Of a DNA stretch of 64,000 bases, positions 1 to 64,000 are shown piece by piece. The stretch spans positions 124,001-188,000 of the forward strand of contig MKTY01000024.1 of assembly GCA_001898485.1 (NCBI GenBank). Reading direction: 5' to 3'. This stretch comes from Sphingobacteriales bacterium 46-32. GTDB taxonomy: Bacteria > Bacteroidota > Bacteroidia > Chitinophagales > Chitinophagaceae. The notes beneath the pieces are model-generated. The model did no database searches and was not told where the DNA came from. It saw nothing but the letters and a program-made list of their open reading frames with translations. Within the stretch, counting starts at the first letter, position 1; the number at the start of each line of letters is the position of its first letter. The position numbers and the translations under genes are program-made.

Positions 1-3000
1 GATATTTTCTATTTCCCTTCTTCATTCAAAAACCGGAAAAATTACCGTCTGCTCAATTCTTCGCACGTGATGCTGCGTACAGAAGCACTCACCAAAATTG
101 CAGCCGGCGGCAATAAAAAGGTGCTGGTAACCTACCCCGAAGCACTGATGGAAAAGGTGGTGGTGCCCGGAACCCTGTCATCCAATATTATCTATATAAA
201 AAGCGGCGATACACTGCAGGTGGATCAGCTGTTGCTGAAGCTGGCCGATTATGGATTTGAGCGGACCGATTTTGTGTACGAGCCCGGCCAGTTTGCCATA
301 CGGGGAGGTATCCTGGATATTTATTCTTTTGGAAACGAAAAGCCCTATCGTGTAGAGCTGTTTGGCAACGAAGTGGATTCTATCCGTATAGTAGACCCTG
401 AAACTCAGCTGAGCGAGCGCAAGCTGCTGCAGGTGAGCATCATTCCCAATGTAGATACCCAGTTTGAGAATGAAGACCGGGTTTCGCTGTTTGAGTTTCT
501 GCCGGCCAATACTGTAGTATGGCTGCAGGATTATGAATTGTGTCGCGAGCGGATTGCAGATGCCGAAGCAGATATAGCCGGATTTCTGGAGTTGACTGCC
601 GGTGCGCCTGCTCCGCGTGCCGCAGAAGAAGATGATAAAATGCTGCGTGCGCAGGTAAAACCGGATGATTTTATAGGTGCCGATAGTTTTGAGCAGTCAT
701 TATCCACGCATCATGTGGTGGCTTTTGGCTTTGGCGCCACCCTGCCTCCGGGCGGCGTGTCGTTTGATATCAGCTTTCACACACGTGAGCAACCGGCCTT
801 TAACCGGCAATTTGATCTGCTCATCACCGATCTTAAAAGCTGGGAAGCGAAGGGGTTTACTGTTTACATTTTTGCAGATAATCCCCGTCAACTGGAGCGG
901 TTGCAGACCATTTTTGATGATCTGAAGGCATCAATAGTATTCAATCCGGTTGCAACATCCATTCATGAAGGCTTTATTGACGAAGATCTGAAATTGCTTT
1001 GCTATACAGACCACCAGGTTTTTCAACGATACCATAAATACCGGGTAAAGCAGGCCTATAATAAAAACAAGGCATTGACTCTGCGAACACTCCGCGAGCT
1101 GCAGCCGGGTGATTATGTGACGCATATTGATCATGGAGTAGGAGTATACAGTGGCTTGCAGAAAATGGAGGTCAATGGCCGTATGCAGGAGGCTGTGCGG
1201 ATTATTTACAAAGACAGCGATATCCTTTATGTAAATATCAACTCGCTTCATAAGATTGCCAAGTATACCGGCAAAGAAGGAAGTGTACCCAAGATCAATA
1301 AACTGGGCAGCGATGTATGGAGTAAATTAAAGGATAAGACAAAGGCGAAGGTTAAGGAGATTGCATTTGATCTCATTAAACTGTATGCACAACGTAAGGC
1401 ACAGGAAGGGTTTGCACACTCACCTGACAATTACATGCAAACCGAGCTGGAGGCCTCATTTATTTATGAAGATACGCCTGATCAGAGTAAGGCTACAGCC
1501 GATGTAAAGAAGGATATGGAGTCTCCGTCACCTATGGACAGGCTGGTATGTGGCGATGTTGGTTTCGGAAAAACAGAAGTAGCGGTGCGTGCTGCATTCA
1601 AGACCTGTGTGGACGGCAAACAGGCAGCCGTACTGGTGCCTACCACCATCCTGGCATTTCAGCATTACAAAACCTTTAGTGAGCGGTTAAAGGATTTTCC
1701 CGTCACTGTTGATTATATAAACCGGTTTAAATCGGCTAAAGAAAAGAAGGAAACACTGAAGAAGCTGGAAGAAGGTAAGATTGATATACTGGTAGGTACA
1801 CACGGGCTGCTGGGCAAAGAAGTTAAATTTAAAGACCTGGGGTTACTGATTGTGGATGAGGAGCAAAAGTTTGGAGTGGCTCATAAGGAGAAGATCAAGA
1901 CGCTGCGCACTACGGTTGATTGTCTTACGCTCACCGCTACTCCCATTCCCCGCACACTTCAGTTTAGTCTTATGGGCGCGCGCGACCTGAGTATTATGAA
2001 TACGCCGCCGCCCAACCGGCAACCCATACAAACCGAGGTACAGGTATACAATGAAGATTTTATCCGCGACGCTATTTACTTTGAAACAGAACGCGGCGGC
2101 CAGGTCTTTTTTATCTATAACCGGATCAGCGGATTGTCAGAGATGGCGGCTATCATACAGGGGCTTTGTCCTGACCTGAGTGTCAGCTATGCCCACGGGC
2201 AAATGGAAGGGCATGAACTGGAAGAAAAGATCCTGAATTTTATAGATAGAAAATATGATGTGCTGGTATGTACCAACATCGTTGAAAGCGGGGTGGATAT
2301 TCCCAATGTAAATACCATCATTGTAAATAATGCACATCAGTTTGGCTTAAGCGATCTGCACCAGCTGCGTGGACGGGTAGGGCGTAGTAATAAGAAGGCA
2401 TTTTGCTATCTGCTGGCGCCGCCCATGAGCACGCTGCCGGCCGACTCGCGCAAGCGCCTGCAGACACTGGAGCAGCATAGTGAACTGGGGAGTGGGTTTC
2501 AGATTGCCATGCGCGATTTGGATATCCGTGGTGCAGGTAACCTGCTGGGCGGTGAGCAAAGCGGTTTTATGGCCGAGATTGGTTTTGAAATGTATCAGAA
2601 GATCCTGGAAGAAGCCATCAGGGAGCTTAAGCGTACAGAGTTCAAAGATTTGTTTAAGGAAGAAATTGCCCGACAGGATGACTTCGTTCAGGATTGTACG
2701 ATCGATACAGACCTGGAGATATTGATACCCGACGATTATGTCGGCAACATCACTGAACGGCTAACACTCTATCAGCGTCTTGATAACTGTGAGACGGAAG
2801 AAGATTTATTACTGATGCGTGAAGAGCTGGCAGACCGGTTTGGTCCAATTCCGCAGCAGGTAGAAGATTTGTTTGTGACAGTGCGATGCCGCAAACTCGC
2901 AGTTGACCTGGGCTTTGAGAAGATGTCGCTCAAAGATGAGGTGCTGCGTTGTTTCTTTATCAACCGCCCTGATTCGCCCTATTTTGAGTCACCTCTTTTT

Positions 3001-3165
3001 ACCAATGTACTGGCGTATCTGCAAACCGGCACCAATAAGGCAAAACTTAAACAGACGGGCAGACTGTTTCTGCTGGTGGTACAACCGGTTCAGAATATGG
3101 AGGAGATGTACCGGTTTTTAAGTGGGCTGCACCGCTATTGTTTTGAGGAAGCAGTGGTTAAATAA
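1..3165 (+). CDS. mfd: Transcription-repair coupling factor Mfd (5' end cut off by the window)
   Basis: Mfd is a DNA translocase that removes RNA polymerase stalled at lesions and recruits UvrA. The frame is open from base 1, so the first residues (roughly 90, judging by family length) lie outside the window. The GTG at 67 and ATG at 70 are internal, since the codons before them (DIFYFPSSFK) already look like Mfd. In order one sees the UvrB-like N-terminal module, the RNA polymerase interaction domain (PGDYVTHIDHGVGVYSG, near 1108-1158), the helicase Walker A GDVGFGKTE (from 1552), the DEEQ box (1855-1866), the TATPIPRTLQ motif, the second RecA fold with RGRVGRS and the C-terminal TRCF domain. 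No frameshift is seen. Identification is secure. Confidence 0.97.
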   Translation, partial: DIFYFPSSFKNRKNYRLLNSSHVMLRTEALTKIAAGGNKKVLVTYPEALMEKVVVPGTLSSNIIYIKSGDTLQVDQLLLKLADYGFERTDFVYEPGQFAIRGGILDIYSFGNEKPYRVELFGNEVDSIRIVDPETQLSERKLLQVSIIPNVDTQFENEDRVSLFEFLPANTVVWLQDYELCRERIADAEADIAGFLELTAGAPAPRAAEEDDKMLRAQVKPDDFIGADSFEQSLSTHHVVAFGFGATLPPGGVSFDISFHTREQPAFNRQFDLLITDLKSWEAKGFTVYIFADNPRQLERLQTIFDDLKASIVFNPVATSIHEGFIDEDLKLLCYTDHQVFQRYHKYRVKQAYNKNKALTLRTLRELQPGDYVTHIDHGVGVYSGLQKMEVNGRMQEAVRIIYKDSDILYVNINSLHKIAKYTGKEGSVPKINKLGSDVWSKLKDKTKAKVKEIAFDLIKLYAQRKAQEGFAHSPDNYMQTELEASFIYEDTPDQSKATADVKKDMESPSPMDRLVCGDVGFGKTEVAVRAAFKTCVDGKQAAVLVPTTILAFQHYKTFSERLKDFPVTVDYINRFKSAKEKKETLKKLEEGKIDILVGTHGLLGKEVKFKDLGLLIVDEEQKFGVAHKEKIKTLRTTVDCLTLTATPIPRTLQFSLMGARDLSIMNTPPPNRQPIQTEVQVYNEDFIRDAIYFETERGGQVFFIYNRISGLSEMAAIIQGLCPDLSVSYAHGQMEGHELEEKILNFIDRKYDVLVCTNIVESGVDIPNVNTIIVNNAHQFGLSDLHQLRGRVGRSNKKAFCYLLAPPMSTLPADSRKRLQTLEQHSELGSGFQIAMRDLDIRGAGNLLGGEQSGFMAEIGFEMYQKILEEAIRELKRTEFKDLFKEEIARQDDFVQDCTIDTDLEILIPDDYVGNITERLTLYQRLDNCETEEDLLLMREELADRFGPIPQQVEDLFVTVRCRKLAVDLGFEKMSLKDEVLRCFFINRPDSPYFESPLFTNVLAYLQTGTNKAKLKQTGRLFLLVVQPVQNMEEMYRFLSGLHRYCFEEAVVK

Positions 3166-3269
3166 TCAGACCTCGGCCGCGTATTTTCCCCTGATAAATT
3201 GCGCATTTTATGCAAATGCTGGATTTTTCTAAGTAATTATCCTATTTTAGCCGCAGTCACCAAGTCGCT

Positions 3270-6200
3270 ATGAAACCCAATCCAATCTCCTTGTTGTGGC
3301 TTCTCCTGCTATGGAGTGCTGCATCGTTTGCTCAAGTGCCTGCATCAGGCAAAATTCCTGCGCGTCAGTATCCGCTCAAACTCGCAAGTGGTACTGTTTT
3401 TCCCGACAAAAATATTTCTGCTGAAAAAATAGCAACGATTAATAAACGGCAATTGCGTGTGCGCGGTCGCCAGTTGCTGATTATTCAGTTTGAAGAGATG
3501 CCTTCTCTTTCCAGCAGGCAGGAGTTGGTACAGGCAGGTATTACGCTGCTGGAGTATGTGCCCGACAATGCTTATATGGCAATTGTAAGTGGCGATATAA
3601 AATGGGATGTTCTCCAGCGTCATAAAGGACGATCTGTGGTGGAGTTGAATGCCGAACAGAAAATGCAGCCGCAACTGAGTCGGGGTTTGTATCCGCAGCG
3701 TATTGTAAAAGCTGGTGGAATGCTTGATGTATGGATCAGTTTTCCCCGTGGCTACAATGAGCAGGAGGTGAGAGAGGAATTGCAGGCACGTGGCTATGTA
3801 ATTACATCTGATCAGTATAAAGACTACCGGATAATGGCACTTACCGTTCCTGCTGAACGGTTAAGGGATCTGGCAGTATTGCCTTTTATCGAATATATAC
3901 AGGGTGCGCCCGGTATTGATGAGCCGTTGAACAATAAGAGCACGGTAAATGCACTGGCCAATGTATTGCAATCGGATTTGCCGGGCGGGCGTCAATTGAC
4001 CGGGGCCGGGGTGGTAGTAGGTGTGGGTGACGATGCCAATCCGTTGCGTCACATAGATGTACAGGATCGTATTATTAACCGATCTGCTGCTACAGGCGGT
4101 ACACATGGTCTGCATGTAACGGGTACGCTGGCAGGAGCTGGTATCCGCGATGAACGGTTTAAAGGCTTTGCTCCTAAAGCGACTATTGTATCGCAGGTTT
4201 TTTCCGGGATACTGGCTAATGCGCCTGCTTATGTACAGGATCACGGAATGGTAATTACCAATAACTCATATGGCAATGTAGTAGATGATTGCCTGAGTTT
4301 TGGTGTATATGATCTCTACTCAAGGGTCATGGACCAGCAGCAGTTGCAAATGCCCGCACTGCAACATGTATTTGCTGCAGGAAACAGCGGAAACTATGTG
4401 TGTGGAAATTATGCAGCAGGTTTTGGAAATGTGCTGGGCGGGTATCAGACAGCGAAGAATGTGATCAGTGTGGGAACGGCAACCGAAATAGAAGTGATAT
4501 CGCCGGGCTCAAGTAAAGGGCCGGTAAAAGACGGACGTATTAAGCCGGATATCACTGCTCAGGGGGCACGCGTTTATTCAACCACACCTACCAATTCATA
4601 TGGTGTTAGTTCAGGCACCAGTATGGCTGCACCCGGTGTGTCGGGCGGGCTTGCCTTATTATATGAAAGATACCGGCAGCTGCATAGTGGCGCTAATCCG
4701 CGAAATGGATTAATGAAAGCACTTCTCTGCAATGGAGCAACAGACCTGGGGCAGCCCGGGCCGGATTATAGTTATGGTTTTGGCTGGCTTAATTTGCTGC
4801 GTTCGGTCAGTATGCTGGAGGGTAATAATTATGTGAATCAACAGGTAAACGCCGGGGCTGTCAATACCCATACCTTTACTTTACCGGCCGGTACCAATAT
4901 AGCTCAGTTGAAAGTTATGCTGTACTGGAATGATGAGGCAGCTAATGCGTTAGCAGCGCAGGCGCTCATCAATGACCTGGATCTGCAGGTCGCCGGTCCT
5001 GGTGGCACCTGGCTGCCACAGTTGCTCGATACGGTGCCCGGGCGCGTAGATCAGCCAGCTACTACAGGCGAAGACCATATTAATAATATTGAGCAGGTAG
5101 TGATTAATAATCCGCTGCCGGGTACATATTCATTTCAGGTAAAAGGAACCCGCCTGCCAACCAGCAGTCAGTATGAATATTTCCTCGTGTATGATACGGT
5201 GCCGGCCGGCACCCGGCTTACTTATCCACTGGGTGGTGAGCATTTTCAGGCAAATGATTCCGTATATGTGTCATGGGAAAATGCGGGTACGCAGGGACAG
5301 CAGGTTACCATTGAATTCAGTGCGGACAATGGCAATAGCTGGACCACACTTGCGTCGGGCACAGATGCCGGCACGCGCCAGTATAAATGGTTTGTGCCGG
5401 CAGTAGCTGCCACCAACCAGGCAAGAATCAGGCTCACCAACAGCAGTACCGGAGCGATAAGTCAAAGCGAAACTTTTGTGATAGCCGGTGTTCCTACAGT
5501 TACACTGGCATCAGTACAGTGCGAAGGATATATTGCCGTTAACTGGACAGCAGTAGCCGGTGCTACTGATTATGAAGTAATGTTATCCAGTGGCGGCGAT
5601 ATGCGAAGCGTGGCAATAAGTGCTGCTAATACATATACCATAAGCGGACTGGCAAAAGACTCCAGTTATTTTGTTACAGTGCGGGCGCGTGTCAACGGAG
5701 TGCCCGGACGAAGGGCACTGGCAGTAAACAGGATTCCGTCTACAGGCACCTGCGCGGGCAATATTTCTAACTTCGATCTTAAGATGGATGCCATCCTCAA
5801 CCCTGTTTCCGGCCGCCTTCATACTTCTACTGCTCACACAGGAAGCAGCCAGGTGACGATAAGAGTAAAAAATCTGGATAATATCGCCACTTCGGGCGGA
5901 ATACCTGTGGGCTATCAGCTGAATAATGAAACTCCCGTACTGGCTACAGCTACCGCAACGATAGCTGCACTGGGCGTTTATACGTATACATTTACAGTGC
6001 CCGTTGACCTTTCTGCTCCGGGTACCTACCGCCTGAAGGCTTATGTGTCTTATCCGACTGATGTTGTGAAGGCCAACGATACACTTTATACTACTATCCG
6101 CCAGCTGGACAATCCGCTTATAGACCTTGCTCAGCCACTGATAGAAGATATGGAGCAGTCGGTTGATACAGCTTTCACTACGCGCCAGACCGGTCTGCCC

Positions 6201-8669
6201 GGGCTGGACAGATTTGACTTTACCGGCTCTACTGCATTTGGACGTATCCGCACATTTGTAAATTCAGGCATAGCCTGGTCGGGTCGCCGTGCACTTACAC
6301 TCGATGTGGATCGGTATACGGCTGCGGGTAATGTGGATTCTTTAACTGGTACGTTTAATTTGCAGGGGCTCGATGCATTGACAGAAGATGTGCGGCTTGA
6401 TTTTGTATATAAACATCATGGCCAGCAGTCAAATGCTGCCAATCAGGTGTGGATCAGGGGTAGCGATCAGCAACCCTGGCTGCCGGTATATGATCTGTAT
6501 GCGAACCAGGCCGATCCCGGCGATTTTAAACGTTCGGCAAGTATTGAAGTGAGTGATCTGCTGGCACAGGCTGGACAAGCTTTCTCCAGTAGTTTTCAGG
6601 TAAAATGGGGGCAATGGGGACAGATGCTTGTGGCAGACAATAAGAGTGCAGCAGGTTATACGTTTGATGATATTCGCCTTTATAAGGTCGTAAATGATCT
6701 GCAACTGATCAGTATCGATACACCTATAGTAGCCAGTTGCGGATTGGGAACGGCTGTGCCGGTTCGCATTACGCTGCGAAACAGTGCCAACCAGACTGTT
6801 AATGCGATACCTGTTCGCTATCAGATCGACAACCAGCCCACCGTTACAGAGATTGTCAACAGCATTGCAGGCAACAGCAGCGTAAGCTATACATTTAATG
6901 CCACCGCCAACCTGTCTTCATTGAACCTCCACCAGGTAAAGGTATGGGTTGACCTGGCTGGCGATACCTTCCGTGACAATGATACTGCCGTAGTGATACT
7001 TAACAACTCTCCCATTATTACCACATTCCCCTATCTGCAGGATTTTGAAAATGGCGCAGGTAACTGGTATAGTGCCGGAAAGAACAACAGCTGGGAATTG
7101 GGTACTCCATCTGCTATAAAAATCAACCGGGCAGCCAGTGGGCAGAATGCCTGGAAGACAGGCTTGCATGGCAACTACAATGACGGGGAGCTTTCTTACC
7201 TGTATTCACCCTGTTTTGATATTAGTGGGATGGTGAAGCCTACGCTTAGCCTGAGTATTGCCCTTGACCTGGAAGATTGCGGAACCTCGCTTTGTGATGG
7301 TGCCTATATCGAATACTCTGGCGATGGTAAAACATGGCAACGTCTGGGGACTGCTATATCCGGTGTCAACTGGTATAATAAGAATATTTCGGGCAATGAG
7401 TTGTGGAGCATACAGGATTATACATACTGGCATGTGGCTACAGCAGCCCTGCCGGTTGGCTATTCGCAGTTGCGATTGCGTGTGGTAATGAGTTCAGATC
7501 CCTATGTAAGCAAAGAAGGTATTGCGATCGACGATATTCATATCTATGATAATACGAATGGTATTTACACCGGTCCTGCTTATCCAAGCCAATTGATTGT
7601 ACAACCGGCCGTCGCGGGTAATGACTGGGTTCATTTTACAGATGGAAACAAGTTACTGGCATCTGTAAAGCCCAACGGACAGCAAATGGGTAATACCAGT
7701 GTTCAGGCATATGTAAACGAAGACCTGGTACGTCATTACAACGATCAGTATTATCATGACCGTAACCTGGTAATCACTCCGGCGCAAAACCAGCTGACAG
7801 ATTCGGTACTGGTACGATTTTATTTCACCGATTCGGAAACGGAGGCATTGCTGGCAGCGGCTGATTGCAGCACCTGCCCTCGTGTAGGGTCGGCCTATGA
7901 ACTGGGTGTGGCCAAATACAGCGATGCAAAAAATGCTACAGAAAATGGCAGCCTGGACGATAATACGTCTACCAATTGGCTGTTTACAAATCCAGCCAGC
8001 GTACGTAAAGTACCTTTTGATGTAGGTTACTATGCGGAGTTTAAGACAAAAAGATTTTCTGAATTCTGGTTAAGTAAGGGGAGGCTCGATAATCAGCCTG
8101 CGCCGTCGGCTTCGCTTCAGTCGTTTGATGTGGTGAAATCAGGGGTAAACGATGCATTGCTTACCTGGGTTATGAATAATGAGTTTAATATTGATCAGTA
8201 TACGGTAGAAGTGGCAAAAGGGAATGCTGCCTATGATCAGAACCAGTTTACCGCTATCAGTACAATACCCTCGAAAGGTAACGCCACTACTGCACAATCC
8301 TACACGTTTACTGATTCGGAAGCGGGCAAGACAGGCGTGCGTTATTACCGTATACGCATTACCGGTATTGACGGATCGGTACAGTTTTCTGCTGTAAAGG
8401 CATTATTATTTACCGATGAGTTTAGCTGGCAGCTGTATCCAAATCCTACTTCGGGCAGCAGCTGGCTGGTATACCAGATGAATGCCGATGAGCAGGCGCA
8501 TCTTCGTATCTATAACCTGCAGGGGATAATTGTCAAACAGCAAAAACTGACCGGCAACAGCTTTGTGCAAAAACTGGAAATTGATCTGTCGGCCTATAGC
8601 AGCGGCATGTATATGTTTGAGCTCACCGGCACGCGCGGAAAGAAAGTGTTTAAGGTGGTGAAGAGATGA
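3270..8669 (+). CDS. Secreted S8 (subtilisin-like) serine peptidase with type IX secretion sorting tail
   Basis: A 1799-residue exported protease. Residues 1-21 form a signal peptide ending in ASFA. The subtilase domain carries Asp near 254 (GVGDDANP), His near 279 (THGLHVTG), the oxyanion Asn near 372 (AAGNSG) and the nucleophile Ser near 451 (SSGTSMAAPG), so the catalytic set is complete. A fibronectin III-like domain follows (about 745-830), then CARDB-like repeats and jelly-roll-like stretches. The last 80 residues start at WQLYPNPTSG and end in KKVFKVVKR, a type A T9SS sorting domain. Such proteins cross the outer membrane through T9SS and are anchored to or released from the surface. 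The substrate is unknown. The gene stands alone, and its stop is followed at once by a long inverted repeat. Confidence 0.93.
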   Translation: MKPNPISLLWLLLLWSAASFAQVPASGKIPARQYPLKLASGTVFPDKNISAEKIATINKRQLRVRGRQLLIIQFEEMPSLSSRQELVQAGITLLEYVPDNAYMAIVSGDIKWDVLQRHKGRSVVELNAEQKMQPQLSRGLYPQRIVKAGGMLDVWISFPRGYNEQEVREELQARGYVITSDQYKDYRIMALTVPAERLRDLAVLPFIEYIQGAPGIDEPLNNKSTVNALANVLQSDLPGGRQLTGAGVVVGVGDDANPLRHIDVQDRIINRSAATGGTHGLHVTGTLAGAGIRDERFKGFAPKATIVSQVFSGILANAPAYVQDHGMVITNNSYGNVVDDCLSFGVYDLYSRVMDQQQLQMPALQHVFAAGNSGNYVCGNYAAGFGNVLGGYQTAKNVISVGTATEIEVISPGSSKGPVKDGRIKPDITAQGARVYSTTPTNSYGVSSGTSMAAPGVSGGLALLYERYRQLHSGANPRNGLMKALLCNGATDLGQPGPDYSYGFGWLNLLRSVSMLEGNNYVNQQVNAGAVNTHTFTLPAGTNIAQLKVMLYWNDEAANALAAQALINDLDLQVAGPGGTWLPQLLDTVPGRVDQPATTGEDHINNIEQVVINNPLPGTYSFQVKGTRLPTSSQYEYFLVYDTVPAGTRLTYPLGGEHFQANDSVYVSWENAGTQGQQVTIEFSADNGNSWTTLASGTDAGTRQYKWFVPAVAATNQARIRLTNSSTGAISQSETFVIAGVPTVTLASVQCEGYIAVNWTAVAGATDYEVMLSSGGDMRSVAISAANTYTISGLAKDSSYFVTVRARVNGVPGRRALAVNRIPSTGTCAGNISNFDLKMDAILNPVSGRLHTSTAHTGSSQVTIRVKNLDNIATSGGIPVGYQLNNETPVLATATATIAALGVYTYTFTVPVDLSAPGTYRLKAYVSYPTDVVKANDTLYTTIRQLDNPLIDLAQPLIEDMEQSVDTAFTTRQTGLPGLDRFDFTGSTAFGRIRTFVNSGIAWSGRRALTLDVDRYTAAGNVDSLTGTFNLQGLDALTEDVRLDFVYKHHGQQSNAANQVWIRGSDQQPWLPVYDLYANQADPGDFKRSASIEVSDLLAQAGQAFSSSFQVKWGQWGQMLVADNKSAAGYTFDDIRLYKVVNDLQLISIDTPIVASCGLGTAVPVRITLRNSANQTVNAIPVRYQIDNQPTVTEIVNSIAGNSSVSYTFNATANLSSLNLHQVKVWVDLAGDTFRDNDTAVVILNNSPIITTFPYLQDFENGAGNWYSAGKNNSWELGTPSAIKINRAASGQNAWKTGLHGNYNDGELSYLYSPCFDISGMVKPTLSLSIALDLEDCGTSLCDGAYIEYSGDGKTWQRLGTAISGVNWYNKNISGNELWSIQDYTYWHVATAALPVGYSQLRLRVVMSSDPYVSKEGIAIDDIHIYDNTNGIYTGPAYPSQLIVQPAVAGNDWVHFTDGNKLLASVKPNGQQMGNTSVQAYVNEDLVRHYNDQYYHDRNLVITPAQNQLTDSVLVRFYFTDSETEALLAAADCSTCPRVGSAYELGVAKYSDAKNATENGSLDDNTSTNWLFTNPASVRKVPFDVGYYAEFKTKRFSEFWLSKGRLDNQPAPSASLQSFDVVKSGVNDALLTWVMNNEFNIDQYTVEVAKGNAAYDQNQFTAISTIPSKGNATTAQSYTFTDSEAGKTGVRYYRIRITGIDGSVQFSAVKALLFTDEFSWQLYPNPTSGSSWLVYQMNADEQAHLRIYNLQGIIVKQQKLTGNSFVQKLEIDLSAYSSGMYMFELTGTRGKKVFKVVKR

Positions 8670-8752
8670 GATAAGGTAAACGGCAGATGGTAAAAGCCGG
8701 AAGGCAAAGCAAAGGCCCCTTAATCCTTTTACCTTCTGCCGTTTGCCTTATC
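8670..8752. repeat. 27-bp near-perfect inverted repeat filling a convergent junction
   Basis: The left arm (8670-8696) begins gataaggtaaacggc and the right arm (8726-8752) ends gccgtttgccttatc. The arms match at 25 of 27 positions and are separated by 29 bp. The left arm starts on the base after the peptidase TGA and the right arm ends 2 bp before the stop codon of the opposing gene. In RNA it would form a long stem, so it may act as a two-way terminator. The same words recur at 14427 and 38207. Confidence 0.8.
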
Positions 8753-8754
8753 GT

Positions 8755-9156
8755 CTATATTTTTCCTTCCCACTCCTTCGCTTCTTCTCTTTTCGCTTTT
8801 GCGATTTCGTTGAGAAGGGCAGGATATCCGCTTACATAAAGAAAACATACGATTGCTGTCGAGTAAAGCATTAAGGCGATGAGTGCTGCGCTGAAGAGTC
8901 CCTGCAGTAACACCATTACATTGGCAAACATGAGCAATCCGGTATTTACAGCAATCAGGATCGGCGAGTACTGCGATTTGATGGATAGCATGATGAAACT
9001 CAACAAAGAAAAAAGGTAGATGCCCAGGAGTACAAAAGTGAGCCAGTGCTCACGAGTAATAAGTACATGCTGAATGAGTACAGTGGCGGTAAGCAGGCAG
9101 CCAAAGATGCCGGTGTAGGTACAGGTGTCCTCTTTGCCCTGCGGAAGTTGCTTCAT
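8755..9156 (-). CDS. Small membrane protein with four predicted helices, function unknown
   Basis: I do not recognise this family. The start at 9156 gives MKQLPQGKED and 133 residues. An upstream ATG at 9222 would add 22 residues, but these read less like a natural N-terminus. Four hydrophobic segments are visible: YTGIFGCLLTATVLI, WLTFVLLGIYLFSLL, PILIAVNTGLLMFANVMVL and LIALMLYSTAIVCFLYV. They are followed by a charged cytoplasmic tail, KAKREEAKEWEGK. It faces the subtilase gene convergently and is divergent from the type B sorting protein at 9374, so it is probably transcribed alone. Confidence 0.6.
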   Translation of the reverse strand: MKQLPQGKEDTCTYTGIFGCLLTATVLIQHVLITREHWLTFVLLGIYLFSLLSFIMLSIKSQYSPILIAVNTGLLMFANVMVLLQGLFSAALIALMLYSTAIVCFLYVSGYPALLNEIAKAKREEAKEWEGKI

Positions 9157-9373
9157 TGACGTTGGTTTAGTGGCGCCCAATATTAATAGAATTAAATGAC
9201 AGATGCAATGGGCTGTTTTCAATGGCAGGGGCCGGTAGAACCCGCAGCAGGGCTGTTTTTTTTACCTGTATTTTTACCAGAATCCATACCGAAAAGGGGA
9301 GGCATAGCTGTTTGGTAAGATTCTTGTTGAATATCAGCAGCCGTTGCAACCCGGTAAGCACCCGTCCAATACC

Positions 9374-10387
9374 ATGAAGCCGATCATCCTTCTGCTAACT
9401 GTTTTATTGCTGAGCTCGTTCCGGAGTCAGGCCCAACCCTGTGCTATTCCTGCTGTATTATTTGCTGATGACACCATTGTTGTATGCCAGGGCACCAATT
9501 ATCAGTTGACCGCACCCTCCATAACCGGAGCTACTTATAGCTGGTCTACTGCAGAAGTCAATCAGTCTATTCAGGTACAGGTCAATGGCCGTTATTGGAT
9601 AGAAGTAACCAATGGATCCTGTTCTGTGAGTGATACTGTCACTGTATTGTTCAACTCTTTTTTGCTTTCTCCTCCCGTAAATGATATCAAACTTTGTAAA
9701 GGTCGCGCGGCGGCTCCGTTGCAGGTGACAGGGCAGCAGGTGCGCTGGTATACCGACCCGATCGGAGGCTCAGGTAATACGACCATGCCGGTGCCATCTA
9801 CAGCAGATACCGGGCGTACTGTTTATTGGGTCACACAGACAATCAGGGGCTGTGAAAGTCCCCGTGTGCCGTTATTGGTAAGAGTGATCGACAAGCCCAG
9901 GTTTGAGTTGGGCGAAGCATTTATTATTCCCTGCGGTGCTGCAGGCATCACCTTGCAGGTGGTGGCAGACGGGGAGTCGTCTTATCGCTGGAGCAATGGC
10001 AGTACCGGTATTTCGATTGTAGCGCCTGCACGTGGCAAATACTGGTTGTATGCCGAAAATATGTGTGGTAGTTACCGGGATACTACTGTGGCAGTTGAAT
10101 GCCAGGATAAGTGTGTTCAGTTTCCCACGGCCTTTACGCCCAACAGCGATGGGTTGAATGATAAATTTCAGGCCTCCTGTTTTTGCCCGGTACCGGCCTA
10201 TAAACTGATTATTTATAACCGTAATGGGGAGCAGGTGTTTCAGACCACTGACCCGGCTGCGGGTTGGGATGGTTATTTCCGTGGTCAGCTTCAGCCCAAT
10301 GGGGCTTATGTATACTACACCGAGTTTTTTGATTTTGTATTAAAGCAAAGCTTCCGTCAAAGGGGGAGTTTTGTGTTGCTTCGCTAA
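9374..10387 (+). CDS. Secreted protein with Ig-like modules and T9SS type B (gliding-motility, CHU_C) C-terminal domain
   Basis: A 337-residue surface or secreted protein. The start at 9374 gives the signal peptide MKPIILLLTVLLLSSFRSQA; an upstream in-frame start would put ten polar residues before it. The middle holds bacterial Ig-like modules typical of CHU_C-associated proteins (TYSWSTAEVNQSIQV, SYRWSNGSTGISIV). The last 92 residues run from FPTAFTPNSDGLNDKF through YNRNGEQVF and WDGYF to RGSFVLL, which is the CHU_C or type B sorting domain. In other Bacteroidota this domain depends on T9SS together with a PorP/SprF-like partner. The ligand or function of the passenger part is unknown. A hairpin terminator follows the stop. 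Confidence 0.88.
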   Translation: MKPIILLLTVLLLSSFRSQAQPCAIPAVLFADDTIVVCQGTNYQLTAPSITGATYSWSTAEVNQSIQVQVNGRYWIEVTNGSCSVSDTVTVLFNSFLLSPPVNDIKLCKGRAAAPLQVTGQQVRWYTDPIGGSGNTTMPVPSTADTGRTVYWVTQTIRGCESPRVPLLVRVIDKPRFELGEAFIIPCGAAGITLQVVADGESSYRWSNGSTGISIVAPARGKYWLYAENMCGSYRDTTVAVECQDKCVQFPTAFTPNSDGLNDKFQASCFCPVPAYKLIIYNRNGEQVFQTTDPAAGWDGYFRGQLQPNGAYVYYTEFFDFVLKQSFRQRGSFVLLR

Positions 10388-10391
10388 AAGA

Positions 10392-10418
10392 AAAAACCGT
10401 ACGCCTTGCGCACGGTTT
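10392..10418. terminator. Bidirectional hairpin terminator
   Basis: Stem aaaaccgt / acggtttt with an inner cgc/gcg pair and a 3-base loop. It lies between the convergent genes ending at 10387 and 10443. A-rich sequence on the left and T-rich on the right suit termination in both directions. Confidence 0.7.
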
Positions 10419-10442
10419 TATAAAAAGGTCAGTCTTTTCGGT

Positions 10443-10646
10443 TTACCATCCCTGTTTGGCAATACCCGCTTTGATAGCCGCCAGTGCTTTTTCTTCGCCC
10501 AGGAGTGTAGTGAGCTTATTACCCTTGCCATCATTACCCTGAGCCATATAAGCACCTTTGGCAGTTTTGGTAATTACGGCATCCTGAATAGGCACTCCTT
10601 TTTCTTTCGTTTTCACATTGTAAGCGGTAAGTGTTACTTCTGCCAT
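10443..10646 (-). CDS. Small conserved-looking hypothetical protein (67 aa)
   Basis: A 67-residue soluble protein, MAEVTLTAYNVKTKEKG to AAIKAGIAKQGW. It is rich in Lys, Ala and Gly and has no membrane segment, signal peptide or cysteine. Good codon use, a clean ATG, an upstream gap of its own and hairpin terminators on both sides argue that it is a real gene. The reading TAYNVKTKEKGVPIQDAVI could form a short beta-sheet region and LLGEEKALAAIKAGIA a helix. I can assign no function. Its closeness to gyrB is probably accidental, since a strong terminator lies between them. Confidence 0.65.
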   Translation of the reverse strand: MAEVTLTAYNVKTKEKGVPIQDAVITKTAKGAYMAQGNDGKGNKLTTLLGEEKALAAIKAGIAKQGW

Positions 10647-10724
10647 GATTAGTGTTTTTTAGCGTTAGTAAACCGCTAAATTACTGATTTTGGAGCCTGT
10701 GGCTGGCAACAGATCATAAAATAT

Positions 10725-10760
10725 AGCTAAATAACCGGGCATTTGCCCGGTTATTTAGCT
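10725..10760. terminator. Perfect 16-bp stem terminator downstream of gyrB
   Basis: The arms at 10725-10740 and 10745-10760 are exact reverse complements (agctaaataaccgggc) around the loop attt. It lies 57 bp beyond the gyrB stop. It may also shield the small gene at 10443-10646 from read-through. Confidence 0.75.
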
Positions 10761-10817
10761 GATTATCATTGTGATGGTAAAATATTTGAGTTTTCCACCA
10801 TTTATGAAGAATGGGTG

Positions 10818-12953
<2,136 letters not shown>

Positions 12954-12988
12954 TTATTTTTCCGATTAAAATAAAGGGGGCATTTGCG

Positions 12989-14395
12989 TCAGGGTCGTTT
13001 TACAATCTGAGCAACGAGATCGGCTTCTGTAGCTACTTTATTACCTACATAAACGGTTCCTTTCATTTCGCAGATGCCACGCCGTATAGGCGCTGTCAGT
13101 TCCATTTTGAGCAGCATAGTATCACCGGGGCGAACCATCTGTTTGAATTTACAATTGTCTATTTTCAGGAAGTAAGTATCATAACTGCCTTCGCCACTGA
13201 GATTGATAGCCAGTATGCCGCCACACTGGGCCAGTGCTTCGATCTGCAGCACTCCGGGCATAACGGGGTTGTTGGGAAAATGTCCCTGGAAGAACCATTC
13301 GTTGAACGTAACATTCTTGACGCCTACGATCTGTGAATCGCTCAGTTCAATGATTTTGTCGACCAGCAGGAAGGGGAAGCGGTGTGGCAGTTTTTTTTCA
13401 ATATAGCTCAGATCATATACGGGAGGTTGTGTGGGGTCATAGGTGGGCACGCCCTTGATGTGTTTGTTTTTTTTGATATACTGTTTGATGCGTCGTGCAA
13501 ACTCCACATTGGTGCTGTGTCCGGGGCGGTTGGCAATGATACGGGCCTTAATGGGGTAGCCGATCAAGGCAAGGTCGCCTACTACATCAAGCAGTTTGTG
13601 GCGGGCAGGTTCATTGGGGAAACGGAGTTCGAGGTTGTTGAGATAACCTTCACTTTTTACTTCGATCTTATCTTTTTTGAAGATCTTTTTCAGGCGGTCC
13701 ATTTCGGTGGCATCTACGGGTTTGTCAACAATTACGATAGCATTGTTGACATCGCCACCTTTGATCAGGTTATGCTCAAGAAGCATTTCCAGTTCGTGCA
13801 AAAAGCAGAAGGTGCGGCAGGGGGCTATTTCGGAAGCAAAGTCACGCATCTGCTTCAGGCCCGCATGCTGCGTACCCAGTACCGGTGAGTTGAAGTCAAT
13901 AAGTGTGGTGATATTGTATTCCATGGCGGGCATGGCTACCATTTCCACACGTTTGGCTTCATCGTAGTAGTATATATTCTCGTCAATACTGTACCATACT
14001 TTGGCGGCATCCTGCTCCAGTACGCCTACTTCTTCTATCAGTTCAACAAAAGGCTGTGAGCTGCCATCCATAATGGGCATTTCGGGACCATTGATTTCGA
14101 GCAGGCAATTATCTATGCCCATACCCACCAGAGCGGCCAGCACGTGCTCTACTGTGCTTACTTTGGCACCGTTGGCTTCCAGCGTTGTACCCCGGCTTAC
14201 ATCGGTCACCAGGTCGCAATCGGCCTTAATAATGGGCTGATTGGGCAGGTCAATACGCTGAAACTGCAGGCCAAAACCCGGACTGGCAGGTTTCATGGTC
14301 AGATCGGCCATAATGCCTGTGTGCAGGCCGGTGCCGGAAATGCTGATGGCCGATTTGAGCGTATGCTGTTTGTCTGGGTTAAACTGGTTATTCAT
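12989..14395 (-). CDS. lpxC-fabZ: Bifunctional UDP-3-O-acyl-N-acetylglucosamine deacetylase / 3-hydroxyacyl-ACP dehydratase (LpxC-FabZ fusion)
   Basis: The N-terminal ~310 residues are LpxC, the zinc amidase of the committed lipid A step. It shows SISGTGLHTG, the metal-binding STVEHVLAAL and ARHKLLDVVGDLALIG (His and Asp), and the HSTNV segment. The C-terminal ~150 residues are FabZ, which dehydrates 3-hydroxyacyl-ACP. It shows LPHRFPFLLVDKI with its catalytic His, and GHFPNNPVMPGVLQIEALAQ with its catalytic Glu. This fusion is a known feature of Bacteroidota and may balance lipid A against phospholipid synthesis, since both halves use 3-hydroxyacyl-ACP. ATG at 14395 gives MNNQFNPDK. Unlike the usual cluster, lpxD is not adjacent and lpxA is not in the window. 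Confidence 0.97.
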   Translation of the reverse strand: MNNQFNPDKQHTLKSAISISGTGLHTGIMADLTMKPASPGFGLQFQRIDLPNQPIIKADCDLVTDVSRGTTLEANGAKVSTVEHVLAALVGMGIDNCLLEINGPEMPIMDGSSQPFVELIEEVGVLEQDAAKVWYSIDENIYYYDEAKRVEMVAMPAMEYNITTLIDFNSPVLGTQHAGLKQMRDFASEIAPCRTFCFLHELEMLLEHNLIKGGDVNNAIVIVDKPVDATEMDRLKKIFKKDKIEVKSEGYLNNLELRFPNEPARHKLLDVVGDLALIGYPIKARIIANRPGHSTNVEFARRIKQYIKKNKHIKGVPTYDPTQPPVYDLSYIEKKLPHRFPFLLVDKIIELSDSQIVGVKNVTFNEWFFQGHFPNNPVMPGVLQIEALAQCGGILAINLSGEGSYDTYFLKIDNCKFKQMVRPGDTMLLKMELTAPIRRGICEMKGTVYVGNKVATEADLVAQIVKRP

Positions 14396-14426
14396 GATGC
14401 TTTAGTGCAATTGTTGAATGCGCAAA

Positions 14427-14456
14427 GATAAGGTGAAAGGGTATAGGGTAAAAGGT
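14427..14456. repeat. Purine-rich word repeat of the 'gataaggt' type
   Basis: The stretch starts gataaggtgaaaggg and continues with tatagggtaaaagg. It shares its opening word with the junctions at 8670 and 38207. Here it lies in the divergent gap between lpxC-fabZ and the gene at 14614, with no inverted partner close by. Confidence 0.5.
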
Positions 14457-14613
14457 TGAAGCTGAAATGCCTTATGTCGTCATTATTACGTCTGTAACAA
14501 CCTTTTCCTGTTCATCTGCCTGAAAACGGTCAGGGGCTGCCGGTTTTTGCCTTTTGTCGGTAATTGTCTTCTGTAACCAGGCGTTCTGTATTATCTTCCC
14601 CCAAACCAACTGC

Positions 14614-15798
14614 ATGCAAAACCTGACTACTGCCCGGCCGTCACGTATCCAGTCTATTGACATACTTCGCGGAGCGATTATGATCATTATGGCACTGGAC
14701 CATGTGCGCGATTTTTTTCATGAATCGGCCATGACTGCCGATCCGCTGAATCTTTCAACCACCACGCCGCAGCTTTTTATTACACGTTGGATTACTCATT
14801 TCTGCGCACCCATTTTTGTTTTTCTTTCCGGGGTATCTGCTTATATCAGTGGTATGCGCAAGACCAAAGAAGAGTTGAGTGTTTTTCTTATCAAAAGAGG
14901 ATTCTGGCTGATAGTGGTTGAACTGGTAGTGATTTCCCTGGCTATTACATTTAATCCGCTTTATAATGTACTTATCTTTCAGGTGATCTGGGCTATTGGC
15001 TGGAGTATGGTAATACTGGGTTTGTTGTTAAGAACATCCTATACAGCTATACTGTGTGTGGGGGTGTTGCTGGTCGCCGGGCACAACCTGTTTGACTATT
15101 TCGGTGGGGCAGGTAGTTCTGTAGCGATGAGGATTTTGTTTACTTCAACCGGTGGTTTTATTCCGTATGCGCCAGACCGGGGAATATTAGTGGCTTATGC
15201 CATTCTGCCGTGGACGGGTATCATGCTGCTCGGTTATTGTTTTGGAGTCTTGTTTAAACCTGATACTGATATAAAATACCGCAGCAAAAAACTGCTGCAA
15301 TGGGGATTGGGCGTGCTTGCCCTTTTTGTCGTACTCCGGCTCATCAATCATTACGGTGACCCTGCCCCATGGTCTGTACAGGAACGTCCGTTCTACAGTC
15401 TGCTTTCGTTTGTGAATGTGACCAAATACCCCGTTTCTCTTCAGTATACCTGTCTTACTGTTGGCACAGCCATTTTATTGCTGCGGGCACTGGAACGATC
15501 AGGTACTGCCATAAGCCGGTTTTTAATGGTATACGGGAAAGTGCCTTTCTTTTATTATGTGCTGCATTTCTTCCTGGTTCACCTGCTCTGTGTCGTCTTC
15601 TTTTTTGCTTCGGGCAGAACTGCTGCCGAAATCATTGACATGAATTCTCCTTTTCTTTTCAGACCGGTGAATTTCGGTTTCAGTCTCTGGGTAGTATATG
15701 CGGTATGGATCGGCGTGGTTTTATTGCTGTATTTCCCCTGCCGCTGGTTTGGACGTATAAAACAGCAGCGCAGAGACTGGTGGCTTAGCTACCTGTAA
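14614..15798 (+). CDS. Integral membrane protein of the HGSNAT / DUF1624-type acyltransferase group
   Basis: A 394-residue polytopic membrane protein with about ten hydrophobic helices. The N-terminal motif RIQSIDILRGAIMIIMALDH is the hallmark of the heparan-alpha-glucosaminide N-acetyltransferase-like / DUF1624 group, in which the conserved His lies in the first membrane helix region. These proteins are proposed to transfer acyl groups across the membrane to glycans, but the substrate here is unknown. The start at 14614 (MQNLTTARPS) is preferred over an upstream in-frame ATG at 14554, because conserved sequence begins soon after it. It stands between lpxC-fabZ and lpxD, so a role in envelope glycan modification is possible, but that is inference. 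Confidence 0.78.
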   Translation: MQNLTTARPSRIQSIDILRGAIMIIMALDHVRDFFHESAMTADPLNLSTTTPQLFITRWITHFCAPIFVFLSGVSAYISGMRKTKEELSVFLIKRGFWLIVVELVVISLAITFNPLYNVLIFQVIWAIGWSMVILGLLLRTSYTAILCVGVLLVAGHNLFDYFGGAGSSVAMRILFTSTGGFIPYAPDRGILVAYAILPWTGIMLLGYCFGVLFKPDTDIKYRSKKLLQWGLGVLALFVVLRLINHYGDPAPWSVQERPFYSLLSFVNVTKYPVSLQYTCLTVGTAILLLRALERSGTAISRFLMVYGKVPFFYYVLHFFLVHLLCVVFFFASGRTAAEIIDMNSPFLFRPVNFGFSLWVVYAVWIGVVLLLYFPCRWFGRIKQQRRDWWLSYL

Positions 15799-15802
15799 AA
15801 GG

Positions 15803-16657
15803 TTAATAGGTGGTCGTCATATCTTCATCCACACAGATGATGAAGTCTGCTTTTTGCTTGTTTTCTTTGAGGAGCTGTTGAATATTTTTCTGTGAAACGG
15901 TGCTGATAGTGGCATATTTCAACGAAGGGGCCTGCTTGCGCAGATACCAGAGAATACCTTCATAGTTATCTGAGTGATATGACCCGTTGAAATGGATCAG
16001 CAACGAACCGGGTTTATGGTATTGCAGAATAAAATGGGCCATTGTGGCATCTTTGATAGCCTGGGCTTTGGGCAGATTATCACCGCCATGACCGGGCATC
16101 ATCTCTTTCATTTTTTTATAACCGGGCAGTTCCGGATCATAAGCAATAGGTAAGGGTGCCATCCAGCTTTTGGCCAGTGCGGGCAGGGTGTCGAGCGCTT
16201 CAAGCCCGCCTGTAAAAACCAGAGAGGCGTACTTGCGGGGTACATTACTGGCTGCTACAGGTAGTTTCTTTTCTTTAGCATAATTAACCAGTGGGGCATA
16301 ATCGGTTGTATAATTACGCCAAAGCCTTGCTGAGCTGTCGAGTCCTTTGGCGCTTATTTTTCCCTGCAGGTATGCGTCCAGGGCTGACTGATTGTCCTGT
16401 TCAAACATTTCAAATCCCAGCGCCAGCTGACGGGCTTCTCCCAGGTCTTTCGTCACCTCCAGTTGCAGCCAGTGACTGATGGGGTTGTTATGAAACTCAC
16501 CAAAAAGTACAATGTCCTGGCTTTTCAGCGTGCGCATCATTTTTTTGTAGGATATTTTTTTGCCTTTTGCGTTGTATAGGACATAGGCGGGTTTCTTTTG
16601 TGCCATGCCAGCCAGTATGCTGCACAAAAATGCGGAGAGGAGCATCCATTTTTTCAT
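15803..16657 (-). CDS. ChaN-like (Tiki/TraB-fold) exported protein
   Basis: A 284-residue protein with the signal peptide MKKWMLLSAFLCSILAGMAQ. The domain shows DIVLFGEFHNNPISHWLQLE near residue 49, GFEMFEQDNQSALDAYLQG and a distal SLLIHFNGSYHSDNYEGILW. These motifs fit the ChaN family, which was described as haem-binding lipoproteins and shares a fold with Tiki proteases. The GEFHNN and GFEMFEQ motifs carry the conserved Glu and His of the fold. No lipobox is evident, so it is probably periplasmic or secreted. It converges on the acyltransferase gene with only a 4-bp gap and lies 65 bp downstream of lpxD, with which it may be cotranscribed. Confidence 0.82.
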   Translation of the reverse strand: MKKWMLLSAFLCSILAGMAQKKPAYVLYNAKGKKISYKKMMRTLKSQDIVLFGEFHNNPISHWLQLEVTKDLGEARQLALGFEMFEQDNQSALDAYLQGKISAKGLDSSARLWRNYTTDYAPLVNYAKEKKLPVAASNVPRKYASLVFTGGLEALDTLPALAKSWMAPLPIAYDPELPGYKKMKEMMPGHGGDNLPKAQAIKDATMAHFILQYHKPGSLLIHFNGSYHSDNYEGILWYLRKQAPSLKYATISTVSQKNIQQLLKENKQKADFIICVDEDMTTTY

Positions 16658-16722
16658 GGAGGCAAAATAGCGAATAAAAAGCAGTTTGAAGGAAGAGTAT
16701 CGTCCTGGAGACGATGTAGAAA

Positions 16723-17775
16723 TCAGCTTATGGCGGCTTTTTCTGCCAGTAATTGTTTTACCAGTGCTTCCAGCTCTTTGATACGTTTTTCGAGGTCAGG
16801 AAGTTTGCGGGTAACTGCCTGGCTTCGCAGTGCAGCGGTATAATCAAACGCGGGTGAGCCGGTTACAGCTTTGCCTGGTTCGATAGATTTGCTGACGCCG
16901 CTCTGTGCATTTACCTTGGCGCCATCACCCAGTTGAATATGGCCTACGATACCGGCCTGGCCGCCTATCATGACGCCATTGCCGATTTTGGTACTGCCGC
17001 TGATACCGGCCTGTGCGGCTATGACTGTACTGTTGCCGATTTCTACATTGTGTGCAATCTGGATCAGATTGTCGAGTTTGGCGCCTTTACGAATGAGGGT
17101 GCTGCCAATGGTAGCCCGGTCGATGGTGGCATTGGCGCCTATTTCCACATGGTCTTCGATGACAACGTTGCCAATCTGCGGTACCTTTTTGAAACTGCCG
17201 TCGGCCTGCGGTGCAAAACCAAAGCCATCGCTGCCGATTACGGTACCGGAGTGAATAGTTACATGGTTGCCGATAACGCAATCGTGATAAATGCGCACAC
17301 CCGGGTGGATAATACAGTTTTCGCCGATTACGACATTATTTCCGAGGAAAACGTTTGGATAGATCTTGCTGTTGTTGCCCACTTTTACCCGCTCGCCGAG
17401 GTAGGCAAATGCCCCAATAAATACCTGCTCGCCATAGCTGGCAGAGGGAGCGATATAGCTGGGTTGTTGTACGCCCTGCAATTGCTGCTGCATGATCTCC
17501 TGATACTTACTGAGCAGGGTGGCAAAAGCCGAATAGGCATCGGCTACCCGGATGAGGGTTGCGCTTACCGGTTGTTTTAGCTCATATCCCTCATTGATAA
17601 TGATAACGCTGGCACCCGTGGTATACAGATGCTCTTCGTATTTGGGATTTGCCAGAAAGCTTAGCTGACCCGCTACCGCTTCTTCAATTTTTCCAAATGC
17701 GGTAACCGCAGCATTGGGGTCACCTTCCACACGGCCATTGATCAGTAAGGCTATCTGAGATGCAGGAAATGTCAT
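16723..17775 (-). CDS. lpxD: UDP-3-O-(3-hydroxyacyl)glucosamine N-acyltransferase
   Basis: LpxD adds the N-linked 3-hydroxyacyl chain to UDP-3-O-acyl-glucosamine in lipid A synthesis, after LpxC. The 350 residues begin with the uridine-binding domain (GQLSFLANPKYEEHLYTTGA) and continue with about ten hexapeptide turns of the left-handed beta helix (GVRIYHDCVIGNHVTIHSG, IAHNVEIGNSTVIAAQAG). The catalytic His lies in the QIAHNVEIG turn. The C-terminal helix KRIKELEALVKQLLAEKA is typical. ATG at 17775 gives MTFPASQIA. The HD-domain gene lies 56 bp upstream, as in many Bacteroidota. Confidence 0.96.
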   Translation of the reverse strand: MTFPASQIALLINGRVEGDPNAAVTAFGKIEEAVAGQLSFLANPKYEEHLYTTGASVIIINEGYELKQPVSATLIRVADAYSAFATLLSKYQEIMQQQLQGVQQPSYIAPSASYGEQVFIGAFAYLGERVKVGNNSKIYPNVFLGNNVVIGENCIIHPGVRIYHDCVIGNHVTIHSGTVIGSDGFGFAPQADGSFKKVPQIGNVVIEDHVEIGANATIDRATIGSTLIRKGAKLDNLIQIAHNVEIGNSTVIAAQAGISGSTKIGNGVMIGGQAGIVGHIQLGDGAKVNAQSGVSKSIEPGKAVTGSPAFDYTAALRSQAVTRKLPDLEKRIKELEALVKQLLAEKAAIS

Positions 17776-17831
17776 GTTATATTTTTCTAACTACCGGAGC
17801 AGCAATGATAAACCCCGGAACTGGATGCAGG

Positions 17832-19046
17832 TTACCACCGGTAACAGCAAATGTAATATTTTTTAACCGTGCGGCTCAGGTTCTGTTGAATGAGGGCATT
17901 ATCAACCGTCGAAATATCCTTTACCGTTCCGTCCTTATAGAGAATATTGATCCGCTCATCGGCCGGGTTGTAGGTGGTATTGGCTGCTTCTCCGGTAAAA
18001 ATGAAATAATCGAGGGCCTCATCGTCCAGGTCCATACGTTGCCGCAGGTCTTCTCTCAGATTGATTACTAATTGTTCATCAATGGGTTCAGCCTGAAGCC
18101 GTACTTTATATAGCCGCCGGTCTATTAGTGAACGACAGAGTAGCGATAATATTTTGTCGGGATGTAAAGCCCAGTTTTTAATGGTGGCCATTACATCATG
18201 ATCGTCGAGCTGACAAAATGTGTCGAGGTAGTGCTCAAATTCTTGCTGTGCCTGCAGGTGCAGGAAAAAGTCAAATGCGGTGGACGCAGCGGGTACTTTT
18301 TCGCCCCGGGCTATGAGCTGGCGGGCGCGGCGGATGATGCGGACCAGCATCATTTCTGCGCCTACAACTGTTTTGTGCAGGTATACCTGCCAGTACATAA
18401 GACGGCGTGAGACCAGGAATTTTTCAATGGAATAAATAGCTTTTTCTTCCACAACAAGATTGCCATCTTTAACAGCCAGCATTTTAATGATCCGGTCATA
18501 CCCGATCACACCTTCTGCCACACCGGTGAAAAAGCTATCCCTGTTGAGGTAATCCATTCGGTCTACATCCAGCTGGCCGGAAACCAGCTGGTGAAGAAAT
18601 TTTTTGGGGTATTTATTGGTAAAAATGTCAATGGCCGTACTGAGCTGGCCATTCATTTCCTTGTTCAGTTTATGCAGTATCAGCAGACTGATGGTTTCAT
18701 GATGGGCACCGGGTATGAGTTCTTCTTCCAGCGCATGCGAAAATGGGCCGTGTCCAACGTCGTGCAGCAGGATCGCTATTTTGGCACCCAGTTCTTCTGC
18801 TTCCGTCACGGGAATGCCTTTACTCTTCAATTCGGTCAGCGCAATGCACATAAGGTGATAAGCGCCCAGGGAATGGTGCAGGCGGGAATGCATGGCCCCC
18901 GGATACACCAGGTGGGCAAATGCCATTTGATGAATATTACGTAACCGTTGATAGTAAGGATGCGATATGATCTGAAGGATCAACGGATGGTCAATCGTAA
19001 TAAACCCATAAACGGGGTCGTTAATGATCTTTCTGACGGGTACCAT
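17832..19046 (-). CDS. HD-domain phosphohydrolase (dNTPase-like)
   Basis: A 404-residue soluble metal-dependent phosphohydrolase. The HD signature is complete: SRLHHSLGAYHLM supplies the first His, AILLHDVGHGPFSH the His-Asp pair, and the Asp after HQLVSGQLDVDRMDYL the last ligand. The order and the LDVDRMDYL motif fit the SAMHD1/dGTPase-like group found beside lpxD in Bacteroidota. The substrate has not been shown from sequence. ATG at 19046 (MVPVRKIINDPVYGFI) matches the usual family start, where the KxxNDPVYG segment begins the protein. It probably heads an operon with lpxD and perhaps the ChaN-like gene. Confidence 0.9.
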   Translation of the reverse strand: MVPVRKIINDPVYGFITIDHPLILQIISHPYYQRLRNIHQMAFAHLVYPGAMHSRLHHSLGAYHLMCIALTELKSKGIPVTEAEELGAKIAILLHDVGHGPFSHALEEELIPGAHHETISLLILHKLNKEMNGQLSTAIDIFTNKYPKKFLHQLVSGQLDVDRMDYLNRDSFFTGVAEGVIGYDRIIKMLAVKDGNLVVEEKAIYSIEKFLVSRRLMYWQVYLHKTVVGAEMMLVRIIRRARQLIARGEKVPAASTAFDFFLHLQAQQEFEHYLDTFCQLDDHDVMATIKNWALHPDKILSLLCRSLIDRRLYKVRLQAEPIDEQLVINLREDLRQRMDLDDEALDYFIFTGEAANTTYNPADERINILYKDGTVKDISTVDNALIQQNLSRTVKKYYICCYRW

Positions 19047-19145
19047 TGTTGGTGTTTTGTTAAAGGCCAGTTGGCAAAAGTACTGAGGCTGGTCCGAAAA
19101 AGGTATTTTTGAAATCCTGCTAACACTTATTTATCAAATTTGTAT

Positions 19146-20129
19146 ATGCGCAGAAAATTTACGCTACTTACGGGCTTGTTTTTCGTGTTGTTGCAATCGG
19201 CACTGGGGCAACAACAGGAGCGGACTTATGTACAGGAGTTGCGTTACCTGTTGTATTTGCCTGAGGGTTACGAAAAGGATACTGCCCAAAAATGGCCGTT
19301 GATGATTTTTCTGCACGGATCGGGTGAGAGTGGTACGGATCTGGAGAAGGTAAAAGTGCACGGCCCACCCCGGCTCATCAAAGAAGGGCGGAAGTTTCCC
19401 TTTATAGTGGTGTCGCCCCAGGCTACCAACGGATGGCAGACATTTCAGCTCATTGGCCTTCTGAAAGAGCTGAAACAGAACTTGCGTGTGAATCCGGATA
19501 AGGTATACCTGACCGGACTAAGCATGGGGGGATATGGTACCTGGGATCTGGCAACTGAATATCCCCATGAGTTTGCAGCCATAGCTCCTGTATGCGGTGG
19601 GGGTGATACCAGCAAGGCATGGATGCTCCGGCATGTGCCTGTATGGTGTTTCCATGGAGCTCTGGATAATGTAGTGCCGCCTGTGCTTTCGGAACAGATG
19701 GTAGCAGCCGTAAGAAAATACAATCCGGCAGTAAAATTCACACTTTATCCCGATGCCAATCACGACAGCTGGACGGCTACGTATAACAATGATAGTTTTT
19801 ATACATGGCTGCTGGCGCAAAGCAAATATCATCCCGTAGCCAAACCGGCGACGGCAGCAGAACTGGCCCCTTTTGCGGGGCGTTATGTCAATGGAGCAGA
19901 TACGGTGATACTGGCTGTAAACGATGGACGTTTGCGCGGGTACAGCAATCCCGCGAGGGATTTTGAGTTTGAACTGCTGATGTCGGCTCCCAATCAGTTT
20001 TTTATCAGGGAAGACGAAAAGGCTGAATTACTTTTTTCAATCGATAAGAAAGGGAAAGCGCAGGATTTCGAATTTTGGGGAGGCAACCAGCGGGTTCGTT
20101 TCCGTCGTTTACCTGCAGGCAGTAGATAA
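19146..20129 (+). CDS. Exported alpha/beta-hydrolase, dienelactone hydrolase / phospholipase-like esterase
   Basis: A 327-residue exported serine hydrolase. A TTG lies two codons upstream, but ATG at 19146 gives the clean signal peptide MRRKFTLLTGLFFVLLQSALG. Motifs are the oxyanion strand PLMIFLHGSGESGTD, the nucleophile elbow GLSMGGYGTWD, the acid-bearing strand VWCFHGALDNVVPP and the His in YPDANHDSWT. This set matches the prolyl oligopeptidase-like / PHB depolymerase-like esterases often annotated as phospholipase. A C-terminal part of about 85 residues (FAGRYVNGADTVIL onward) is lipocalin- or DUF3471-like and is often found after hydrolase domains. The substrate is unknown. Divergent from the HD gene. 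Confidence 0.85.
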   Translation: MRRKFTLLTGLFFVLLQSALGQQQERTYVQELRYLLYLPEGYEKDTAQKWPLMIFLHGSGESGTDLEKVKVHGPPRLIKEGRKFPFIVVSPQATNGWQTFQLIGLLKELKQNLRVNPDKVYLTGLSMGGYGTWDLATEYPHEFAAIAPVCGGGDTSKAWMLRHVPVWCFHGALDNVVPPVLSEQMVAAVRKYNPAVKFTLYPDANHDSWTATYNNDSFYTWLLAQSKYHPVAKPATAAELAPFAGRYVNGADTVILAVNDGRLRGYSNPARDFEFELLMSAPNQFFIREDEKAELLFSIDKKGKAQDFEFWGGNQRVRFRRLPAGSR

Positions 20130-20157
20130 ACAGCATCAATCAATCAAACACGTAAGT

Positions 20158-21714
20158 ATGGCAGTTGCAAAAATTATCTGGGTAGATGACGAAATAGAAA
20201 GTCTGCAGTCGCAGAAATTGTTTCTGGAGAATAAAGGGTATGAGGTAAATACATTTACCAATGGCTTTGATGCTATTGATTATGTAAAAGAACATCCGGT
20301 GGATGTAGTGCTGATTGATGAAAGTATGCCGGGTATTACCGGGTTGGAAACGCTTGCCAAAATCAAGGAGATCAACCAGTCGCTGCCTGTGGTACTGATT
20401 ACCAAGAATGAGACAGAAAACCTGATGGATGAAGCGATCGGCTCACAGATCAGCGATTATCTGATCAAACCGGTCAATCCCAACCAGGTGTGGCTGAGTC
20501 TCAAAAAGATCATAGATAATAAACGACTGGTAGCGGAGAAAACCACTACGGCCTATCAGCAGCAATTCAGGAACCTGTTTATGGCGCTCAACAGCAATCC
20601 TGATTATAATGAATGGATGGACATTTACCGTAAGCTGGTGTACTGGGAGCTGGAAATGCAGAAAAGCGATAGCCCTGAAATGCAGGAGGTACTGCAAAGT
20701 CAGAAAGGGGAGGCCAATACAGAGTTTTTCAAATTCATTTCCCGTAATTATTCCAAATGGGTGGGGCCAAAGAGTACGGAGGGACCTGTAATGAGTCATT
20801 CACTCATGAAATTTAAGGTGTTGCCTCATCTCGAAAAGGGGACACCACTATTTTTTGTACTGATCGATAATCTGCGCTTTGATCAGTGGAAAGCTATTCA
20901 GCCCATTTTTGCAGAGAGCTTTCGTATTCTGGAAGAGGATAGTTTTTACAGTATACTCCCTACCGCCACACAGTATGCACGTAATGCGATTTTTGCAGGT
21001 CTTATGCCCGTGGACATTGAAAAGCAGTTTCCCCAGCAATGGAAAAATGATGACGAAGAAGGGGGTAAGAATCTGCATGAAGAAGAATTTCTGCGGGCCC
21101 AATTGAAGCGGATGGGGCGTGGGGATATCCGTGTGTCCTATACCAAAGTGCTTAACAACCATGCCGGTCTTGAACTGGTGAATAATGTGCATAATCTCCT
21201 CAACAATGATCTGAATGTAATCGTGTACAATTTTGTGGACATGCTCAGTCATGCCCGTACGGAAATGGAGGTGCTGAAGGAACTGGCTGGTGATGAAATG
21301 AGTTACCGCAGTATAACCACCAGTTGGTTTGAACATTCGCCCCTGCATCAGGCGCTGAAGCGTATTGCGGACAAGGGAATCAGGCTGGTGCTGGCGACTG
21401 ATCATGGCAGTGTGCGGGTAAAGACACCCTGTAAGGTTGTGGGCGATAAGCAGACGACGACCAATCTTCGGTATAAACATGGGCGTAATCTTAATTATGA
21501 ACCAAAGGAAGTACTGGCCTTCCGCGACCCGCGCGAGGCGGGATTGCCCGTGCCTACGGTCAACTCCTCTTATATTTTTGCCAAGGAAGACGGGTTTCTT
21601 TGCTATCCCAATAACTACAATTACTATGTGAATTACTACCGCAATACTTTTCAGCATGGCGGGGTAAGTCTGGAAGAAATGATCGTGCCTGTAATCAAAA
21701 TGCAGAGCCGGTAA
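20158..21714 (+). CDS. porX: PorX, T9SS response regulator with PglZ phosphodiesterase domain
   Basis: A 518-residue protein: a receiver domain (residues 1-125; acidic pair in WVDDE, phospho-acceptor Asp54 in LIDESMPG, Thr82, Lys104) followed by a helical linker and a PglZ domain (about 200-515). PglZ motifs are VLIDNLRFDQW, LPTATQYARNAIFAG with its conserved Thr, and ATDHGSVRVKTP with metal-binding Asp and His. PorX works with the kinase PorY and sigma factor SigP in Porphyromonas gingivalis to control type IX secretion genes. Its PglZ domain is a zinc-dependent phosphodiesterase acting on nucleotides. Here it lies 28 bp after the esterase gene; no porY is in the window. The two T9SS cargo proteins in the first 11 kb are likely clients of the system it controls. 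Confidence 0.95.
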   Translation: MAVAKIIWVDDEIESLQSQKLFLENKGYEVNTFTNGFDAIDYVKEHPVDVVLIDESMPGITGLETLAKIKEINQSLPVVLITKNETENLMDEAIGSQISDYLIKPVNPNQVWLSLKKIIDNKRLVAEKTTTAYQQQFRNLFMALNSNPDYNEWMDIYRKLVYWELEMQKSDSPEMQEVLQSQKGEANTEFFKFISRNYSKWVGPKSTEGPVMSHSLMKFKVLPHLEKGTPLFFVLIDNLRFDQWKAIQPIFAESFRILEEDSFYSILPTATQYARNAIFAGLMPVDIEKQFPQQWKNDDEEGGKNLHEEEFLRAQLKRMGRGDIRVSYTKVLNNHAGLELVNNVHNLLNNDLNVIVYNFVDMLSHARTEMEVLKELAGDEMSYRSITTSWFEHSPLHQALKRIADKGIRLVLATDHGSVRVKTPCKVVGDKQTTTNLRYKHGRNLNYEPKEVLAFRDPREAGLPVPTVNSSYIFAKEDGFLCYPNNYNYYVNYYRNTFQHGGVSLEEMIVPVIKMQSR

Positions 21715-21775
21715 GTGGGCAAAAGAGCCCATACTGGTGTGGATAAGTAGACGCTACCCCTTGGAGGGCCTATCG

Positions 21776-21783
21776 TAATTTTG
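21776..21783 (+). promoter_or_regulatory. Candidate Bacteroidota -7 element
   Basis: taattttg fits TAnnTTTG exactly and lies 45 bp before the ATG at 21828. No good TTTG is found at -33, so this is only a weak prediction. Confidence 0.3.
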
Positions 21784-21827
21784 TAGCGGATTTATTATCA
21801 GGTAATCGAATACGATTTAATCGGAAT

Positions 21828-22115
21828 ATGAAGTATACACAATCTACCTTAGATAAACTGGAAGCCATTCCAGAACAGGCCGGTTACATACTTCGGTATG
21901 AGCGTGGCACTTTTCAGAGCGGCTATTGCATTCTGGAAGCCAAGAAAGTTGTTGTGCTGAATAAATTTCTGCAAATTGAAGGCCGGATCAATACGTTGCT
22001 TGATCTGATACCTCAACTGGATATTGCACCCGATACGCTTACTGATGATGCACGCCGCCTTTATCTCGAAGTAATGGCCCGTCAGGCTGCTCAGCAGGAG
22101 GCTGGGGGAGAATAA
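21828..22115 (+). CDS. Small conserved hypothetical protein (95 aa)
   Basis: A 95-residue soluble protein, not recognised beyond resembling small Bacteroidota proteins of unknown function. The sequence MKYTQSTLDKLEAIPEQAG, RYERGTFQSGYCILEAKKVV, NKFLQIEGRINTLLDLI suggests an alpha/beta fold with a C-terminal helix ending in the polar tail QAAQQEAGGE. There is no signal peptide or membrane segment. It is followed by the MBL-fold hydrolase gene with a gap of about 40 bp and may be cotranscribed with it. A -7-like element precedes it, which would separate its transcription from porX. Confidence 0.7.
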   Translation: MKYTQSTLDKLEAIPEQAGYILRYERGTFQSGYCILEAKKVVVLNKFLQIEGRINTLLDLIPQLDIAPDTLTDDARRLYLEVMARQAAQQEAGGE

Positions 22116-22154
22116 GCCGGGTTGTTCCATTTTTCAAATCATTATCTTTACGGT

Positions 22155-22931
22155 GTGACCTGTCCGCCTCTCCAAATAACTTTTTTGGGAACGGGTACCA
22201 GCAGTGGTGTGCCCATGATAGCCTGCGATTGCCAGGTATGCAGTTCTCCCGACAAAAAAGATAAACGTCTTCGTTCGAGTATACTGGTACAATCGGCTGC
22301 TACCACGCTGGTAGTCGATACGGGGCCCGATTTCCGGTATCAGATGTTGCGGGCAAAGGTAAAGAACCTGGATGCCGTACTGTTTACTCATCCTCACAAA
22401 GATCACCTGGCAGGGCTTGATGACGTGCGTGCGTTTAATTATCTGTTGCAGCGGCCTATTGATGTCTATGCAGATTCGCTGACAGAGGAAGCAGTGCGGC
22501 GTGATTTTTATTATGCTTTTACCGATACCAAATATCCCGGTATTCCCGAATTGAATATGCATACCATCAATATGGAACCTTTTGTGGTGGGTGATATTCC
22601 TGTGATACCGGTGCAGGTATGGCATATGCGGATGTCGGTACTTGGTTTTCGCTTTGGCGATTTTACCTATATCACAGACGCCAATCGTATTGATGCGGCC
22701 GAAAGAGAAAAGATTAAAGGTAGCCAGGTGCTGGTACTCAATGCCCTGCGTCGTGAAAAACATATTTCTCATTTTACGCTGGATGAAGCTGTTGAAGTGA
22801 TCCGCGAGCTAGGTATTCCCCAAGCGTATCTCACTCATATTTCCCACCAGCTCGGACTTCATGCAGAAGTAGAAGCTTCGCTCCCGGCCGGCATTCATCT
22901 TGCTTATGATGGATTGCAGTTGCAGATGTAA
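22155..22931 (+). CDS. MBL-fold metallohydrolase (PhnP-like phosphodiesterase group)
   Basis: A 258-residue metallo-beta-lactamase-fold enzyme. Motifs are ITFLGTGTSSGVPMIACDC, the Cys pair CDCQVCSS that usually binds a structural zinc in this group, FTHPHKDHLAGLDD (HxHxDH), and TYITDANRI and THISHQLG for the remaining ligands. This is the PhnP / YycJ-adjacent cyclic phosphodiesterase-like group; the substrate is unknown. No ATG lies near the conserved start. GTG at 22155 (MTCPPLQITF) puts the first strand eight residues in, as is usual; a TTG at 22122 would add eleven residues. Start choice is uncertain, family assignment is not. Confidence 0.86.
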   Translation: MTCPPLQITFLGTGTSSGVPMIACDCQVCSSPDKKDKRLRSSILVQSAATTLVVDTGPDFRYQMLRAKVKNLDAVLFTHPHKDHLAGLDDVRAFNYLLQRPIDVYADSLTEEAVRRDFYYAFTDTKYPGIPELNMHTINMEPFVVGDIPVIPVQVWHMRMSVLGFRFGDFTYITDANRIDAAEREKIKGSQVLVLNALRREKHISHFTLDEAVEVIRELGIPQAYLTHISHQLGLHAEVEASLPAGIHLAYDGLQLQM

Positions 22932-22987
22932 TGTTTTTTTCTCTTTTTTTTATGATGAAAAAACAGGAAAGAAAGGGTGAAAAAGCC

Positions 22988-23019
22988 TTTGAAAAGCCTG
23001 TGGGAGGAGTGTAGCTTTG
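22988..23019 (+). promoter_or_regulatory. Bacteroidota housekeeping-type promoter
   Basis: TTTG at 22988-22991, a 20-bp spacer, then tagctttg (TAnnTTTG, exact) at 23012-23019. The start codon of the DUF4760-like gene lies 29 bp further on. This is the best match to the -33/-7 consensus in the window. Confidence 0.65.
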
Positions 23020-23048
23020 TGAGGAGATTGTAAGAAATGTGAAATGAC

Positions 23049-23717
23049 ATGAATGCTTCTGTTTCGGCAAATAAATCTTATTCACTTACCGGTGTAGAAA
23101 AAACCCTGAATCAGGCTATCCGGTGGGTCTTTTTTTACAGGATGCTATTTGTCGGGCTTGCGGTAATTCTCACTGTTGTGGCGGCTTTACTGGTTTGGCG
23201 GCATTCGTCTTTCGAGTATCGTGCTGCTAATCTTATGGCTGTATTGACTGGAGGCTCTATCGCAATTGCCGTATTTTATGCAGTACTCAATTATGAAATG
23301 AGCTACAGTCGTCATGAAGCGAGTCAGCTGAGTGTGCGGAAACAAGCGGCTTATGCAGCTGCAATACAATGGTATCAGCCTTCTGTAGTGCATCATCTTA
23401 AGGTCAGCAAAAAGTTCTACGAAAAGTACAGGTACCTGATACAGGAAAACAGATCGCGTGAGTTTTCGGAGATGCTGGATAGTCATGAAGAAGCGCGTGC
23501 GGCTTTATTATCCATATTTAATCATTTAGAGTGTATTGCGCTGGGAGTGGAAGAAGGCATACATGATGAATGGTTCATTCGTCAGTTCTTCAGGGGCATA
23601 TTTGTAGCGTATCTGAATGATTATGAGTTTTACATCGTATTCAGGCGGAAGTTGGCAAATAATCCTTCTATTTGGGTTGGGTTTACCGATCTGGCTCATA
23701 AATGGAGACATCAATAA
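23049..23717 (+). CDS. DUF4760-like membrane protein
   Basis: A 222-residue protein with two membrane helices, WVFFYRMLFVGLAVILTVV (about 26-50) and NLMAVLTGGSIAIAVFYAVL (about 60-80), followed by a cytoplasmic, mainly helical domain. The segment FNHLECIALGVEEGIHDEWF then FFRGIFVAYLNDYEFYI is characteristic of DUF4760-type proteins, whose function is unknown; some occur near defence or phage-related loci, but nothing here points that way. The gene has its own strong promoter and no close neighbour on the same strand. ATG at 23049 is the only good start. Confidence 0.72.
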   Translation: MNASVSANKSYSLTGVEKTLNQAIRWVFFYRMLFVGLAVILTVVAALLVWRHSSFEYRAANLMAVLTGGSIAIAVFYAVLNYEMSYSRHEASQLSVRKQAAYAAAIQWYQPSVVHHLKVSKKFYEKYRYLIQENRSREFSEMLDSHEEARAALLSIFNHLECIALGVEEGIHDEWFIRQFFRGIFVAYLNDYEFYIVFRRKLANNPSIWVGFTDLAHKWRHQ

Positions 23718-23749
23718 AAAACATTTTTTTTACTATAAAAACCTTAACT

Positions 23750-23788
23750 ATGATTACTAAAATATTTTGTGAAGCAAGCGGCTGGTAA
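23750..23788 (+). other. Twelve-codon ORF (MITKIFCEASGW) followed by hairpins
   Basis: ATG at 23750 runs 12 codons to TAA at 23786-23788. Two overlapping small hairpins (ggct-ggta-agcc, then taagc/gctta) and a strong terminator follow directly. The layout recalls a leader peptide with attenuator, but the gene downstream is an acyl-CoA dehydrogenase and only one Trp codon is present. It may be chance or a small transcript. Confidence 0.25.
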
Positions 23789-23812
23789 GCCACTTCTTCC
23801 GTGGATGCTTAA

Positions 23813-23839
23813 AGCAGGGGCCTGGCTCCTGCTTTTTTA
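23813..23839 (+). terminator. Rho-independent terminator
   Basis: Stem agcagggg / ctcctgct (one G-T pair) with a 5-base loop, followed by a run of T. It ends either the DUF4760-like transcript or a short transcript carrying the 12-codon ORF. Confidence 0.8.
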
Positions 23840-23858
23840 GTAAATTAGAAGATAAAAT

Positions 23859-23884
23859 AAAAAACTAACATATGTTAGTTTTTT
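23859..23884. promoter_or_regulatory. 26-bp perfect palindrome (candidate operator or AT-rich terminator)
   Basis: The left half aaaaaactaacat (23859-23871) and the right half atgttagtttttt (23872-23884) are exact complements with no spacer. The core ctaacatatgttag resembles dimer sites of TetR-type regulators, several of which control fatty-acid genes. As RNA it could also fold into an 11-bp stem with an ATAT loop and a T tail. It lies 125 bp before the acyl-CoA dehydrogenase start. Confidence 0.55.
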
Positions 23885-23948
23885 ATTGATTTTGTTTTAT
23901 TTTGCAGCTGCCTTTAACGATTGCCAGGCCATGATCTGAAGGCCCGAC

Positions 23949-23990
23949 TGTGCCACACTGGTTTGACCGGCGTGGCACAATTTGTATAAT
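23949..23990 (+). promoter_or_regulatory. Sigma70-like promoter overlapped by an inverted repeat
   Basis: ttgacc (23963-23968), 16 bp, tataat (23985-23990), then the ATG at 24010. The inverted repeat tgtgccac (23949-23956) / gtggcaca (23972-23979) surrounds the -35-like box, with a nested ctggt/accgg pair. This classic sigma70 form is unusual for Bacteroidota. The repeat may be an operator. Confidence 0.4.
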
Positions 23991-24009
23991 AGATTAAGCG
24001 AAAACCTAT

Positions 24010-25152
24010 ATGAATTTTGAAGAATCGGAAATAACACGACAGGTAGCACAAACAGCGCGCGATTTTGCGCAGCAGCAGATACGTCCGCATTTTATGATCT
24101 GGGATGAGAGCCAGGATTTTCCCCGTCAGCTTTTTCGGGATATGGGACATCTGGGATTGATGGGGGTACTCGTTCCTGAACAGTATGGCGGATCGGGGCT
24201 GAGTTATTTTGAATATAAGGCCGTTATAGAGGAGATTGCAAAAGTGTGTGGTTCCATTGGTCTTAGTCTTGCTGCACATAATTCTTTGTGTACAGGACAT
24301 ATCCTGCAGTTTGGAAATGAAGCGCAGAAGAAAAAATATTTACCCTTGCTGGCCAGTGGTGAATGGCTGGGGGCCTGGGGACTTACAGAGGCCAATACAG
24401 GCAGCGATGCCGGCAATATGCGTTGCACGGCAGTTAAAGAAGGAGATGAATGGGTGATCAATGGCACTAAAAACTGGATCACCCATGGCAAAAGCGGTGA
24501 TGTAGCTGTTGTGGTTTGCCGCACGGGCGAGCCCCGCACGCGCAATAATTCAACCGCCTTTATAGTGGAGAGAAACACCCCGGGATTTACTGGTGGCAAA
24601 AAAGAAAATAAACTGGGAATGCGTGCCAGTGAAACAGCTGAGATGGTTTTTGATAATTGCCGCATCCCGGATGCCCAACGGCTGGGCGAAGTGGGCGATG
24701 GATTTCGCCAGGCCATGGTAGTGCTGGATGGGGGCCGGATCTCAATCGCATCGCTATCGCTTGGTATTGCCAAAGGGGCTTATGAAGCAGCTTTGCAATA
24801 CTCGCAGGAACGCCATCAGTTTGATAAACCCATCAGCAGTTTTCAGGGTATTTCTTTTAAACTGGCTGATATGGCTACTGAAATTATGGCTGCAGACCTG
24901 CTTACTTCGCAGGCCTGTTACCGCAAGCATCATAAACTGCCTGTTACGAAAGAGGCTGCCATGGCAAAATATTATGCCAGTGAAGTGGCTGTGAAGGTGG
25001 CCAATGATGCTGTACAGGTATTTGGCGGATATGGATATACCAAGGATTTTCCGGTAGAAAAATTCTATCGCGATGCCAAACTCTGTACCATTGGTGAAGG
25101 TACCAGCGAGATACAAAAACTTGTTATATCAAGAGAAGTACTGCGTCAGTAA
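24010..25152 (+). CDS. Acyl-CoA dehydrogenase
   Basis: An FAD enzyme that makes the first double bond in acyl-CoA breakdown. The 380 residues match the usual family length. Visible motifs are the N-terminal helices (FAQQQIRPHFMIWDE), LGLMGVLVPEQYGGSG, the FAD-binding LGAWGLTEANTGSDAG, NGTKNWITHG, the helix ending in ERHQFDKPISSFQ, and YGYTKDFPVEKFYRDAK. The catalytic Glu is residue 363 in CTIGEGTSEIQ, so it looks active. The position of the Glu fits the short- to medium-chain or glutaryl-type branch, but the substrate cannot be fixed. It is a single-gene unit with palindromes upstream and a strong terminator downstream. Confidence 0.95.
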   Translation: MNFEESEITRQVAQTARDFAQQQIRPHFMIWDESQDFPRQLFRDMGHLGLMGVLVPEQYGGSGLSYFEYKAVIEEIAKVCGSIGLSLAAHNSLCTGHILQFGNEAQKKKYLPLLASGEWLGAWGLTEANTGSDAGNMRCTAVKEGDEWVINGTKNWITHGKSGDVAVVVCRTGEPRTRNNSTAFIVERNTPGFTGGKKENKLGMRASETAEMVFDNCRIPDAQRLGEVGDGFRQAMVVLDGGRISIASLSLGIAKGAYEAALQYSQERHQFDKPISSFQGISFKLADMATEIMAADLLTSQACYRKHHKLPVTKEAAMAKYYASEVAVKVANDAVQVFGGYGYTKDFPVEKFYRDAKLCTIGEGTSEIQKLVISREVLRQ

Positions 25153-25170
25153 CATTGTATTAATAGAAAT

Positions 25171-25204
25171 AATAAATAAAGCCCCGGCCGGGGCTTTATT
25201 TATT
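25171..25204. terminator. Bidirectional terminator, perfect 17-bp palindrome
   Basis: The halves 25171-25187 (aataaataaagccccgg) and 25188-25204 are exact complements, giving a GC-rich stem with A/T flanks. It serves the convergent genes ending at 25152 and 25225. Confidence 0.85.
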
Positions 25205-25224
25205 TATACAGGCAAAAAGTATGG

Positions 25225-27342
25225 TTAAAAACCGCGCTGGGTAGTACCGGTATTTTGCCAGAACTCCTGGGGCATTGGTTTTTGCAGCAGGTACTGGTAA
25301 TAGAAATTATAAGCTTCTGTACGGTTATGCAGCCCTTTGGCAGCGTTGTTGCCGCCAATACCGTGACGCTCACCGGGATAAAGCATAAACTCAAAGTGTT
25401 TTTTGAGGTTTTGCAGTTTATCGATCAGCATAAGGCTGTTTTGCATATGAACATTGTCGTCTGACGTACCATGCACTATCCGCAATAAACCTTTCAGTTT
25501 ATCGGCATAGGTCATAACAGAGGTGTTTTTATAACCTTCGGGATTTTCCTGGGGTGTGTCCATATAGCGCTCTGTGTAATGCGAGTCATAAAACTGCCAG
25601 TCTGTAACCGATGCATTGGCTACACCATGCGTGAACACATCTGCGCCATAGGTGAGCGCCATACAGGTCATATACCCGCCAAAGCTGCCTCCGGTGATAC
25701 CGAGGCGACTGCCGTCAACAAACGGTTTTTCCTTTAGCCATTTGCCGCATTGCATATAATCTTCGATCTCATATTTACCCATTTGCCGGTGGATATAATT
25801 CATGCCTTTTTTCCCGAAATGACCACTGCTGCGATTGTCAAACACTACCTGTATCATCCCTTCTTTGGCCCACCAGAGTTCTGTAGCACTGGTTTGCCAG
25901 GTATCCATAACACGACCAGCGTTGGGTCCTCCATAAATACTGGCCAGAACGGGATATTTTTTGGAAGGATCAAAATTGATTGGATAGGTGATGAGTACAG
26001 GAAGATCAAAAAGGCCATCGGCAGATTTTACGCGAACCAGTTCCTTGCGTGGTAAGGCATATTCAGCAAAAGCACTGCCTTTCACATTTCCGATTTCGCG
26101 AATCAGTTTTCCTTTCATATCCATCAGCACCATGGTGGTGGGGGTGGATATGTTGGAGTAGGAGGTGATAAAGTATTTGTTGCCGGGCGAAATGCTCATG
26201 CCGGAGTAAGAATAATCACCGTTTGAAAGGCGGGTTAGTTTTTTGCCGTCAAAACTGGCGCTGTACAAATCCCAGCGTGCTGAATTTTCTTTGCGGGCGT
26301 TGAAATAAAGGACTTTGTTTTTTTCATCCACTTTAAAGACTGAGCCTACTGTATATTCTCCATTGGTGGGCTGGAAAAGCAGTTTGCCATCCATATCATG
26401 GATAGAAAGCTGCGCCCATCCGCTTTTATCACTTTTGAGAATAAAACCTTTTCCGCTGGGGAGAAAATCAATCCGGTCTCCTTTGTCGAGATCAATCCAG
26501 GTAGTTTGTTGTTCTTCGTAGATCGGTTTTTTGGCACCGGAGGCAAGATCAATCTGGTATAATTTCAGCTGATCCTGTCCGCGATTCATCCACTGCACCC
26601 ATAGCTGACCGTTGGGAGCCCAGTATGGTGCACCGAAATACTGATCATCTTTTTCGTTGAAGTCGGCCCAGGTAATGGCCCCGTTTCCCACATCGGCCAC
26701 ACCAACACGTACCTGTGGATTGGGGTCGCCTGCTTTGGGGTAATGCTCGTTTTCGAGGTATCCATGCTGATCTTTGATTACATAGATAGGGAAAGTGGGC
26801 ACCTGCGAATCGTCGAAACGCATAAATGCAATACGTTTACTGTCATTGCTCCACCAGAAGGCACGGTAACGGCTGCCCCGGCCCAGGATCTCTTCGAAAT
26901 AAACCCAGGATGCATAACCGTTTTTGATATTTTCTGCACCATCGCGTGTGAGTTGAGAAGTCTGTCCGGTTTCTGTATTGTGCACATACAGATTATTGTT
27001 GAGCGTGTATGCGGCCAGTTTGCCATCGGGGCTCCACGTAAGGTTTTTAGCATCTTTTGGAGCGGCAAAGTCTTTAGCAGCAACGGTGCTTTTCGGTTCT
27101 TCATAAGGTGTGGATACGCCCGTTTTCACATTCACGATCACGGAAGTGGATTTGCCACCGGCATCGCGACGGGTCTCCACATACTGGTTGTCGTCGATCC
27201 ACTTGCTGATCTGGGGCAGTGTTTGTGTAAGTTGGGTGGGCGCATTGCGAAAGGCCTGATCGTAGGTCACTTCTTTGTTTTGTGCAATGGCCCACAGGCT
27301 GGTGCCTGCAACGAGCAGGCCGACTAAAGAGAGCTTTTTCAT
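25225..27342 (-). CDS. S9 family dipeptidyl peptidase (DPP-IV-like), exported
   Basis: A 705-residue exported serine peptidase. ATG at 27342 gives the signal peptide MKKLSLVGLLVAGTSLWAIAQ; a frame extension to 27489 adds 49 residues that do not look natural. The DPP-IV beta-propeller domain (about 40-430) has repeats such as LTWSPDGKLAAYTLNNNLY. The alpha/beta hydrolase domain carries the nucleophile in GITGGSFGGYMT, Asp in VHGTSDDNVH and His in YPGERHGIGG. The family removes X-Pro or X-Ala dipeptides from peptide N-termini in the periplasm. A bidirectional terminator lies at its 3' end; the cytochrome c gene diverges from its 5' end. Confidence 0.94.
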   Translation of the reverse strand: MKKLSLVGLLVAGTSLWAIAQNKEVTYDQAFRNAPTQLTQTLPQISKWIDDNQYVETRRDAGGKSTSVIVNVKTGVSTPYEEPKSTVAAKDFAAPKDAKNLTWSPDGKLAAYTLNNNLYVHNTETGQTSQLTRDGAENIKNGYASWVYFEEILGRGSRYRAFWWSNDSKRIAFMRFDDSQVPTFPIYVIKDQHGYLENEHYPKAGDPNPQVRVGVADVGNGAITWADFNEKDDQYFGAPYWAPNGQLWVQWMNRGQDQLKLYQIDLASGAKKPIYEEQQTTWIDLDKGDRIDFLPSGKGFILKSDKSGWAQLSIHDMDGKLLFQPTNGEYTVGSVFKVDEKNKVLYFNARKENSARWDLYSASFDGKKLTRLSNGDYSYSGMSISPGNKYFITSYSNISTPTTMVLMDMKGKLIREIGNVKGSAFAEYALPRKELVRVKSADGLFDLPVLITYPINFDPSKKYPVLASIYGGPNAGRVMDTWQTSATELWWAKEGMIQVVFDNRSSGHFGKKGMNYIHRQMGKYEIEDYMQCGKWLKEKPFVDGSRLGITGGSFGGYMTCMALTYGADVFTHGVANASVTDWQFYDSHYTERYMDTPQENPEGYKNTSVMTYADKLKGLLRIVHGTSDDNVHMQNSLMLIDKLQNLKKHFEFMLYPGERHGIGGNNAAKGLHNRTEAYNFYYQYLLQKPMPQEFWQNTGTTQRGF

Positions 27343-27466
27343 GTGAATGGCGTTGGTGAACCCGGAAAATACGAAGGAATGAATGAAAACTGCACAACTG
27401 AGACTAAAACTCCCCGGATGGTCAAAAGCAGGGATGATTGCTGTAATTTTATGTTGTTTGCAGCAA

Positions 27467-27922
27467 ATGAACAGCCATCTAAAACACATATTTTATGCAC
27501 TGCCCGGAATATGCCTGGTATTATTGGGTGTATACTGGCTAAGGACACTTAAGGTCAGTACTAAACAAGCGGAAATCATTGCTGCAAGTCGGGTTGAAAA
27601 ACCGGTACCTGTATTTACAGACACAATAGAACGGGGACAGATTGTTTTCAAAAAGCACTGTCTTATGTGCCACACCATTTTTAAGGATGGATACGTTCAT
27701 TTACCTCAGGCCATTGACAATGAGCATTGGACCGATCGCAGGGAATTGTTTCGCTGGCTACAGGACCCCTCATACTATATGAAGAATGAACCTTATGGTA
27801 AAGATCTGTATGAAAGATATGGCTCTGTTTGCCTGCAGCCCACGCCACGATTAAACTGGGAACAAATGGAGGAGATAATTGCTTATTTGCGTTATTGCCG
27901 GGGAAAAACTTCTTTTGAGTAA
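27467..27922 (+). CDS. Membrane-anchored mono-haem cytochrome c
   Basis: A 151-residue protein with one N-terminal membrane anchor, YALPGICLVLLGVYWL, and a single haem c site CLMCH near residue 65. A likely axial Met lies in PSYYMKNEPYG, and the last helix WEQMEEIIAYLRYCR is typical of class I cytochromes. The start at 27467 places the anchor directly after MNSHLKHIF; upstream in-frame ATGs at 27434 and 27383 are possible but lengthen the N-terminus without adding conserved sequence. No oxidase or dehydrogenase gene is adjacent, so its redox partner is unknown. The stop codon is followed at once by a repeat array. Confidence 0.8.
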   Translation: MNSHLKHIFYALPGICLVLLGVYWLRTLKVSTKQAEIIAASRVEKPVPVFTDTIERGQIVFKKHCLMCHTIFKDGYVHLPQAIDNEHWTDRRELFRWLQDPSYYMKNEPYGKDLYERYGSVCLQPTPRLNWEQMEEIIAYLRYCRGKTSFE

Positions 27923-28010
27923 CGCGAAGGACGCAAAGAGCGCAAAGCAATGAAGGACGCAAAGCAGCTGAAGGACGCAAAGCAGGTGAAGAGCGCAAAG
28001 AGCGCAATGT
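27923..28010. repeat. Short-word repeat array (gaaggacgcaaag / gagcgcaaag)
   Basis: Directly after the cytochrome stop, the word gaaggacgcaaag occurs three times (near 27926, 27952 and 27970), mixed with gagcgcaaag. Spacing is irregular and the words are joined by 2-6 bp. No reading frame is kept. Nearly identical GCGCAAAG-type words are known from intergenic regions of many bacteria. Confidence 0.75.
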
Positions 28011-28022
28011 GAGGATTATCTG

Positions 28023-28075
28023 TTTAACCCTTTAAACTCTTTAAACTCTTTAAACCCTTTAAACCCTTTAAACTT
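28023..28075. repeat. Nine-bp tandem repeat (tttaaactc / tttaaaccc)
   Basis: About six head-to-tail copies of a 9-bp unit varying only at the seventh to ninth bases. The array ends ten bases before the stop codon of the ABC exporter gene on the other strand. The word aaaccctttata occurs again near 46530. Confidence 0.8.
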
Positions 28076-28084
28076 TTATACCTT

Positions 28085-29887
28085 CTACCTCACCTCCTGC
28101 ATATCTACGAGTCTTTTATAGAAACCGTTGAGCGCGATCAGTTGCTCATGTGTACCCCGCTCTACTATTTTACCTTTTTGTAATACTACAATTTCATCTG
28201 CATGCCGGATGGTCGATAACCGGTGTGCAATGACTATGCTGGTACGGTTTTGCATCATATTGTTGATCGCATCCTGTACCAGACGTTCGCTTTCGGTATC
28301 GAGCGAAGAGGTGGCCTCGTCGAGAATAAGAATGGGCGGGTTTTTGAGTACGGCGCGGGCAATAGTAAGCCGCTGGCGCTCACCGCCGCTGAGTTTGCTG
28401 CCGCGGTCGCCTATATTGGTCTGATAACCTTCTTCTTTCCCTGTAATAAAATTGTGCGCATTGGCAATGCGGGCAGCCTGCTCAATGGCTGCGAGGTCTG
28501 TATGCGATTGTCCCAGGGCTATATTGCTGGCAATGGTGTCATTGAAAAGGATGGGCTCCTGGGTAACCACGCTCATGAGGCTGCGTACAGAGCGGAGTGA
28601 GTAATCTTTGATATTGATACCATCTATCAGTACTTCACCGCTGGTTACATCATGAAAGCGGGGCACCAGATCGGCGAGAGTTGACTTACCAGCGCCAGAT
28701 GAACCAACGAGAGCAACTGTCTGTCCTTTGCGGATCGTAAGATTGATATGGTCGAGTATTACCGCATCGTCGTATGCAAATACAACATTGCGGAATTCGA
28801 TTTTGTCGTTGAAAGCATCCAGGTTTTTGCCGGCGGGGTTTTCGTCAACCGTTATGGGCGAATTGAGTACTTCTTCTACTCGCTGCAGGGCACCCGCGCC
28901 GCGCTGGATGTTGAAGAAGGAAGTGGAAATATTTTTAGCGGGATTAATCAGCATGGCAAAGGAGGCAATATAGGTCACCAGCTCTTCTCCTTCGAGCGTG
29001 CCGGCCTGCAATACGAGGCGACCGCCAAAATAGAGGATGGTACAGAGCACCATTACACCCAGTACTTCGGTAAGGGGGGACGCAAGATCGCGTCGCGCGC
29101 CCATTTTTTTCCGGATATTAAACAAATCGGTATTTACCTGGTGAAAACGGGTGCTCAGAATCTTTTCGGCCAGAAAGGCTTTGATGACACGCAGGCCGCT
29201 GAGTGTTTCATCGAGGATCGAAAGTCCTTCGCCCAGTTTGATGGCGGCATCCTGCGACTGGCGTTTAAGGGTACGGCTGACACGGCCGATGATAAGGCCT
29301 GTGATTGGCAATAGTATCAGTAAGAAAAGTGATAACTGGGGAGAAATGATGATCAGGAATACCAGATAACCCACTACTGTAATGGGATCTTTTACCAGCC
29401 CATCCAGCATGCCAACTACAGAGCCTTCAATCTCTCCGATATCGTTGGTCATACGGGAAATGATATCGCCTTTTTTCTTTTCGGTAAAGTAGCCGATAGG
29501 GAGTCTTAATATCTTATCGTATAACTCGCCACGCAAATGCGTGATGATCGATGTGCGAATGGGGACCGACAGCCGGTTTGACAGGTACAGGAAAAGGTTT
29601 TTCAGGATGGTAGCGCTGATAATGATGATGCATATAACAGAAAGACCTGCCAGCTTATCGCGGCTTATGATTTCTGTCAGGAAATTGTTGAGATAACTGC
29701 CCAATGCATTGCCTTTGAATGCGACTCCTCCCGGCACGCCGGTTTCAAAAATGAGCCCAAAAAAGGGAATGAGCATTCCGATAGAAACAACTCCAAAAAG
29801 GGTGGCCAGCAAAACGCACAGAAAGTAAAGCCCCAGCTTGCCTTTTTGCCGTTTGAGATAACTTAAAATCCGCGAATATTTTTTCAT
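28085..29887 (-). CDS. ABC exporter, fused permease and ATPase (MsbA/lipid flippase-like)
   Basis: A 600-residue half-transporter. Six membrane helices lie in residues ~15-305 (FLCVLLATLFGVVSIGMLIP, LAGLSVICIIIISATIL and others). The ATPase follows with Walker A VGSSGAGKST, Q-loop VVTQEP, signature LSGGERQR, Walker B LILDEATSS and the switch His in IAHRLST. The set is complete. The start at 29887 (MKKYSRILSYLKRQKGKLG) is the usual family start; the 26-residue upstream extension has no such support. This class exports lipid A, other lipids or drugs as a homodimer, and MsbA-like function is likely but not proven. It is divergent from rbfA and has a repeat-filled gap downstream. Confidence 0.9.
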   Translation of the reverse strand: MKKYSRILSYLKRQKGKLGLYFLCVLLATLFGVVSIGMLIPFFGLIFETGVPGGVAFKGNALGSYLNNFLTEIISRDKLAGLSVICIIIISATILKNLFLYLSNRLSVPIRTSIITHLRGELYDKILRLPIGYFTEKKKGDIISRMTNDIGEIEGSVVGMLDGLVKDPITVVGYLVFLIIISPQLSLFLLILLPITGLIIGRVSRTLKRQSQDAAIKLGEGLSILDETLSGLRVIKAFLAEKILSTRFHQVNTDLFNIRKKMGARRDLASPLTEVLGVMVLCTILYFGGRLVLQAGTLEGEELVTYIASFAMLINPAKNISTSFFNIQRGAGALQRVEEVLNSPITVDENPAGKNLDAFNDKIEFRNVVFAYDDAVILDHINLTIRKGQTVALVGSSGAGKSTLADLVPRFHDVTSGEVLIDGINIKDYSLRSVRSLMSVVTQEPILFNDTIASNIALGQSHTDLAAIEQAARIANAHNFITGKEEGYQTNIGDRGSKLSGGERQRLTIARAVLKNPPILILDEATSSLDTESERLVQDAINNMMQNRTSIVIAHRLSTIRHADEIVVLQKGKIVERGTHEQLIALNGFYKRLVDMQEVR

Positions 29888-29979
29888 CAGGTCCTGGTGT
29901 TCGCTTAAACGGGGCAAAGTAAGTAATTTTACCGCGTCTGCCAGCAGGTTTGTGATGGCAGGCAATAAAATGCGCTAAA

Positions 29980-30336
29980 ATGGAAGAAGGTAAAAGACAG
30001 AAACAGATAGCCGGTTTGCTGAATGAGGAAATGAATCTCATCTTTCAGCGGCTTGGCCTTAATATGATTGATGGCGGTATGGTTTCTATATCGTCTGTGA
30101 AGGTGACCCCTGACCTGCTGGAAGCCCGGTTTTATCTGAGTTTCTTTCAGGTAAAAGACGTGGAGGGGGCGCTCAAAAAGATTGAGGAACGCCATCACGA
30201 AATCAAGAAGGAACTGACCGGCAGGGTGCGTCATCAACTGCGCAGTATGCCGGTGCTGAAATTCTTCCAGGATGATACGCTGGATCATGTTTTCAGGATG
30301 GAAGAACTGTTTAAGAAGATCAAAGGCGACCAGTAA
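29980..30336 (+). CDS. rbfA: 30S ribosome-binding factor A
   Basis: RbfA helps to mature the 30S subunit, binding near the 5' end helix of 16S rRNA. The 118 residues fit the family: the first helix with RQKQIAGLLNEEMNLIFQRL, the strand GGMVSISSVKVTPDLLEARFYLSFF, and the conserved RHQLRSMPVLKFFQDDTLDH near the C-terminus, where the RxxPxLxF pattern is diagnostic. The FtsX-type permease gene follows after 25 bp in the same direction, as in many Bacteroidota, so they are likely cotranscribed. Confidence 0.94.
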   Translation: MEEGKRQKQIAGLLNEEMNLIFQRLGLNMIDGGMVSISSVKVTPDLLEARFYLSFFQVKDVEGALKKIEERHHEIKKELTGRVRHQLRSMPVLKFFQDDTLDHVFRMEELFKKIKGDQ

Positions 30337-30361
30337 AGTTGCTTCAGTTTTAACTTAATAT

Positions 30362-31597
30362 TTGCATATCACCTTGCATTTCCTCTTTGCCTGGCGCTAT
30401 TTCAAAGCCAAAAAATCAACGAATGCCATCAATGTGATTGCCTGGATCAGCATCGGGGCTATCATAATGGGCACAGTAGCGCTTATACTGGTATTAAGCG
30501 TTTTCAATGGTTTTGAAGATCTGGTAAAATCACTCTATTCTTCTTTTTACACCGACCTGAAAATAAAACCGGCAACTGGTAAGCATATCTCAGTTACAGC
30601 TGAACAGTTGAGTCGCCTCCGCGCTATAAAAGACATTGCCGGATTTTCGAGAGTAATTGAAGAAAAGGCCCTGCTGCAGAATGAAGACTATCAATCTGTG
30701 GTGCATCTGATGGCGGTAGATGATGAATACCGGCGGGTGACAGGGGTGGCGGATCATATTGTAAGCGGTCAGTATGATCTGGGTACTGCCGATGCGCCCA
30801 AACTGATACTGGGTACGGGAGTGGAAGGCGCCCTTGGAATTGCTGCTGACCGCAACCTTTTTTATCTCAAGATCATTTTGCCCCGCAAGAGTAAGTCGGA
30901 ACAGATAGATCCGCTGAATGATATCAGCAACGACAACATCCAAAGCTCTTCTTCTTTTCAGATACAACAGGATTTTGATACCAAATATGCCATTACCAAT
31001 CTTGAGTATGCGCGCCAGGCGCTGAGACTGGACAGTAATTTATATAGTGGTATTGAGATCAGGTTGCGCGATCCGAATGCAGCGGATGTTGTAAAAAAAA
31101 CAGTTGAAAAAGCTATGGGGCCGGGCTACCTGGTGCAAACCCGGTATGAGCAGAACCAGAGTCTGTACTCGGTTATGAATATGGAGCGTTGGATTATTTA
31201 TGGTGTATTATCGCTGATACTGGTAGTAGCAGCATTTAATATGATTGGGGCGTTGACGATGCTGGTGCTGGAAAAGCAGAAAGATATTGGTGTGCTCCAT
31301 GCACTGGGGGGCAGCCGCCGGTTTATTCAGCGTATTTTTTTGAGCGAAGGATTGCTGCTGGCAACGGTGGGTACAGTCATTGGAATGATACTGGCGATCC
31401 TCATAGCCTGGCTGCAGATTAATTTTCATCTTATTCCGCTCGAAGGGGGGACGTTTCTGATCAATTATTTCCCAATAAAATTGCGGCTTGCCGATTTTCT
31501 GCTGGTAGGGGCTACCGTGCTGGTTATTTCCTTACTGGCATCCTGGCTGCCTTCTACCAAGGCTGCCAGGCACCAGTTCAGTTTACGAAGTGAATAG
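30362..31597 (+). CDS. FtsX/LolC-E-type ABC transporter permease
   Basis: A 411-residue inner membrane protein with one N-terminal helix (NVIAWISIGAIIMGTVALILV), a large periplasmic domain of about 200 residues (MacB-PCD type) and three C-terminal helices (YGVLSLILVVAAFNMIGAL, LLLATVGTVIGMILAILIAW, LLVGATVLVISLLASWL). FARWRYF-like residues at the start and VLSVFNGFEDLV match Bacteroidota LolC/E-type permeases, which release lipoproteins for outer-membrane transport with a LolD ATPase. No ATG fits: TTG at 30362 (HITLHFLFAWRYF) or TTG at 30374 must start it. No ATPase gene is adjacent. Ends 14 bp from the convergent transketolase gene. Confidence 0.86.
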   Translation: MHITLHFLFAWRYFKAKKSTNAINVIAWISIGAIIMGTVALILVLSVFNGFEDLVKSLYSSFYTDLKIKPATGKHISVTAEQLSRLRAIKDIAGFSRVIEEKALLQNEDYQSVVHLMAVDDEYRRVTGVADHIVSGQYDLGTADAPKLILGTGVEGALGIAADRNLFYLKIILPRKSKSEQIDPLNDISNDNIQSSSSFQIQQDFDTKYAITNLEYARQALRLDSNLYSGIEIRLRDPNAADVVKKTVEKAMGPGYLVQTRYEQNQSLYSVMNMERWIIYGVLSLILVVAAFNMIGALTMLVLEKQKDIGVLHALGGSRRFIQRIFLSEGLLLATVGTVIGMILAILIAWLQINFHLIPLEGGTFLINYFPIKLRLADFLLVGATVLVISLLASWLPSTKAARHQFSLRSE

Positions 31598-31611
31598 GTA
31601 AGTGTCGGTTC

Positions 31612-32445
31612 TTAGTAATCGCCCAGTGTTTCGGGCAGTTGAGCCAGTGCTTTGGCCAACTGTTCGTCATTGGGGGCAATGCCATGCCATTCGTGGGTGC
31701 CTTCCATAAAATCTACACCTTTACCCATTGCTGTATGCATCAGGATGCAGATGGGTTTTCCCTGGCCGGTAAGACTTTTGGCTTTTTCCAGTCCTGCTAC
31801 AACTTCATCCATATCGTTGCCATTCATTTCAAGGGTTGTCCAGCCAAACGCGTCAAATTTGGCGCGAAGATTGCCAAGATTCATCACCTTGCTGGTGGGG
31901 CCATCAATTTGCTGGCCATTCCAGTCGATGGTGGAAATGAGATTGTCCACTTTATGGTGGGCGGCAAACATGGCGGCTTCCCATATCTGGCCTTCATCAA
32001 GTTCGCCGTCACCATGAAGTGAAAATACCAGATTGCTGTCGTTGTTCAGCTTTTTGGTGAGGGCGGCGCCAATAGCTACGCTCATGCCCTGCCCCAGAGA
32101 GCCGCTGGCAATGCGGATACCAGGCAGGTGTTCATGGGTAGCGGGGTGCCCCTGAAGGCGGGAGTTTATTTTTCGGAAAGTTGCCAGTTCTTTGATGTCG
32201 AAGTAGCCTGAGCGGGCCAGTACCGAGTAGAAGACGGGAGAAATATGACCATTTGATAACACAAAAACATCTTCATCACGGGCATCCATGTGAAATGCCG
32301 GGTCATGTTTCAATATCTTGAAATACAGGGCGGTGAGAAAGTCGGCACAGCCCAGCGAACCACCGGGGTGGCCGCTGTTAGCTCCATGTACCATACGAAC
32401 AATATCACGGCGTATTTGCGATGCAATGGCTTTCAGTTCAGGCAT
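31612..32445 (-). CDS. Transketolase, N-terminal (thiamine diphosphate-binding) subunit
   Basis: A 277-residue protein equal to the first half of transketolase. It has MVHGANSGHPGGSLG, LSNGHISPVFYSVLARSG, the HPATHEHLPGIRIASGSLGQG segment, and the thiamine diphosphate motif HGDGELDEGQIWEAAMFA through STIDWNGQ. The start at 32445 (MPELKAIASQIRRD) fits; an in-frame ATG at 32538 adds 31 residues of poor quality. In many Bacteroidota and archaea the enzyme is split, with the C-terminal half (pyrimidine-binding and regulatory domains) directly downstream. Here the downstream side is a convergent permease gene only 14 bp away, so the partner must be coded elsewhere in the genome. Confidence 0.92.
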   Translation of the reverse strand: MPELKAIASQIRRDIVRMVHGANSGHPGGSLGCADFLTALYFKILKHDPAFHMDARDEDVFVLSNGHISPVFYSVLARSGYFDIKELATFRKINSRLQGHPATHEHLPGIRIASGSLGQGMSVAIGAALTKKLNNDSNLVFSLHGDGELDEGQIWEAAMFAAHHKVDNLISTIDWNGQQIDGPTSKVMNLGNLRAKFDAFGWTTLEMNGNDMDEVVAGLEKAKSLTGQGKPICILMHTAMGKGVDFMEGTHEWHGIAPNDEQLAKALAQLPETLGDY

Positions 32446-32646
32446 AAAAATTAGGTACTTTTTAAACTTTTTGTATCTTGCCCCCTCAAATAGGTTAGGG
32501 CGCTGCAAAAGTGCAATCTTTTTTCCGAAAAAATCCATCCGTTGATATTAATCTCCTCCAATTCCACCAGACTGAGGGGGTATGATAATTAATGTTGGTG
32601 AAGTATTAATTAGTTCAGACCCAATGTAAACTAAAAGGTTTAAGCC

Positions 32647-32654
32647 TATTTTTG
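32647..32654 (+). promoter_or_regulatory. Candidate Bacteroidota -7 element
   Basis: tatttttg (TAnnTTTG, exact) lies 19 bp before the ATG at 32674. No matching TTTG is seen 19-20 bp upstream. Confidence 0.35.
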
Positions 32655-32673
32655 TACCGTAAAACCCTGCTTG

Positions 32674-33813
32674 ATGCTTGATGTATTGTTAACAGCTTCG
32701 GTGTCGTTCATTATATCATTCCTGGCTATACCGGTTGTATTGCAGATTGCAGATCAGAAGAAGCTTTACGACATCCCCGATGAAAGAAAAGTGCATACTC
32801 ATGCCGTAGCATCATTAGGCGGGGTGGGTATTTTTGGTGGTTTTCTGCTTGCTTCACTTTTGTCTATACAGGGCTATCTAAACCCTGAGTTTCAATACTT
32901 TTTCGCCGCTGCGCTGGTTATTTTTTTCCTGGGTCTTAAAGATGATCTGATTGTTCTTTCTGCGAGCAAAAAATTTGCAGGCCAGGTCATTGCTGCATCT
33001 ATTCTGATACACCTCGGGGGCATCCGGCTCGACAGTATGCACGGGTTATTTGGTTTTGAAGCCCTGCCGGAGGCTTTCGGTCTTGCACTTAGTTACCTGA
33101 CTATCATAGTAGTTATCAATTCATTTAACCTGATCGATGGTGTGGATGGCCTGGCAGCCAGCCTGGGTCTGCTTACCATGCTCATTTTTGGAACTTATTT
33201 CTTCATGATCGGTTACCAGGCATATGCATTGCTGGCTTTTGCCCTTGGAGGTAGTCTGGTTGCTTTTCTCATTTTTAATTACCATCCGGCCCGGATTTTC
33301 ATGGGTGATTCCGGCTCCCTAATGATTGGCCTGATCAATTCCATCATGGTAATAAAGTTTATCAATGTAGCCAGCGATCCTTCTGTAGTGGTGCCCATCG
33401 GCGCTTCGGCTGCTGTAGGAATTTCTATTCTCTTTATCCCCCTGCTGGATACACTTCGGGTATTTTCTATCCGCATCTTTAACGGACGTTCTCCGTTTAC
33501 ACCCGACCGTAATCATATTCATCATTTGCTGCTCAGTAAAGGCCTGGGTCATGCGGCCGTTACCTTCACCTGCGTATGTGCCAATATCGGATTTGTGGTA
33601 CTGGCTTATTCCCTCCGTTCGCTGGGTTCAACGGCTGTACTGCTGATCATGCTGACTTTCGGATTTAGCGCCATAGCTATTCTCTATTATCAGCGCAAAC
33701 GCCGTAGTGCCATGGTGGTATCCACCCGCCGTATACTGGAACCTGCAGAAATCAAATCGACATCCAAAGTAGTCACCCTTACTCAGGAGGCCGCTACTGC
33801 AGATCATAACTGA
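32674..33813 (+). CDS. Undecaprenyl-phosphate sugar-1-phosphate transferase (WecA/TagO/MraY family)
   Basis: A 379-residue membrane enzyme with about eleven hydrophobic helices. It joins a UDP-amino sugar phosphate to undecaprenyl phosphate to begin envelope glycan synthesis. Family motifs are DIPDERKVHTHAVASLGG near the start, FFLGLKDDLIVLSASKK (the Mg-binding DD pair), NSFNLIDGVDGLAASLG (the catalytic NLxDGxDGL), FNYHPARIFMGDSGSL, and the cytoplasmic FTPDRNHIHHLLL loop with its HIHH motif. That loop is typical of WecA/TagO rather than MraY. The first ATG at 32674 fits. The C-terminus is a basic tail. No glycan cluster is adjacent, so the product is unknown. Confidence 0.92.
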   Translation: MLDVLLTASVSFIISFLAIPVVLQIADQKKLYDIPDERKVHTHAVASLGGVGIFGGFLLASLLSIQGYLNPEFQYFFAAALVIFFLGLKDDLIVLSASKKFAGQVIAASILIHLGGIRLDSMHGLFGFEALPEAFGLALSYLTIIVVINSFNLIDGVDGLAASLGLLTMLIFGTYFFMIGYQAYALLAFALGGSLVAFLIFNYHPARIFMGDSGSLMIGLINSIMVIKFINVASDPSVVVPIGASAAVGISILFIPLLDTLRVFSIRIFNGRSPFTPDRNHIHHLLLSKGLGHAAVTFTCVCANIGFVVLAYSLRSLGSTAVLLIMLTFGFSAIAILYYQRKRRSAMVVSTRRILEPAEIKSTSKVVTLTQEAATADHN

Positions 33814-33912
33814 TTTTCCGGTAGTTGTTAATCCGCTCTTATTGCCAAACTCCCTTTTCTGCCAGATGACCGCAGGGCTGAAGCGATGTTTTTTTTAAAG
33901 GCATGCTTTCGT

Positions 33913-33920
33913 TAGATTTG
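33913..33920 (+). promoter_or_regulatory. Candidate -7 element for frr
   Basis: tagatttg (TAnnTTTG, exact) lies 21 bp before the ATG at 33942. Its place inside the in-frame sequence after ATG 33903 supports the shorter frr start. Confidence 0.4.
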
Positions 33921-33941
33921 CGCTTGCTAAAATCAAGAATA

Positions 33942-34502
33942 ATGGAAGAAGTTTCAAGAATTATCTCAGGCGCTGATGAGCAGATGAAAAAAGCGATAAA
34001 CCACCTGGAGGTGGAACTGGTTAAAATCAGAGCAGGTAAAGCCAACCCTCAAATGCTGGACGGACTGGTAGTTGACTATTATGGTTCACCTATGGCGATC
34101 AACCAGGTAGCTAATATCAGTGTAATGGATGCCCGTACATTAAGTATTCAGCCCTGGGAAAAAAATATGCTGCAACCCATAGAGCGGGCTATTATAGCCG
34201 CCAATCTGGGCGTTACCCCTCAAAACGATGGTGTGATCATCCGGCTGTTTCTTCCTCCTCTTACTGAAGAGCGTCGTCGCGAACTGGTAAAACGCTGCCA
34301 GGGCGAGGGCGAGCATTCAAAGGTGGCTATCCGCAATATCCGCCGCGATGCTATTGAGAATATTAAGAAGCTTCAGAAAAACGGGTTGAGCGAAGATGCT
34401 TCCAAAGATGCAGAAGCCGATGTGCAGCAACTGACCGACCGGTTTATTTCAACCGTTGAAAAACATCTGGCGGCAAAAGAGAAAGAGATTATGGCTGTGT
34501 AA
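33942..34502 (+). CDS. frr: Ribosome recycling factor
   Basis: RRF splits the post-termination ribosome with EF-G. The 186 residues match the family length. Motifs are MKKAINHLEVELVKIRAGKANPQMLDGL, VDYYGSPMAINQVANISV, DARTLSIQPWEKNMLQPIERAI, and the second-domain NDGVIIRLFLPPLTEERRREL with VAIRNIRRDA. An in-frame ATG at 33903 would add 13 residues (MLSLDLRLLKSRI), but a promoter -7 element overlaps that part, so 33942 is preferred. A hairpin terminator with a T run follows at 34529. The sequence is intact and the gene is expected to be essential. Confidence 0.95.
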   Translation: MEEVSRIISGADEQMKKAINHLEVELVKIRAGKANPQMLDGLVVDYYGSPMAINQVANISVMDARTLSIQPWEKNMLQPIERAIIAANLGVTPQNDGVIIRLFLPPLTEERRRELVKRCQGEGEHSKVAIRNIRRDAIENIKKLQKNGLSEDASKDAEADVQQLTDRFISTVEKHLAAKEKEIMAV

Positions 34503-34528
34503 TGGAGCCATCCGCATAAAATTAAATG

Positions 34529-34560
34529 ATAGGGCAGCTTTCAGGCTGCCTTATTTTTTT
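34529..34560 (+). terminator. Terminator of frr, overlapping the end of the EamA gene
   Basis: Stem atagggcagc / gctgccttat with the loop tttcag, followed by T run 34553-34560. The right arm and T run are also the last codons of the EamA gene on the other strand (stop at 34541), so one sequence serves as terminator and coding end. Confidence 0.75.
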
Positions 34561-35425
34561 CCGGTCTGTTGGCCAGAAAGACACCGGCCAGAATAATCAA
34601 CAGACTCAGGATGGTGATCCAGCCAATGCGTTCTCCGTCGAGTACACCCCAAAAAAGAGCAACAAAAGGAATACCGTAGGTAACAAGCGATGCAAACAAT
34701 CCACCTGCCCGCTGCACCAGTACATAAAAAATGGCTGTTCCTATCGCGCTTCCCGCAAAGCCCAGCATAACGGCATTGAGTACCGACCATTGAATAGTGG
34801 TATCAGTGAAGTTAAGTTCAAAGAACCCCTGGAACCAAAGAACAAGTCCGGCAGGAATGGCCATTAGTGTAACGGTAACAGTGGCAATATGCAAGGGGTT
34901 ATATCCTTTGAGGTTATGGCCTACCTGATTTACATTGAAACCATAAGAAAGAGTGGCCAGTAGTATAAGTGCCGCATACCCCAGATTGTACAGGCGAAGA
35001 CTATCCTGGCTTAGGGTGAGCAGACATAGCCCTGCAAAACCAACAAGGATGCCGGCGAGCCGGGCGGGCCTGATCCGGTCTTTAAAGAAAACTATCCCGA
35101 TCACTGCCACACAGATAGGTGTAAGTGAGTTGAGAATGCCGGTGAGGGAGCTATCGATACGAAAAATGGCAGTAGCAAACAGGAATGCCGGCAGCAGGTT
35201 GCCGCACAGCCCGGTGAGTATTAATATGGGTAGTTTATTGAAGGGAAAGCTGCGGAAATGAAAAATGGCAAAAGGCAGGCAGGCGATGCCGGCGGAGAAA
35301 ATACGCAGCGCTGCGATCTGGGAAGCATTCAGGCCTTCGCGGCTGACCTTCATTAAAATAAATGAGCTGCCCCATATCAGGCAGAGCAGAATAAAGAGAG
35401 GCCATTTAATCCAGGTTGTGCGCAT
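34541..35425 (-). CDS. EamA-family (drug/metabolite transporter superfamily) permease
   Basis: A 294-residue inner membrane protein with ten predicted helices formed by two EamA repeats. The first repeat has PLFILLCLIWGSSFILMKVS and the signature region LRIFSAGIACLPFAIFHF. The second has LGYAALILLATLSYGFNVNQ and FASLVTYGIPFVALFWGVLDGERIG. The tail NRPEKNKAA is polar. These are 10-TM exporters or importers of metabolites such as amino acids; the substrate cannot be read from sequence. ATG at 35425 starts MRTTWIKWPLF. It converges with frr and shares the terminator sequence. It is unlikely to be linked in function to either neighbour. Confidence 0.9.
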   Translation of the reverse strand: MRTTWIKWPLFILLCLIWGSSFILMKVSREGLNASQIAALRIFSAGIACLPFAIFHFRSFPFNKLPILILTGLCGNLLPAFLFATAIFRIDSSLTGILNSLTPICVAVIGIVFFKDRIRPARLAGILVGFAGLCLLTLSQDSLRLYNLGYAALILLATLSYGFNVNQVGHNLKGYNPLHIATVTVTLMAIPAGLVLWFQGFFELNFTDTTIQWSVLNAVMLGFAGSAIGTAIFYVLVQRAGGLFASLVTYGIPFVALFWGVLDGERIGWITILSLLIILAGVFLANRPEKNKAA

Positions 35426-35676
35426 AAAGAGGGCAAAGGTCTGGAATAGTGAGTATAAGATAAACGATTTTTAAGGACTGTCTTTATTGGAAAATTTTCA
35501 GGACCGTTTCTGTGCTTTTCTACAGGGTTATTTCCCGAAAACGAAGAAGGTCACAGGATACATATTCTGCGGATAGCAGCAAGGAGTGCTGATACCTGAA
35601 TTGAATCATGCCGATTTGCAGGATTGTGCGCCGGATGATTTAAAAACCCTATTTTGGCAAAAGAAAAATAAAAACG

Positions 35677-36423
35677 ATGGCGAAAATAAAACTGGCGGAA
35701 ATTGATACCCGGGCACCGAAGAATATGGATAAAGCCGGGACAAAAGAGAAAACGGCAGCTATACTGGAAGAGTTGGACGAGTTACAAAACCTGCTGTATG
35801 CAGAAGGGCGGCATAGTGTGCTTGTAGTCATACAGGGTATGGATGCCAGTGGTAAGGATGGGCTTATCCGCAATGTGTTGGGTAATATGAATCCGCAGGG
35901 TGTGCGCGTACAGTCATTCAAGGCGCCTACGGCTGAAGAACTGGCACACGATTTTCTCTGGCGTATACACCGCCACTCGCCCGATCGGGGTATGATACAG
36001 GTGTTTAACCGCTCGCATTATGAAGATATACTCATCACCCGGGTACACAAGTGGTGCGATGATGAGACGGCTAAAAAAAGGATGAAGGCAATTAATGATT
36101 TTGAAGAGCTGCTGCAGGAACACAACAATACACATATTCTCAAATTTTATCTGCATATTTCCCGCGATGAGCAACTAAGCCGGCTTACTGAACGTCTCAA
36201 GGATCCGGCGAAGATGTGGAAGTACAATCAGAAAGATTTTGATGAAGCACAGTTATGGGACATCTACAGGGAAATGTATGAAGCCTGTTTTGAAGAATGT
36301 AATAAACCTGAATGGACGATAGTGCCTTCAGATCAGAACTGGTACAAAGAATACACCGTGGCGAAAGCACTGCGTGATTTGCTGAAGGGCTTGAAAATGC
36401 AGTACCCGGGCATCAAAAAATAA
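35677..36423 (+). CDS. ppk2: Polyphosphate:nucleotide phosphotransferase, PPK2 family
   Basis: PPK2 enzymes phosphorylate NMP or NDP with polyphosphate. The 248 residues show Walker A GMDASGKDGLIRN, NPQGVRVQSFKAPTAEELAHDFLWRIHRHSPDRG, the FNRSHYEDILITRVH motif with the catalytic Asp, and the lid HISRDEQLSRLTERLKDP, then MYEACFEECNKPEWTIVPSDQNWYKEY. The PAxWKYNxxDFxE segment (KMWKYNQKDFDEAQ) fits the class that accepts AMP or both AMP and ADP, though class cannot be settled by eye. ATG at 35677 is close to a tattttg -7-like motif. The 250 bp before it hold nothing else that I can recognise. Confidence 0.93.
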   Translation: MAKIKLAEIDTRAPKNMDKAGTKEKTAAILEELDELQNLLYAEGRHSVLVVIQGMDASGKDGLIRNVLGNMNPQGVRVQSFKAPTAEELAHDFLWRIHRHSPDRGMIQVFNRSHYEDILITRVHKWCDDETAKKRMKAINDFEELLQEHNNTHILKFYLHISRDEQLSRLTERLKDPAKMWKYNQKDFDEAQLWDIYREMYEACFEECNKPEWTIVPSDQNWYKEYTVAKALRDLLKGLKMQYPGIKK

Positions 36424-36532
36424 AGAGTTGTTGAAAAAACGCTAACCGGAAATCGTGGTTAGTGCTGATTTTTACCTTACCTTTTTCATAGGGAATAAAA
36501 CCAATCATTACTTCACGTCAAAACTTACTTTT

Positions 36533-36907
36533 ATGGGTATGCTTAAAGAATTCAGGGATTTTGCGCTCAAGGGCAATGTGGTTGAACTGGCTGTAGCCGT
36601 AATCATCGGTGGAGCTTTTGGGGCAATTGTGTCATCACTGGTTGACGATGTGATCACTCCGCTGCTGCTGGCGCCTGCACTGAAAGCCATTAACGCCGAA
36701 AACCTGGATCAACTAACCTGGGGAGGAACTGTCAAGTATGGCAAATTTCTGTCGGCAATTATTAAATTTATCGTCATTGCCTTTATCCTCTTCCTGATCA
36801 TAAAAGCAATGAACAGCGTTAAGAAAAAAGAGGCGGCAGCACCACCTCCACCCACGCCCGAAGAGATCCTGTTGCTGCGCGAAATCCGCGATAATTTAAA
36901 GAAATAA
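36533..36907 (+). CDS. mscL: Large-conductance mechanosensitive channel
   Basis: MscL opens on strong membrane tension to release solutes after hypo-osmotic shock. The 124 residues start MGMLKEFRDFALKGNVVELAVAVIIGGAFGAIV, the conserved first helix with its gate, and continue VDDVITPLLLAPA, a periplasmic loop, then FLSAIIKFIVIAFILFLIIKAM. The cytoplasmic helix EEILLLREIRDNLKK follows a proline-rich linker APPPPTPEE. ATG at 36533 is preferred to the in-frame ATG at 36455 because the family starts here; MLKEF two codons later is an alternative. It forms a homopentamer. The gene appears to have its own promoter rather than sharing that of ppk2. Confidence 0.95.
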   Translation: MGMLKEFRDFALKGNVVELAVAVIIGGAFGAIVSSLVDDVITPLLLAPALKAINAENLDQLTWGGTVKYGKFLSAIIKFIVIAFILFLIIKAMNSVKKKEAAAPPPPTPEEILLLREIRDNLKK

Positions 36908-36925
36908 GGGCAAGCGATTTTCCCG

Positions 36926-36967
36926 TATTTTTGACACCCTGCCAGTGCCAGCCGGCGCAGGCAGGGT
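36926..36967 (+). promoter_or_regulatory. Candidate promoter and hairpin between mscL and scpA
   Basis: tatttttg (36926-36933, exact TAnnTTTG) is followed by the hairpin accctgcc (36936-36943) / ggcagggt (36960-36967). The hairpin could end the mscL transcript or sit at the 5' end of the scpA transcript. No -33 TTTG is seen. Confidence 0.3.
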
Positions 36968-36986
36968 TTATTTTCAATAGTACTTC

Positions 36987-37778
36987 ATGGTAAACACATC
37001 TTCTTACCAGATTCGCCTGCCTCAGTTTGAAGGCCCGTTTGATCTGCTCCTGTTCTTTATTGAACGGGATGAATTGGATATTTATAATATTCCTATTACA
37101 AAGATTACCAACGATTTTCTGGATTATATTCATCAACAGGAGCATCTCAATATCGAGTTGTCGAGCGAGTTTATCCTGTTTGTATCCACGCTCATGCGGA
37201 TCAAAGCCAAAATGCTGCTGCCCCGCAAGGAGCTCGATGCCCAGGGCAATGAGATTGATCCCCGCCAGGAACTGGTTAATAAAATCCTGGAGTACAAACG
37301 CTTTAAGGAAGCATCTGCCCAGCTGGCCGAGATGGAAGCCATGCGCATGCTGATGGTAAAACGGGGCAATATCCAGAAAGAGCTGTCAGCTATAGGAGAG
37401 GAAGCCGGCGAAGGAACAGAAATCCAGAATATTACCCTGTTCAAACTGATGAAAGCCTTTGAACGGGCCATGCAGAAATACTCCGACCGGGTTAATAAAC
37501 CGGTACACACTGTGGTGCAGTACCGCTATACCATGGAAGTGAGCCGCCAGGATATGCTGGAGCTGGCGCAACGCGAAAAGACGGTTGCCTTTGAACGCAT
37601 TTTTGAGCAGGCCGAAAACAGGGTACATGCGATCTTCCTGTTTCTGTCGCTGCTGGAACTGGTACAGCAAAAGTTCATGAAGATCATGATTGGTGAAGGC
37701 AAAAATAATTTCATCATTGAATACAATGAGCCGGAAGATCGTCTGGCGGAAATAGAAGAAGAAAACCAACCACAATAA
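36987..37778 (+). CDS. scpA: Segregation and condensation protein A (kleisin)
   Basis: ScpA is the kleisin that bridges SMC heads and binds ScpB in chromosome condensation. The 263 residues open with YQIRLPQFEGPFDLLLFFIERDELDIYNIPI, the family signature, followed by SSEFILFVSTLMRIKAKMLLPRKE. The C-terminal winged helix has VAFERIFEQAENRVHAIFLFLSLLELVQQKF and EYNEPEDRL. The sequence is intact. It has no scpB neighbour in the window. The OsmC gene follows after 17 bp on the same strand and is probably cotranscribed, though the two have no known link. Confidence 0.95.
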   Translation: MVNTSSYQIRLPQFEGPFDLLLFFIERDELDIYNIPITKITNDFLDYIHQQEHLNIELSSEFILFVSTLMRIKAKMLLPRKELDAQGNEIDPRQELVNKILEYKRFKEASAQLAEMEAMRMLMVKRGNIQKELSAIGEEAGEGTEIQNITLFKLMKAFERAMQKYSDRVNKPVHTVVQYRYTMEVSRQDMLELAQREKTVAFERIFEQAENRVHAIFLFLSLLELVQQKFMKIMIGEGKNNFIIEYNEPEDRLAEIEEENQPQ

Positions 37779-37795
37779 ACTAAAAAAGGAAGATT

Positions 37796-38206
37796 ATGAA
37801 ACGTTTTGGAAGCGCAAACTGGAAAGGTTCCGGCAAAGAAGGTACAGGAACTACCAGTACACAATCAGGCGTTCTTAACAATACGCAGTATTCGTTCAAT
37901 AGCCGTTTTGCCGAAGGTATCGGCACCAACCCCGAAGAGCTGATTGCTGCAGCACATGCCGGCTGTTTTACTATGAAGCTGAGCTTTGTACTGAATGAAG
38001 CTGGTTTTACTGCTGATAATATTGATACGAAATGTACCATTACATTCGAAAATGGCGCTATCGTGGAAAGTCATCTGGATGTAACAGCTACCGTTCCCGG
38101 TATTGATGCGGCAAAATTTGAAGCCTGTGCAGCAGATGCTAAAGCGAATTGCCCTATCAGCAAATTGCTGAATACGCAGATATCGATGACGGCTGCTCTG
38201 GCATAA
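37796..38206 (+). CDS. OsmC-family peroxiredoxin
   Basis: A 136-residue thiol peroxidase of the OsmC/Ohr group, which reduces organic and inorganic hydroperoxides. Both redox cysteines are present: Cys57 in AAHAGCFTMKLSF and a second in DAKANCPISKLLN. The N-terminal GSGKEGTGTTSTQSGVL and RFAEGIGTNPEELI match OsmC more than Ohr. It acts in the cytoplasm as a homodimer. It lies 17 bp after scpA. Its stop codon is followed with no gap by the gataaggt repeat at 38207. Confidence 0.94.
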   Translation: MKRFGSANWKGSGKEGTGTTSTQSGVLNNTQYSFNSRFAEGIGTNPEELIAAAHAGCFTMKLSFVLNEAGFTADNIDTKCTITFENGAIVESHLDVTATVPGIDAAKFEACAADAKANCPISKLLNTQISMTAALA

Positions 38207-38268
38207 GATAAGGTATAGGGTGGAAGGTAGAAGGTAGAAGGTGTAAGGGGAATTTCTCCCACCTTCTA
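38207..38268. repeat. Purine-rich word repeat with inverted partner, left part of a junction array
   Basis: After the OsmC stop comes gataaggtataggg, then ggaaggtagaaggtagaagg. The word gaaggtagaaggtg (38230-38243) pairs with caccttctacctt to the right (from about 38260), giving a hairpin of 13-14 bp. The opening word equals that at 8670. Confidence 0.7.
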
Positions 38269-38678
38269 CCTTTTGTCTTTCGTCTCAACCAGCGCTTGCT
38301 CAGCAAAATTATTTCGATTAATAGATCAGTGAGGTCGTCGTCATCGTTGTCTACCCGTCTTCCTTTTCACCTTCTCCCTTTCACCGTTTGCCTTTTGTCT
38401 TTCGTCTCAACCAGCGCTTGCTCAGCAAAATTATTTCGATTAATAGGTCAGTGAGGTCGTCGTCATCGTTGTCAACCCGTCTTCCTTTTCACCTTCTCCC
38501 TTTCACCGTTTGCCTTTTGTCTTTCGTCTCAACCAGCGCTTGCTCAGCAAAATTATTTCGATTAATAGATCAGTGAGGTCGTCGTCATCGTTGTCTACCC
38601 GTCTTCCTTTTCACCTTCTCCCTTTCACCTTCTCCCTTTCACCTTCTCCCTTTCACCTTCTCCCTTTCACCGTTTGCC
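38269..38678. repeat. Three-copy 122-bp tandem array with nested 14-bp repeat
   Basis: Three nearly identical units begin ccttttgtctttcgtctc at 38269, 38391 and 38513, giving a constant 122-bp period. Only single bases differ (for example atagatcag against ataggtcag). The last copy ends with four tandem copies of a 14-bp unit, cttctccctttcac, up to about 38671. Units touch, with no spacers, so it is not a CRISPR array. The array reaches the stop codon of the L,D-transpeptidase gene on the other strand. Confidence 0.92.
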
Positions 38679-38679
38679 T

Positions 38680-39315
38680 CTACTCATAGATCCACAACAA
38701 TACTGGCTTCTTCGCACTTTCAATCAGCTTTTTCAACTGTTGTAATAACACAGGCGATACGGTAGGGCAGCCATCGCTTTGACAAAGTTCTTCACCATCG
38801 GGTGCATTGGGCACACATTCATGACTATGCAATACCACAAAACGCTGAAAGGCGTTGCTATTTGTTTTATCCAGTCCATACAGTTTGTATGCCAGGCCGA
38901 ATCTCCCATTATAAGAATAACCTACTTTATATTTTCCGAGTGAGGTGCAGCCGCTTCCGACTTCATTGCTGTAACGCCGTCCCTCGAGCCAGTTTTCGTT
39001 ACAACGGCCATGTGTGACGAGCCCCTGCAGACGAATACTGTCGCCGGTAGCGTCATATACAAAAAAGCGGTTTTGAGAGGAGGGCAGGCTCATGTCGATC
39101 AGGAAAAAGAGCTGCTCATGAAAACTGCGACTTCGGGCATAACGTTGTGCTTCGGCCGCCTTTTCCTGTAGTTTTTCGCGCAGTTTATTATTGGTGACTG
39201 TGTCTGGTCTTGCATCGGCCTGGAGACGATCTTTTTTAGTTAATAAACCGGATGAAAATAGCCAGGTAGTGCTGAGCAGCAGCACAAAAAGGATGAGTAG
39301 TGGCCGGGTGCGCAT
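38680..39315 (-). CDS. Exported murein L,D-transpeptidase-like protein (YkuD-like fold)
   Basis: A 211-residue protein. The start at 39315 (MRTRPLLILFVLLLSTTWLFSSG) gives a signal peptide; an in-frame ATG at 39372 adds 19 polar residues. The catalytic part runs FFLIDMSLPSSQNRFFVYDA, GLVTHGRCNENWLEG, KYKVGYSYNGRFGLAYKLYGLD, FVVLHSHECVPNAP and the Cys motif QSDGCPTVSP. The His and Cys are those of the murein L,D-transpeptidase catalytic domain family, which crosslink peptidoglycan stems or attach proteins to them. The length before the domain is short. The stop lies at the end of the tandem array. Confidence 0.84.
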   Translation of the reverse strand: MRTRPLLILFVLLLSTTWLFSSGLLTKKDRLQADARPDTVTNNKLREKLQEKAAEAQRYARSRSFHEQLFFLIDMSLPSSQNRFFVYDATGDSIRLQGLVTHGRCNENWLEGRRYSNEVGSGCTSLGKYKVGYSYNGRFGLAYKLYGLDKTNSNAFQRFVVLHSHECVPNAPDGEELCQSDGCPTVSPVLLQQLKKLIESAKKPVLLWIYE

Positions 39316-39413
39316 AATGGATGGTTTAGCCGTACAGAGATGCTGTGTAAACGGCATTCCACAACGGCGCATCGTCTTTACGCTGTTAAATAAAACTGAA
39401 AACGAATCCGTGT

Positions 39414-41348
39414 TTATTGCAAAAGTGCAGAGACCGTGACCTTATCTTTCATCATTTCGCGAACTGCTGCTGCAATAGCGGCGGTATCGTATCCGCACTC
39501 GTGGTGCAGTTCGCGCGGTGTGCCATGCTCAATGATCCGATCCGGGATGCCAAGCATACGGAGATCGTTTTTGTAGCCGTGGCGGGCCATAAACTCCAGC
39601 ACAGCACTGCCAAATCCGCCTTCTACCGTACCGTCTTCAACGGTAATGAGTTTAGGATAACGCTGGCATGCTTCGTGCAGCAGGGCTTCGTCGAGCGGTT
39701 TTACAAAACGCATATCGTAATGGCCGGGCTGAATGCCGTCATTGCGCAGGTCGCGGATGGCAGCAGCGGCAAAGTTGCCCGGGTGCCCGAGCGACAGGAT
39801 GGCGATATCCTGTCCTTCGCGAAGTCGGCGGCCGGTGCCGATCCGGATTTCGCTAAAGGGGGTTTTCCATTCCGGCATCACACCTTCGCCACGGGGGTAG
39901 CGGATCACGAAGGGGTATTCATTGCTGTCGAGCTGGGCTGTGTACATGAGGTTGCGCAACTCGCTTTCATTCATGGGAGCGCTGATGACCATGTCGGGAA
40001 TACAACGCATATAGGCGATATCGTAGGCGCCGTGGTGTGTAGGTCCATCATCGCCTACCAGGCCCGCGCGGTCAAGGCAGAATACCACGGGTAATTTCTG
40101 AATAGCTACATCGTGAATTACCTGGTCATAGGCACGCTGCATAAAGGACGAATAGATATTGCAGAATACGCGCATACCCTGTGTGGCCATGCCGGCACTC
40201 AGCGTTACGGCATGCTGCTCGCAGATGCCAACATCAAAAGCACGTTGGGGCATTTTCTCCATCATAAACTTGAGTGAAGAACCCGAAGGCATTGCAGGTG
40301 TAATACCGAATATTTTTTCATTGGCCTCTGCCAGTTCGATCATGGTATGGCCAAAAACATCCTGGTATTTGGGAGGCTGAGGCGTATCAAATTTTTTCCG
40401 GAAAATCTCGCCGGTTACTTTATCAAATAAACCGGGGGCATGCCAGCGGGTCTGATCTTTTTCGGCCAGGGCATAACCTTTTCCTTTTACAGTGATTACA
40501 TGCAACAGTTTGGGACCGGGTATTTCGCGGAGATCGCGAAGGGTGTCTACGAGCTTGGCTACATTATGGCCGTCGATCGGACCAAAGTAGCGCAGCTTTA
40601 GCGCTTCAAACAGGTTGGCACTGCTGCTTACCATGCCTTTGAGGCCTTCGGCCAGTTTGTGTCCCATGGCCCGGCTGAAGTTTTTGCCGACCGGAAGTTT
40701 ACCCAGCAGGTTCCACACATCGTCTTTTACTTTGTTGTAAGTAGGTGATGTGGTAATATCTGTGAGGTATTCTTTGAGGGCTCCCACATTGGGGTCTATG
40801 CCCATACAGTTGTCGTTCAGGATGATCAGCATATCCGTATCGGCTACACCGGCGTGGTTCATGCCTTCAAAGGCCAGGCCGGCCGTCATGGCGCCATCGC
40901 CAATCACAGCCACGCATTTACGGTCTGTTTCACCCTTATATTTTGCTGCCATGGCCATGCCAAGGGCGGCAGAAATGGAGGTGGAGGAGTGCCCTACACC
41001 AAATGTATCATATTCACTTTCAGCACGTTTGGGGAAACCGCTGATGCCATTGTATTTGCGGTTGGTCGGAAATTCGTCGCGCCGGCCAGTCAGAATCTTA
41101 TGGCCGTAAGCCTGGTGACCTACGTCCCACACAAGCTGGTCATAGGGCGTGTTGTATACATAATGAAGGGCAGTGGTTAGCTCCACCACTCCCAGGCTGG
41201 CCGCAAAATGCCCACCATGAACACTTACCACGTCAATAATATACTGACGCAGTTCATCGCAAATCTGGTGGAGCTTTTCTCTTGGCAGTTTTTTCAAGTC
41301 GTCGGGCGAGTTGATAGTCTGAAGAAGAGGTCCGGGAGTGATTTCCAT
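39414..41348 (-). CDS. dxs: 1-deoxy-D-xylulose-5-phosphate synthase
   Basis: Dxs condenses pyruvate and glyceraldehyde 3-phosphate, the first step of the MEP isoprenoid route, with thiamine diphosphate. The 644 residues show VHGGHFAASLGVVELTTALHYV, the DVGHQAYGHKILTGR motif, GVGHSSTSISAALG, the cofactor motif GDGAMTAGLAFEGMNHAG with ILNDNCMGI, and the transketolase-like middle with DRAGLVGDDGPTHHGAYD, then a C-terminal domain. The MEP route supplies prenyl diphosphates, including the polyprenyl substrate expected for the GGGPS encoded at 44752. ATG at 41348 gives MEITPGPLLQ. It is separated by a 98-bp gap from the L,D-transpeptidase gene. Confidence 0.96.
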   Translation of the reverse strand: MEITPGPLLQTINSPDDLKKLPREKLHQICDELRQYIIDVVSVHGGHFAASLGVVELTTALHYVYNTPYDQLVWDVGHQAYGHKILTGRRDEFPTNRKYNGISGFPKRAESEYDTFGVGHSSTSISAALGMAMAAKYKGETDRKCVAVIGDGAMTAGLAFEGMNHAGVADTDMLIILNDNCMGIDPNVGALKEYLTDITTSPTYNKVKDDVWNLLGKLPVGKNFSRAMGHKLAEGLKGMVSSSANLFEALKLRYFGPIDGHNVAKLVDTLRDLREIPGPKLLHVITVKGKGYALAEKDQTRWHAPGLFDKVTGEIFRKKFDTPQPPKYQDVFGHTMIELAEANEKIFGITPAMPSGSSLKFMMEKMPQRAFDVGICEQHAVTLSAGMATQGMRVFCNIYSSFMQRAYDQVIHDVAIQKLPVVFCLDRAGLVGDDGPTHHGAYDIAYMRCIPDMVISAPMNESELRNLMYTAQLDSNEYPFVIRYPRGEGVMPEWKTPFSEIRIGTGRRLREGQDIAILSLGHPGNFAAAAIRDLRNDGIQPGHYDMRFVKPLDEALLHEACQRYPKLITVEDGTVEGGFGSAVLEFMARHGYKNDLRMLGIPDRIIEHGTPRELHHECGYDTAAIAAAVREMMKDKVTVSALLQ

Positions 41349-41472
41349 TATGTACAGTTTAAACAGTGTAAAATTAGTACTTTCCGGTGAGCCATATTAA
41401 ACTGGCTTTTAACGGAAAATCAGGATAAAATGTTGGGTGCTGAAGCAGAAAAACGGCTGATTTTATGGCCCA

Positions 41473-41504
41473 TTTGTAAAACTTATCTGCCACTGGTATA
41501 TTTA
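41473..41504 (+). promoter_or_regulatory. Bacteroidota-type promoter of the LytS/LytTR pair
   Basis: TTTG at 41473-41476, a 20-bp spacer and tatattta (one mismatch to TAnnTTTG) at 41497-41504. The histidine kinase start lies 40 bp downstream. Confidence 0.5.
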
Positions 41505-41544
41505 CGGGGGTACCGGCACACAGGAATTATTAGCTTTGATACTT

Positions 41545-42645
41545 ATGATATTAGGTAACGCTCGATATTGGTTGTTCCAGTTTATTGGCTGGGGATCATT
41601 TGCCCTGTTCAATATCCTGTTTGCATATTCGTTCGACAAACTGTCTACCCCTACTGACCGCTACCTGGTATTTGGCCGCCTTGGACTGTTTGTGGCGCTG
41701 GGGGTGGTACTGACCCATGTAATGCGGATACTAATACTGCAACTCAATATCTTACAGCAAAAGCTGGAGCGCCAGCTCGTGGCTTTTATATTGGTAACCC
41801 TGGCCTTTTCATTGATGGGGGCCTACCTCGATCTTACCCTGCTGGCCAGCTATGGCATGCTGAATAAAAATGAAAAAGAATACATGGATAATAAGGTATT
41901 GCTGATCCTGAACTCGGCATTTTACTTTTTTATCTATTTCTTTATCTGGAACCTTATCTACTTTGTTTATCACTATATCACCAAAAGCCGTAAACAGCAG
42001 CTCGACACATTGAAACTGGAATCGCTGGTAAAAGAGCTGGAGCTGAAAACCATTAAGGCGCATATTAATCCTCACTTTATTTTCAATTCACTCAACAGCA
42101 TCCGGGCACTGGTGGATGAGAACCCCGAAAGAGCCCGCAGGGCTATTACAGAATTAAGTACAATACTGCGGAGTAGTATGCAGGCCGATAAATCGGAGTC
42201 GGCAGTAATGGAACGGGAGCTGGCCATTGTGCGTGATTACCTGGCCCTGGAGAATATGCGGTTTGAAGACAGGCTGAGGATTGAGTACGATATTGACAGT
42301 GATACATTGTCTCTGCCTGTACCGCCCATGATGCTGCAGACCCTGGTCGAAAATGCTATCAAACATGGTATCAGCAAACAGATTCATGGTGGCGTGGTGC
42401 GGATCAAATCTGTTATTAAAGATCACTTTCACGAGCTTTCTGTGCAGAATACGGGCTACCTGAATGGTTATGCGAGTGGTGGAGGATTTGGACTTAGCAG
42501 TACTACCAACCGGCTTAGTCTGCTCTACGGAAATAAAGCTAAATTTGAGATAAAGCAAGTTGCTCCCACCCTGGTGGAAGCAAAGGTGCTGATACCACTG
42601 GCATCTGATTATAAAAAACAAACACATGAGAGCAATAATTATTGA
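41545..42645 (+). CDS. LytS/YehU-type sensor histidine kinase
   Basis: A 366-residue membrane kinase. Four hydrophobic segments (YWLFQFIGWGSFALFNILF, LGLFVALGVVLTHVMRILI, LVAFILVTLAFSLMGAYLDL, FYFFIYFFIWNLIYFVYHYI) precede a coiled stretch and the His_kinase domain, with the phospho-acceptor in KAHINPHFIFNSLNSIRALV and the ATP site in LVENAIKHGISKQIHGG and GGGFGLSST. The start is ATG at 41545; a TTG three codons upstream is less likely. The stop overlaps the next gene by 20 bp, so the pair is translationally coupled. The signal sensed is unknown; there is no large periplasmic domain. Confidence 0.93.
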   Translation: MILGNARYWLFQFIGWGSFALFNILFAYSFDKLSTPTDRYLVFGRLGLFVALGVVLTHVMRILILQLNILQQKLERQLVAFILVTLAFSLMGAYLDLTLLASYGMLNKNEKEYMDNKVLLILNSAFYFFIYFFIWNLIYFVYHYITKSRKQQLDTLKLESLVKELELKTIKAHINPHFIFNSLNSIRALVDENPERARRAITELSTILRSSMQADKSESAVMERELAIVRDYLALENMRFEDRLRIEYDIDSDTLSLPVPPMMLQTLVENAIKHGISKQIHGGVVRIKSVIKDHFHELSVQNTGYLNGYASGGGFGLSSTTNRLSLLYGNKAKFEIKQVAPTLVEAKVLIPLASDYKKQTHESNNY

Positions 42646-43354
42646 TGACGAACGGCTGGCCAGAGCAGAGTTGAAAAAGCTGCTACAGGAATTTCCGGAA
42701 GTGGAAATTGTAGATGAAGCGGCGAATGCAGAAGAAGGGATTGCTAAAATTGAAAGTCTGCAGCCAGATCTGATTTTTCTGGATATCCAGATGCCCGGTA
42801 AAACCGGATTTGATATGCTGGCACAACTGGAACGGGCGCCACAGGTGATTTTCACTACTGCTTATGATGAATTTGCCCTTCGGGCTTTTGAAGTCAATGC
42901 ACTCGATTACCTGCTGAAGCCGGTAGAACCCAAACGCCTGGCAGACGCTATTCATAAACTGCAACAGGCCGAAGCACGGGAGCAGAAGACCAGCGGAGAA
43001 TTTACCAACAACAGTATACTGGGCGAGCACGACCAGGTATTTGTAAAGGATGGTGAACGCTGCTGGTTTGTGAAGCTGAGTGAAATACGCCTGTTTGAGA
43101 GTGTAGGTAACTACGCCAAAGTGTTCTTCGGCCCCCACAAGCCGCTCATCCTTAAATCACTCAATGCGCTGGAAGAAAGGCTCGATGAAAAATTCTTTTT
43201 CAGAGCCAACCGCAAACATATTGTCAATCTCAGGCTGATTGAGAAAATTGAACCTTATTTCAATGGTGGCTTGCTGCTGGAATTAAAGGGCGGCGAAAAA
43301 ATTGAAGTGAGCAGAAGACAAACTGTCAAGTTCAAGGAAATGATGAGCCTTTAA
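42626..43354 (+). CDS. LytTR-family response regulator
   Basis: A 242-residue response regulator. The receiver domain (1-120) has the acidic pair in IIDDERLAR, phospho-acceptor Asp53 in LIFLDIQMPG, Thr in FTTAYDEFALRAF and Lys in YLLKPVEPK. The LytTR DNA-binding domain (about 140-240) has IRLFESVGNYAKVFF and FFRANRKHIVNLRLIEKIEPY. It forms a two-component pair with the overlapping kinase. The M28 peptidase gene follows 40 bp later on the same strand and could be cotranscribed. Target promoters are unknown. Confidence 0.94.
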   Translation: MRAIIIDDERLARAELKKLLQEFPEVEIVDEAANAEEGIAKIESLQPDLIFLDIQMPGKTGFDMLAQLERAPQVIFTTAYDEFALRAFEVNALDYLLKPVEPKRLADAIHKLQQAEAREQKTSGEFTNNSILGEHDQVFVKDGERCWFVKLSEIRLFESVGNYAKVFFGPHKPLILKSLNALEERLDEKFFFRANRKHIVNLRLIEKIEPYFNGGLLLELKGGEKIEVSRRQTVKFKEMMSL

Positions 43355-43394
43355 TATCGATTACTTACCACTTTTTATTAAAAAAAAACAATTA

Positions 43395-44678
43395 ATGAAG
43401 TCCTTTACTCTTGCAGCCCTGCTTTTAACAGGCTCTTCTCTCTTTGCTCAAAAAACGGATGGCATTATTACGGCCGCCGAGGCAGCACGTATAGAAAATG
43501 TGCTGGCCAGTGATGCCATGCGCGGACGCAAAACTTTTTCTCCTGAAATTGATAAGGCTGCCGATTTTATTGCCGATGAATTTAAGAAAGCGGGTTTGCA
43601 AACCTGGAACAAATCAAAATCATACCGGCAGGAATTTGCACTTACTTCCGCCAAACAAACAGATCTGAAAGCCAGTTTTGATGGCCGCCAGCTGGATCCC
43701 AAGGAAGTAGTGCTGATTACTTTTCAACCACAGGTTAGCATTGATCAGTCGCAGCAATATGAAAAGGTAAGTATCCCCGCCGGTAAAAATTTTTTCCAGG
43801 AAGCAATGGCTCTTACGCGCTCCGGTAAAAATCTGCTGGTAGCTGTTGATACGAGCTATAGCCGCAATTTTTCCCGTCTTAGCCGGCTCAAGAGCGGAGC
43901 AATGAGTGCTTCTGCCAGTAATGTGATATTTTTCCTCGGTTCACAACATCCGCAGAGTTACCAGATCACCGCCACACATGAAATTTCAAAACAGCAACTG
44001 GCCAATGTGGTAGGTATACTGCCCGGCAAGAGTAAGAAAGATGAATATGTAATCTTTTCTGCCCACTATGATCATATTGGTGTAGGTAAGCCAGTAAATG
44101 GCGATTCTATTTATAACGGCGCCAATGATGATGCAGCCGGTACCACCGCTGTGATATTGCTGGCCCGCTATTTCAAGGCCCTGAAAGATAATGAGCGTAC
44201 GATTGTATTTGCAGCTTTCACCGCAGAAGAAGTAGGTGGATTCGGTTCACAATATTTTTCTCAGCAGTTTGATCCGGCCAAAGTAGTGGCTATGTTCAAT
44301 ATTGAAATGATCGGTACGGATAGTAAATGGGGCCGCAATTCGGCTTATATCACCGGGTATGAAAAAACGGATATGGGTGCCATCCTGCAAAAAAATCTTG
44401 AAGGCACAGGCTTTACATTCCATCCTGATCCCTATCCTGATCAGCAGCTGTTTTATCGCTCAGACAATGCCACCCTGGCTCGTCTGGGTGTACCCGCCCA
44501 TACTATTTCAACGGCGAAGATGGATAGTGAGCCGCATTATCATAAGGTAAGTGATCACCCGGAAACACTCGACATGGAGAATATGGCTATGATCATAAAG
44601 TCCATTGCACTGAGTTCGCGTTCTATCGTAGCTGGTAAGGAAACGCCCTCGCGCGTAAATGTGAGTGAGCTTCGCTGA
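43395..44678 (+). CDS. M28-family zinc metallopeptidase, exported
   Basis: A 427-residue aminopeptidase-like enzyme with the signal peptide MKSFTLAALLLTGSSLFAQ. Metal ligands are all present: His and Asp in FSAHYDHIGVG and NGANDDAAGTTAV, the Glu pair in FTAEEVGGFGS, Asp in IEMIGTDSKWG and the last His in EPHYHKVSDH. The domain starts near residue 200; the part before it (about 25-195) with QEFALTSAKQTDLKASFDG resembles the protease-associated insert. M28 enzymes cleave N-terminal residues of peptides. It follows the LytTR gene by 40 bp and ends in a strong two-way terminator. Confidence 0.94.
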   Translation: MKSFTLAALLLTGSSLFAQKTDGIITAAEAARIENVLASDAMRGRKTFSPEIDKAADFIADEFKKAGLQTWNKSKSYRQEFALTSAKQTDLKASFDGRQLDPKEVVLITFQPQVSIDQSQQYEKVSIPAGKNFFQEAMALTRSGKNLLVAVDTSYSRNFSRLSRLKSGAMSASASNVIFFLGSQHPQSYQITATHEISKQQLANVVGILPGKSKKDEYVIFSAHYDHIGVGKPVNGDSIYNGANDDAAGTTAVILLARYFKALKDNERTIVFAAFTAEEVGGFGSQYFSQQFDPAKVVAMFNIEMIGTDSKWGRNSAYITGYEKTDMGAILQKNLEGTGFTFHPDPYPDQQLFYRSDNATLARLGVPAHTISTAKMDSEPHYHKVSDHPETLDMENMAMIIKSIALSSRSIVAGKETPSRVNVSELR

Positions 44679-44696
44679 GATAAATAATTTTAGCAT

Positions 44697-44730
44697 AACG
44701 AGGGGGCGTAGTTTACTACGCCCCCTCGTT
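44697..44730. terminator. Bidirectional 15-bp stem terminator
   Basis: Arms aacgagggggcgtag (44697-44711) and 44716-44730 are perfect complements around the loop ttta. It lies between the convergent M28 and GGGPS genes. Confidence 0.88.
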
Positions 44731-44751
44731 GTTTATCCGAAATAAAATAAA

Positions 44752-45510
44752 TTATTGCTTAAGTACTGCTACGGAGTGAACAGCAGCGCTCATTTCGCGG
44801 ATTAGTGCCGGGTCTTTTTCAATAGCATTGCCTACTACAATTACATCGGCGCCGGCTTTGCAGTTGAGATAGGCTTTTTCGGGGTCGGTGATGCCGCCGC
44901 CCACTATGAGCGGTGTATGGATACTGCGGGCAACCGATTCGATCATTGATTCACTTATCGGCCTGCGGGCTCCGCTGCCGGCATCCATATAAATAAGCTT
45001 CATACCCAGCATTTCGCCTGCCATGGCAGTACACATGGCGATCTCGTTTTTATCTGCCGGTACAGGTGCCGCGTTGCTGATATAGGAAACCGTGGTAGGA
45101 GCGCCGCCGTCAATCACGATATAGCCTGTAGACATGATCTCCAGCCCGCTTTGGCGTACCGCCGGGGCAGATACCACATGCTGCCCTATCAGCAGCTCGG
45201 GATTACGACCCGAAATAAGGGAGAGATACAACAGGGCATCTGCATACCGGCTTACCTGCGAGGGGCTGCCGGGAAAAAGAATGACCGGGATGTTGCATTT
45301 ATTCTTCAAGTGTTGCACGCACTCATCCAGGTGATTAGAGATTACCAGGCTACCGCCGACCAGGAAATAATCCACCTGCGAGGCAGTGGCCAGTGCCACC
45401 AGTTCGTCCAGCACCGTGGTATTCACTTTATCGGGATCGATCAGTACAGCAAAGGATTTGCGCCCGAGCCGTTTTTTTTCCGTAAGTGATTGATAAATTG
45501 TTGACTTCAT
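44752..45510 (-). CDS. Geranylgeranylglyceryl / heptaprenylglyceryl phosphate synthase (GGGPS/PcrB family)
   Basis: The enzyme joins a polyprenyl diphosphate to glycerol 1-phosphate by an ether bond, the first step of archaeal membrane lipids. The 252-residue TIM barrel shows FAVLIDPDKV, DYFLVGGSLVISNHL, VILFPGSPSQVS, GYIVIDGGAPTTVSYI, IYMDAGSGARRPIS, LIVGGGITDPEKA and VVGNAIEKDP, the glycerol-1-phosphate and phosphate-binding pattern. GGGPS homologues of the archaeal group II type are known in Bacteroidota, including Chitinophaga. Chain length and the in vivo product are not known. No glycerol-1-phosphate dehydrogenase gene is in the window. Confidence 0.92.
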   Translation of the reverse strand: MKSTIYQSLTEKKRLGRKSFAVLIDPDKVNTTVLDELVALATASQVDYFLVGGSLVISNHLDECVQHLKNKCNIPVILFPGSPSQVSRYADALLYLSLISGRNPELLIGQHVVSAPAVRQSGLEIMSTGYIVIDGGAPTTVSYISNAAPVPADKNEIAMCTAMAGEMLGMKLIYMDAGSGARRPISESMIESVARSIHTPLIVGGGITDPEKAYLNCKAGADVIVVGNAIEKDPALIREMSAAVHSVAVLKQ

Positions 45511-45623
45511 CCGGTACTGGTTGATTACTGCAAAAATGCGAAAAAGTTTTGAGTTACACGGGGTTCTGCGTCTTTTGACGCATATTTCCGCCCATCTGAA
45601 GGGCAGATCCGTGGATTTTCCCG

Positions 45624-46355
45624 TCAGAGTCGTATATAACTGGCCAGTTGTACGATATGGTTATTGGTAAATGCGCTGCTGCGGCCATTGATATACTGAT
45701 TCATATAACCGGCTTCCAGGTCAAGCTTGGGGCTGAGCCGGTATCCGCCAGCGATATACAGCCGGTTCTGATCAAAAAACTCTCCATTTACATTGGCCTT
45801 GTTGCCGATATTCACAAACACCTCATTTTGAAGCGCGGCAAAAGGACCTTTTACAAAAGTGCCGCCGCCTTTATGCAAGGGGAGTACAGACCGCATGAAA
45901 TAACGGAAACGGTTGGCATACACATGACCGTCATTTTTCAGTTCATTACCACTCACCACGGAGCGCGAAATAAATCGTTGCTCAAGCCGGAAGCGATGTG
46001 CAATCATCGCTTTTTTGATTTTATGGCTAATGACAAATTGTTCCCAAATGCGATGCTCGGGTGCATAACCCGTCACAGCTGCTATCGTACGCCGGTTGTC
46101 GATAAATGCATATCCTGCAGTAGCGGTCATGTTTTTTCTAACCTGATAATTTAAACCTACACGAAACAGAAATGTCTGTACGTGTTTAAGTTCATCTGCA
46201 CTGCGTAACTGAATGTCGTTGTGAATACTGGTCTTCTTCCCGGTTTTGAATGTATTGAAGGTGGCCAGCCAGCCAGAGAACTGTGTTTGTCCCTGTGCGT
46301 ATAGTAAATGAGATGTGCCGAACAGCACTACAACCAATAAAATATTTTTCTTCAT
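45624..46355 (-). CDS. DUF2490 protein, probable outer-membrane beta-barrel
   Basis: A 243-residue protein with the signal peptide MKKNILLVVVLFGTSHLLYAQ. It shows the pattern of alternating strands of a small porin-like barrel: QFSGWLATFNTFKTGKKTSIHNDIQLR, FRVGLNYQVRKNMTATAGYAFIDNR, MIAHRFRLEQRFIS, RLYIAGGYRLSPKLDLEAGYMNQY. The C-terminus ends in NNHIVQLASYIRL, with a hydrophobic last residue. The DUF2490 family has no known function. The start at 46355 is chosen because the upstream in-frame ATG at 46379 adds polar residues before the signal peptide. A tatttttg -7-like element lies 22-29 bp upstream on this strand (46377-46384). Transcribed alone. Confidence 0.78.
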   Translation of the reverse strand: MKKNILLVVVLFGTSHLLYAQGQTQFSGWLATFNTFKTGKKTSIHNDIQLRSADELKHVQTFLFRVGLNYQVRKNMTATAGYAFIDNRRTIAAVTGYAPEHRIWEQFVISHKIKKAMIAHRFRLEQRFISRSVVSGNELKNDGHVYANRFRYFMRSVLPLHKGGGTFVKGPFAALQNEVFVNIGNKANVNGEFFDQNRLYIAGGYRLSPKLDLEAGYMNQYINGRSSAFTNNHIVQLASYIRL

Positions 46356-46385
46356 GCAATGCAAATTGGTAAACGGCAAAAATAG

Positions 46386-46569
46386 GTTATAAGTTTTAAG
46401 TTGTAAGTGATAAGTAGGAAGTAAGGCTGAAGGTGGACGATGTAAGGAGATAAGTGGTAAGTAATAAGTTTTAAGTTCTATGTTCTAAGTCGTGTGTAAT
46501 ATGTAAGAGGCCTGCACTTTAAACCTATTAAACCCTTTATACTCTTTTAACCTGCTGTCAACTGTTAAC
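46386..46569. repeat. Composite word-repeat array upstream of nrdJ
   Basis: Three word types follow one another: ttaagttttaag/ataagt words (46386-46508), aaacctattaaaccctt words (about 46518-46552) and gtcaactgttaac (46557-46569). All three also occur in other junctions of the window. The rest of this 452-bp gap holds the possible small gene at 46622. Confidence 0.65.
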
Positions 46570-46621
46570 AAATTATTACGTGAACCAGCCCATTCTACCA
46601 AATAAAATTTACCCCTAAAAA

Positions 46622-46750
46622 ATGGCTAAAAAGTGCAAAAGTCCTGTAAGCCAGCACGGTAAAGCGGTTAGGGAGTTTGGCACGCTCTTTTCCACACAAT
46701 GGGGATATTCGGTTGATGGAAATTTGAGTAGCAAAAAATACTTTCGTTAG
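46622..46750 (+). CDS. Possible small protein (42 aa) in the nrdJ leader
   Basis: ATG at 46622 runs 42 codons to TAG at 46748-46750, giving MAKKCKSPVSQHGKAVREFG to SVDGNLSSKKYFR. The product would be small, basic and without a membrane segment. The frame is 57 bp ahead of nrdJ and free of stops over a length that is only modestly unlikely by chance. No promoter fits clearly. It might be a small protein, a leader peptide of nrdJ or noise. Confidence 0.35.
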   Translation: MAKKCKSPVSQHGKAVREFGTLFSTQWGYSVDGNLSSKKYFR

Positions 46751-46753
46751 GAC

Positions 46754-46767
46754 CTGTCGCCAGACAG
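46754..46767 (+). other. Small hairpin in the nrdJ leader
   Basis: Stem ctgtc / gacag with the loop gcca, followed by the short T run atttttc. It starts three bases after the stop codon of the 42-codon frame and 41 bp before the nrdJ ATG. Too short to be a sure terminator; it may affect nrdJ expression. Confidence 0.35.
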
Positions 46768-46807
46768 CATTTTTCAAAACCACGAGACCCGTTAAATTCT
46801 TTTAGTT

Positions 46808-49800
46808 ATGAGTAGTAAAAAGCAGTCATCTGCCAAAAGCGGATTACAGTTTCGTCGTCGTTTTACGAGCGATGCTGTAAATGTATTTGATATGTTCGAG
46901 TATGACTACCGTACCTCGGTGATCCGTAATCCCTCGGGTGAGGTAGTATTTGAAATGAATAATGTTGAAGTGCCGAAGCAGTGGAGTCAGATAGCCACCG
47001 ACATTCTTGCGCAGAAATATTTTCGCAAGGCTGGTGTGCCGCAACCCGATGGCAGCCTGGGTCGCGAAACTTCTGCGAAGCAGGTCGCTCACCGCATGGC
47101 CAACTGCTGGCGGGCATGGGGTGAACGTTATAATTATTTTGCAAGCAAACAGGACGCACAGGTATTTTATGATGAGCTGGTTTATTCCATACTCAACCAG
47201 ATGTGTGTGCCCAATTCCCCTCAATGGTTCAATACCGGCCTGCATGAATCATATGGTATCACCGGTAAACCACAGGGCCACTATTATGTGGCCCCCGCAG
47301 ATGGTCAGCTCAAGAAATCACAAAATGCGTATGAACGTCCCCAGCCTCACGCCTGCTTTATTCTGAGCGTGGATGATGACCTGGTAAACGAAGGAGGCAT
47401 TATGGACCTGTGGGTGCGTGAAGCACGTATTTTCAAATACGGTTCCGGTGTGGGTACCAATTACTCCAACCTGCGTGGTGAAGGAGAAAAGCTGAGTGGC
47501 GGCGGTACCTCCAGCGGTCTGATGAGTTTCCTTAAAATCGGTGACCGTGCTGCAGGAGCTATTAAGAGCGGCGGCACTACCCGTCGTGCCGCCAAGATGG
47601 TATGTCTTGACCTCGACCATCCTGAAATTGTAGAGTTCATCAACTGGAAAGTGGAAGAAGAGAAGAAAGTAGGTGCACTCATCAATGCAGGTTACTCTTC
47701 TGATTATGAAGGAGAAGCTTATCGTACAGTCAGCGGTCAGAATTCCAATAACTCTGTTCGTATTCCCAATAGCTTTTTCGATAAACTGAAAAATGGCGAA
47801 GACTGGGAACTCACCGGCCGCATGGATGGCCGGGTGATGAAGAAAGTGCCTTCGCGCGAACTCTGGAATCAGATTGCTTATGCTGCCTGGCGTTGTGCAG
47901 ACCCGGGTACGCAGTACAATACCACCATCAATGAATGGCATACCTGCCCGGCAGGTGGTCCGATCCGCGCGTCAAATCCCTGTTCGGAGTACATGTTTCT
48001 CGACAATACTGCCTGCAACCTGGCATCGGCCAACCTCATGAAATTTTACGATGCAGAGAAAAATCTGTTTGATGTAGAAGGCTATGAGTATAACTGCCGC
48101 CTGTGGACGGTGGTGCTGGAAATATCTGTACTGATGGCTCAGTTCCCCTCACGTGAAGTGGCGCAACTGAGCTACGAATACCGTACACTGGGCCTGGGTT
48201 ATGCCAACCTCGGTACTCTTCTGATGGTTAGCGGTATTCCCTACGATAGCGAAGAGGCGCGTGGTATTGCCGGAGCGATCACCGCTATTATGACCGGGGT
48301 GTCGTATAAGACATCAGCTGAAATGGCAGCCACCCTGGGCGCATTTCCGCGTTACGAAGAAAATAAAGAATCCATGTTGCGTGTAATGCGCAATCATCGC
48401 CTGGCTGCATACGATGCGGATGAGTATGAAGGGCTGAGCCTGAAACCCGTTGGACTGAAAGCGCAATACTGCCCTGATTACATGCTGAAAGCGGCCTGTA
48501 AGGCATGGGACGATGCGGTAGAACTGGGTGAGAAATATGGTTACCGCAATGCGCAGGCAACAGTGATAGCACCCACAGGCACTATTGGCCTGGTAATGGA
48601 TTGCGATACTACTGGTGTGGAGCCTGATTTTGCACTGGTAAAATTCAAAAAACTGTCTGGCGGAGGGTATTTCAAAATCATCAACCAGTCGGTACCCGTA
48701 GCGTTGAAAAACCTCGGCTACAGCCAGCGTGAATCTGATGCGATCATCAAATATGCTGTTGGTAATGCTTCTTTTGCAGGCGCACCTTTTATCAACCATC
48801 AGACGTTGAGCGAAAAAGGATTTATTGCCGATGAGATTAAACGACTGGATGCAGCAGTAGCAACTGCTTTTGATATTTCTTTTGTATTCAATAAATATAC
48901 CTTAGGTGAGGAGTGTTTACAGCGGCTCGGTTTTGTTCCTGAGCAGTACAACAACTTTGAATGGAGTCTGCTGGAGGCGCTTGGATTCACTGAAGAGCAG
49001 ATTGAGGCTGCCAACGATTACGTTTGTGGCACCATGATGCTGGAGGGAGCCCCGTTCCTGAAAGAGGAACATCTGCCCGTTTTTGACTGTGCCAACAAAT
49101 GCGGAAAAAAAGGCCAGCGCTACATTCATGCGCATGGCCATATCCGCATGATGGGAGCAGCGCAACCGTTTATCAGCGGCGCTATTTCCAAAACTATCAA
49201 CCTGCCGCATGAAGCTTCGGTAGAAGAAATTGCTGATGCTTATCTGCTGAGCTGGGAACTGGGCCTGAAAGCCTGCGCGCTTTATCGCGATGGCTCCAAG
49301 CTTTCACAACCCCTCAGCAATAAGTCAGACAAGAAGAAAAAGAAAGAAGATGTTGCAGCTGCTACAGAAACTGTTGAAGAAACAACAGATGATGCCATGC
49401 TGGCCAGCAATATCGTTGACATGAGCCGGCTTACTGTAGAGGAATTGCTGGATGAGGTGCAAAAACGTGTACAGGCATCGCCCGACACCAAACTGAAACG
49501 TAAACTGGCCAGTATCGTAGAGCGTCGCACCCTGCCGGCCAAGCGCCGCGGGTTTACACAAAAAGCCAAGATCAATGGCCAGGCTGTATTCCTGCGTACG
49601 GGCGAGTATGGAGATGGCACACTTGGTGAAATATTCATCGACATGGCCAAGGAAGGCGCAACCATGCGTAGCATGATGAACTGCTTTGCGATTTCCATTT
49701 CCATCGGCCTGCAGTATGGTGTGCCACTGGAAGAGTTTGTTGATAAATTCGCCTTTACCAAATTCGATCCTTCCGGTTTTGTAGAGCATCCTAATATCAA

Positions 49801-50194
49801 ATCAACTACTTCTATTGTTGACTTTATCTTCCGTGTACTTGGTTATGAATACCTGGGACGTACTGATCTGGTACATGTGCTGGATAAACCCGAAGTAATG
49901 AATACCGGCGCCGATGACTGGGATGATATTCCTTCAAACCTGGAGTATGTCAGGGAGCCTGAACTGTCAAGCATACGCATCACTCCTTCTGCCGGAACCA
50001 TCACCCCTCAGCCCGCCAAGCAGCAACGCACGCAGCAGGCAGTGAAGTCAGACGGCGGTATGGATGCAGTAAATGCGGCTGCCAAAAATATGCAGAGTGA
50101 TGCGCCTGCCTGTAATGTGTGTGGTCATATCATGATGCGCAGTGGCACCTGCTACAAATGTCTCAACTGCGGCAATCAGGGCGGGTGCAGTTAA
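46808..50194 (+). CDS. nrdJ: Vitamin B12-dependent (class II) ribonucleoside-diphosphate reductase
   Basis: NrdJ reduces ribonucleotides using adenosylcobalamin and works with or without oxygen. The 1128 residues open with the N-terminal RNR domain (WRAWGERYNYFASKQDAQVF, CVPNSPQWFNTGL) and continue with KYGSGVGTNYSNLRGEGE, the active-site region NPCSEYMFLDNTACNLAS, where Cys and Glu support the thiyl radical, and VIAPTGTIGLVMDCDTTGVEPDF. After a Lys-rich linker (KSDKKKKKED) comes the TSCPD domain (RTGEYGDGTLGEIFIDMAKEG). The end is a zinc-ribbon-like Cys cluster (CNVCG, CYKCLNCGNQGGC) with redox cysteines. No cobalamin riboswitch or NrdR box could be recognised upstream. The gene is flanked on both sides by repeat arrays. 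Confidence 0.96.
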   Translation: MSSKKQSSAKSGLQFRRRFTSDAVNVFDMFEYDYRTSVIRNPSGEVVFEMNNVEVPKQWSQIATDILAQKYFRKAGVPQPDGSLGRETSAKQVAHRMANCWRAWGERYNYFASKQDAQVFYDELVYSILNQMCVPNSPQWFNTGLHESYGITGKPQGHYYVAPADGQLKKSQNAYERPQPHACFILSVDDDLVNEGGIMDLWVREARIFKYGSGVGTNYSNLRGEGEKLSGGGTSSGLMSFLKIGDRAAGAIKSGGTTRRAAKMVCLDLDHPEIVEFINWKVEEEKKVGALINAGYSSDYEGEAYRTVSGQNSNNSVRIPNSFFDKLKNGEDWELTGRMDGRVMKKVPSRELWNQIAYAAWRCADPGTQYNTTINEWHTCPAGGPIRASNPCSEYMFLDNTACNLASANLMKFYDAEKNLFDVEGYEYNCRLWTVVLEISVLMAQFPSREVAQLSYEYRTLGLGYANLGTLLMVSGIPYDSEEARGIAGAITAIMTGVSYKTSAEMAATLGAFPRYEENKESMLRVMRNHRLAAYDADEYEGLSLKPVGLKAQYCPDYMLKAACKAWDDAVELGEKYGYRNAQATVIAPTGTIGLVMDCDTTGVEPDFALVKFKKLSGGGYFKIINQSVPVALKNLGYSQRESDAIIKYAVGNASFAGAPFINHQTLSEKGFIADEIKRLDAAVATAFDISFVFNKYTLGEECLQRLGFVPEQYNNFEWSLLEALGFTEEQIEAANDYVCGTMMLEGAPFLKEEHLPVFDCANKCGKKGQRYIHAHGHIRMMGAAQPFISGAISKTINLPHEASVEEIADAYLLSWELGLKACALYRDGSKLSQPLSNKSDKKKKKEDVAAATETVEETTDDAMLASNIVDMSRLTVEELLDEVQKRVQASPDTKLKRKLASIVERRTLPAKRRGFTQKAKINGQAVFLRTGEYGDGTLGEIFIDMAKEGATMRSMMNCFAISISIGLQYGVPLEEFVDKFAFTKFDPSGFVEHPNIKSTTSIVDFIFRVLGYEYLGRTDLVHVLDKPEVMNTGADDWDDIPSNLEYVREPELSSIRITPSAGTITPQPAKQQRTQQAVKSDGGMDAVNAAAKNMQSDAPACNVCGHIMMRSGTCYKCLNCGNQGGCS

Positions 50195-50247
50195 GCTAAA
50201 TCATCGTACGGACGGAAAACCACTATAGTCTCACAAGTGTTATCCAG

Positions 50248-50278
50248 ATCCCGCTTCGAAAGGAGCGGGATTTTTTTA
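50248..50278 (+). terminator. Terminator of nrdJ
   Basis: Stem atcccgct(tc) / (gg)agcgggat closed by a GAAA tetraloop, then seven T. Confidence 0.88.
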
Positions 50279-50285
50279 GTGGACG

Positions 50286-50394
50286 GTTAACAGTTGACAG
50301 TGGACAGTTGACAGAAAGTTTTAAGTAATAAGTATTAAGTTATAGGTAGAATATACATTTCTCTTCTGTTCACTGTCAACCGTCCACTGTTAAC
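50286..50394. repeat. 29-bp imperfect inverted repeat around taag words
   Basis: The left arm 50286-50314 (gttaacagttgacagtgg...) and the right arm 50366-50394 match at 24 of 29 positions when one is reversed. The 51 bp between them hold ttaagtaataagtattaag words. The right arm ends five bases before the stop codon of the CE2-like gene at 50399. The words match those upstream of nrdJ. Confidence 0.7.
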
Positions 50395-50398
50395 TACT

Positions 50399-51481
50399 TT
50401 ACCACCGCATTCTCTTCCTGATATACGCACTCAACTCAGCTGCCATAGCTGTGTGTTCCTGCAGATTGGGGTGATAGCTGCAGCCGCCAATGTATCTGTT
50501 CTGAAAAAAATAATGGCTTATACGTTTGTCGCCAAGCTGGTGCAGGTTTTGTTCAACAGCAGTTATATAGCGGCGAAGTGTGCTGTCGAGAGGTTTATCG
50601 CCCATAGGGCTGGTGAGCAGGATAATTTCTGCGCGGCGGTATTGCCTGCGGATAGTCTGCAGAAAATTCACGTAGGCGCTGCAAAAGGCGGCGGAGTCCT
50701 GGATGCCGTCATTCTGGCCAAGACATACAGTAACCACATCGGGCTGGTACTGTTTAAAATCCCAGGCAATCCCCTCTGTAGCAATATTTGTTTTGTCGAA
50801 TATCTGCGGCATTATATTCTTTTTATCGCAGCAGCTTTTGATGAGCCCGATACCCGATTCGGAAGTGAGATGCCATTGTGCATTGAGTAGTCGTGCGCTT
50901 TGTGGCCCATAAGCCATGTATGCACTGTGCTGGTCATACCATTCGCCACTACCGCATTTGATGGCTGCGTCATAATTGCCCATTCCGCAGGTAATGGAAT
51001 TGCCGATAAATTCTATTTTCCGTTTGGGCACTTTGCGGACAGGCAGAAGTTGTGTGCAAATGACAGCTGTTGGTTGCAGAAAGCCGATACTTGCTTCGGT
51101 GTCTTTGCATACCACTATTTCATGCTCACCATCAGACAGACCACTGGCAAGTACGATCCTGTTGAGGCTGTCTGTGGTCTGAATACGTACCGGCGTGCTG
51201 TTGTCGACAATGATGTGGAGATAATTGTGTGATTTTCCCCATTTCTCCTCATCCTTTATTTCCAGTACACAATAACTGCCTTTGAAGCGGATCGTCATAT
51301 ATACTCCTGATGCCCAGAAGCGGGGCCCGGCAGTATTACTGCGATCCGTTCTGCCGATGATTTTGATATACTTATGTCCGGCAGGGTAGCGTGTGCTGTC
51401 TGTATGACTTTTGGCCAGCAGGCGCTGACAGAACAATAGTGTTACAGTTATTAAGAAGATACGAACGCGCATAGCGGGCAA
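50399..51481 (-). CDS. CE2-like carbohydrate acetyl esterase (SGNH hydrolase)
   Basis: A 360-residue exported esterase with the signal peptide MRVRIFLITVTLLFCQRLLA (from the ATG at 51472; the ATG at 51481 is also possible). The first half is a beta-sandwich, ending in the CE2-type strand EASIGFLQPTAVICTQLLP. The SGNH domain begins with KIEFIGNSITCGMGN (catalytic Ser), then VTVCLGQNDG and the His in SYHPNLQEHTAMA. The jelly-roll-plus-SGNH order and a His without the usual preceding Asp fit family CE2, whose members remove acetyl groups from xylan or mannan. Its ATG at 51481 is the base next to the stop of the SGNH gene upstream, so the two form an operon. Confidence 0.82.
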   Translation of the reverse strand: MPAMRVRIFLITVTLLFCQRLLAKSHTDSTRYPAGHKYIKIIGRTDRSNTAGPRFWASGVYMTIRFKGSYCVLEIKDEEKWGKSHNYLHIIVDNSTPVRIQTTDSLNRIVLASGLSDGEHEIVVCKDTEASIGFLQPTAVICTQLLPVRKVPKRKIEFIGNSITCGMGNYDAAIKCGSGEWYDQHSAYMAYGPQSARLLNAQWHLTSESGIGLIKSCCDKKNIMPQIFDKTNIATEGIAWDFKQYQPDVVTVCLGQNDGIQDSAAFCSAYVNFLQTIRRQYRRAEIILLTSPMGDKPLDSTLRRYITAVEQNLHQLGDKRISHYFFQNRYIGGCSYHPNLQEHTAMAAELSAYIRKRMRW

Positions 51482-52147
51482 TTAGTTCTTTAATAAATGT
51501 GGCTCAATCAGCGGTTTCCAGATGGCATAGCCTTTTGCATTCATATGCAGGTTATCTGATTTGAAAATATCAGTCATTATGCTGCCGTCCTTATTAAGCA
51601 TATGATGGAATACGTCGATAAAAACGGTATTCTTTTTTTTGCGGATAAATTTTTTGATAAGCTTGTTGCCTTCTTTCATTGTCTTCAGATTCTTTTCGCG
51701 TGAGGGGCTTGGCTTCATGGAAATGTAAGCAATGGGGATTTTGGGGTAACGGCTCCTGATGAGGCTGTGCAATTCTTTAAAACGGTTGAGGATGGTTTGC
51801 CCGGTTACATTAGCACCACCCAGGTCGTTTTCGCCGCAATAGATCACGATCTGCTTTGGGTTGTAACGGAAAATAACATCCTCTGCATACATGATCAGGT
51901 GGGGAAGGGAGGATCCGCCAAAACCGCGGTTAAGAATGGGGTAACCCGGAAAATAGTCTTTTACATCTTTCCATAAAGTAAACGAAGAGCTGCCAATAAA
52001 AAGGATGGGGCGCTCGGGAGGCGCATTCAGTGAATCCAGTTTTTTGAAATACCTGACCTCGTTGATAAAAGGCTGTTCAGTATTTTGGGAAAAAGAGGTG
52101 AAGCTGTTGATCAGCAGCAGTGCCGCTATAAGGAAACGTACTTTCAT
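51482..52147 (-). CDS. GDSL/SGNH-type esterase, exported
   Basis: A 221-residue single-domain esterase with the signal peptide MKVRFLIAALLLINSFTSFSQ. Blocks are ILFIGSSSFTLWKDV (nucleophile Ser), NRGFGGSSL (Gly block), VIYCGENDLGG (Asn block) and SDNLHMNAKGYAIW (Asp-x-x-His). The catalytic set is complete. The substrate is unknown, but it shares an operon with the CE2-like esterase (next on this strand, no gap) and the AraC regulator (30 bp upstream), and the operon diverges from the SusC/SusD mannan genes. A role in removing acetyl or other ester groups from mannan is therefore likely, by inference. Confidence 0.86.
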   Translation of the reverse strand: MKVRFLIAALLLINSFTSFSQNTEQPFINEVRYFKKLDSLNAPPERPILFIGSSSFTLWKDVKDYFPGYPILNRGFGGSSLPHLIMYAEDVIFRYNPKQIVIYCGENDLGGANVTGQTILNRFKELHSLIRSRYPKIPIAYISMKPSPSREKNLKTMKEGNKLIKKFIRKKKNTVFIDVFHHMLNKDGSIMTDIFKSDNLHMNAKGYAIWKPLIEPHLLKN

Positions 52148-52177
52148 TGGTAATTTATTTCAATGATAAAAGAATGG

Positions 52178-53053
52178 TTAAATGAATACACGGCTGCCAT
52201 AGGTATAGTTTTCACGAAACTCTTTGGGGGTACAGCCCTTTTTCTTTTTAAAGATCCGGTTGAAGTTGGATATGTTGTTGAAACCGCAATTGTAGGCTAC
52301 TTCCGATACAGATTGGCTGGTGTCGATGAGCATACGGGAGGCATGCCCCAGTCTTATTTCAATCAGGCTGTCGATGAAGCTGATACCGGTATGCATTTTA
52401 AAAAACCGGCTGAAAGATACTTCCGTCATATTGGTAAGGCGGGCGGCATCGGCTAGCACGACGGTTTTGTCAAAATTCAGATTGATGTACTCCATTACCT
52501 TTTCAATACGCCGGCTGTTGTAAGATGGTTGCAGGTTGCTGAAAGAAGCGTCTGAAAGCGTACGCATATTCCGGGAAATGGACAGGTCGTGGAATATCGA
52601 CATCAATTCCAGCACGGAATCAAATCCCTGTTTGGTCTTAAGCTGTTTGAGTCTGGGGGCCAGCTGTTCCGCTGTAGCTTCCGAAAACAGGATACCTCTT
52701 TTTGACTTTTCAAACATTTCGCGCATAAAGTGGAGCTGATTTCGGCGCAGAAATCTTTCATCAAACAGGTCTTTGTGAAACTGGATGGTTACTTCGTGTA
52801 TCTGTTTGCTTTTGCATTTATGCGTTTGCCATACATGAGGCAGGTTGGGACCTACCAGTACCAGCTCGTGATTGCCGATCTCTTCAATATGGTCGCCCAC
52901 CATACGCCGGGCACCGGCCGCATGCTGAATAAGATTGAGCTCAAACTCTTCATGATAATGGAGCGGAAAGTCGAATTCTGATTTCGTCCGGGAGAAAAGG
53001 GTAAAGCAATCGCTGCTCGTCAGTGGCGTGATCTCCTTAAGGATGTTTTGCAT
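52178..53053 (-). CDS. AraC-family transcriptional regulator
   Basis: A 291-residue one-component regulator. The N-terminal cupin-like domain (about 1-150) has FPLHYHEEFELNLIQ and LVLVGPNLPHVWQ, a sugar-binding type pocket. The C-terminal two-helix-turn-helix DNA-binding domain has RIEKVMEYINLNFDKTV, LADAARLTNMTEVSFSRFFK and VSEVAYNCGFNNISNFNRIFKKKKGCTPKEFR, the hallmark. It starts the leftward esterase operon and is divergent from the SusC gene, so it most likely controls the mannan genes and may bind the 225-bp gap between them. The inducer is unknown; mannobiose or another mannan sugar is a guess. Confidence 0.93.
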   Translation of the reverse strand: MQNILKEITPLTSSDCFTLFSRTKSEFDFPLHYHEEFELNLIQHAAGARRMVGDHIEEIGNHELVLVGPNLPHVWQTHKCKSKQIHEVTIQFHKDLFDERFLRRNQLHFMREMFEKSKRGILFSEATAEQLAPRLKQLKTKQGFDSVLELMSIFHDLSISRNMRTLSDASFSNLQPSYNSRRIEKVMEYINLNFDKTVVLADAARLTNMTEVSFSRFFKMHTGISFIDSLIEIRLGHASRMLIDTSQSVSEVAYNCGFNNISNFNRIFKKKKGCTPKEFRENYTYGSRVFI

Positions 53054-53211
53054 AAACAGGATAAAATAGTATCAGTGTCTTCTAAAAATAAGTTCCGGAT
53101 TTTTTTCTGTTCAGGGCCCGGAAATACTTGATTTTCTACGGAGTCAGGCGAATTAAAGCTAACAATATTTCAAGCACTGTTCAAATTTGTATAAATAAAG
53201 TATTGGTAATG

Positions 53212-53256
53212 GATATAATAGTATTATATCTCGCTTTGACTGGGTGCCTATTTTTG
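53212..53256 (+). promoter_or_regulatory. Candidate mannan-locus promoter with operator palindrome
   Basis: An inverted repeat gatataata-g-tattatatc (53212-53230) is followed by tatttttg (53249-53256, exact TAnnTTTG) and the SusC ATG at 53279. No TTTG lies at -33 (one at 53235 is only 10 bp from the -7 element). The palindrome would sit near -42 of the transcript, where an activator could replace the missing -33 contact. Confidence 0.5.
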
Positions 53257-53278
53257 GACAAATAATAATTGTTGCTAT

Positions 53279-56200
53279 ATGAGAAAAGAATTGCTGCTTT
53301 TTTTTCTTCTGTCGTTGTTGTCTGTGACGGCAGTACTGGCACAGACCCGGACTGTCTCGGGTACAGTGCTCACCGAGCAGGGACAGCCGCTATCGGGTGC
53401 CACTGTAGCCCCGAAGGGCTCCAAGCGATCGGTGCTTACAGACAAAGACGGTAAATTTTCCCTATCAGTATCGGATGACACCAAATTGCTCGTGGTTAGC
53501 TATGTGAGCATGGAAACACTCGAAGTGGCCCTTACCGGTCAAACGTCTTATGTGGTGCAACTGGTGCCTTCTGCATCTGCTACGCTATCGGATGTGGTGG
53601 TGGTAGGTTATGGTACGGCCCGCAAAACAGATCTTACAGGTGCCATACAGCGCATCAGCCGCGAAGACCTGGTAAAAGACATTCCCACCAATATACTGCA
53701 GGCTATGCAGGGCAAACTGGCCGGCGTGAATGTAACGCAGAATGATGGTGCTCCCGGGGCAGGCCTCAGTATCCGTATCCGTGGTTCCAACTCAGTACTT
53801 GGCGGTACAGAACCGCTGTATGTAATTGATGGCGTGCCTTTCAATAACAATAGCAGTGGCGCCACGCCGCAGGCGATCGGCGGAGATGAAAAGCAAACGC
53901 TCAATGCACTGGCCTTTATTGATCCCAACGATATTGAGTCGATCGATATCCTGAAAGACGCCTCCGCCACGGCCATTTATGGCTCACGTGGCGCCAATGG
54001 CGTTGTGCTGATCACAACCCGTAAGGGACGCTCAGGCCGCGACAGGGTAGAACTCAATGCCAGCGTGGGCATAGCAGAAGTATCGAAGAAGCTCAATATG
54101 CTTTCTGCCTATGATTATGTAAAATATCAGAACCTGGCCTACGAAAACTCCAATTTGTACGAGGGCACCAACTATGTAATCCCTTTCCCTACTCCTGAAG
54201 ATTATCAGAACCGCGATGTAAACTGGCAGGATGCTATTTTCAGAAAGGGCATGTATCAGAATTATACGGCCAACTTTTCTGGTGGCAACGAGCAGGGCAA
54301 TCACCGCATTGGCTTCAGCTATCTGGATCAGGAAGGAACTGTAATAAATTCTAACTATAAAAAGTTTGGCATAAGTCTTAACCTCAACCGAAACCTGGGC
54401 AAGCGAATCAAGCTGGGTACAAGTACCTCCATTTCCAAAACCATTACAAATGGAGTAAAAACAGGTACCGATAAATCAGATGCGGCCAGCGCCGGGGTGA
54501 TACGCTCCGCTACTACCTATCCTACCAGCATTTCTGATGTGGAAGGATACGATGAGGCCGGACAGGGTTACTTTATTACCAACCCGGTTATTTACTCGCG
54601 CGATGTGCTCAACCGTGTAACTGGTATAAATATCTTCTCATCCAACTACCTCGAAGTGGCGCTGATGAAGGGATTAAAGTTTCGTCAGAACCTGGGTGTT
54701 AACTATGGCACCAGCACACGCGATCAGTACTATCCCCGTACGGTGTATGAAGGATTCAGCGTGCGTGGCTGGGGGCTCAAAGCCGACAATCTTTTTAACA
54801 GCCTCATCACAGAAAGCATCCTGAATTATACTACTACGATCAATGACCATAGCATCGGCGGTATGGCTGCAGCCACCTACGAGCGCACAGATGGTCAGTG
54901 GAAAAGAGCGGAGGCAAAAACATTCCCCAACGATGTACTTAAAAATGAAAACCTGGCTGCAGGCGAAATGATTATGCCGGTTATCAACAGCCGGTATCAG
55001 TCTACACTTGTTTCTTTCCTGGGACGTGTAAACTATGCGTATAAGGATAAATATCTGCTTAATGCGTCTTATCGCCGCGATGGATCAAGCAAATTTGGCC
55101 GTGAAAATAAATGGGCCGGTTTTTCCTCCTTTGGCGTAGCCTGGAAGCTGTCTAAGGAGAACTTTATGTCGAATGTGCGTGGTGTGAGCGATCTGAAGCT
55201 GCGTTTCAGCTACGGACAATCGGGCAATCAGGGTATCGGCTCTTATGCCTCCCTGTCGAAACTGGCTGTATACAATTATGTATTTGACGGCGGCCTGCAA
55301 ACTGGCCTCGCAGATGATGTGTATGCCGGTGCTGCCAATGAAAACCTGAAATGGGAAACTACATCAGCTTATAATGCCGGCCTTGATCTGGCGCTCTTCA
55401 AAAACCGTCTTACCCTGAGTGTGGATGTGTATCAGAAGAAAACAGAAGATCTGCTGCAGTTTATCACAACTCCCGCCTCTACCGGTTTTGAGCGCCAGTT
55501 GCGCAACTCCGGTTCAGTGCAGAACCGTGGTATAGAAGTACAGCTTGGTGGCGATATCATCAAAGGCAAAAATTTTGAGTGGTCTGCCAATTTCAATATT
55601 GCTTTCAACCGCAACAAGATACTGAGCCTGGGCAGCGATGTACTGGAGCAGTTTGCAGGTAATATATCTACCGGCGACGCCCCATTCATACAGGTGGCAG
55701 GTAAACCAATCGGAGCGTTGTACGGATATGTAGAGGACGGTTATTACGACAATGAAGCCGAAGTACGCAGCGATCCAATGTATGCCAACCAGTCTGATGC
55801 TATCATCAAACGTATGATTGGTGAAGTCAAATACCGCAATTTCGATAACGATCCAACGTCCATATCGGTAACAGACCGTACGTTTATTGGCGATGTAAAC
55901 CCTGATTACACTTTTGGGTTTACCAATAACCTGCGATATGGCCGCTTTGATCTCAGCGTATTTGTAAACGGTGTACAGGGAAATGATATCGTGAACATGA
56001 ATACCCGCTTCAACGGTAATCTGGGCTCATTCAAGAATATTTCTTACGATGTTTATGAAACGGCATGGGCTGGCGGCAAAGACAATAGCCAGGCTACTGG
56101 GCCTAAAATCATGCGTCAGTTCTGGCGCAACATGCTCTTCTCACGCCGGTTTATTGAGGATGGCAGCTTTGTACGTATCAAGAATGTGACACTGGGCTAT

Positions 56201-56401
56201 AATGTGCCTGTATCTTTCCTGAAAGGTGTTACCTCCATGCGGGTTGCCTTTGGTGTAAATAACCTGTATACGTTTACCAACTACTCAGGCTTTGATCCGG
56301 AAATGAACAGCTATGGCGACAATCCGGCTCTCTTTGGTGTAGACCTGGGGGGATATCCCAATGCACGTACTTACAACCTGAGCATTCGTTGCAATTTTTA
56401 A
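53279..56401 (+). CDS. SusC/RagA-type TonB-dependent outer-membrane receptor
   Basis: A 1040-residue receptor that imports oligosaccharides together with a SusD lipoprotein. The signal peptide MRKELLLFFLLSLLSVTAVLA is followed by a carboxypeptidase D regulatory-like domain (VSGTVLTEQGQPLSGATV), the plug DVVVVGYGTARKTDLTGAI through IYGSRGANGVVLITTRKGRSG, and a beta-barrel with late strands TLGYNVPVSFLKG and GGYPNARTYNLSIRCNF. The C-terminus ends in Phe, as outer-membrane proteins do. It heads the rightward mannan operon, with susD after 21 bp. Its ligand is inferred from the neighbours to be a mannan oligosaccharide. Confidence 0.95.
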   Translation: MRKELLLFFLLSLLSVTAVLAQTRTVSGTVLTEQGQPLSGATVAPKGSKRSVLTDKDGKFSLSVSDDTKLLVVSYVSMETLEVALTGQTSYVVQLVPSASATLSDVVVVGYGTARKTDLTGAIQRISREDLVKDIPTNILQAMQGKLAGVNVTQNDGAPGAGLSIRIRGSNSVLGGTEPLYVIDGVPFNNNSSGATPQAIGGDEKQTLNALAFIDPNDIESIDILKDASATAIYGSRGANGVVLITTRKGRSGRDRVELNASVGIAEVSKKLNMLSAYDYVKYQNLAYENSNLYEGTNYVIPFPTPEDYQNRDVNWQDAIFRKGMYQNYTANFSGGNEQGNHRIGFSYLDQEGTVINSNYKKFGISLNLNRNLGKRIKLGTSTSISKTITNGVKTGTDKSDAASAGVIRSATTYPTSISDVEGYDEAGQGYFITNPVIYSRDVLNRVTGINIFSSNYLEVALMKGLKFRQNLGVNYGTSTRDQYYPRTVYEGFSVRGWGLKADNLFNSLITESILNYTTTINDHSIGGMAAATYERTDGQWKRAEAKTFPNDVLKNENLAAGEMIMPVINSRYQSTLVSFLGRVNYAYKDKYLLNASYRRDGSSKFGRENKWAGFSSFGVAWKLSKENFMSNVRGVSDLKLRFSYGQSGNQGIGSYASLSKLAVYNYVFDGGLQTGLADDVYAGAANENLKWETTSAYNAGLDLALFKNRLTLSVDVYQKKTEDLLQFITTPASTGFERQLRNSGSVQNRGIEVQLGGDIIKGKNFEWSANFNIAFNRNKILSLGSDVLEQFAGNISTGDAPFIQVAGKPIGALYGYVEDGYYDNEAEVRSDPMYANQSDAIIKRMIGEVKYRNFDNDPTSISVTDRTFIGDVNPDYTFGFTNNLRYGRFDLSVFVNGVQGNDIVNMNTRFNGNLGSFKNISYDVYETAWAGGKDNSQATGPKIMRQFWRNMLFSRRFIEDGSFVRIKNVTLGYNVPVSFLKGVTSMRVAFGVNNLYTFTNYSGFDPEMNSYGDNPALFGVDLGGYPNARTYNLSIRCNF

Positions 56402-56422
56402 TGCCAAACCGAAAAAGAAGAA

Positions 56423-58048
56423 ATGATCATGAAATATAATTTCAAATACCTGATTGCTTCTGCATTGCTTTTTACGATGCTCCTGGGGGTGTCGTGCAAA
56501 AAAGCGCTGGAAGAGAAGCCCTTTTCTTTCCTTTCTCCTGAAAATTTTTATCAGTCAGAAAGTGATGCCAAAACCGCTATTAATGGTGTGTACAATGTTC
56601 TTTATTCATGGGACATGTATATGCAGCCCTTCTGGAACCTGACTGTGTTGGATGATGACCATGTATCTGGAGCCGACTGGTACCTGGGTACATCAGGCGC
56701 CGGTAACCCGCAGGGATACTGGGGTGTGGATGGCCCATGGGTGGGTTGTTACTCCATGATAGCGCGTGCCAACACAGTGCTGGAAAATGTGGGTAAGATG
56801 GAATCGAATATCGACCCGGATATCAAGAACCGCATAATGGGTGAAGCACATTTCCTGCGTGGCTGGGCTTATTTTCAGTTGGTACAGTTATATGGTGGAG
56901 TGCCTATCCGGCTGCAGTCGCTGGAGATCGATCAGGAATCGAGCAAGCCGCGCGCTTCGGTGGTTGAAACCTATGAAGTGGTGTTTGAAGAACTGAAGCA
57001 GGCCGAAACACTTTTGTTTCCCAAAGGTCATGAGAAGGCCGGCGAGCTGGGCCGTGTCACACGCGGGCTGGCCAAAGCATTTCTCGCCAAAGCCTATCTT
57101 ACCATGGCATCGGGGGCTGTGTCAGGCGGTACTATCAGCGTGCGTGGTGGTCAGAATAACAATTACTACGATTATCCTAAAAATGTAGTGGCCGGCCTTG
57201 AAGGTGTGGATGCGCAGACTTATTTTGGCCTGGCACGCGATAAGGCGCTTGAAGTAATTCAGAGTAATGAATACAGCCTGTTTACCAGTTGGAAAGATCT
57301 GTGGAATAAAGCCAGCCGCAATAAACAGGAGCATATGTGGGAGGTGCAATCGCTGGCTGGTACAGCATTCATCAATAACCTGCACAACTATTTTTCTGCA
57401 TATTCCAGCTTTGGCCGCGGTGCTGTATGGATGACTAATAATCATTACATGGACTATGAGGACCAGGATAAACGTGTGCTGGATGGGGTAGCGCACAATT
57501 ATCAGAGCAATACCAATTACCGGTATTATTACCCCTCCTGGCAGGCCAGCCTTTACCAGGTTGTAAATGGCGTAACATATAATAATAACGGCAATACAGA
57601 CAATCGTGCCTATATCATTAAGTACGCATCTGTAGCTGATAGCACTGTTGCCAATAGCGATGCTTTTTATCCGCTGATGCGTTATTCGGAAGTATTGCTG
57701 ATGTATGCCGAGGCAGCCAATGAAGCTTCTAACGGACCCACTACCGAGGCGTATACTTACCTGAATGCAGTGCGTAGCCGGGCCAGTGCAACGGATGCAC
57801 CTGCAGGTATGACCCGCGACCAGTTCCGCAATTTTGTTATTGCAGAGCGTGCACGTGAGTTTGCGCTGGAGGGTATCCGTCGTTTTGACCTGATGCGCTG
57901 GGGTATTTATCTCGATGTCATGAATAAGATTCAGATAGGTCAGAATAATATTTCTAAAGTGAGGGCAACGCGCAACCTGTTGCTGCCTATACCACAGGGA
58001 GAGCTCAACAGCAACCGCGCCATTACTGCCAATAATCCCGGCTGGTAA
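56423..58048 (+). CDS. SusD/RagB-type glycan-binding lipoprotein
   Basis: A 541-residue surface lipoprotein that closes the SusC barrel over the glycan. The lipobox LGVSC puts the lipidated Cys at residue 25 after MIMKYNFKYLIASALL. Typical SusD features are the helical TPR-like core (GEAHFLRGWAYFQLVQLYGGVPIRL), RGLAKAFLAKAYLTMASG and the C-terminal FVIAERAREFALEGIRRFDLMRWG. Starting codons at 56423 and 56429 both work. It lies 21 bp after the SusC gene and 31 bp before the TIG lipoprotein gene, all in one operon. A binding site for mannan cannot be shown by eye. Confidence 0.95.
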   Translation: MIMKYNFKYLIASALLFTMLLGVSCKKALEEKPFSFLSPENFYQSESDAKTAINGVYNVLYSWDMYMQPFWNLTVLDDDHVSGADWYLGTSGAGNPQGYWGVDGPWVGCYSMIARANTVLENVGKMESNIDPDIKNRIMGEAHFLRGWAYFQLVQLYGGVPIRLQSLEIDQESSKPRASVVETYEVVFEELKQAETLLFPKGHEKAGELGRVTRGLAKAFLAKAYLTMASGAVSGGTISVRGGQNNNYYDYPKNVVAGLEGVDAQTYFGLARDKALEVIQSNEYSLFTSWKDLWNKASRNKQEHMWEVQSLAGTAFINNLHNYFSAYSSFGRGAVWMTNNHYMDYEDQDKRVLDGVAHNYQSNTNYRYYYPSWQASLYQVVNGVTYNNNGNTDNRAYIIKYASVADSTVANSDAFYPLMRYSEVLLMYAEAANEASNGPTTEAYTYLNAVRSRASATDAPAGMTRDQFRNFVIAERAREFALEGIRRFDLMRWGIYLDVMNKIQIGQNNISKVRATRNLLLPIPQGELNSNRAITANNPGW

Positions 58049-58079
58049 ATAAAATTTTCAAACAATAACCACTTGTTAT

Positions 58080-59117
58080 ATGAAACGAACACTCCAAATT
58101 TTTTGCTCACCCGCTGTAATGGCACTGCTGCTGATGACGGTGCTGGCAGTTTCCTGTAAAAAGGAAAAGAATGAGGATACCAATCCTCCCATAATCACGG
58201 GTGTAACCAGCCTGCTTGATCGTGCCAATATGCTGGAGTCGGCCGACTTTGATCAATGGATTGTTATCAAAGGGCAGCATCTGGCTACTACTTTTAAAGT
58301 AGACTTTAATGGCGAGATCGCATTTGATTCGCTGGTATATGCCAACGACTCAATCATCACCGTGAAAATCCCCAAAACGCTTCCCGATCCCGTTAATAAT
58401 CCTATTACGGTCTACACGAAGTATGGAACAGCTACCTATAATTTCCGTATTCTGCAACCGCCGCCGGTTATTAGTGGATTTGATCCGGTAGCCGGACCAG
58501 AAGGTACAGAGGTAAATATCCTGGGCGATTTCTTTAATGGTGTGACCAGCGTTAAGTTCAACGATGTGGAAGTGCCCATTATTTCAAGCAGCAAATCCAT
58601 CATCAAAGTACAGGTACCTGTAGGGCAAACGTATGGATATGTGTATGTAACTACTCCCGTAGGTACCGCACGCTCCGAAAAGGTGTTCGGATTTAAGCTG
58701 ACAGTATATGATGAGGCGCTGGCGACCGGATGGTCCAATACTTCCTTTAGCTGCGCAACAAACTACGCACATGCCGATACAGTGAAAAGAGGAACGAAAG
58801 CACTAAGAGCGGAGACCACGGCTGCCTGGGGTGCACTGCGCGTGAGCAAGGCTGCTCCGGCAATAGATCTGACCGGTTATAGCGGGGTAAAATTCTCCAT
58901 TTATGGTGGCCCCACATCTGAAGGTAAAAAGGTAAAACTGATGATCAATGGTGTGACTGCTACCGGGTATACCTTTACGATCAAATCCGGCCAGTGGCTC
59001 GATTTTCAGATCCCCCTTTCATCGCTGGGCAACCCTGCCACAGTTAGTACAATTACCTTCCAGGAGTTCAGCGGAATAAAACAATTGCTCTACTTTGACG
59101 ATATTGGACTTTATTAA
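58080..59117 (+). CDS. IPT/TIG-domain surface lipoprotein, probable glycan-binding protein
   Basis: A 345-residue lipoprotein; the lipobox is VLAVSC with Cys26, followed by KKEKNEDTNPP. Two IPT/TIG-like Ig folds follow (about 38-125, with WIVIKGQHLATTFKVDFNG; and about 128-210, with ISGFDPVAGPEGTEVNILGDFF and VPIISSSKSIIKVQVP). The last ~130 residues, ending in QLLYFDDIGLY, have the beta-rich look of a carbohydrate-binding module (DLTGYSGVKFSIYGG, WLDFQIPLSSLG). Such SusE-like proteins sit on the cell surface and hold the polysaccharide. It occupies the place of SusE in the operon. The ligand is inferred to be mannan. Confidence 0.87.
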   Translation: MKRTLQIFCSPAVMALLLMTVLAVSCKKEKNEDTNPPIITGVTSLLDRANMLESADFDQWIVIKGQHLATTFKVDFNGEIAFDSLVYANDSIITVKIPKTLPDPVNNPITVYTKYGTATYNFRILQPPPVISGFDPVAGPEGTEVNILGDFFNGVTSVKFNDVEVPIISSSKSIIKVQVPVGQTYGYVYVTTPVGTARSEKVFGFKLTVYDEALATGWSNTSFSCATNYAHADTVKRGTKALRAETTAAWGALRVSKAAPAIDLTGYSGVKFSIYGGPTSEGKKVKLMINGVTATGYTFTIKSGQWLDFQIPLSSLGNPATVSTITFQEFSGIKQLLYFDDIGLY

Positions 59118-59184
59118 AAAGTTGTTTTTATAATGAGCATAATACAGGCAGAGAGTAAGCAATCAATAAGCAGTATTCCAACCG

Positions 59185-59214
59185 GTTCCGGCCTCCCTTG
59201 CGGAGGGCCGGAAC
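59185..59214 (+). other. GC-rich hairpin just upstream of the GH26 gene
   Basis: Left arm gttccggcctcc (59185-59196) pairs with 59202-59214 (nine pairs, a one-base bulge, then three pairs) around the loop cttgc. No T run follows, so it is unlikely to be a terminator. It lies 11 bp before the GH26 ATG at 59226 and could stabilise or process the operon mRNA. Confidence 0.5.
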
Positions 59215-59225
59215 TGTTGGGATAT

Positions 59226-60368
59226 ATGCCTGCCCGACCAACAAACTTTTTCCGCTTTCTTTTAGCAGGAGTGTTGTTGCTATTTACTTTTTTTCTAAAA
59301 GCACAACAACCGGCTGATCCCTTAGCTACGCCAGAGGCAAAACGTTTATATGCGAGCCTCGATCGCCTGAGTAAAACACATACACTCTTTGGACACCAGG
59401 ATGCACTGGCCTACGGTGTGGGCTGGAAGGCTATCAGTGGCAACAGTGATGTGAAAATTGTGACGGGTGACTATCCTGCAGTCTATGGCTGGGATCTGGG
59501 CCATCTGGAGCTGGACTCATCGCGCAATCTCGATGGTATTCCATTTACTAAAATGCGTGATTATATCCGTCAGGGCTACGACCGTGAAGCGGTAATCACC
59601 ATCAGCTGGCATCTGCGCAATCCCCTTAATCTCAAATCCGCATGGGATACTACTCACGGAAGTGTGGGTGCCATACTGCCCGGCGGAGCGAAGCACGAAT
59701 TATTTAAAAGCTGGCTTGATAAGGTAGCCGTATTTATGCAAAGTCTGAAAGGAAGTGATGGGAAAGCTATTCCCGTTTTGTTTCGCCCTTTTCATGAGTT
59801 TACCGGCAACTGGTTTTGGTGGTGCCGCAATGTATGTACTCCCGATGAGTTTATTGCGCTTTGGCGCTTTACTGTACAATACCTGCGCGATGTAAAGGGA
59901 TTGCATCAACTGCTGTTTGTTTATAATACAGCGGATTTTAAAGATGCCGCAGATTTTCTGCGCCGTTATCCGGGCGATGATGTGGTGGATGTCCTCAGCT
60001 TTGATATGTATCAGCATGGTGGCGGCGATAAACGAATTGCGTTCAGAGATGAAGCCAGACGGAGGTTGACGATTATCTGTGAGCTGGCGACTGAAAAAAA
60101 GAAGATTGCTGCTTTTGCAGAAACAGGTTATGAGGCCATACCCGATGCCCGCTGGTGGACAGAAACCCTGCTGCCAACCTTTCGCGGACTACCAGTAGCC
60201 TGGGTACTTGTATGGCGTAATCATGGATATAAATCATGGGAAAAGGCTATGCATCATTATGCGCCCTATAAGGGACATATTTCGGCGGCCGACTTTATAA
60301 AATTTTTTAACGATCCCCAGATGATGTTTGAACGTAAGCTGCGGGCTCAGCACATCTACAGGCATTGA
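59226..60368 (+). CDS. GH26 beta-mannanase, exported
   Basis: A 380-residue glycoside hydrolase that cuts beta-1,4-mannan. The start at 59226 gives the signal peptide MPARPTNFFRFLLAGVLLLF to FLKAQ; an upstream in-frame ATG at 59133 would run through the GC hairpin and add 31 residues. GH26 motifs are HTLFGHQDALAYGVGW, the acid/base Glu191 in FRPFHEFTGNWFWW and the nucleophile Glu299 in AFAETGYE, with WVLVWRNHGY at the last strand. Single domain, no visible lipobox. In Bacteroides fragilis the GH26 of the equivalent operon releases mannobiose. It is followed by the symporter gene after one base. Confidence 0.93.
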   Translation: MPARPTNFFRFLLAGVLLLFTFFLKAQQPADPLATPEAKRLYASLDRLSKTHTLFGHQDALAYGVGWKAISGNSDVKIVTGDYPAVYGWDLGHLELDSSRNLDGIPFTKMRDYIRQGYDREAVITISWHLRNPLNLKSAWDTTHGSVGAILPGGAKHELFKSWLDKVAVFMQSLKGSDGKAIPVLFRPFHEFTGNWFWWCRNVCTPDEFIALWRFTVQYLRDVKGLHQLLFVYNTADFKDAADFLRRYPGDDVVDVLSFDMYQHGGGDKRIAFRDEARRRLTIICELATEKKKIAAFAETGYEAIPDARWWTETLLPTFRGLPVAWVLVWRNHGYKSWEKAMHHYAPYKGHISAADFIKFFNDPQMMFERKLRAQHIYRH

Positions 60369-60369
60369 T

Positions 60370-62199
60370 ATGAAGCTACAGTTGATTGATATTCTGATCA
60401 TGCTCACCTATCTGGCCTCTATGGTAATGGTGGGCTTCTGGATGAGAAAAAAAGCGAGGCTTAACAAAGAAAGTTATCTCATGGGCGGTAAGTCGCTGCC
60501 CTGGTATATGCTGGGGTTGAGCGATGCCAGCGATATGTTTGACATCAGTGGCACCATGTGGATGGTGGCACTCTGTTTTGTCTATGGTATGAAGAGCATC
60601 TGGATACCCTGGCTATGGCCGGTATTTAACCAGGTATTCATGATGATGTTTCTGTCAAAGTGGTTACGCAGATCCAATGCCAATACCGGTGCCGAATGGT
60701 TAAAGACACGTTTTGGTACTACCGGTAAAGGTGTACAGGGCTCCCATAGTGTGGTAGTGATATTTGCGCTGATTGGCTGCTTCGGCTTCCTGGCCTATGG
60801 GTTTATTGGTCTCGGTAAGTTCATTGAAATATTTGTGCCATGGGAGGCCGTGAGTGCCTATGTGCCTTTTGATGTGGCGCCTGCCTATGTACCCCACTTT
60901 TATGGCATCGTGTTTACGTTATTTGCCATGTTTTATTCGATCATTGGTGGTATGCACAGTATTGTACTGGGCGACTTCATCAAATACATGATTATGATCG
61001 TGGCCTGTGTATCGGTGGCTGTCATCGCTATGATGCATTTGCATCAGAATGGGGGACAACTGCAGGTGCCTGATGGCTGGCTCAATCCGTTTTTTGGCTG
61101 GGAACTGGGGCTCGACTGGAGTGCTACTATACCCGAAGCCAATCAGAAAATTGCCGACGATGGATTTGGCCTCTTCGGCATATTCTTTATGATGATGCTC
61201 TTCAAAGGCATATTTGCAAGTCTGGCAGGACCGGCACCAAACTATGATATGCAAAAAATTCTGTCTACGCGTTCTCCCAAAGAGGCCAGTAAAATGACAG
61301 GTTTTGTATCGATCATATTGCTGCCGGTACGTTACTCGATGGTAATAGGCCTCACCGTGCTGGCGCTGCTTTATTATAAACAGATGAATCTGACGGGCGC
61401 AGATGGTACCGACTTCGAGCGCATACTGCCGGCCACCATCAATCAGTTTCTGCCGGCGGGTATTATGGGGCTGGTGCTTACCGGTCTGCTGGGCGCCTTT
61501 ATGGGTACTTTTTCCGGTACACTCAATGCCGCGCAGGCCTACATCATTAATGATGTTTACCTGAAGTACATTAACCCAACGGCCAGCAATAAAAAGGTAA
61601 TCAGGGCCAATTACCTGGTCGGTGTGATTGTAGTGGCCATAGGTATTGTACTTGGTTTTTTTGCACGCGATGTAAATAGTGTGCTGCAATGGATTGTAGG
61701 TGGGTTGTATGGAGGTTATATCGCCGCCAACCTGTTTAAATGGTACTGGTGGCGCTTCAATGCACATGGATTTTTCTGGGGCATGGCCAGCGGCATTGTT
61801 GGTGCGCTGGTATTCCTCAAACTGTTTGATGGCCTGTTTCTCTACATCTGGCCGCTGCTCTTTGTAATCTCTATTGCAGGGTGCCTGATAGGAACTTATA
61901 CCGCACCGCCAACAGAAATGGAGACCCTGAAATCATTTTACAAAACAGTAAAACCCTGGGGCTTCTGGAAACCTGTGCACGAGCAGGTAGTTGCCGATGA
62001 TCCTTCCTTTGAGCCCAACCGGCGGTTTAAACTTGATATGTTCAATGTGGTGCTGGGCATCATAGCGCAGTGTTGCCTCACGCTGTTGCCGATGTATGTA
62101 GTGCTGTGGATGAAATTACCGCTGTTGATCACTATTGCCATACTTGCGGTGATTGTTATTATTCTTAAAAAAACCTGGTGGAATAAACTCGAAAACTAA
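60370..62199 (+). CDS. Sodium:solute symporter, probable mannobiose/oligosaccharide transporter
   Basis: A 609-residue inner membrane transporter of the solute:sodium symporter (SSS) family with about 13-14 helices. The start at 60370 (MKLQLIDILIMLTYLASMVM) fits the family. Motifs are RLNKESYLMGGKSLPWYMLGLSDASDMFDISG, the sodium-binding region of helix 1, GFIGLGKFIEIF, YSIIGGMHSIVLGDFIKY and LTGLLGAFMGTFSGTLNAAQAY. It lies one base after the GH26 stop. In Bacteroidota the mannan operon holds such a symporter next to mannosylglucose phosphorylase and epimerase, so a mannobiose import role is inferred, though substrate is not shown by sequence. Confidence 0.9.
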   Translation: MKLQLIDILIMLTYLASMVMVGFWMRKKARLNKESYLMGGKSLPWYMLGLSDASDMFDISGTMWMVALCFVYGMKSIWIPWLWPVFNQVFMMMFLSKWLRRSNANTGAEWLKTRFGTTGKGVQGSHSVVVIFALIGCFGFLAYGFIGLGKFIEIFVPWEAVSAYVPFDVAPAYVPHFYGIVFTLFAMFYSIIGGMHSIVLGDFIKYMIMIVACVSVAVIAMMHLHQNGGQLQVPDGWLNPFFGWELGLDWSATIPEANQKIADDGFGLFGIFFMMMLFKGIFASLAGPAPNYDMQKILSTRSPKEASKMTGFVSIILLPVRYSMVIGLTVLALLYYKQMNLTGADGTDFERILPATINQFLPAGIMGLVLTGLLGAFMGTFSGTLNAAQAYIINDVYLKYINPTASNKKVIRANYLVGVIVVAIGIVLGFFARDVNSVLQWIVGGLYGGYIAANLFKWYWWRFNAHGFFWGMASGIVGALVFLKLFDGLFLYIWPLLFVISIAGCLIGTYTAPPTEMETLKSFYKTVKPWGFWKPVHEQVVADDPSFEPNRRFKLDMFNVVLGIIAQCCLTLLPMYVVLWMKLPLLITIAILAVIVIILKKTWWNKLEN

Positions 62200-62212
62200 A
62201 TAACCTTATTAT

Positions 62213-63442
62213 ATGGATAAGCAGTTTAAAGAAAGAATGCAGATGCTGGTGGGCGATTATGAACAGCTTCTGAAACGTGAAAACAAAAAACTGGAATCAC
62301 TACATGGCCTTTATCACCGGTACCTTCATCCGGTGCTGACTACGGCTCATGTGCCGCTTACCTGGCAATACGATTTTAATCCGGACACCAATCCGCGTCT
62401 CCTGCTTCGTAATGGCATTAACTCAGTGCTCAACGCCGGAGCTATCAAATGGAATGGCCGCTATCTGCTAATGGCCCGTGTGGAAGGCTATGATCGCAAA
62501 TCGTTTTTTGGTATTGCAGAAAGCCCCAATGGAGTTGACAATTTTGTATTCTGGGATACGCCGGCCACTATACCAGAAACAGACGAGCCTGATACCAATA
62601 TATATGATATCCGTCTGGTGGCACACGAAGACGGCTGGATATATGGATTGTTTTGTACAGAGCGCCGCGCCAAAGACGTGCCCGAGACCGATCAGTCATC
62701 TGCTGTAGCGCAATGCGGCATTGTACGCACACGCGACCTTGTCAGTTGGGAACGGCTGCCCGACCTGGTTACTCCATCTCCGCAGCAGCGAAATGTAGTT
62801 TTACATCCCGAATTTGTAAACGGTAAATATGCTTTCTATACCCGCCCGCAGGATGGTTTCATTGAAGCCGGTAAAGGTGGTGGCATTGGCTTCGGACTGG
62901 CCGATGATATTACGCAGGCAGTCATCAGCGAAGAGTTTATAGTAGATCCGAAAATATATCATACCGTATATGAATTAAAAAACGGATCAGGCCCTGCACC
63001 ATTGCGGACTCCGCATGGCTGGCTGCACCTGGCACACGGAGTGCGCAATACAGCAGCCGGTCTGCGATATGTGCTGTATATGTTTATGACGGATCTGCAT
63101 GATCTGACCCGCGTTATTTATAAGCCCGCCGGGTATTTCCTTGCACCCGAAGGAGCAGAACGGGTAGGTGATGTGTCGAATGTTGTATTCAGCAATGGCT
63201 GGATACTGGACGATGACGGTACCGTATTCATCTATTATGCATCTTCAGATACGCGCATGCATGTAGCGACCACTACACTGGATATACTCACAGATTATGT
63301 AATGAATACACCGGCTGATGAATTTACTTCGGCTACCTCAGTAAAACGCATCCAGGCGCTGGTAGCCGCTAATAATGATTTTAAGGATTCCCTGGTTTCT
63401 GAGCCGGTACGTGAAGAACCGGTATATAAATTATCAGAATGA
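62213..63442 (+). CDS. GH130 4-O-beta-D-mannosyl-D-glucose phosphorylase
   Basis: A 409-residue cytoplasmic phosphorylase that splits Man-beta-1,4-Glc with phosphate into alpha-mannose 1-phosphate and glucose. It is a five-bladed beta-propeller. The catalytic Asp132 lies in TNIYDIRLV, next to the one reported for the Bacteroides fragilis enzyme (Asp131). Other motifs are [69 protein letters not shown] and [12 protein letters not shown]. The long N-terminal helix [21 protein letters not shown] is typical of subfamily GH130_1. Its stop overlaps the next start (ATGA), which ties it to the epimerase. Confidence 0.93.
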
Positions 63443-64000
63443 GTATAGACCTGCAGGCAGATATAGCAAAGAAAGAGTGGCTGGCCGGCTTTCGGCAGCA
63501 GCTCGAAGAAGAGTTGCAGACTATTCTTGACTGGTGGATGCATCATGCCAAAGATGAGGAACGCGGCGGCTTCTACGGAAGTGTTAGTGACTCGAATGAA
63601 CACGATAGCATTGCCCCCAAAGGATTGGTATTACACGCCCGTGCAGTATGGACATTTGCCGCAGCATACCGCTACACCGGCCAACAACAATACTTGTCAG
63701 AAGCCGAAAAAGCCTTTCATTTTCTTGAATCAGCATTCCTGGATAAAATAAATGGCGGGTTTTACTGGTCGGTAGATGCAGAAGGGCGTATGTTCGATGG
63801 CAAAAAACAAATTTATGGCCAGGCCTTTGCGATCTATGGACTATCAGAGTTGTATCTGGCAAGTGGATATCAATCGGCGCTTGATTATGCCATAGGTCTT
63901 TATGAACAGCTTGAAAAGATAGCATGGGATAAACAATACGGCGGATATATAGAGGCATTTGAGCAGGACTGGGCACCACGGGCAGACTTCAGGTTGAGTG
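63439..64000 (+). CDS. Cellobiose 2-epimerase-like protein (3' end cut off by the window)
   Basis: Starts ATGAG at 63439, overlapping the GH130 stop by four bases (ATGA), and runs open to the right window edge (187 codons visible). The sequence [59 protein letters not shown] and [20 protein letters not shown] matches the start of the (alpha/alpha)6-barrel of the AGE / cellobiose 2-epimerase family. In the known mannan pathway this enzyme turns mannobiose into mannosylglucose, the substrate of the GH130 enzyme before it. The catalytic His residues further on are outside the window, so activity cannot be judged. Confidence 0.9.

Follow-up and report, generated by a model that had tools for sequence, protein, structure and literature searches.

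Bacterial variable-number tandem repeats (VNTRs) of the ordinary kind are common, and the mycobacterial MIRU units constitute one family spread over the genome. In PMC12306157, REPs situated no more than 15 nt from a stop codon are described as able to lower translation. Heptamer direct repeats such as TAACTGA, as presented in PMC4679880, are seven-base tandem repeats, intergenic and also found in some Bacteroidetes; in the main genome studied there, repeats of this type lie mostly just upstream of start codons, and one indirect repeat is recorded. Among Bacteroidota, the BrickBuilt element of Porphyromonas gingivalis is portrayed in PMC4596501 as one 23-nt repeat, its MITE occurring 19 times in one strain.

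The locus considered here lies in a 64,000-nt stretch of Sphingobacteriales bacterium 46-32 (the window), where a tandem array stands in the spacer between the ends of two convergent genes, an osmC-like gene that begins 17 nt behind scpA (36987-37778) and an L,D-transpeptidase (LDT) gene. The array is a lineage-specific intergenic minisatellite, an ordinary kind of object in an unusual setting of hairpins built from short repeated words, and it is this setting, not the array itself, that we regard as the interesting part. The features of the locus are as follows:

37796-38206, + strand, osmC-like gene (OsmC, PF02566)
38210-38248, + strand, AAGGTNN word tract (TRF), 3 nt past the osmC stop, its purine strand reading away from osmC
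38218-38285, no strand assigned, hairpin in which the osmC word tract is paired with the first inverted tract and the opening bases of unit 1 (from the fold of 38207-38285)
38269-38390, no strand assigned, array unit 1, 122 bp (TRF and unit alignment)
38391-38512, no strand assigned, array unit 2, 122 bp, with two substitutions relative to unit 1
38513-38634, no strand assigned, array unit 3, 122 bp, merging at its end into the 14-bp word expansion
38605-38671, − strand, word tract expanded to 4.8 copies of 14 bp, including four exact CACCTTCTCCCTTT (TRF and unit comparison)
38680-39372, − strand, LDT gene (YkuD_2, PF13645)

TRF places the array at 38269-38629 with a period of 122, 3.0 copies and 98% matches, in agreement with a first-pass annotation that had described three units of constant 122-bp period differing by a few bases. 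Between any two units, 2-5 of the 122 sites differ: two between units 1 and 2, and three between units 1 and 3, all in the final five bases, where unit 3 enters the extra words. The nested 14-mer CACCTTCTCCCTTT, which consists of two 7-bp AAGGTNN words, starts at 38368 in unit 1, at 38490 in unit 2, and at 38612, 38626, 38640 and 38654 in unit 3 and its extension. With one 14-mer in each of the first two units and four at the end, the last copy has therefore gained three repeats, where four had been proposed. Read on the LDT strand, the expanded tract is AAAGGGAGAAGGTG, directed away from the LDT gene; the repeated region stops at 38678, and the LDT stop codon (38680-38682) lies one base further. 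As 3.0 head-to-tail units of 122 bp, the array falls within the minisatellite/VNTR range of tens to hundreds of bp, and it is not a product of chance, since one dinucleotide shuffle of a 1.66-Mb sample yielded zero tandem arrays with a period above 24. A coding reading of the region, through a 62-aa open reading frame at 38388-38576, was set aside because 122 is no multiple of 3. On the hairpin and the array, Rfam gave eight matches, to miRNA and other families, all far below gathering scores and taken as chance. A plasmid search with the array region retrieved two records, both at osmC genes.

Comparison of the genome under study (G000) with its sister species (G001), one genome per species, gives the array a history. 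At the orthologous osmC-LDT junction, G001 possesses one unit, ~86% identical to the units here, in contiguous sequence; the copy-number change anticipated by the first-pass annotation thus stands as a difference between species, 3 here versus 1 in G001. Because the three units differ so little from one another, yet are only ~86% identical to that of G001, their duplication or homogenisation postdates the split from G001, which bears on the earlier view of a recent expansion; in this unrooted two-species comparison, the difference in number may be a gain here or a loss in G001. A single simple duplication series does not explain the units, as judged from two positions: site 57 is A in units 1 and 3 and G in unit 2 and G001, while site 84 is changed in unit 2 alone, with units 1 and 3 in agreement. 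Exchange or conversion among units, or repeated mutation, would thus have taken part in the history of the array. The same comparison bears on whether the array is an assembly artefact, a concern already raised in the first-pass annotation. In G001, three or more of the loci of other arrays run up to a contig end, which indicates that such arrays are hard to assemble, but the units here differ at defined sites, the array sits in the interior of a 376-kb contig and the single-unit state of G001 is contiguous, so that an artefact is very unlikely.

The single G001 unit comprises a core between two like-oriented AAGGTNN tracts, seen as pyrimidine words on the + strand. We consider it likely that the array is a local minisatellite formed when a 122-bp piece of spacer was duplicated in tandem, seeded by the word tracts of a gene-end hairpin. 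Slippage in replication or unequal exchange between the two like-oriented tracts, with a crossover presumed at the shared ACCTTT, would duplicate the intervening segment; one unit would become two and then three with some exchange among units, and the end tract would also grow, in 14-bp (two-word) steps.

The words at the unit edges belong to a genome-wide class of 7-9-bp tracts that are concentrated just past stop codons and are often hairpin-capable. These were surveyed in 1.664 Mb of G000 (C20:1-1600000 plus the window), with genes called as longest open reading frames of at least 90 aa and no trained gene finder, which leaves some spacers and directions wrong. TRF rows of periods 7, 8 and 9 numbered 27, 52 and 44 between called genes versus 2, 3 and 6 inside them, and one dinucleotide shuffle gave zero rows of these periods but 7 of period 14 and 1 of period 18. 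A stricter autocorrelation scan of periods 5-20, which gave 53 merged tracts versus 160 from TRF, likewise found mainly periods 7, 8 and 9 below 14 (20, 19 and 16 between genes; 1, 1 and 1 inside). Among spacers of at least 50 bp, TRF tracts were held by 30/128 convergent, 58/483 same-direction and 16/183 divergent spacers, a convergent excess with Fisher P values of 0.0005 versus divergent and 0.002 versus same-direction; an initial smaller sample had given 24/69, 27/238 and 8/97, respectively. Autocorrelation tracts follow a weak order (10/128 convergent, 28/483 same-direction, 7/183 divergent), and the convergent excess therefore rests on the TRF rows. For the 153 tracts of C20, the nearest gene boundary was a stop codon in 93 cases and a start codon in 60.

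The words fall into several families: AAGGTNN, TAAGTTN and AGTTGAC (7 bp), GATGTGCT and GATTTGAA (8 bp), and GTWTAAAGG (9 bp). When the 78 tracts that are nearest a stop, belong to a listed family and read outward are considered, 68 lie within 15 nt of the stop. Since the word list was drawn up after inspecting the data, the orientation figures derived from it are partly circular: within 40 nt, 71/73 tracts at stops and 27/29 at starts read away from the gene, and at any distance 79/92 and 48/55 do so, with 13 unoriented tracts left out. Oriented tracts occur in 95 spacers, 56 with a single orientation and 39 with both; 38 of the latter open with an outward word and close with its complement, and the remaining one is RFR. 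Long GATGTGCT arrays of ~15-21 copies run from, or just before, called stop codons at G000:C20:1323078-1323251, 1324715-1324831 and 1547436-1547554. Within the window, further word tracts or word-like hairpins are present at 8670-8752, 28026-28082, 46382-46476 and 50278-50348.

Identical words at many genome sites, together with ~32-bp inverted ends in the G001 spacer, are what would be expected had a MITE landed in the spacer and later been duplicated, the word tracts being its ends. The array core, however, has no other copy: the genome search for single copies of the unit that the first-pass annotation had proposed, conducted across the whole genome with the 122-bp unit, found none besides the array, and shared copies of the core at several sites are accordingly lacking. 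The remaining matches to the unit were to its pyrimidine words, apart from four of 14-19 bases in other unit parts, at E values of 2-7. Among 22 loops of at least 30 nt between paired tracts, two pairs were alike at E 1e-3, and eight of the 22 had more than one match in 1.66 Mb, one of these being the window array itself. With the tracts also clustering beside stop codons, insertion of a MITE is quite improbable.

Local duplication at word tracts can further be weighed against other arrays of the same genome. Twelve spacer arrays with basic periods of 67-122 bp were counted in the 1.664 Mb; coding-called arrays of 51 and 53 bp were excluded, and arrays 985298, 1052902, 1425732 and 1529941, flagged as coding by the ORF rule, were retained as spacer arrays after inspection. 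At least one gene end is adjoined by 10 of the 12 (686755 by the 90-aa ORF calls). Two arrays, 322856 and 704918, have a start on either side, their spacers being divergent, for which reason the statement that every array sits at a gene end was dropped. Most of the other arrays with ~67-122-bp units in the sample adjoin word tracts, and a TRF word tract lies within 100 bp of 8 of the 12, a ninth having words by eye only. Non-array spacers contain word tracts in 95 of 780 cases, with 12.8% of their bases near tracts; the proximity of 8/12 would have a P of 2e-5 if arrays fell by length, although this P is uncorrected for array length, and since arrays are long the comparison is not strict.

The frequency of ordinary VNTRs, and the three of 12 arrays that have no words, would fit an array that arose independently of word tracts and happens to occupy a word-bearing spacer. 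Such a coincidence is unlikely, given that the unit edges coincide with word tracts, that the nested 14-bp repeat is the word itself and that arrays lie near tracts as often as they do. Two of the three wordless arrays are based on a GCATTGCAATGC palindrome and one on tRNA 3′-end sequence. The REP-like palindrome around GCATTGCAATGC underlies G000:C20:985298-985734 (period 110) and 1044538-1045412 (period 106), and the unit of G000:C20:1052902-1053381 (period 108), which abuts a tRNA-Phe gene, is composed of tRNA 3′-end sequence and a terminator-like hairpin.

Ten of the 12 array loci were compared with G001, where locus 1044538 meets a contig end. Five are single or absent there (the window array, 322856, 686755, 704918 and 982675), and four have other periods: from G000 to G001, 99 to 106 at 1111871, 101 to 107 at 1278258, 108 to 102 at 1425732 and 87 to 93 at 1529941, with the G001 copy numbers at the last two being minimum values because the contigs end there. 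The unit that G001 has at 1278258 takes in the final codons of the gene upstream, and blastn matches it to the G000 array only over the array's last ~34 bases; this gene end has therefore seemingly been amplified in two ways. Recurrence by other genes fits mutational bias and speaks against selection of copy number as a phase-variation switch for tuning the expression of LDT or osmC. The position of the window array at 3′ ends and its copy-number difference between species would suit a switch, which we nonetheless consider very improbable. Among other genomes, G011 displays spacer arrays of smaller units (48-60 bp, in 400 kb), and no long arrays between genes were found in G010 or G006 (400 kb each); the unit size and array formation may therefore not be general.

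The osmC-side hairpin at 38218-38285 has a predicted energy of −37.5 kcal/mol and a z of −6.1 (fold of 38207-38285, the right edge being set by the fold cut); it extends 17 bases into unit 1 and stands between the osmC stop and nearly all of the array. In G001, the 181-nt osmC-LDT spacer forms a single hairpin next to both stop codons, with ~32 pairs and one mismatch (−67.3 kcal/mol, z −9.8; ungapped score 30). The window's osmC-LDT spacer as a whole has a z of −2.1 and a stretch of the array one of +1.0; the LDT-side tract, taken by itself, has no structure. The expansion therefore left the osmC hairpin in place and put distance between the LDT tract and its partner. This divides the earlier suggestion that the array could alter the 3′ end of either transcript. 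The scpA-osmC end should be little affected, since its hairpin precedes nearly all of the array, whereas the LDT mRNA would cross the array before meeting a partner strand and is probably the likelier transcript to change. On the proposed mechanism, a higher copy number would mean a longer LDT mRNA tail, and the osmC hairpin would keep its place ahead of the array.

Word hairpins may act as two-way transcript ends or as mRNA 3′ protection, replacing ordinary terminators. A script-based check of 26 LDT loci from named records found osmC convergent to LDT at 13, G001 among them. Of the other 12 junctions, 10 possess a compact hairpin whose arms are not periodic (score 9-15, loop 2-18), and two have none at the threshold. 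These ordinary compact hairpins in relatives suggest a transcript-end role for the word hairpin. The array locus has a stable hairpin after the osmC stop codon, but a simple scan for the classical terminator found no match there, a T-run directly behind a compact stem being absent. Tracts and compact hairpins tend to exclude each other where spacers of 60-600 bp separate same-direction genes (2/52 versus 58/376, P 0.02); in convergent spacers of this size they are not mutually exclusive (9/28 versus 25/89, P 0.81), which, like the negative terminator scan, speaks against a transcript-end role.

Polarity independent of the word list was assessed by comparing pairs of stop-adjacent tracts that share 6-mers and scoring whether their outward sense is the same or opposite. 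Same-to-opposite counts were 774:97 in G000, 29:1 in G010 and 520:22 in G011; G006 displayed no polarity (1:2 pairs, 15 tracts). An inverted partner was found more often in a tract's own spacer than in that of another tract in G000 (100 versus 47 of 153), G011 (143 versus 46 of 174) and G006 (10 versus 2 of 15), and equally often in G010 (11 versus 11 of 23). Tracts are very dense in G011:C2:1-400000, with 174 in 400 kb and periodic arms in 40 of 78 intergenic hairpins. The word vocabulary differs between lineages. Across 59 genomes, including that under study, GTTTAAAGRGTWTAAAG occurs 96 times in G000, 26 times in G001 and once in the remaining 57, and RATGTGCTRATGTGCT occurs 379 times in G000, 122 times in G001 and between 1 and 6 times in four further genomes, while AAGGTNN triplets are more widely spread (14/59). 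G002, placed in the same genus, has zero occurrences of all three; its LDT end carries a different 7-bp word in both orientations (by eye), and the neighbour is not osmC.

We tentatively advance, as a proposal with somewhat less than an even chance of being right, that these observations define a Chitinophagaceae class of gene-end elements. Its members would be hairpins with arms of tandem 7-9-bp words, with fixed polarity to the stop and a vocabulary shifting between genera, would occupy the place that ordinary terminators have in relatives, would turn over by slippage and would, independently in sister species, seed recurrent amplification of ~70-120-bp units. The class is undescribed so far as literature searches show; six word runs were not found as text in the papers searched, although sequences seldom stand in main text. 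The locus offers a testable case of the birth of a bacterial minisatellite, in which short-word hairpins near gene ends would supply the repeated tracts and the intervening segment would be duplicated, an event that seems to have recurred and not to be confined to one species. Should transcripts end at the hairpins, these would constitute a fast-changing, lineage-specific 3′ element little noticed so far, and certain mRNAs would acquire longer 3′ ends as arrays grew.

Among known systems, intrinsic (Rho-independent) terminators are similar in placing a hairpin straight past the stop codon, as the compact ones do at most relatives' osmC-LDT junctions; here, however, the stems are repeated words, the loops span 7-221 nt (39 paired tracts) and the classical stem-plus-T-run pattern has no match at the array. 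MIRU/VNTR loci share tandem intergenic units of some tens to ~120 bp, with copy number varying between lineages, but the core amplified in the window array is local to it, and only the edge words are common to other sites. Enterobacterial REP/BIME elements, as characterized in PMC12306157, likewise form hairpins near stop codons; here there is no single conserved palindrome, and the arms are tandem 7-9-bp words of several families with loops mostly unlike one another. Compared with the TAACTGA-type heptamers, the tracts here more often follow stop codons and often have an inverted copy. BrickBuilt (PMC4596501) is also an intergenic minisatellite that has inverted ends and belongs to a Bacteroidota genome; the present units differ from it in being local and of other sizes.
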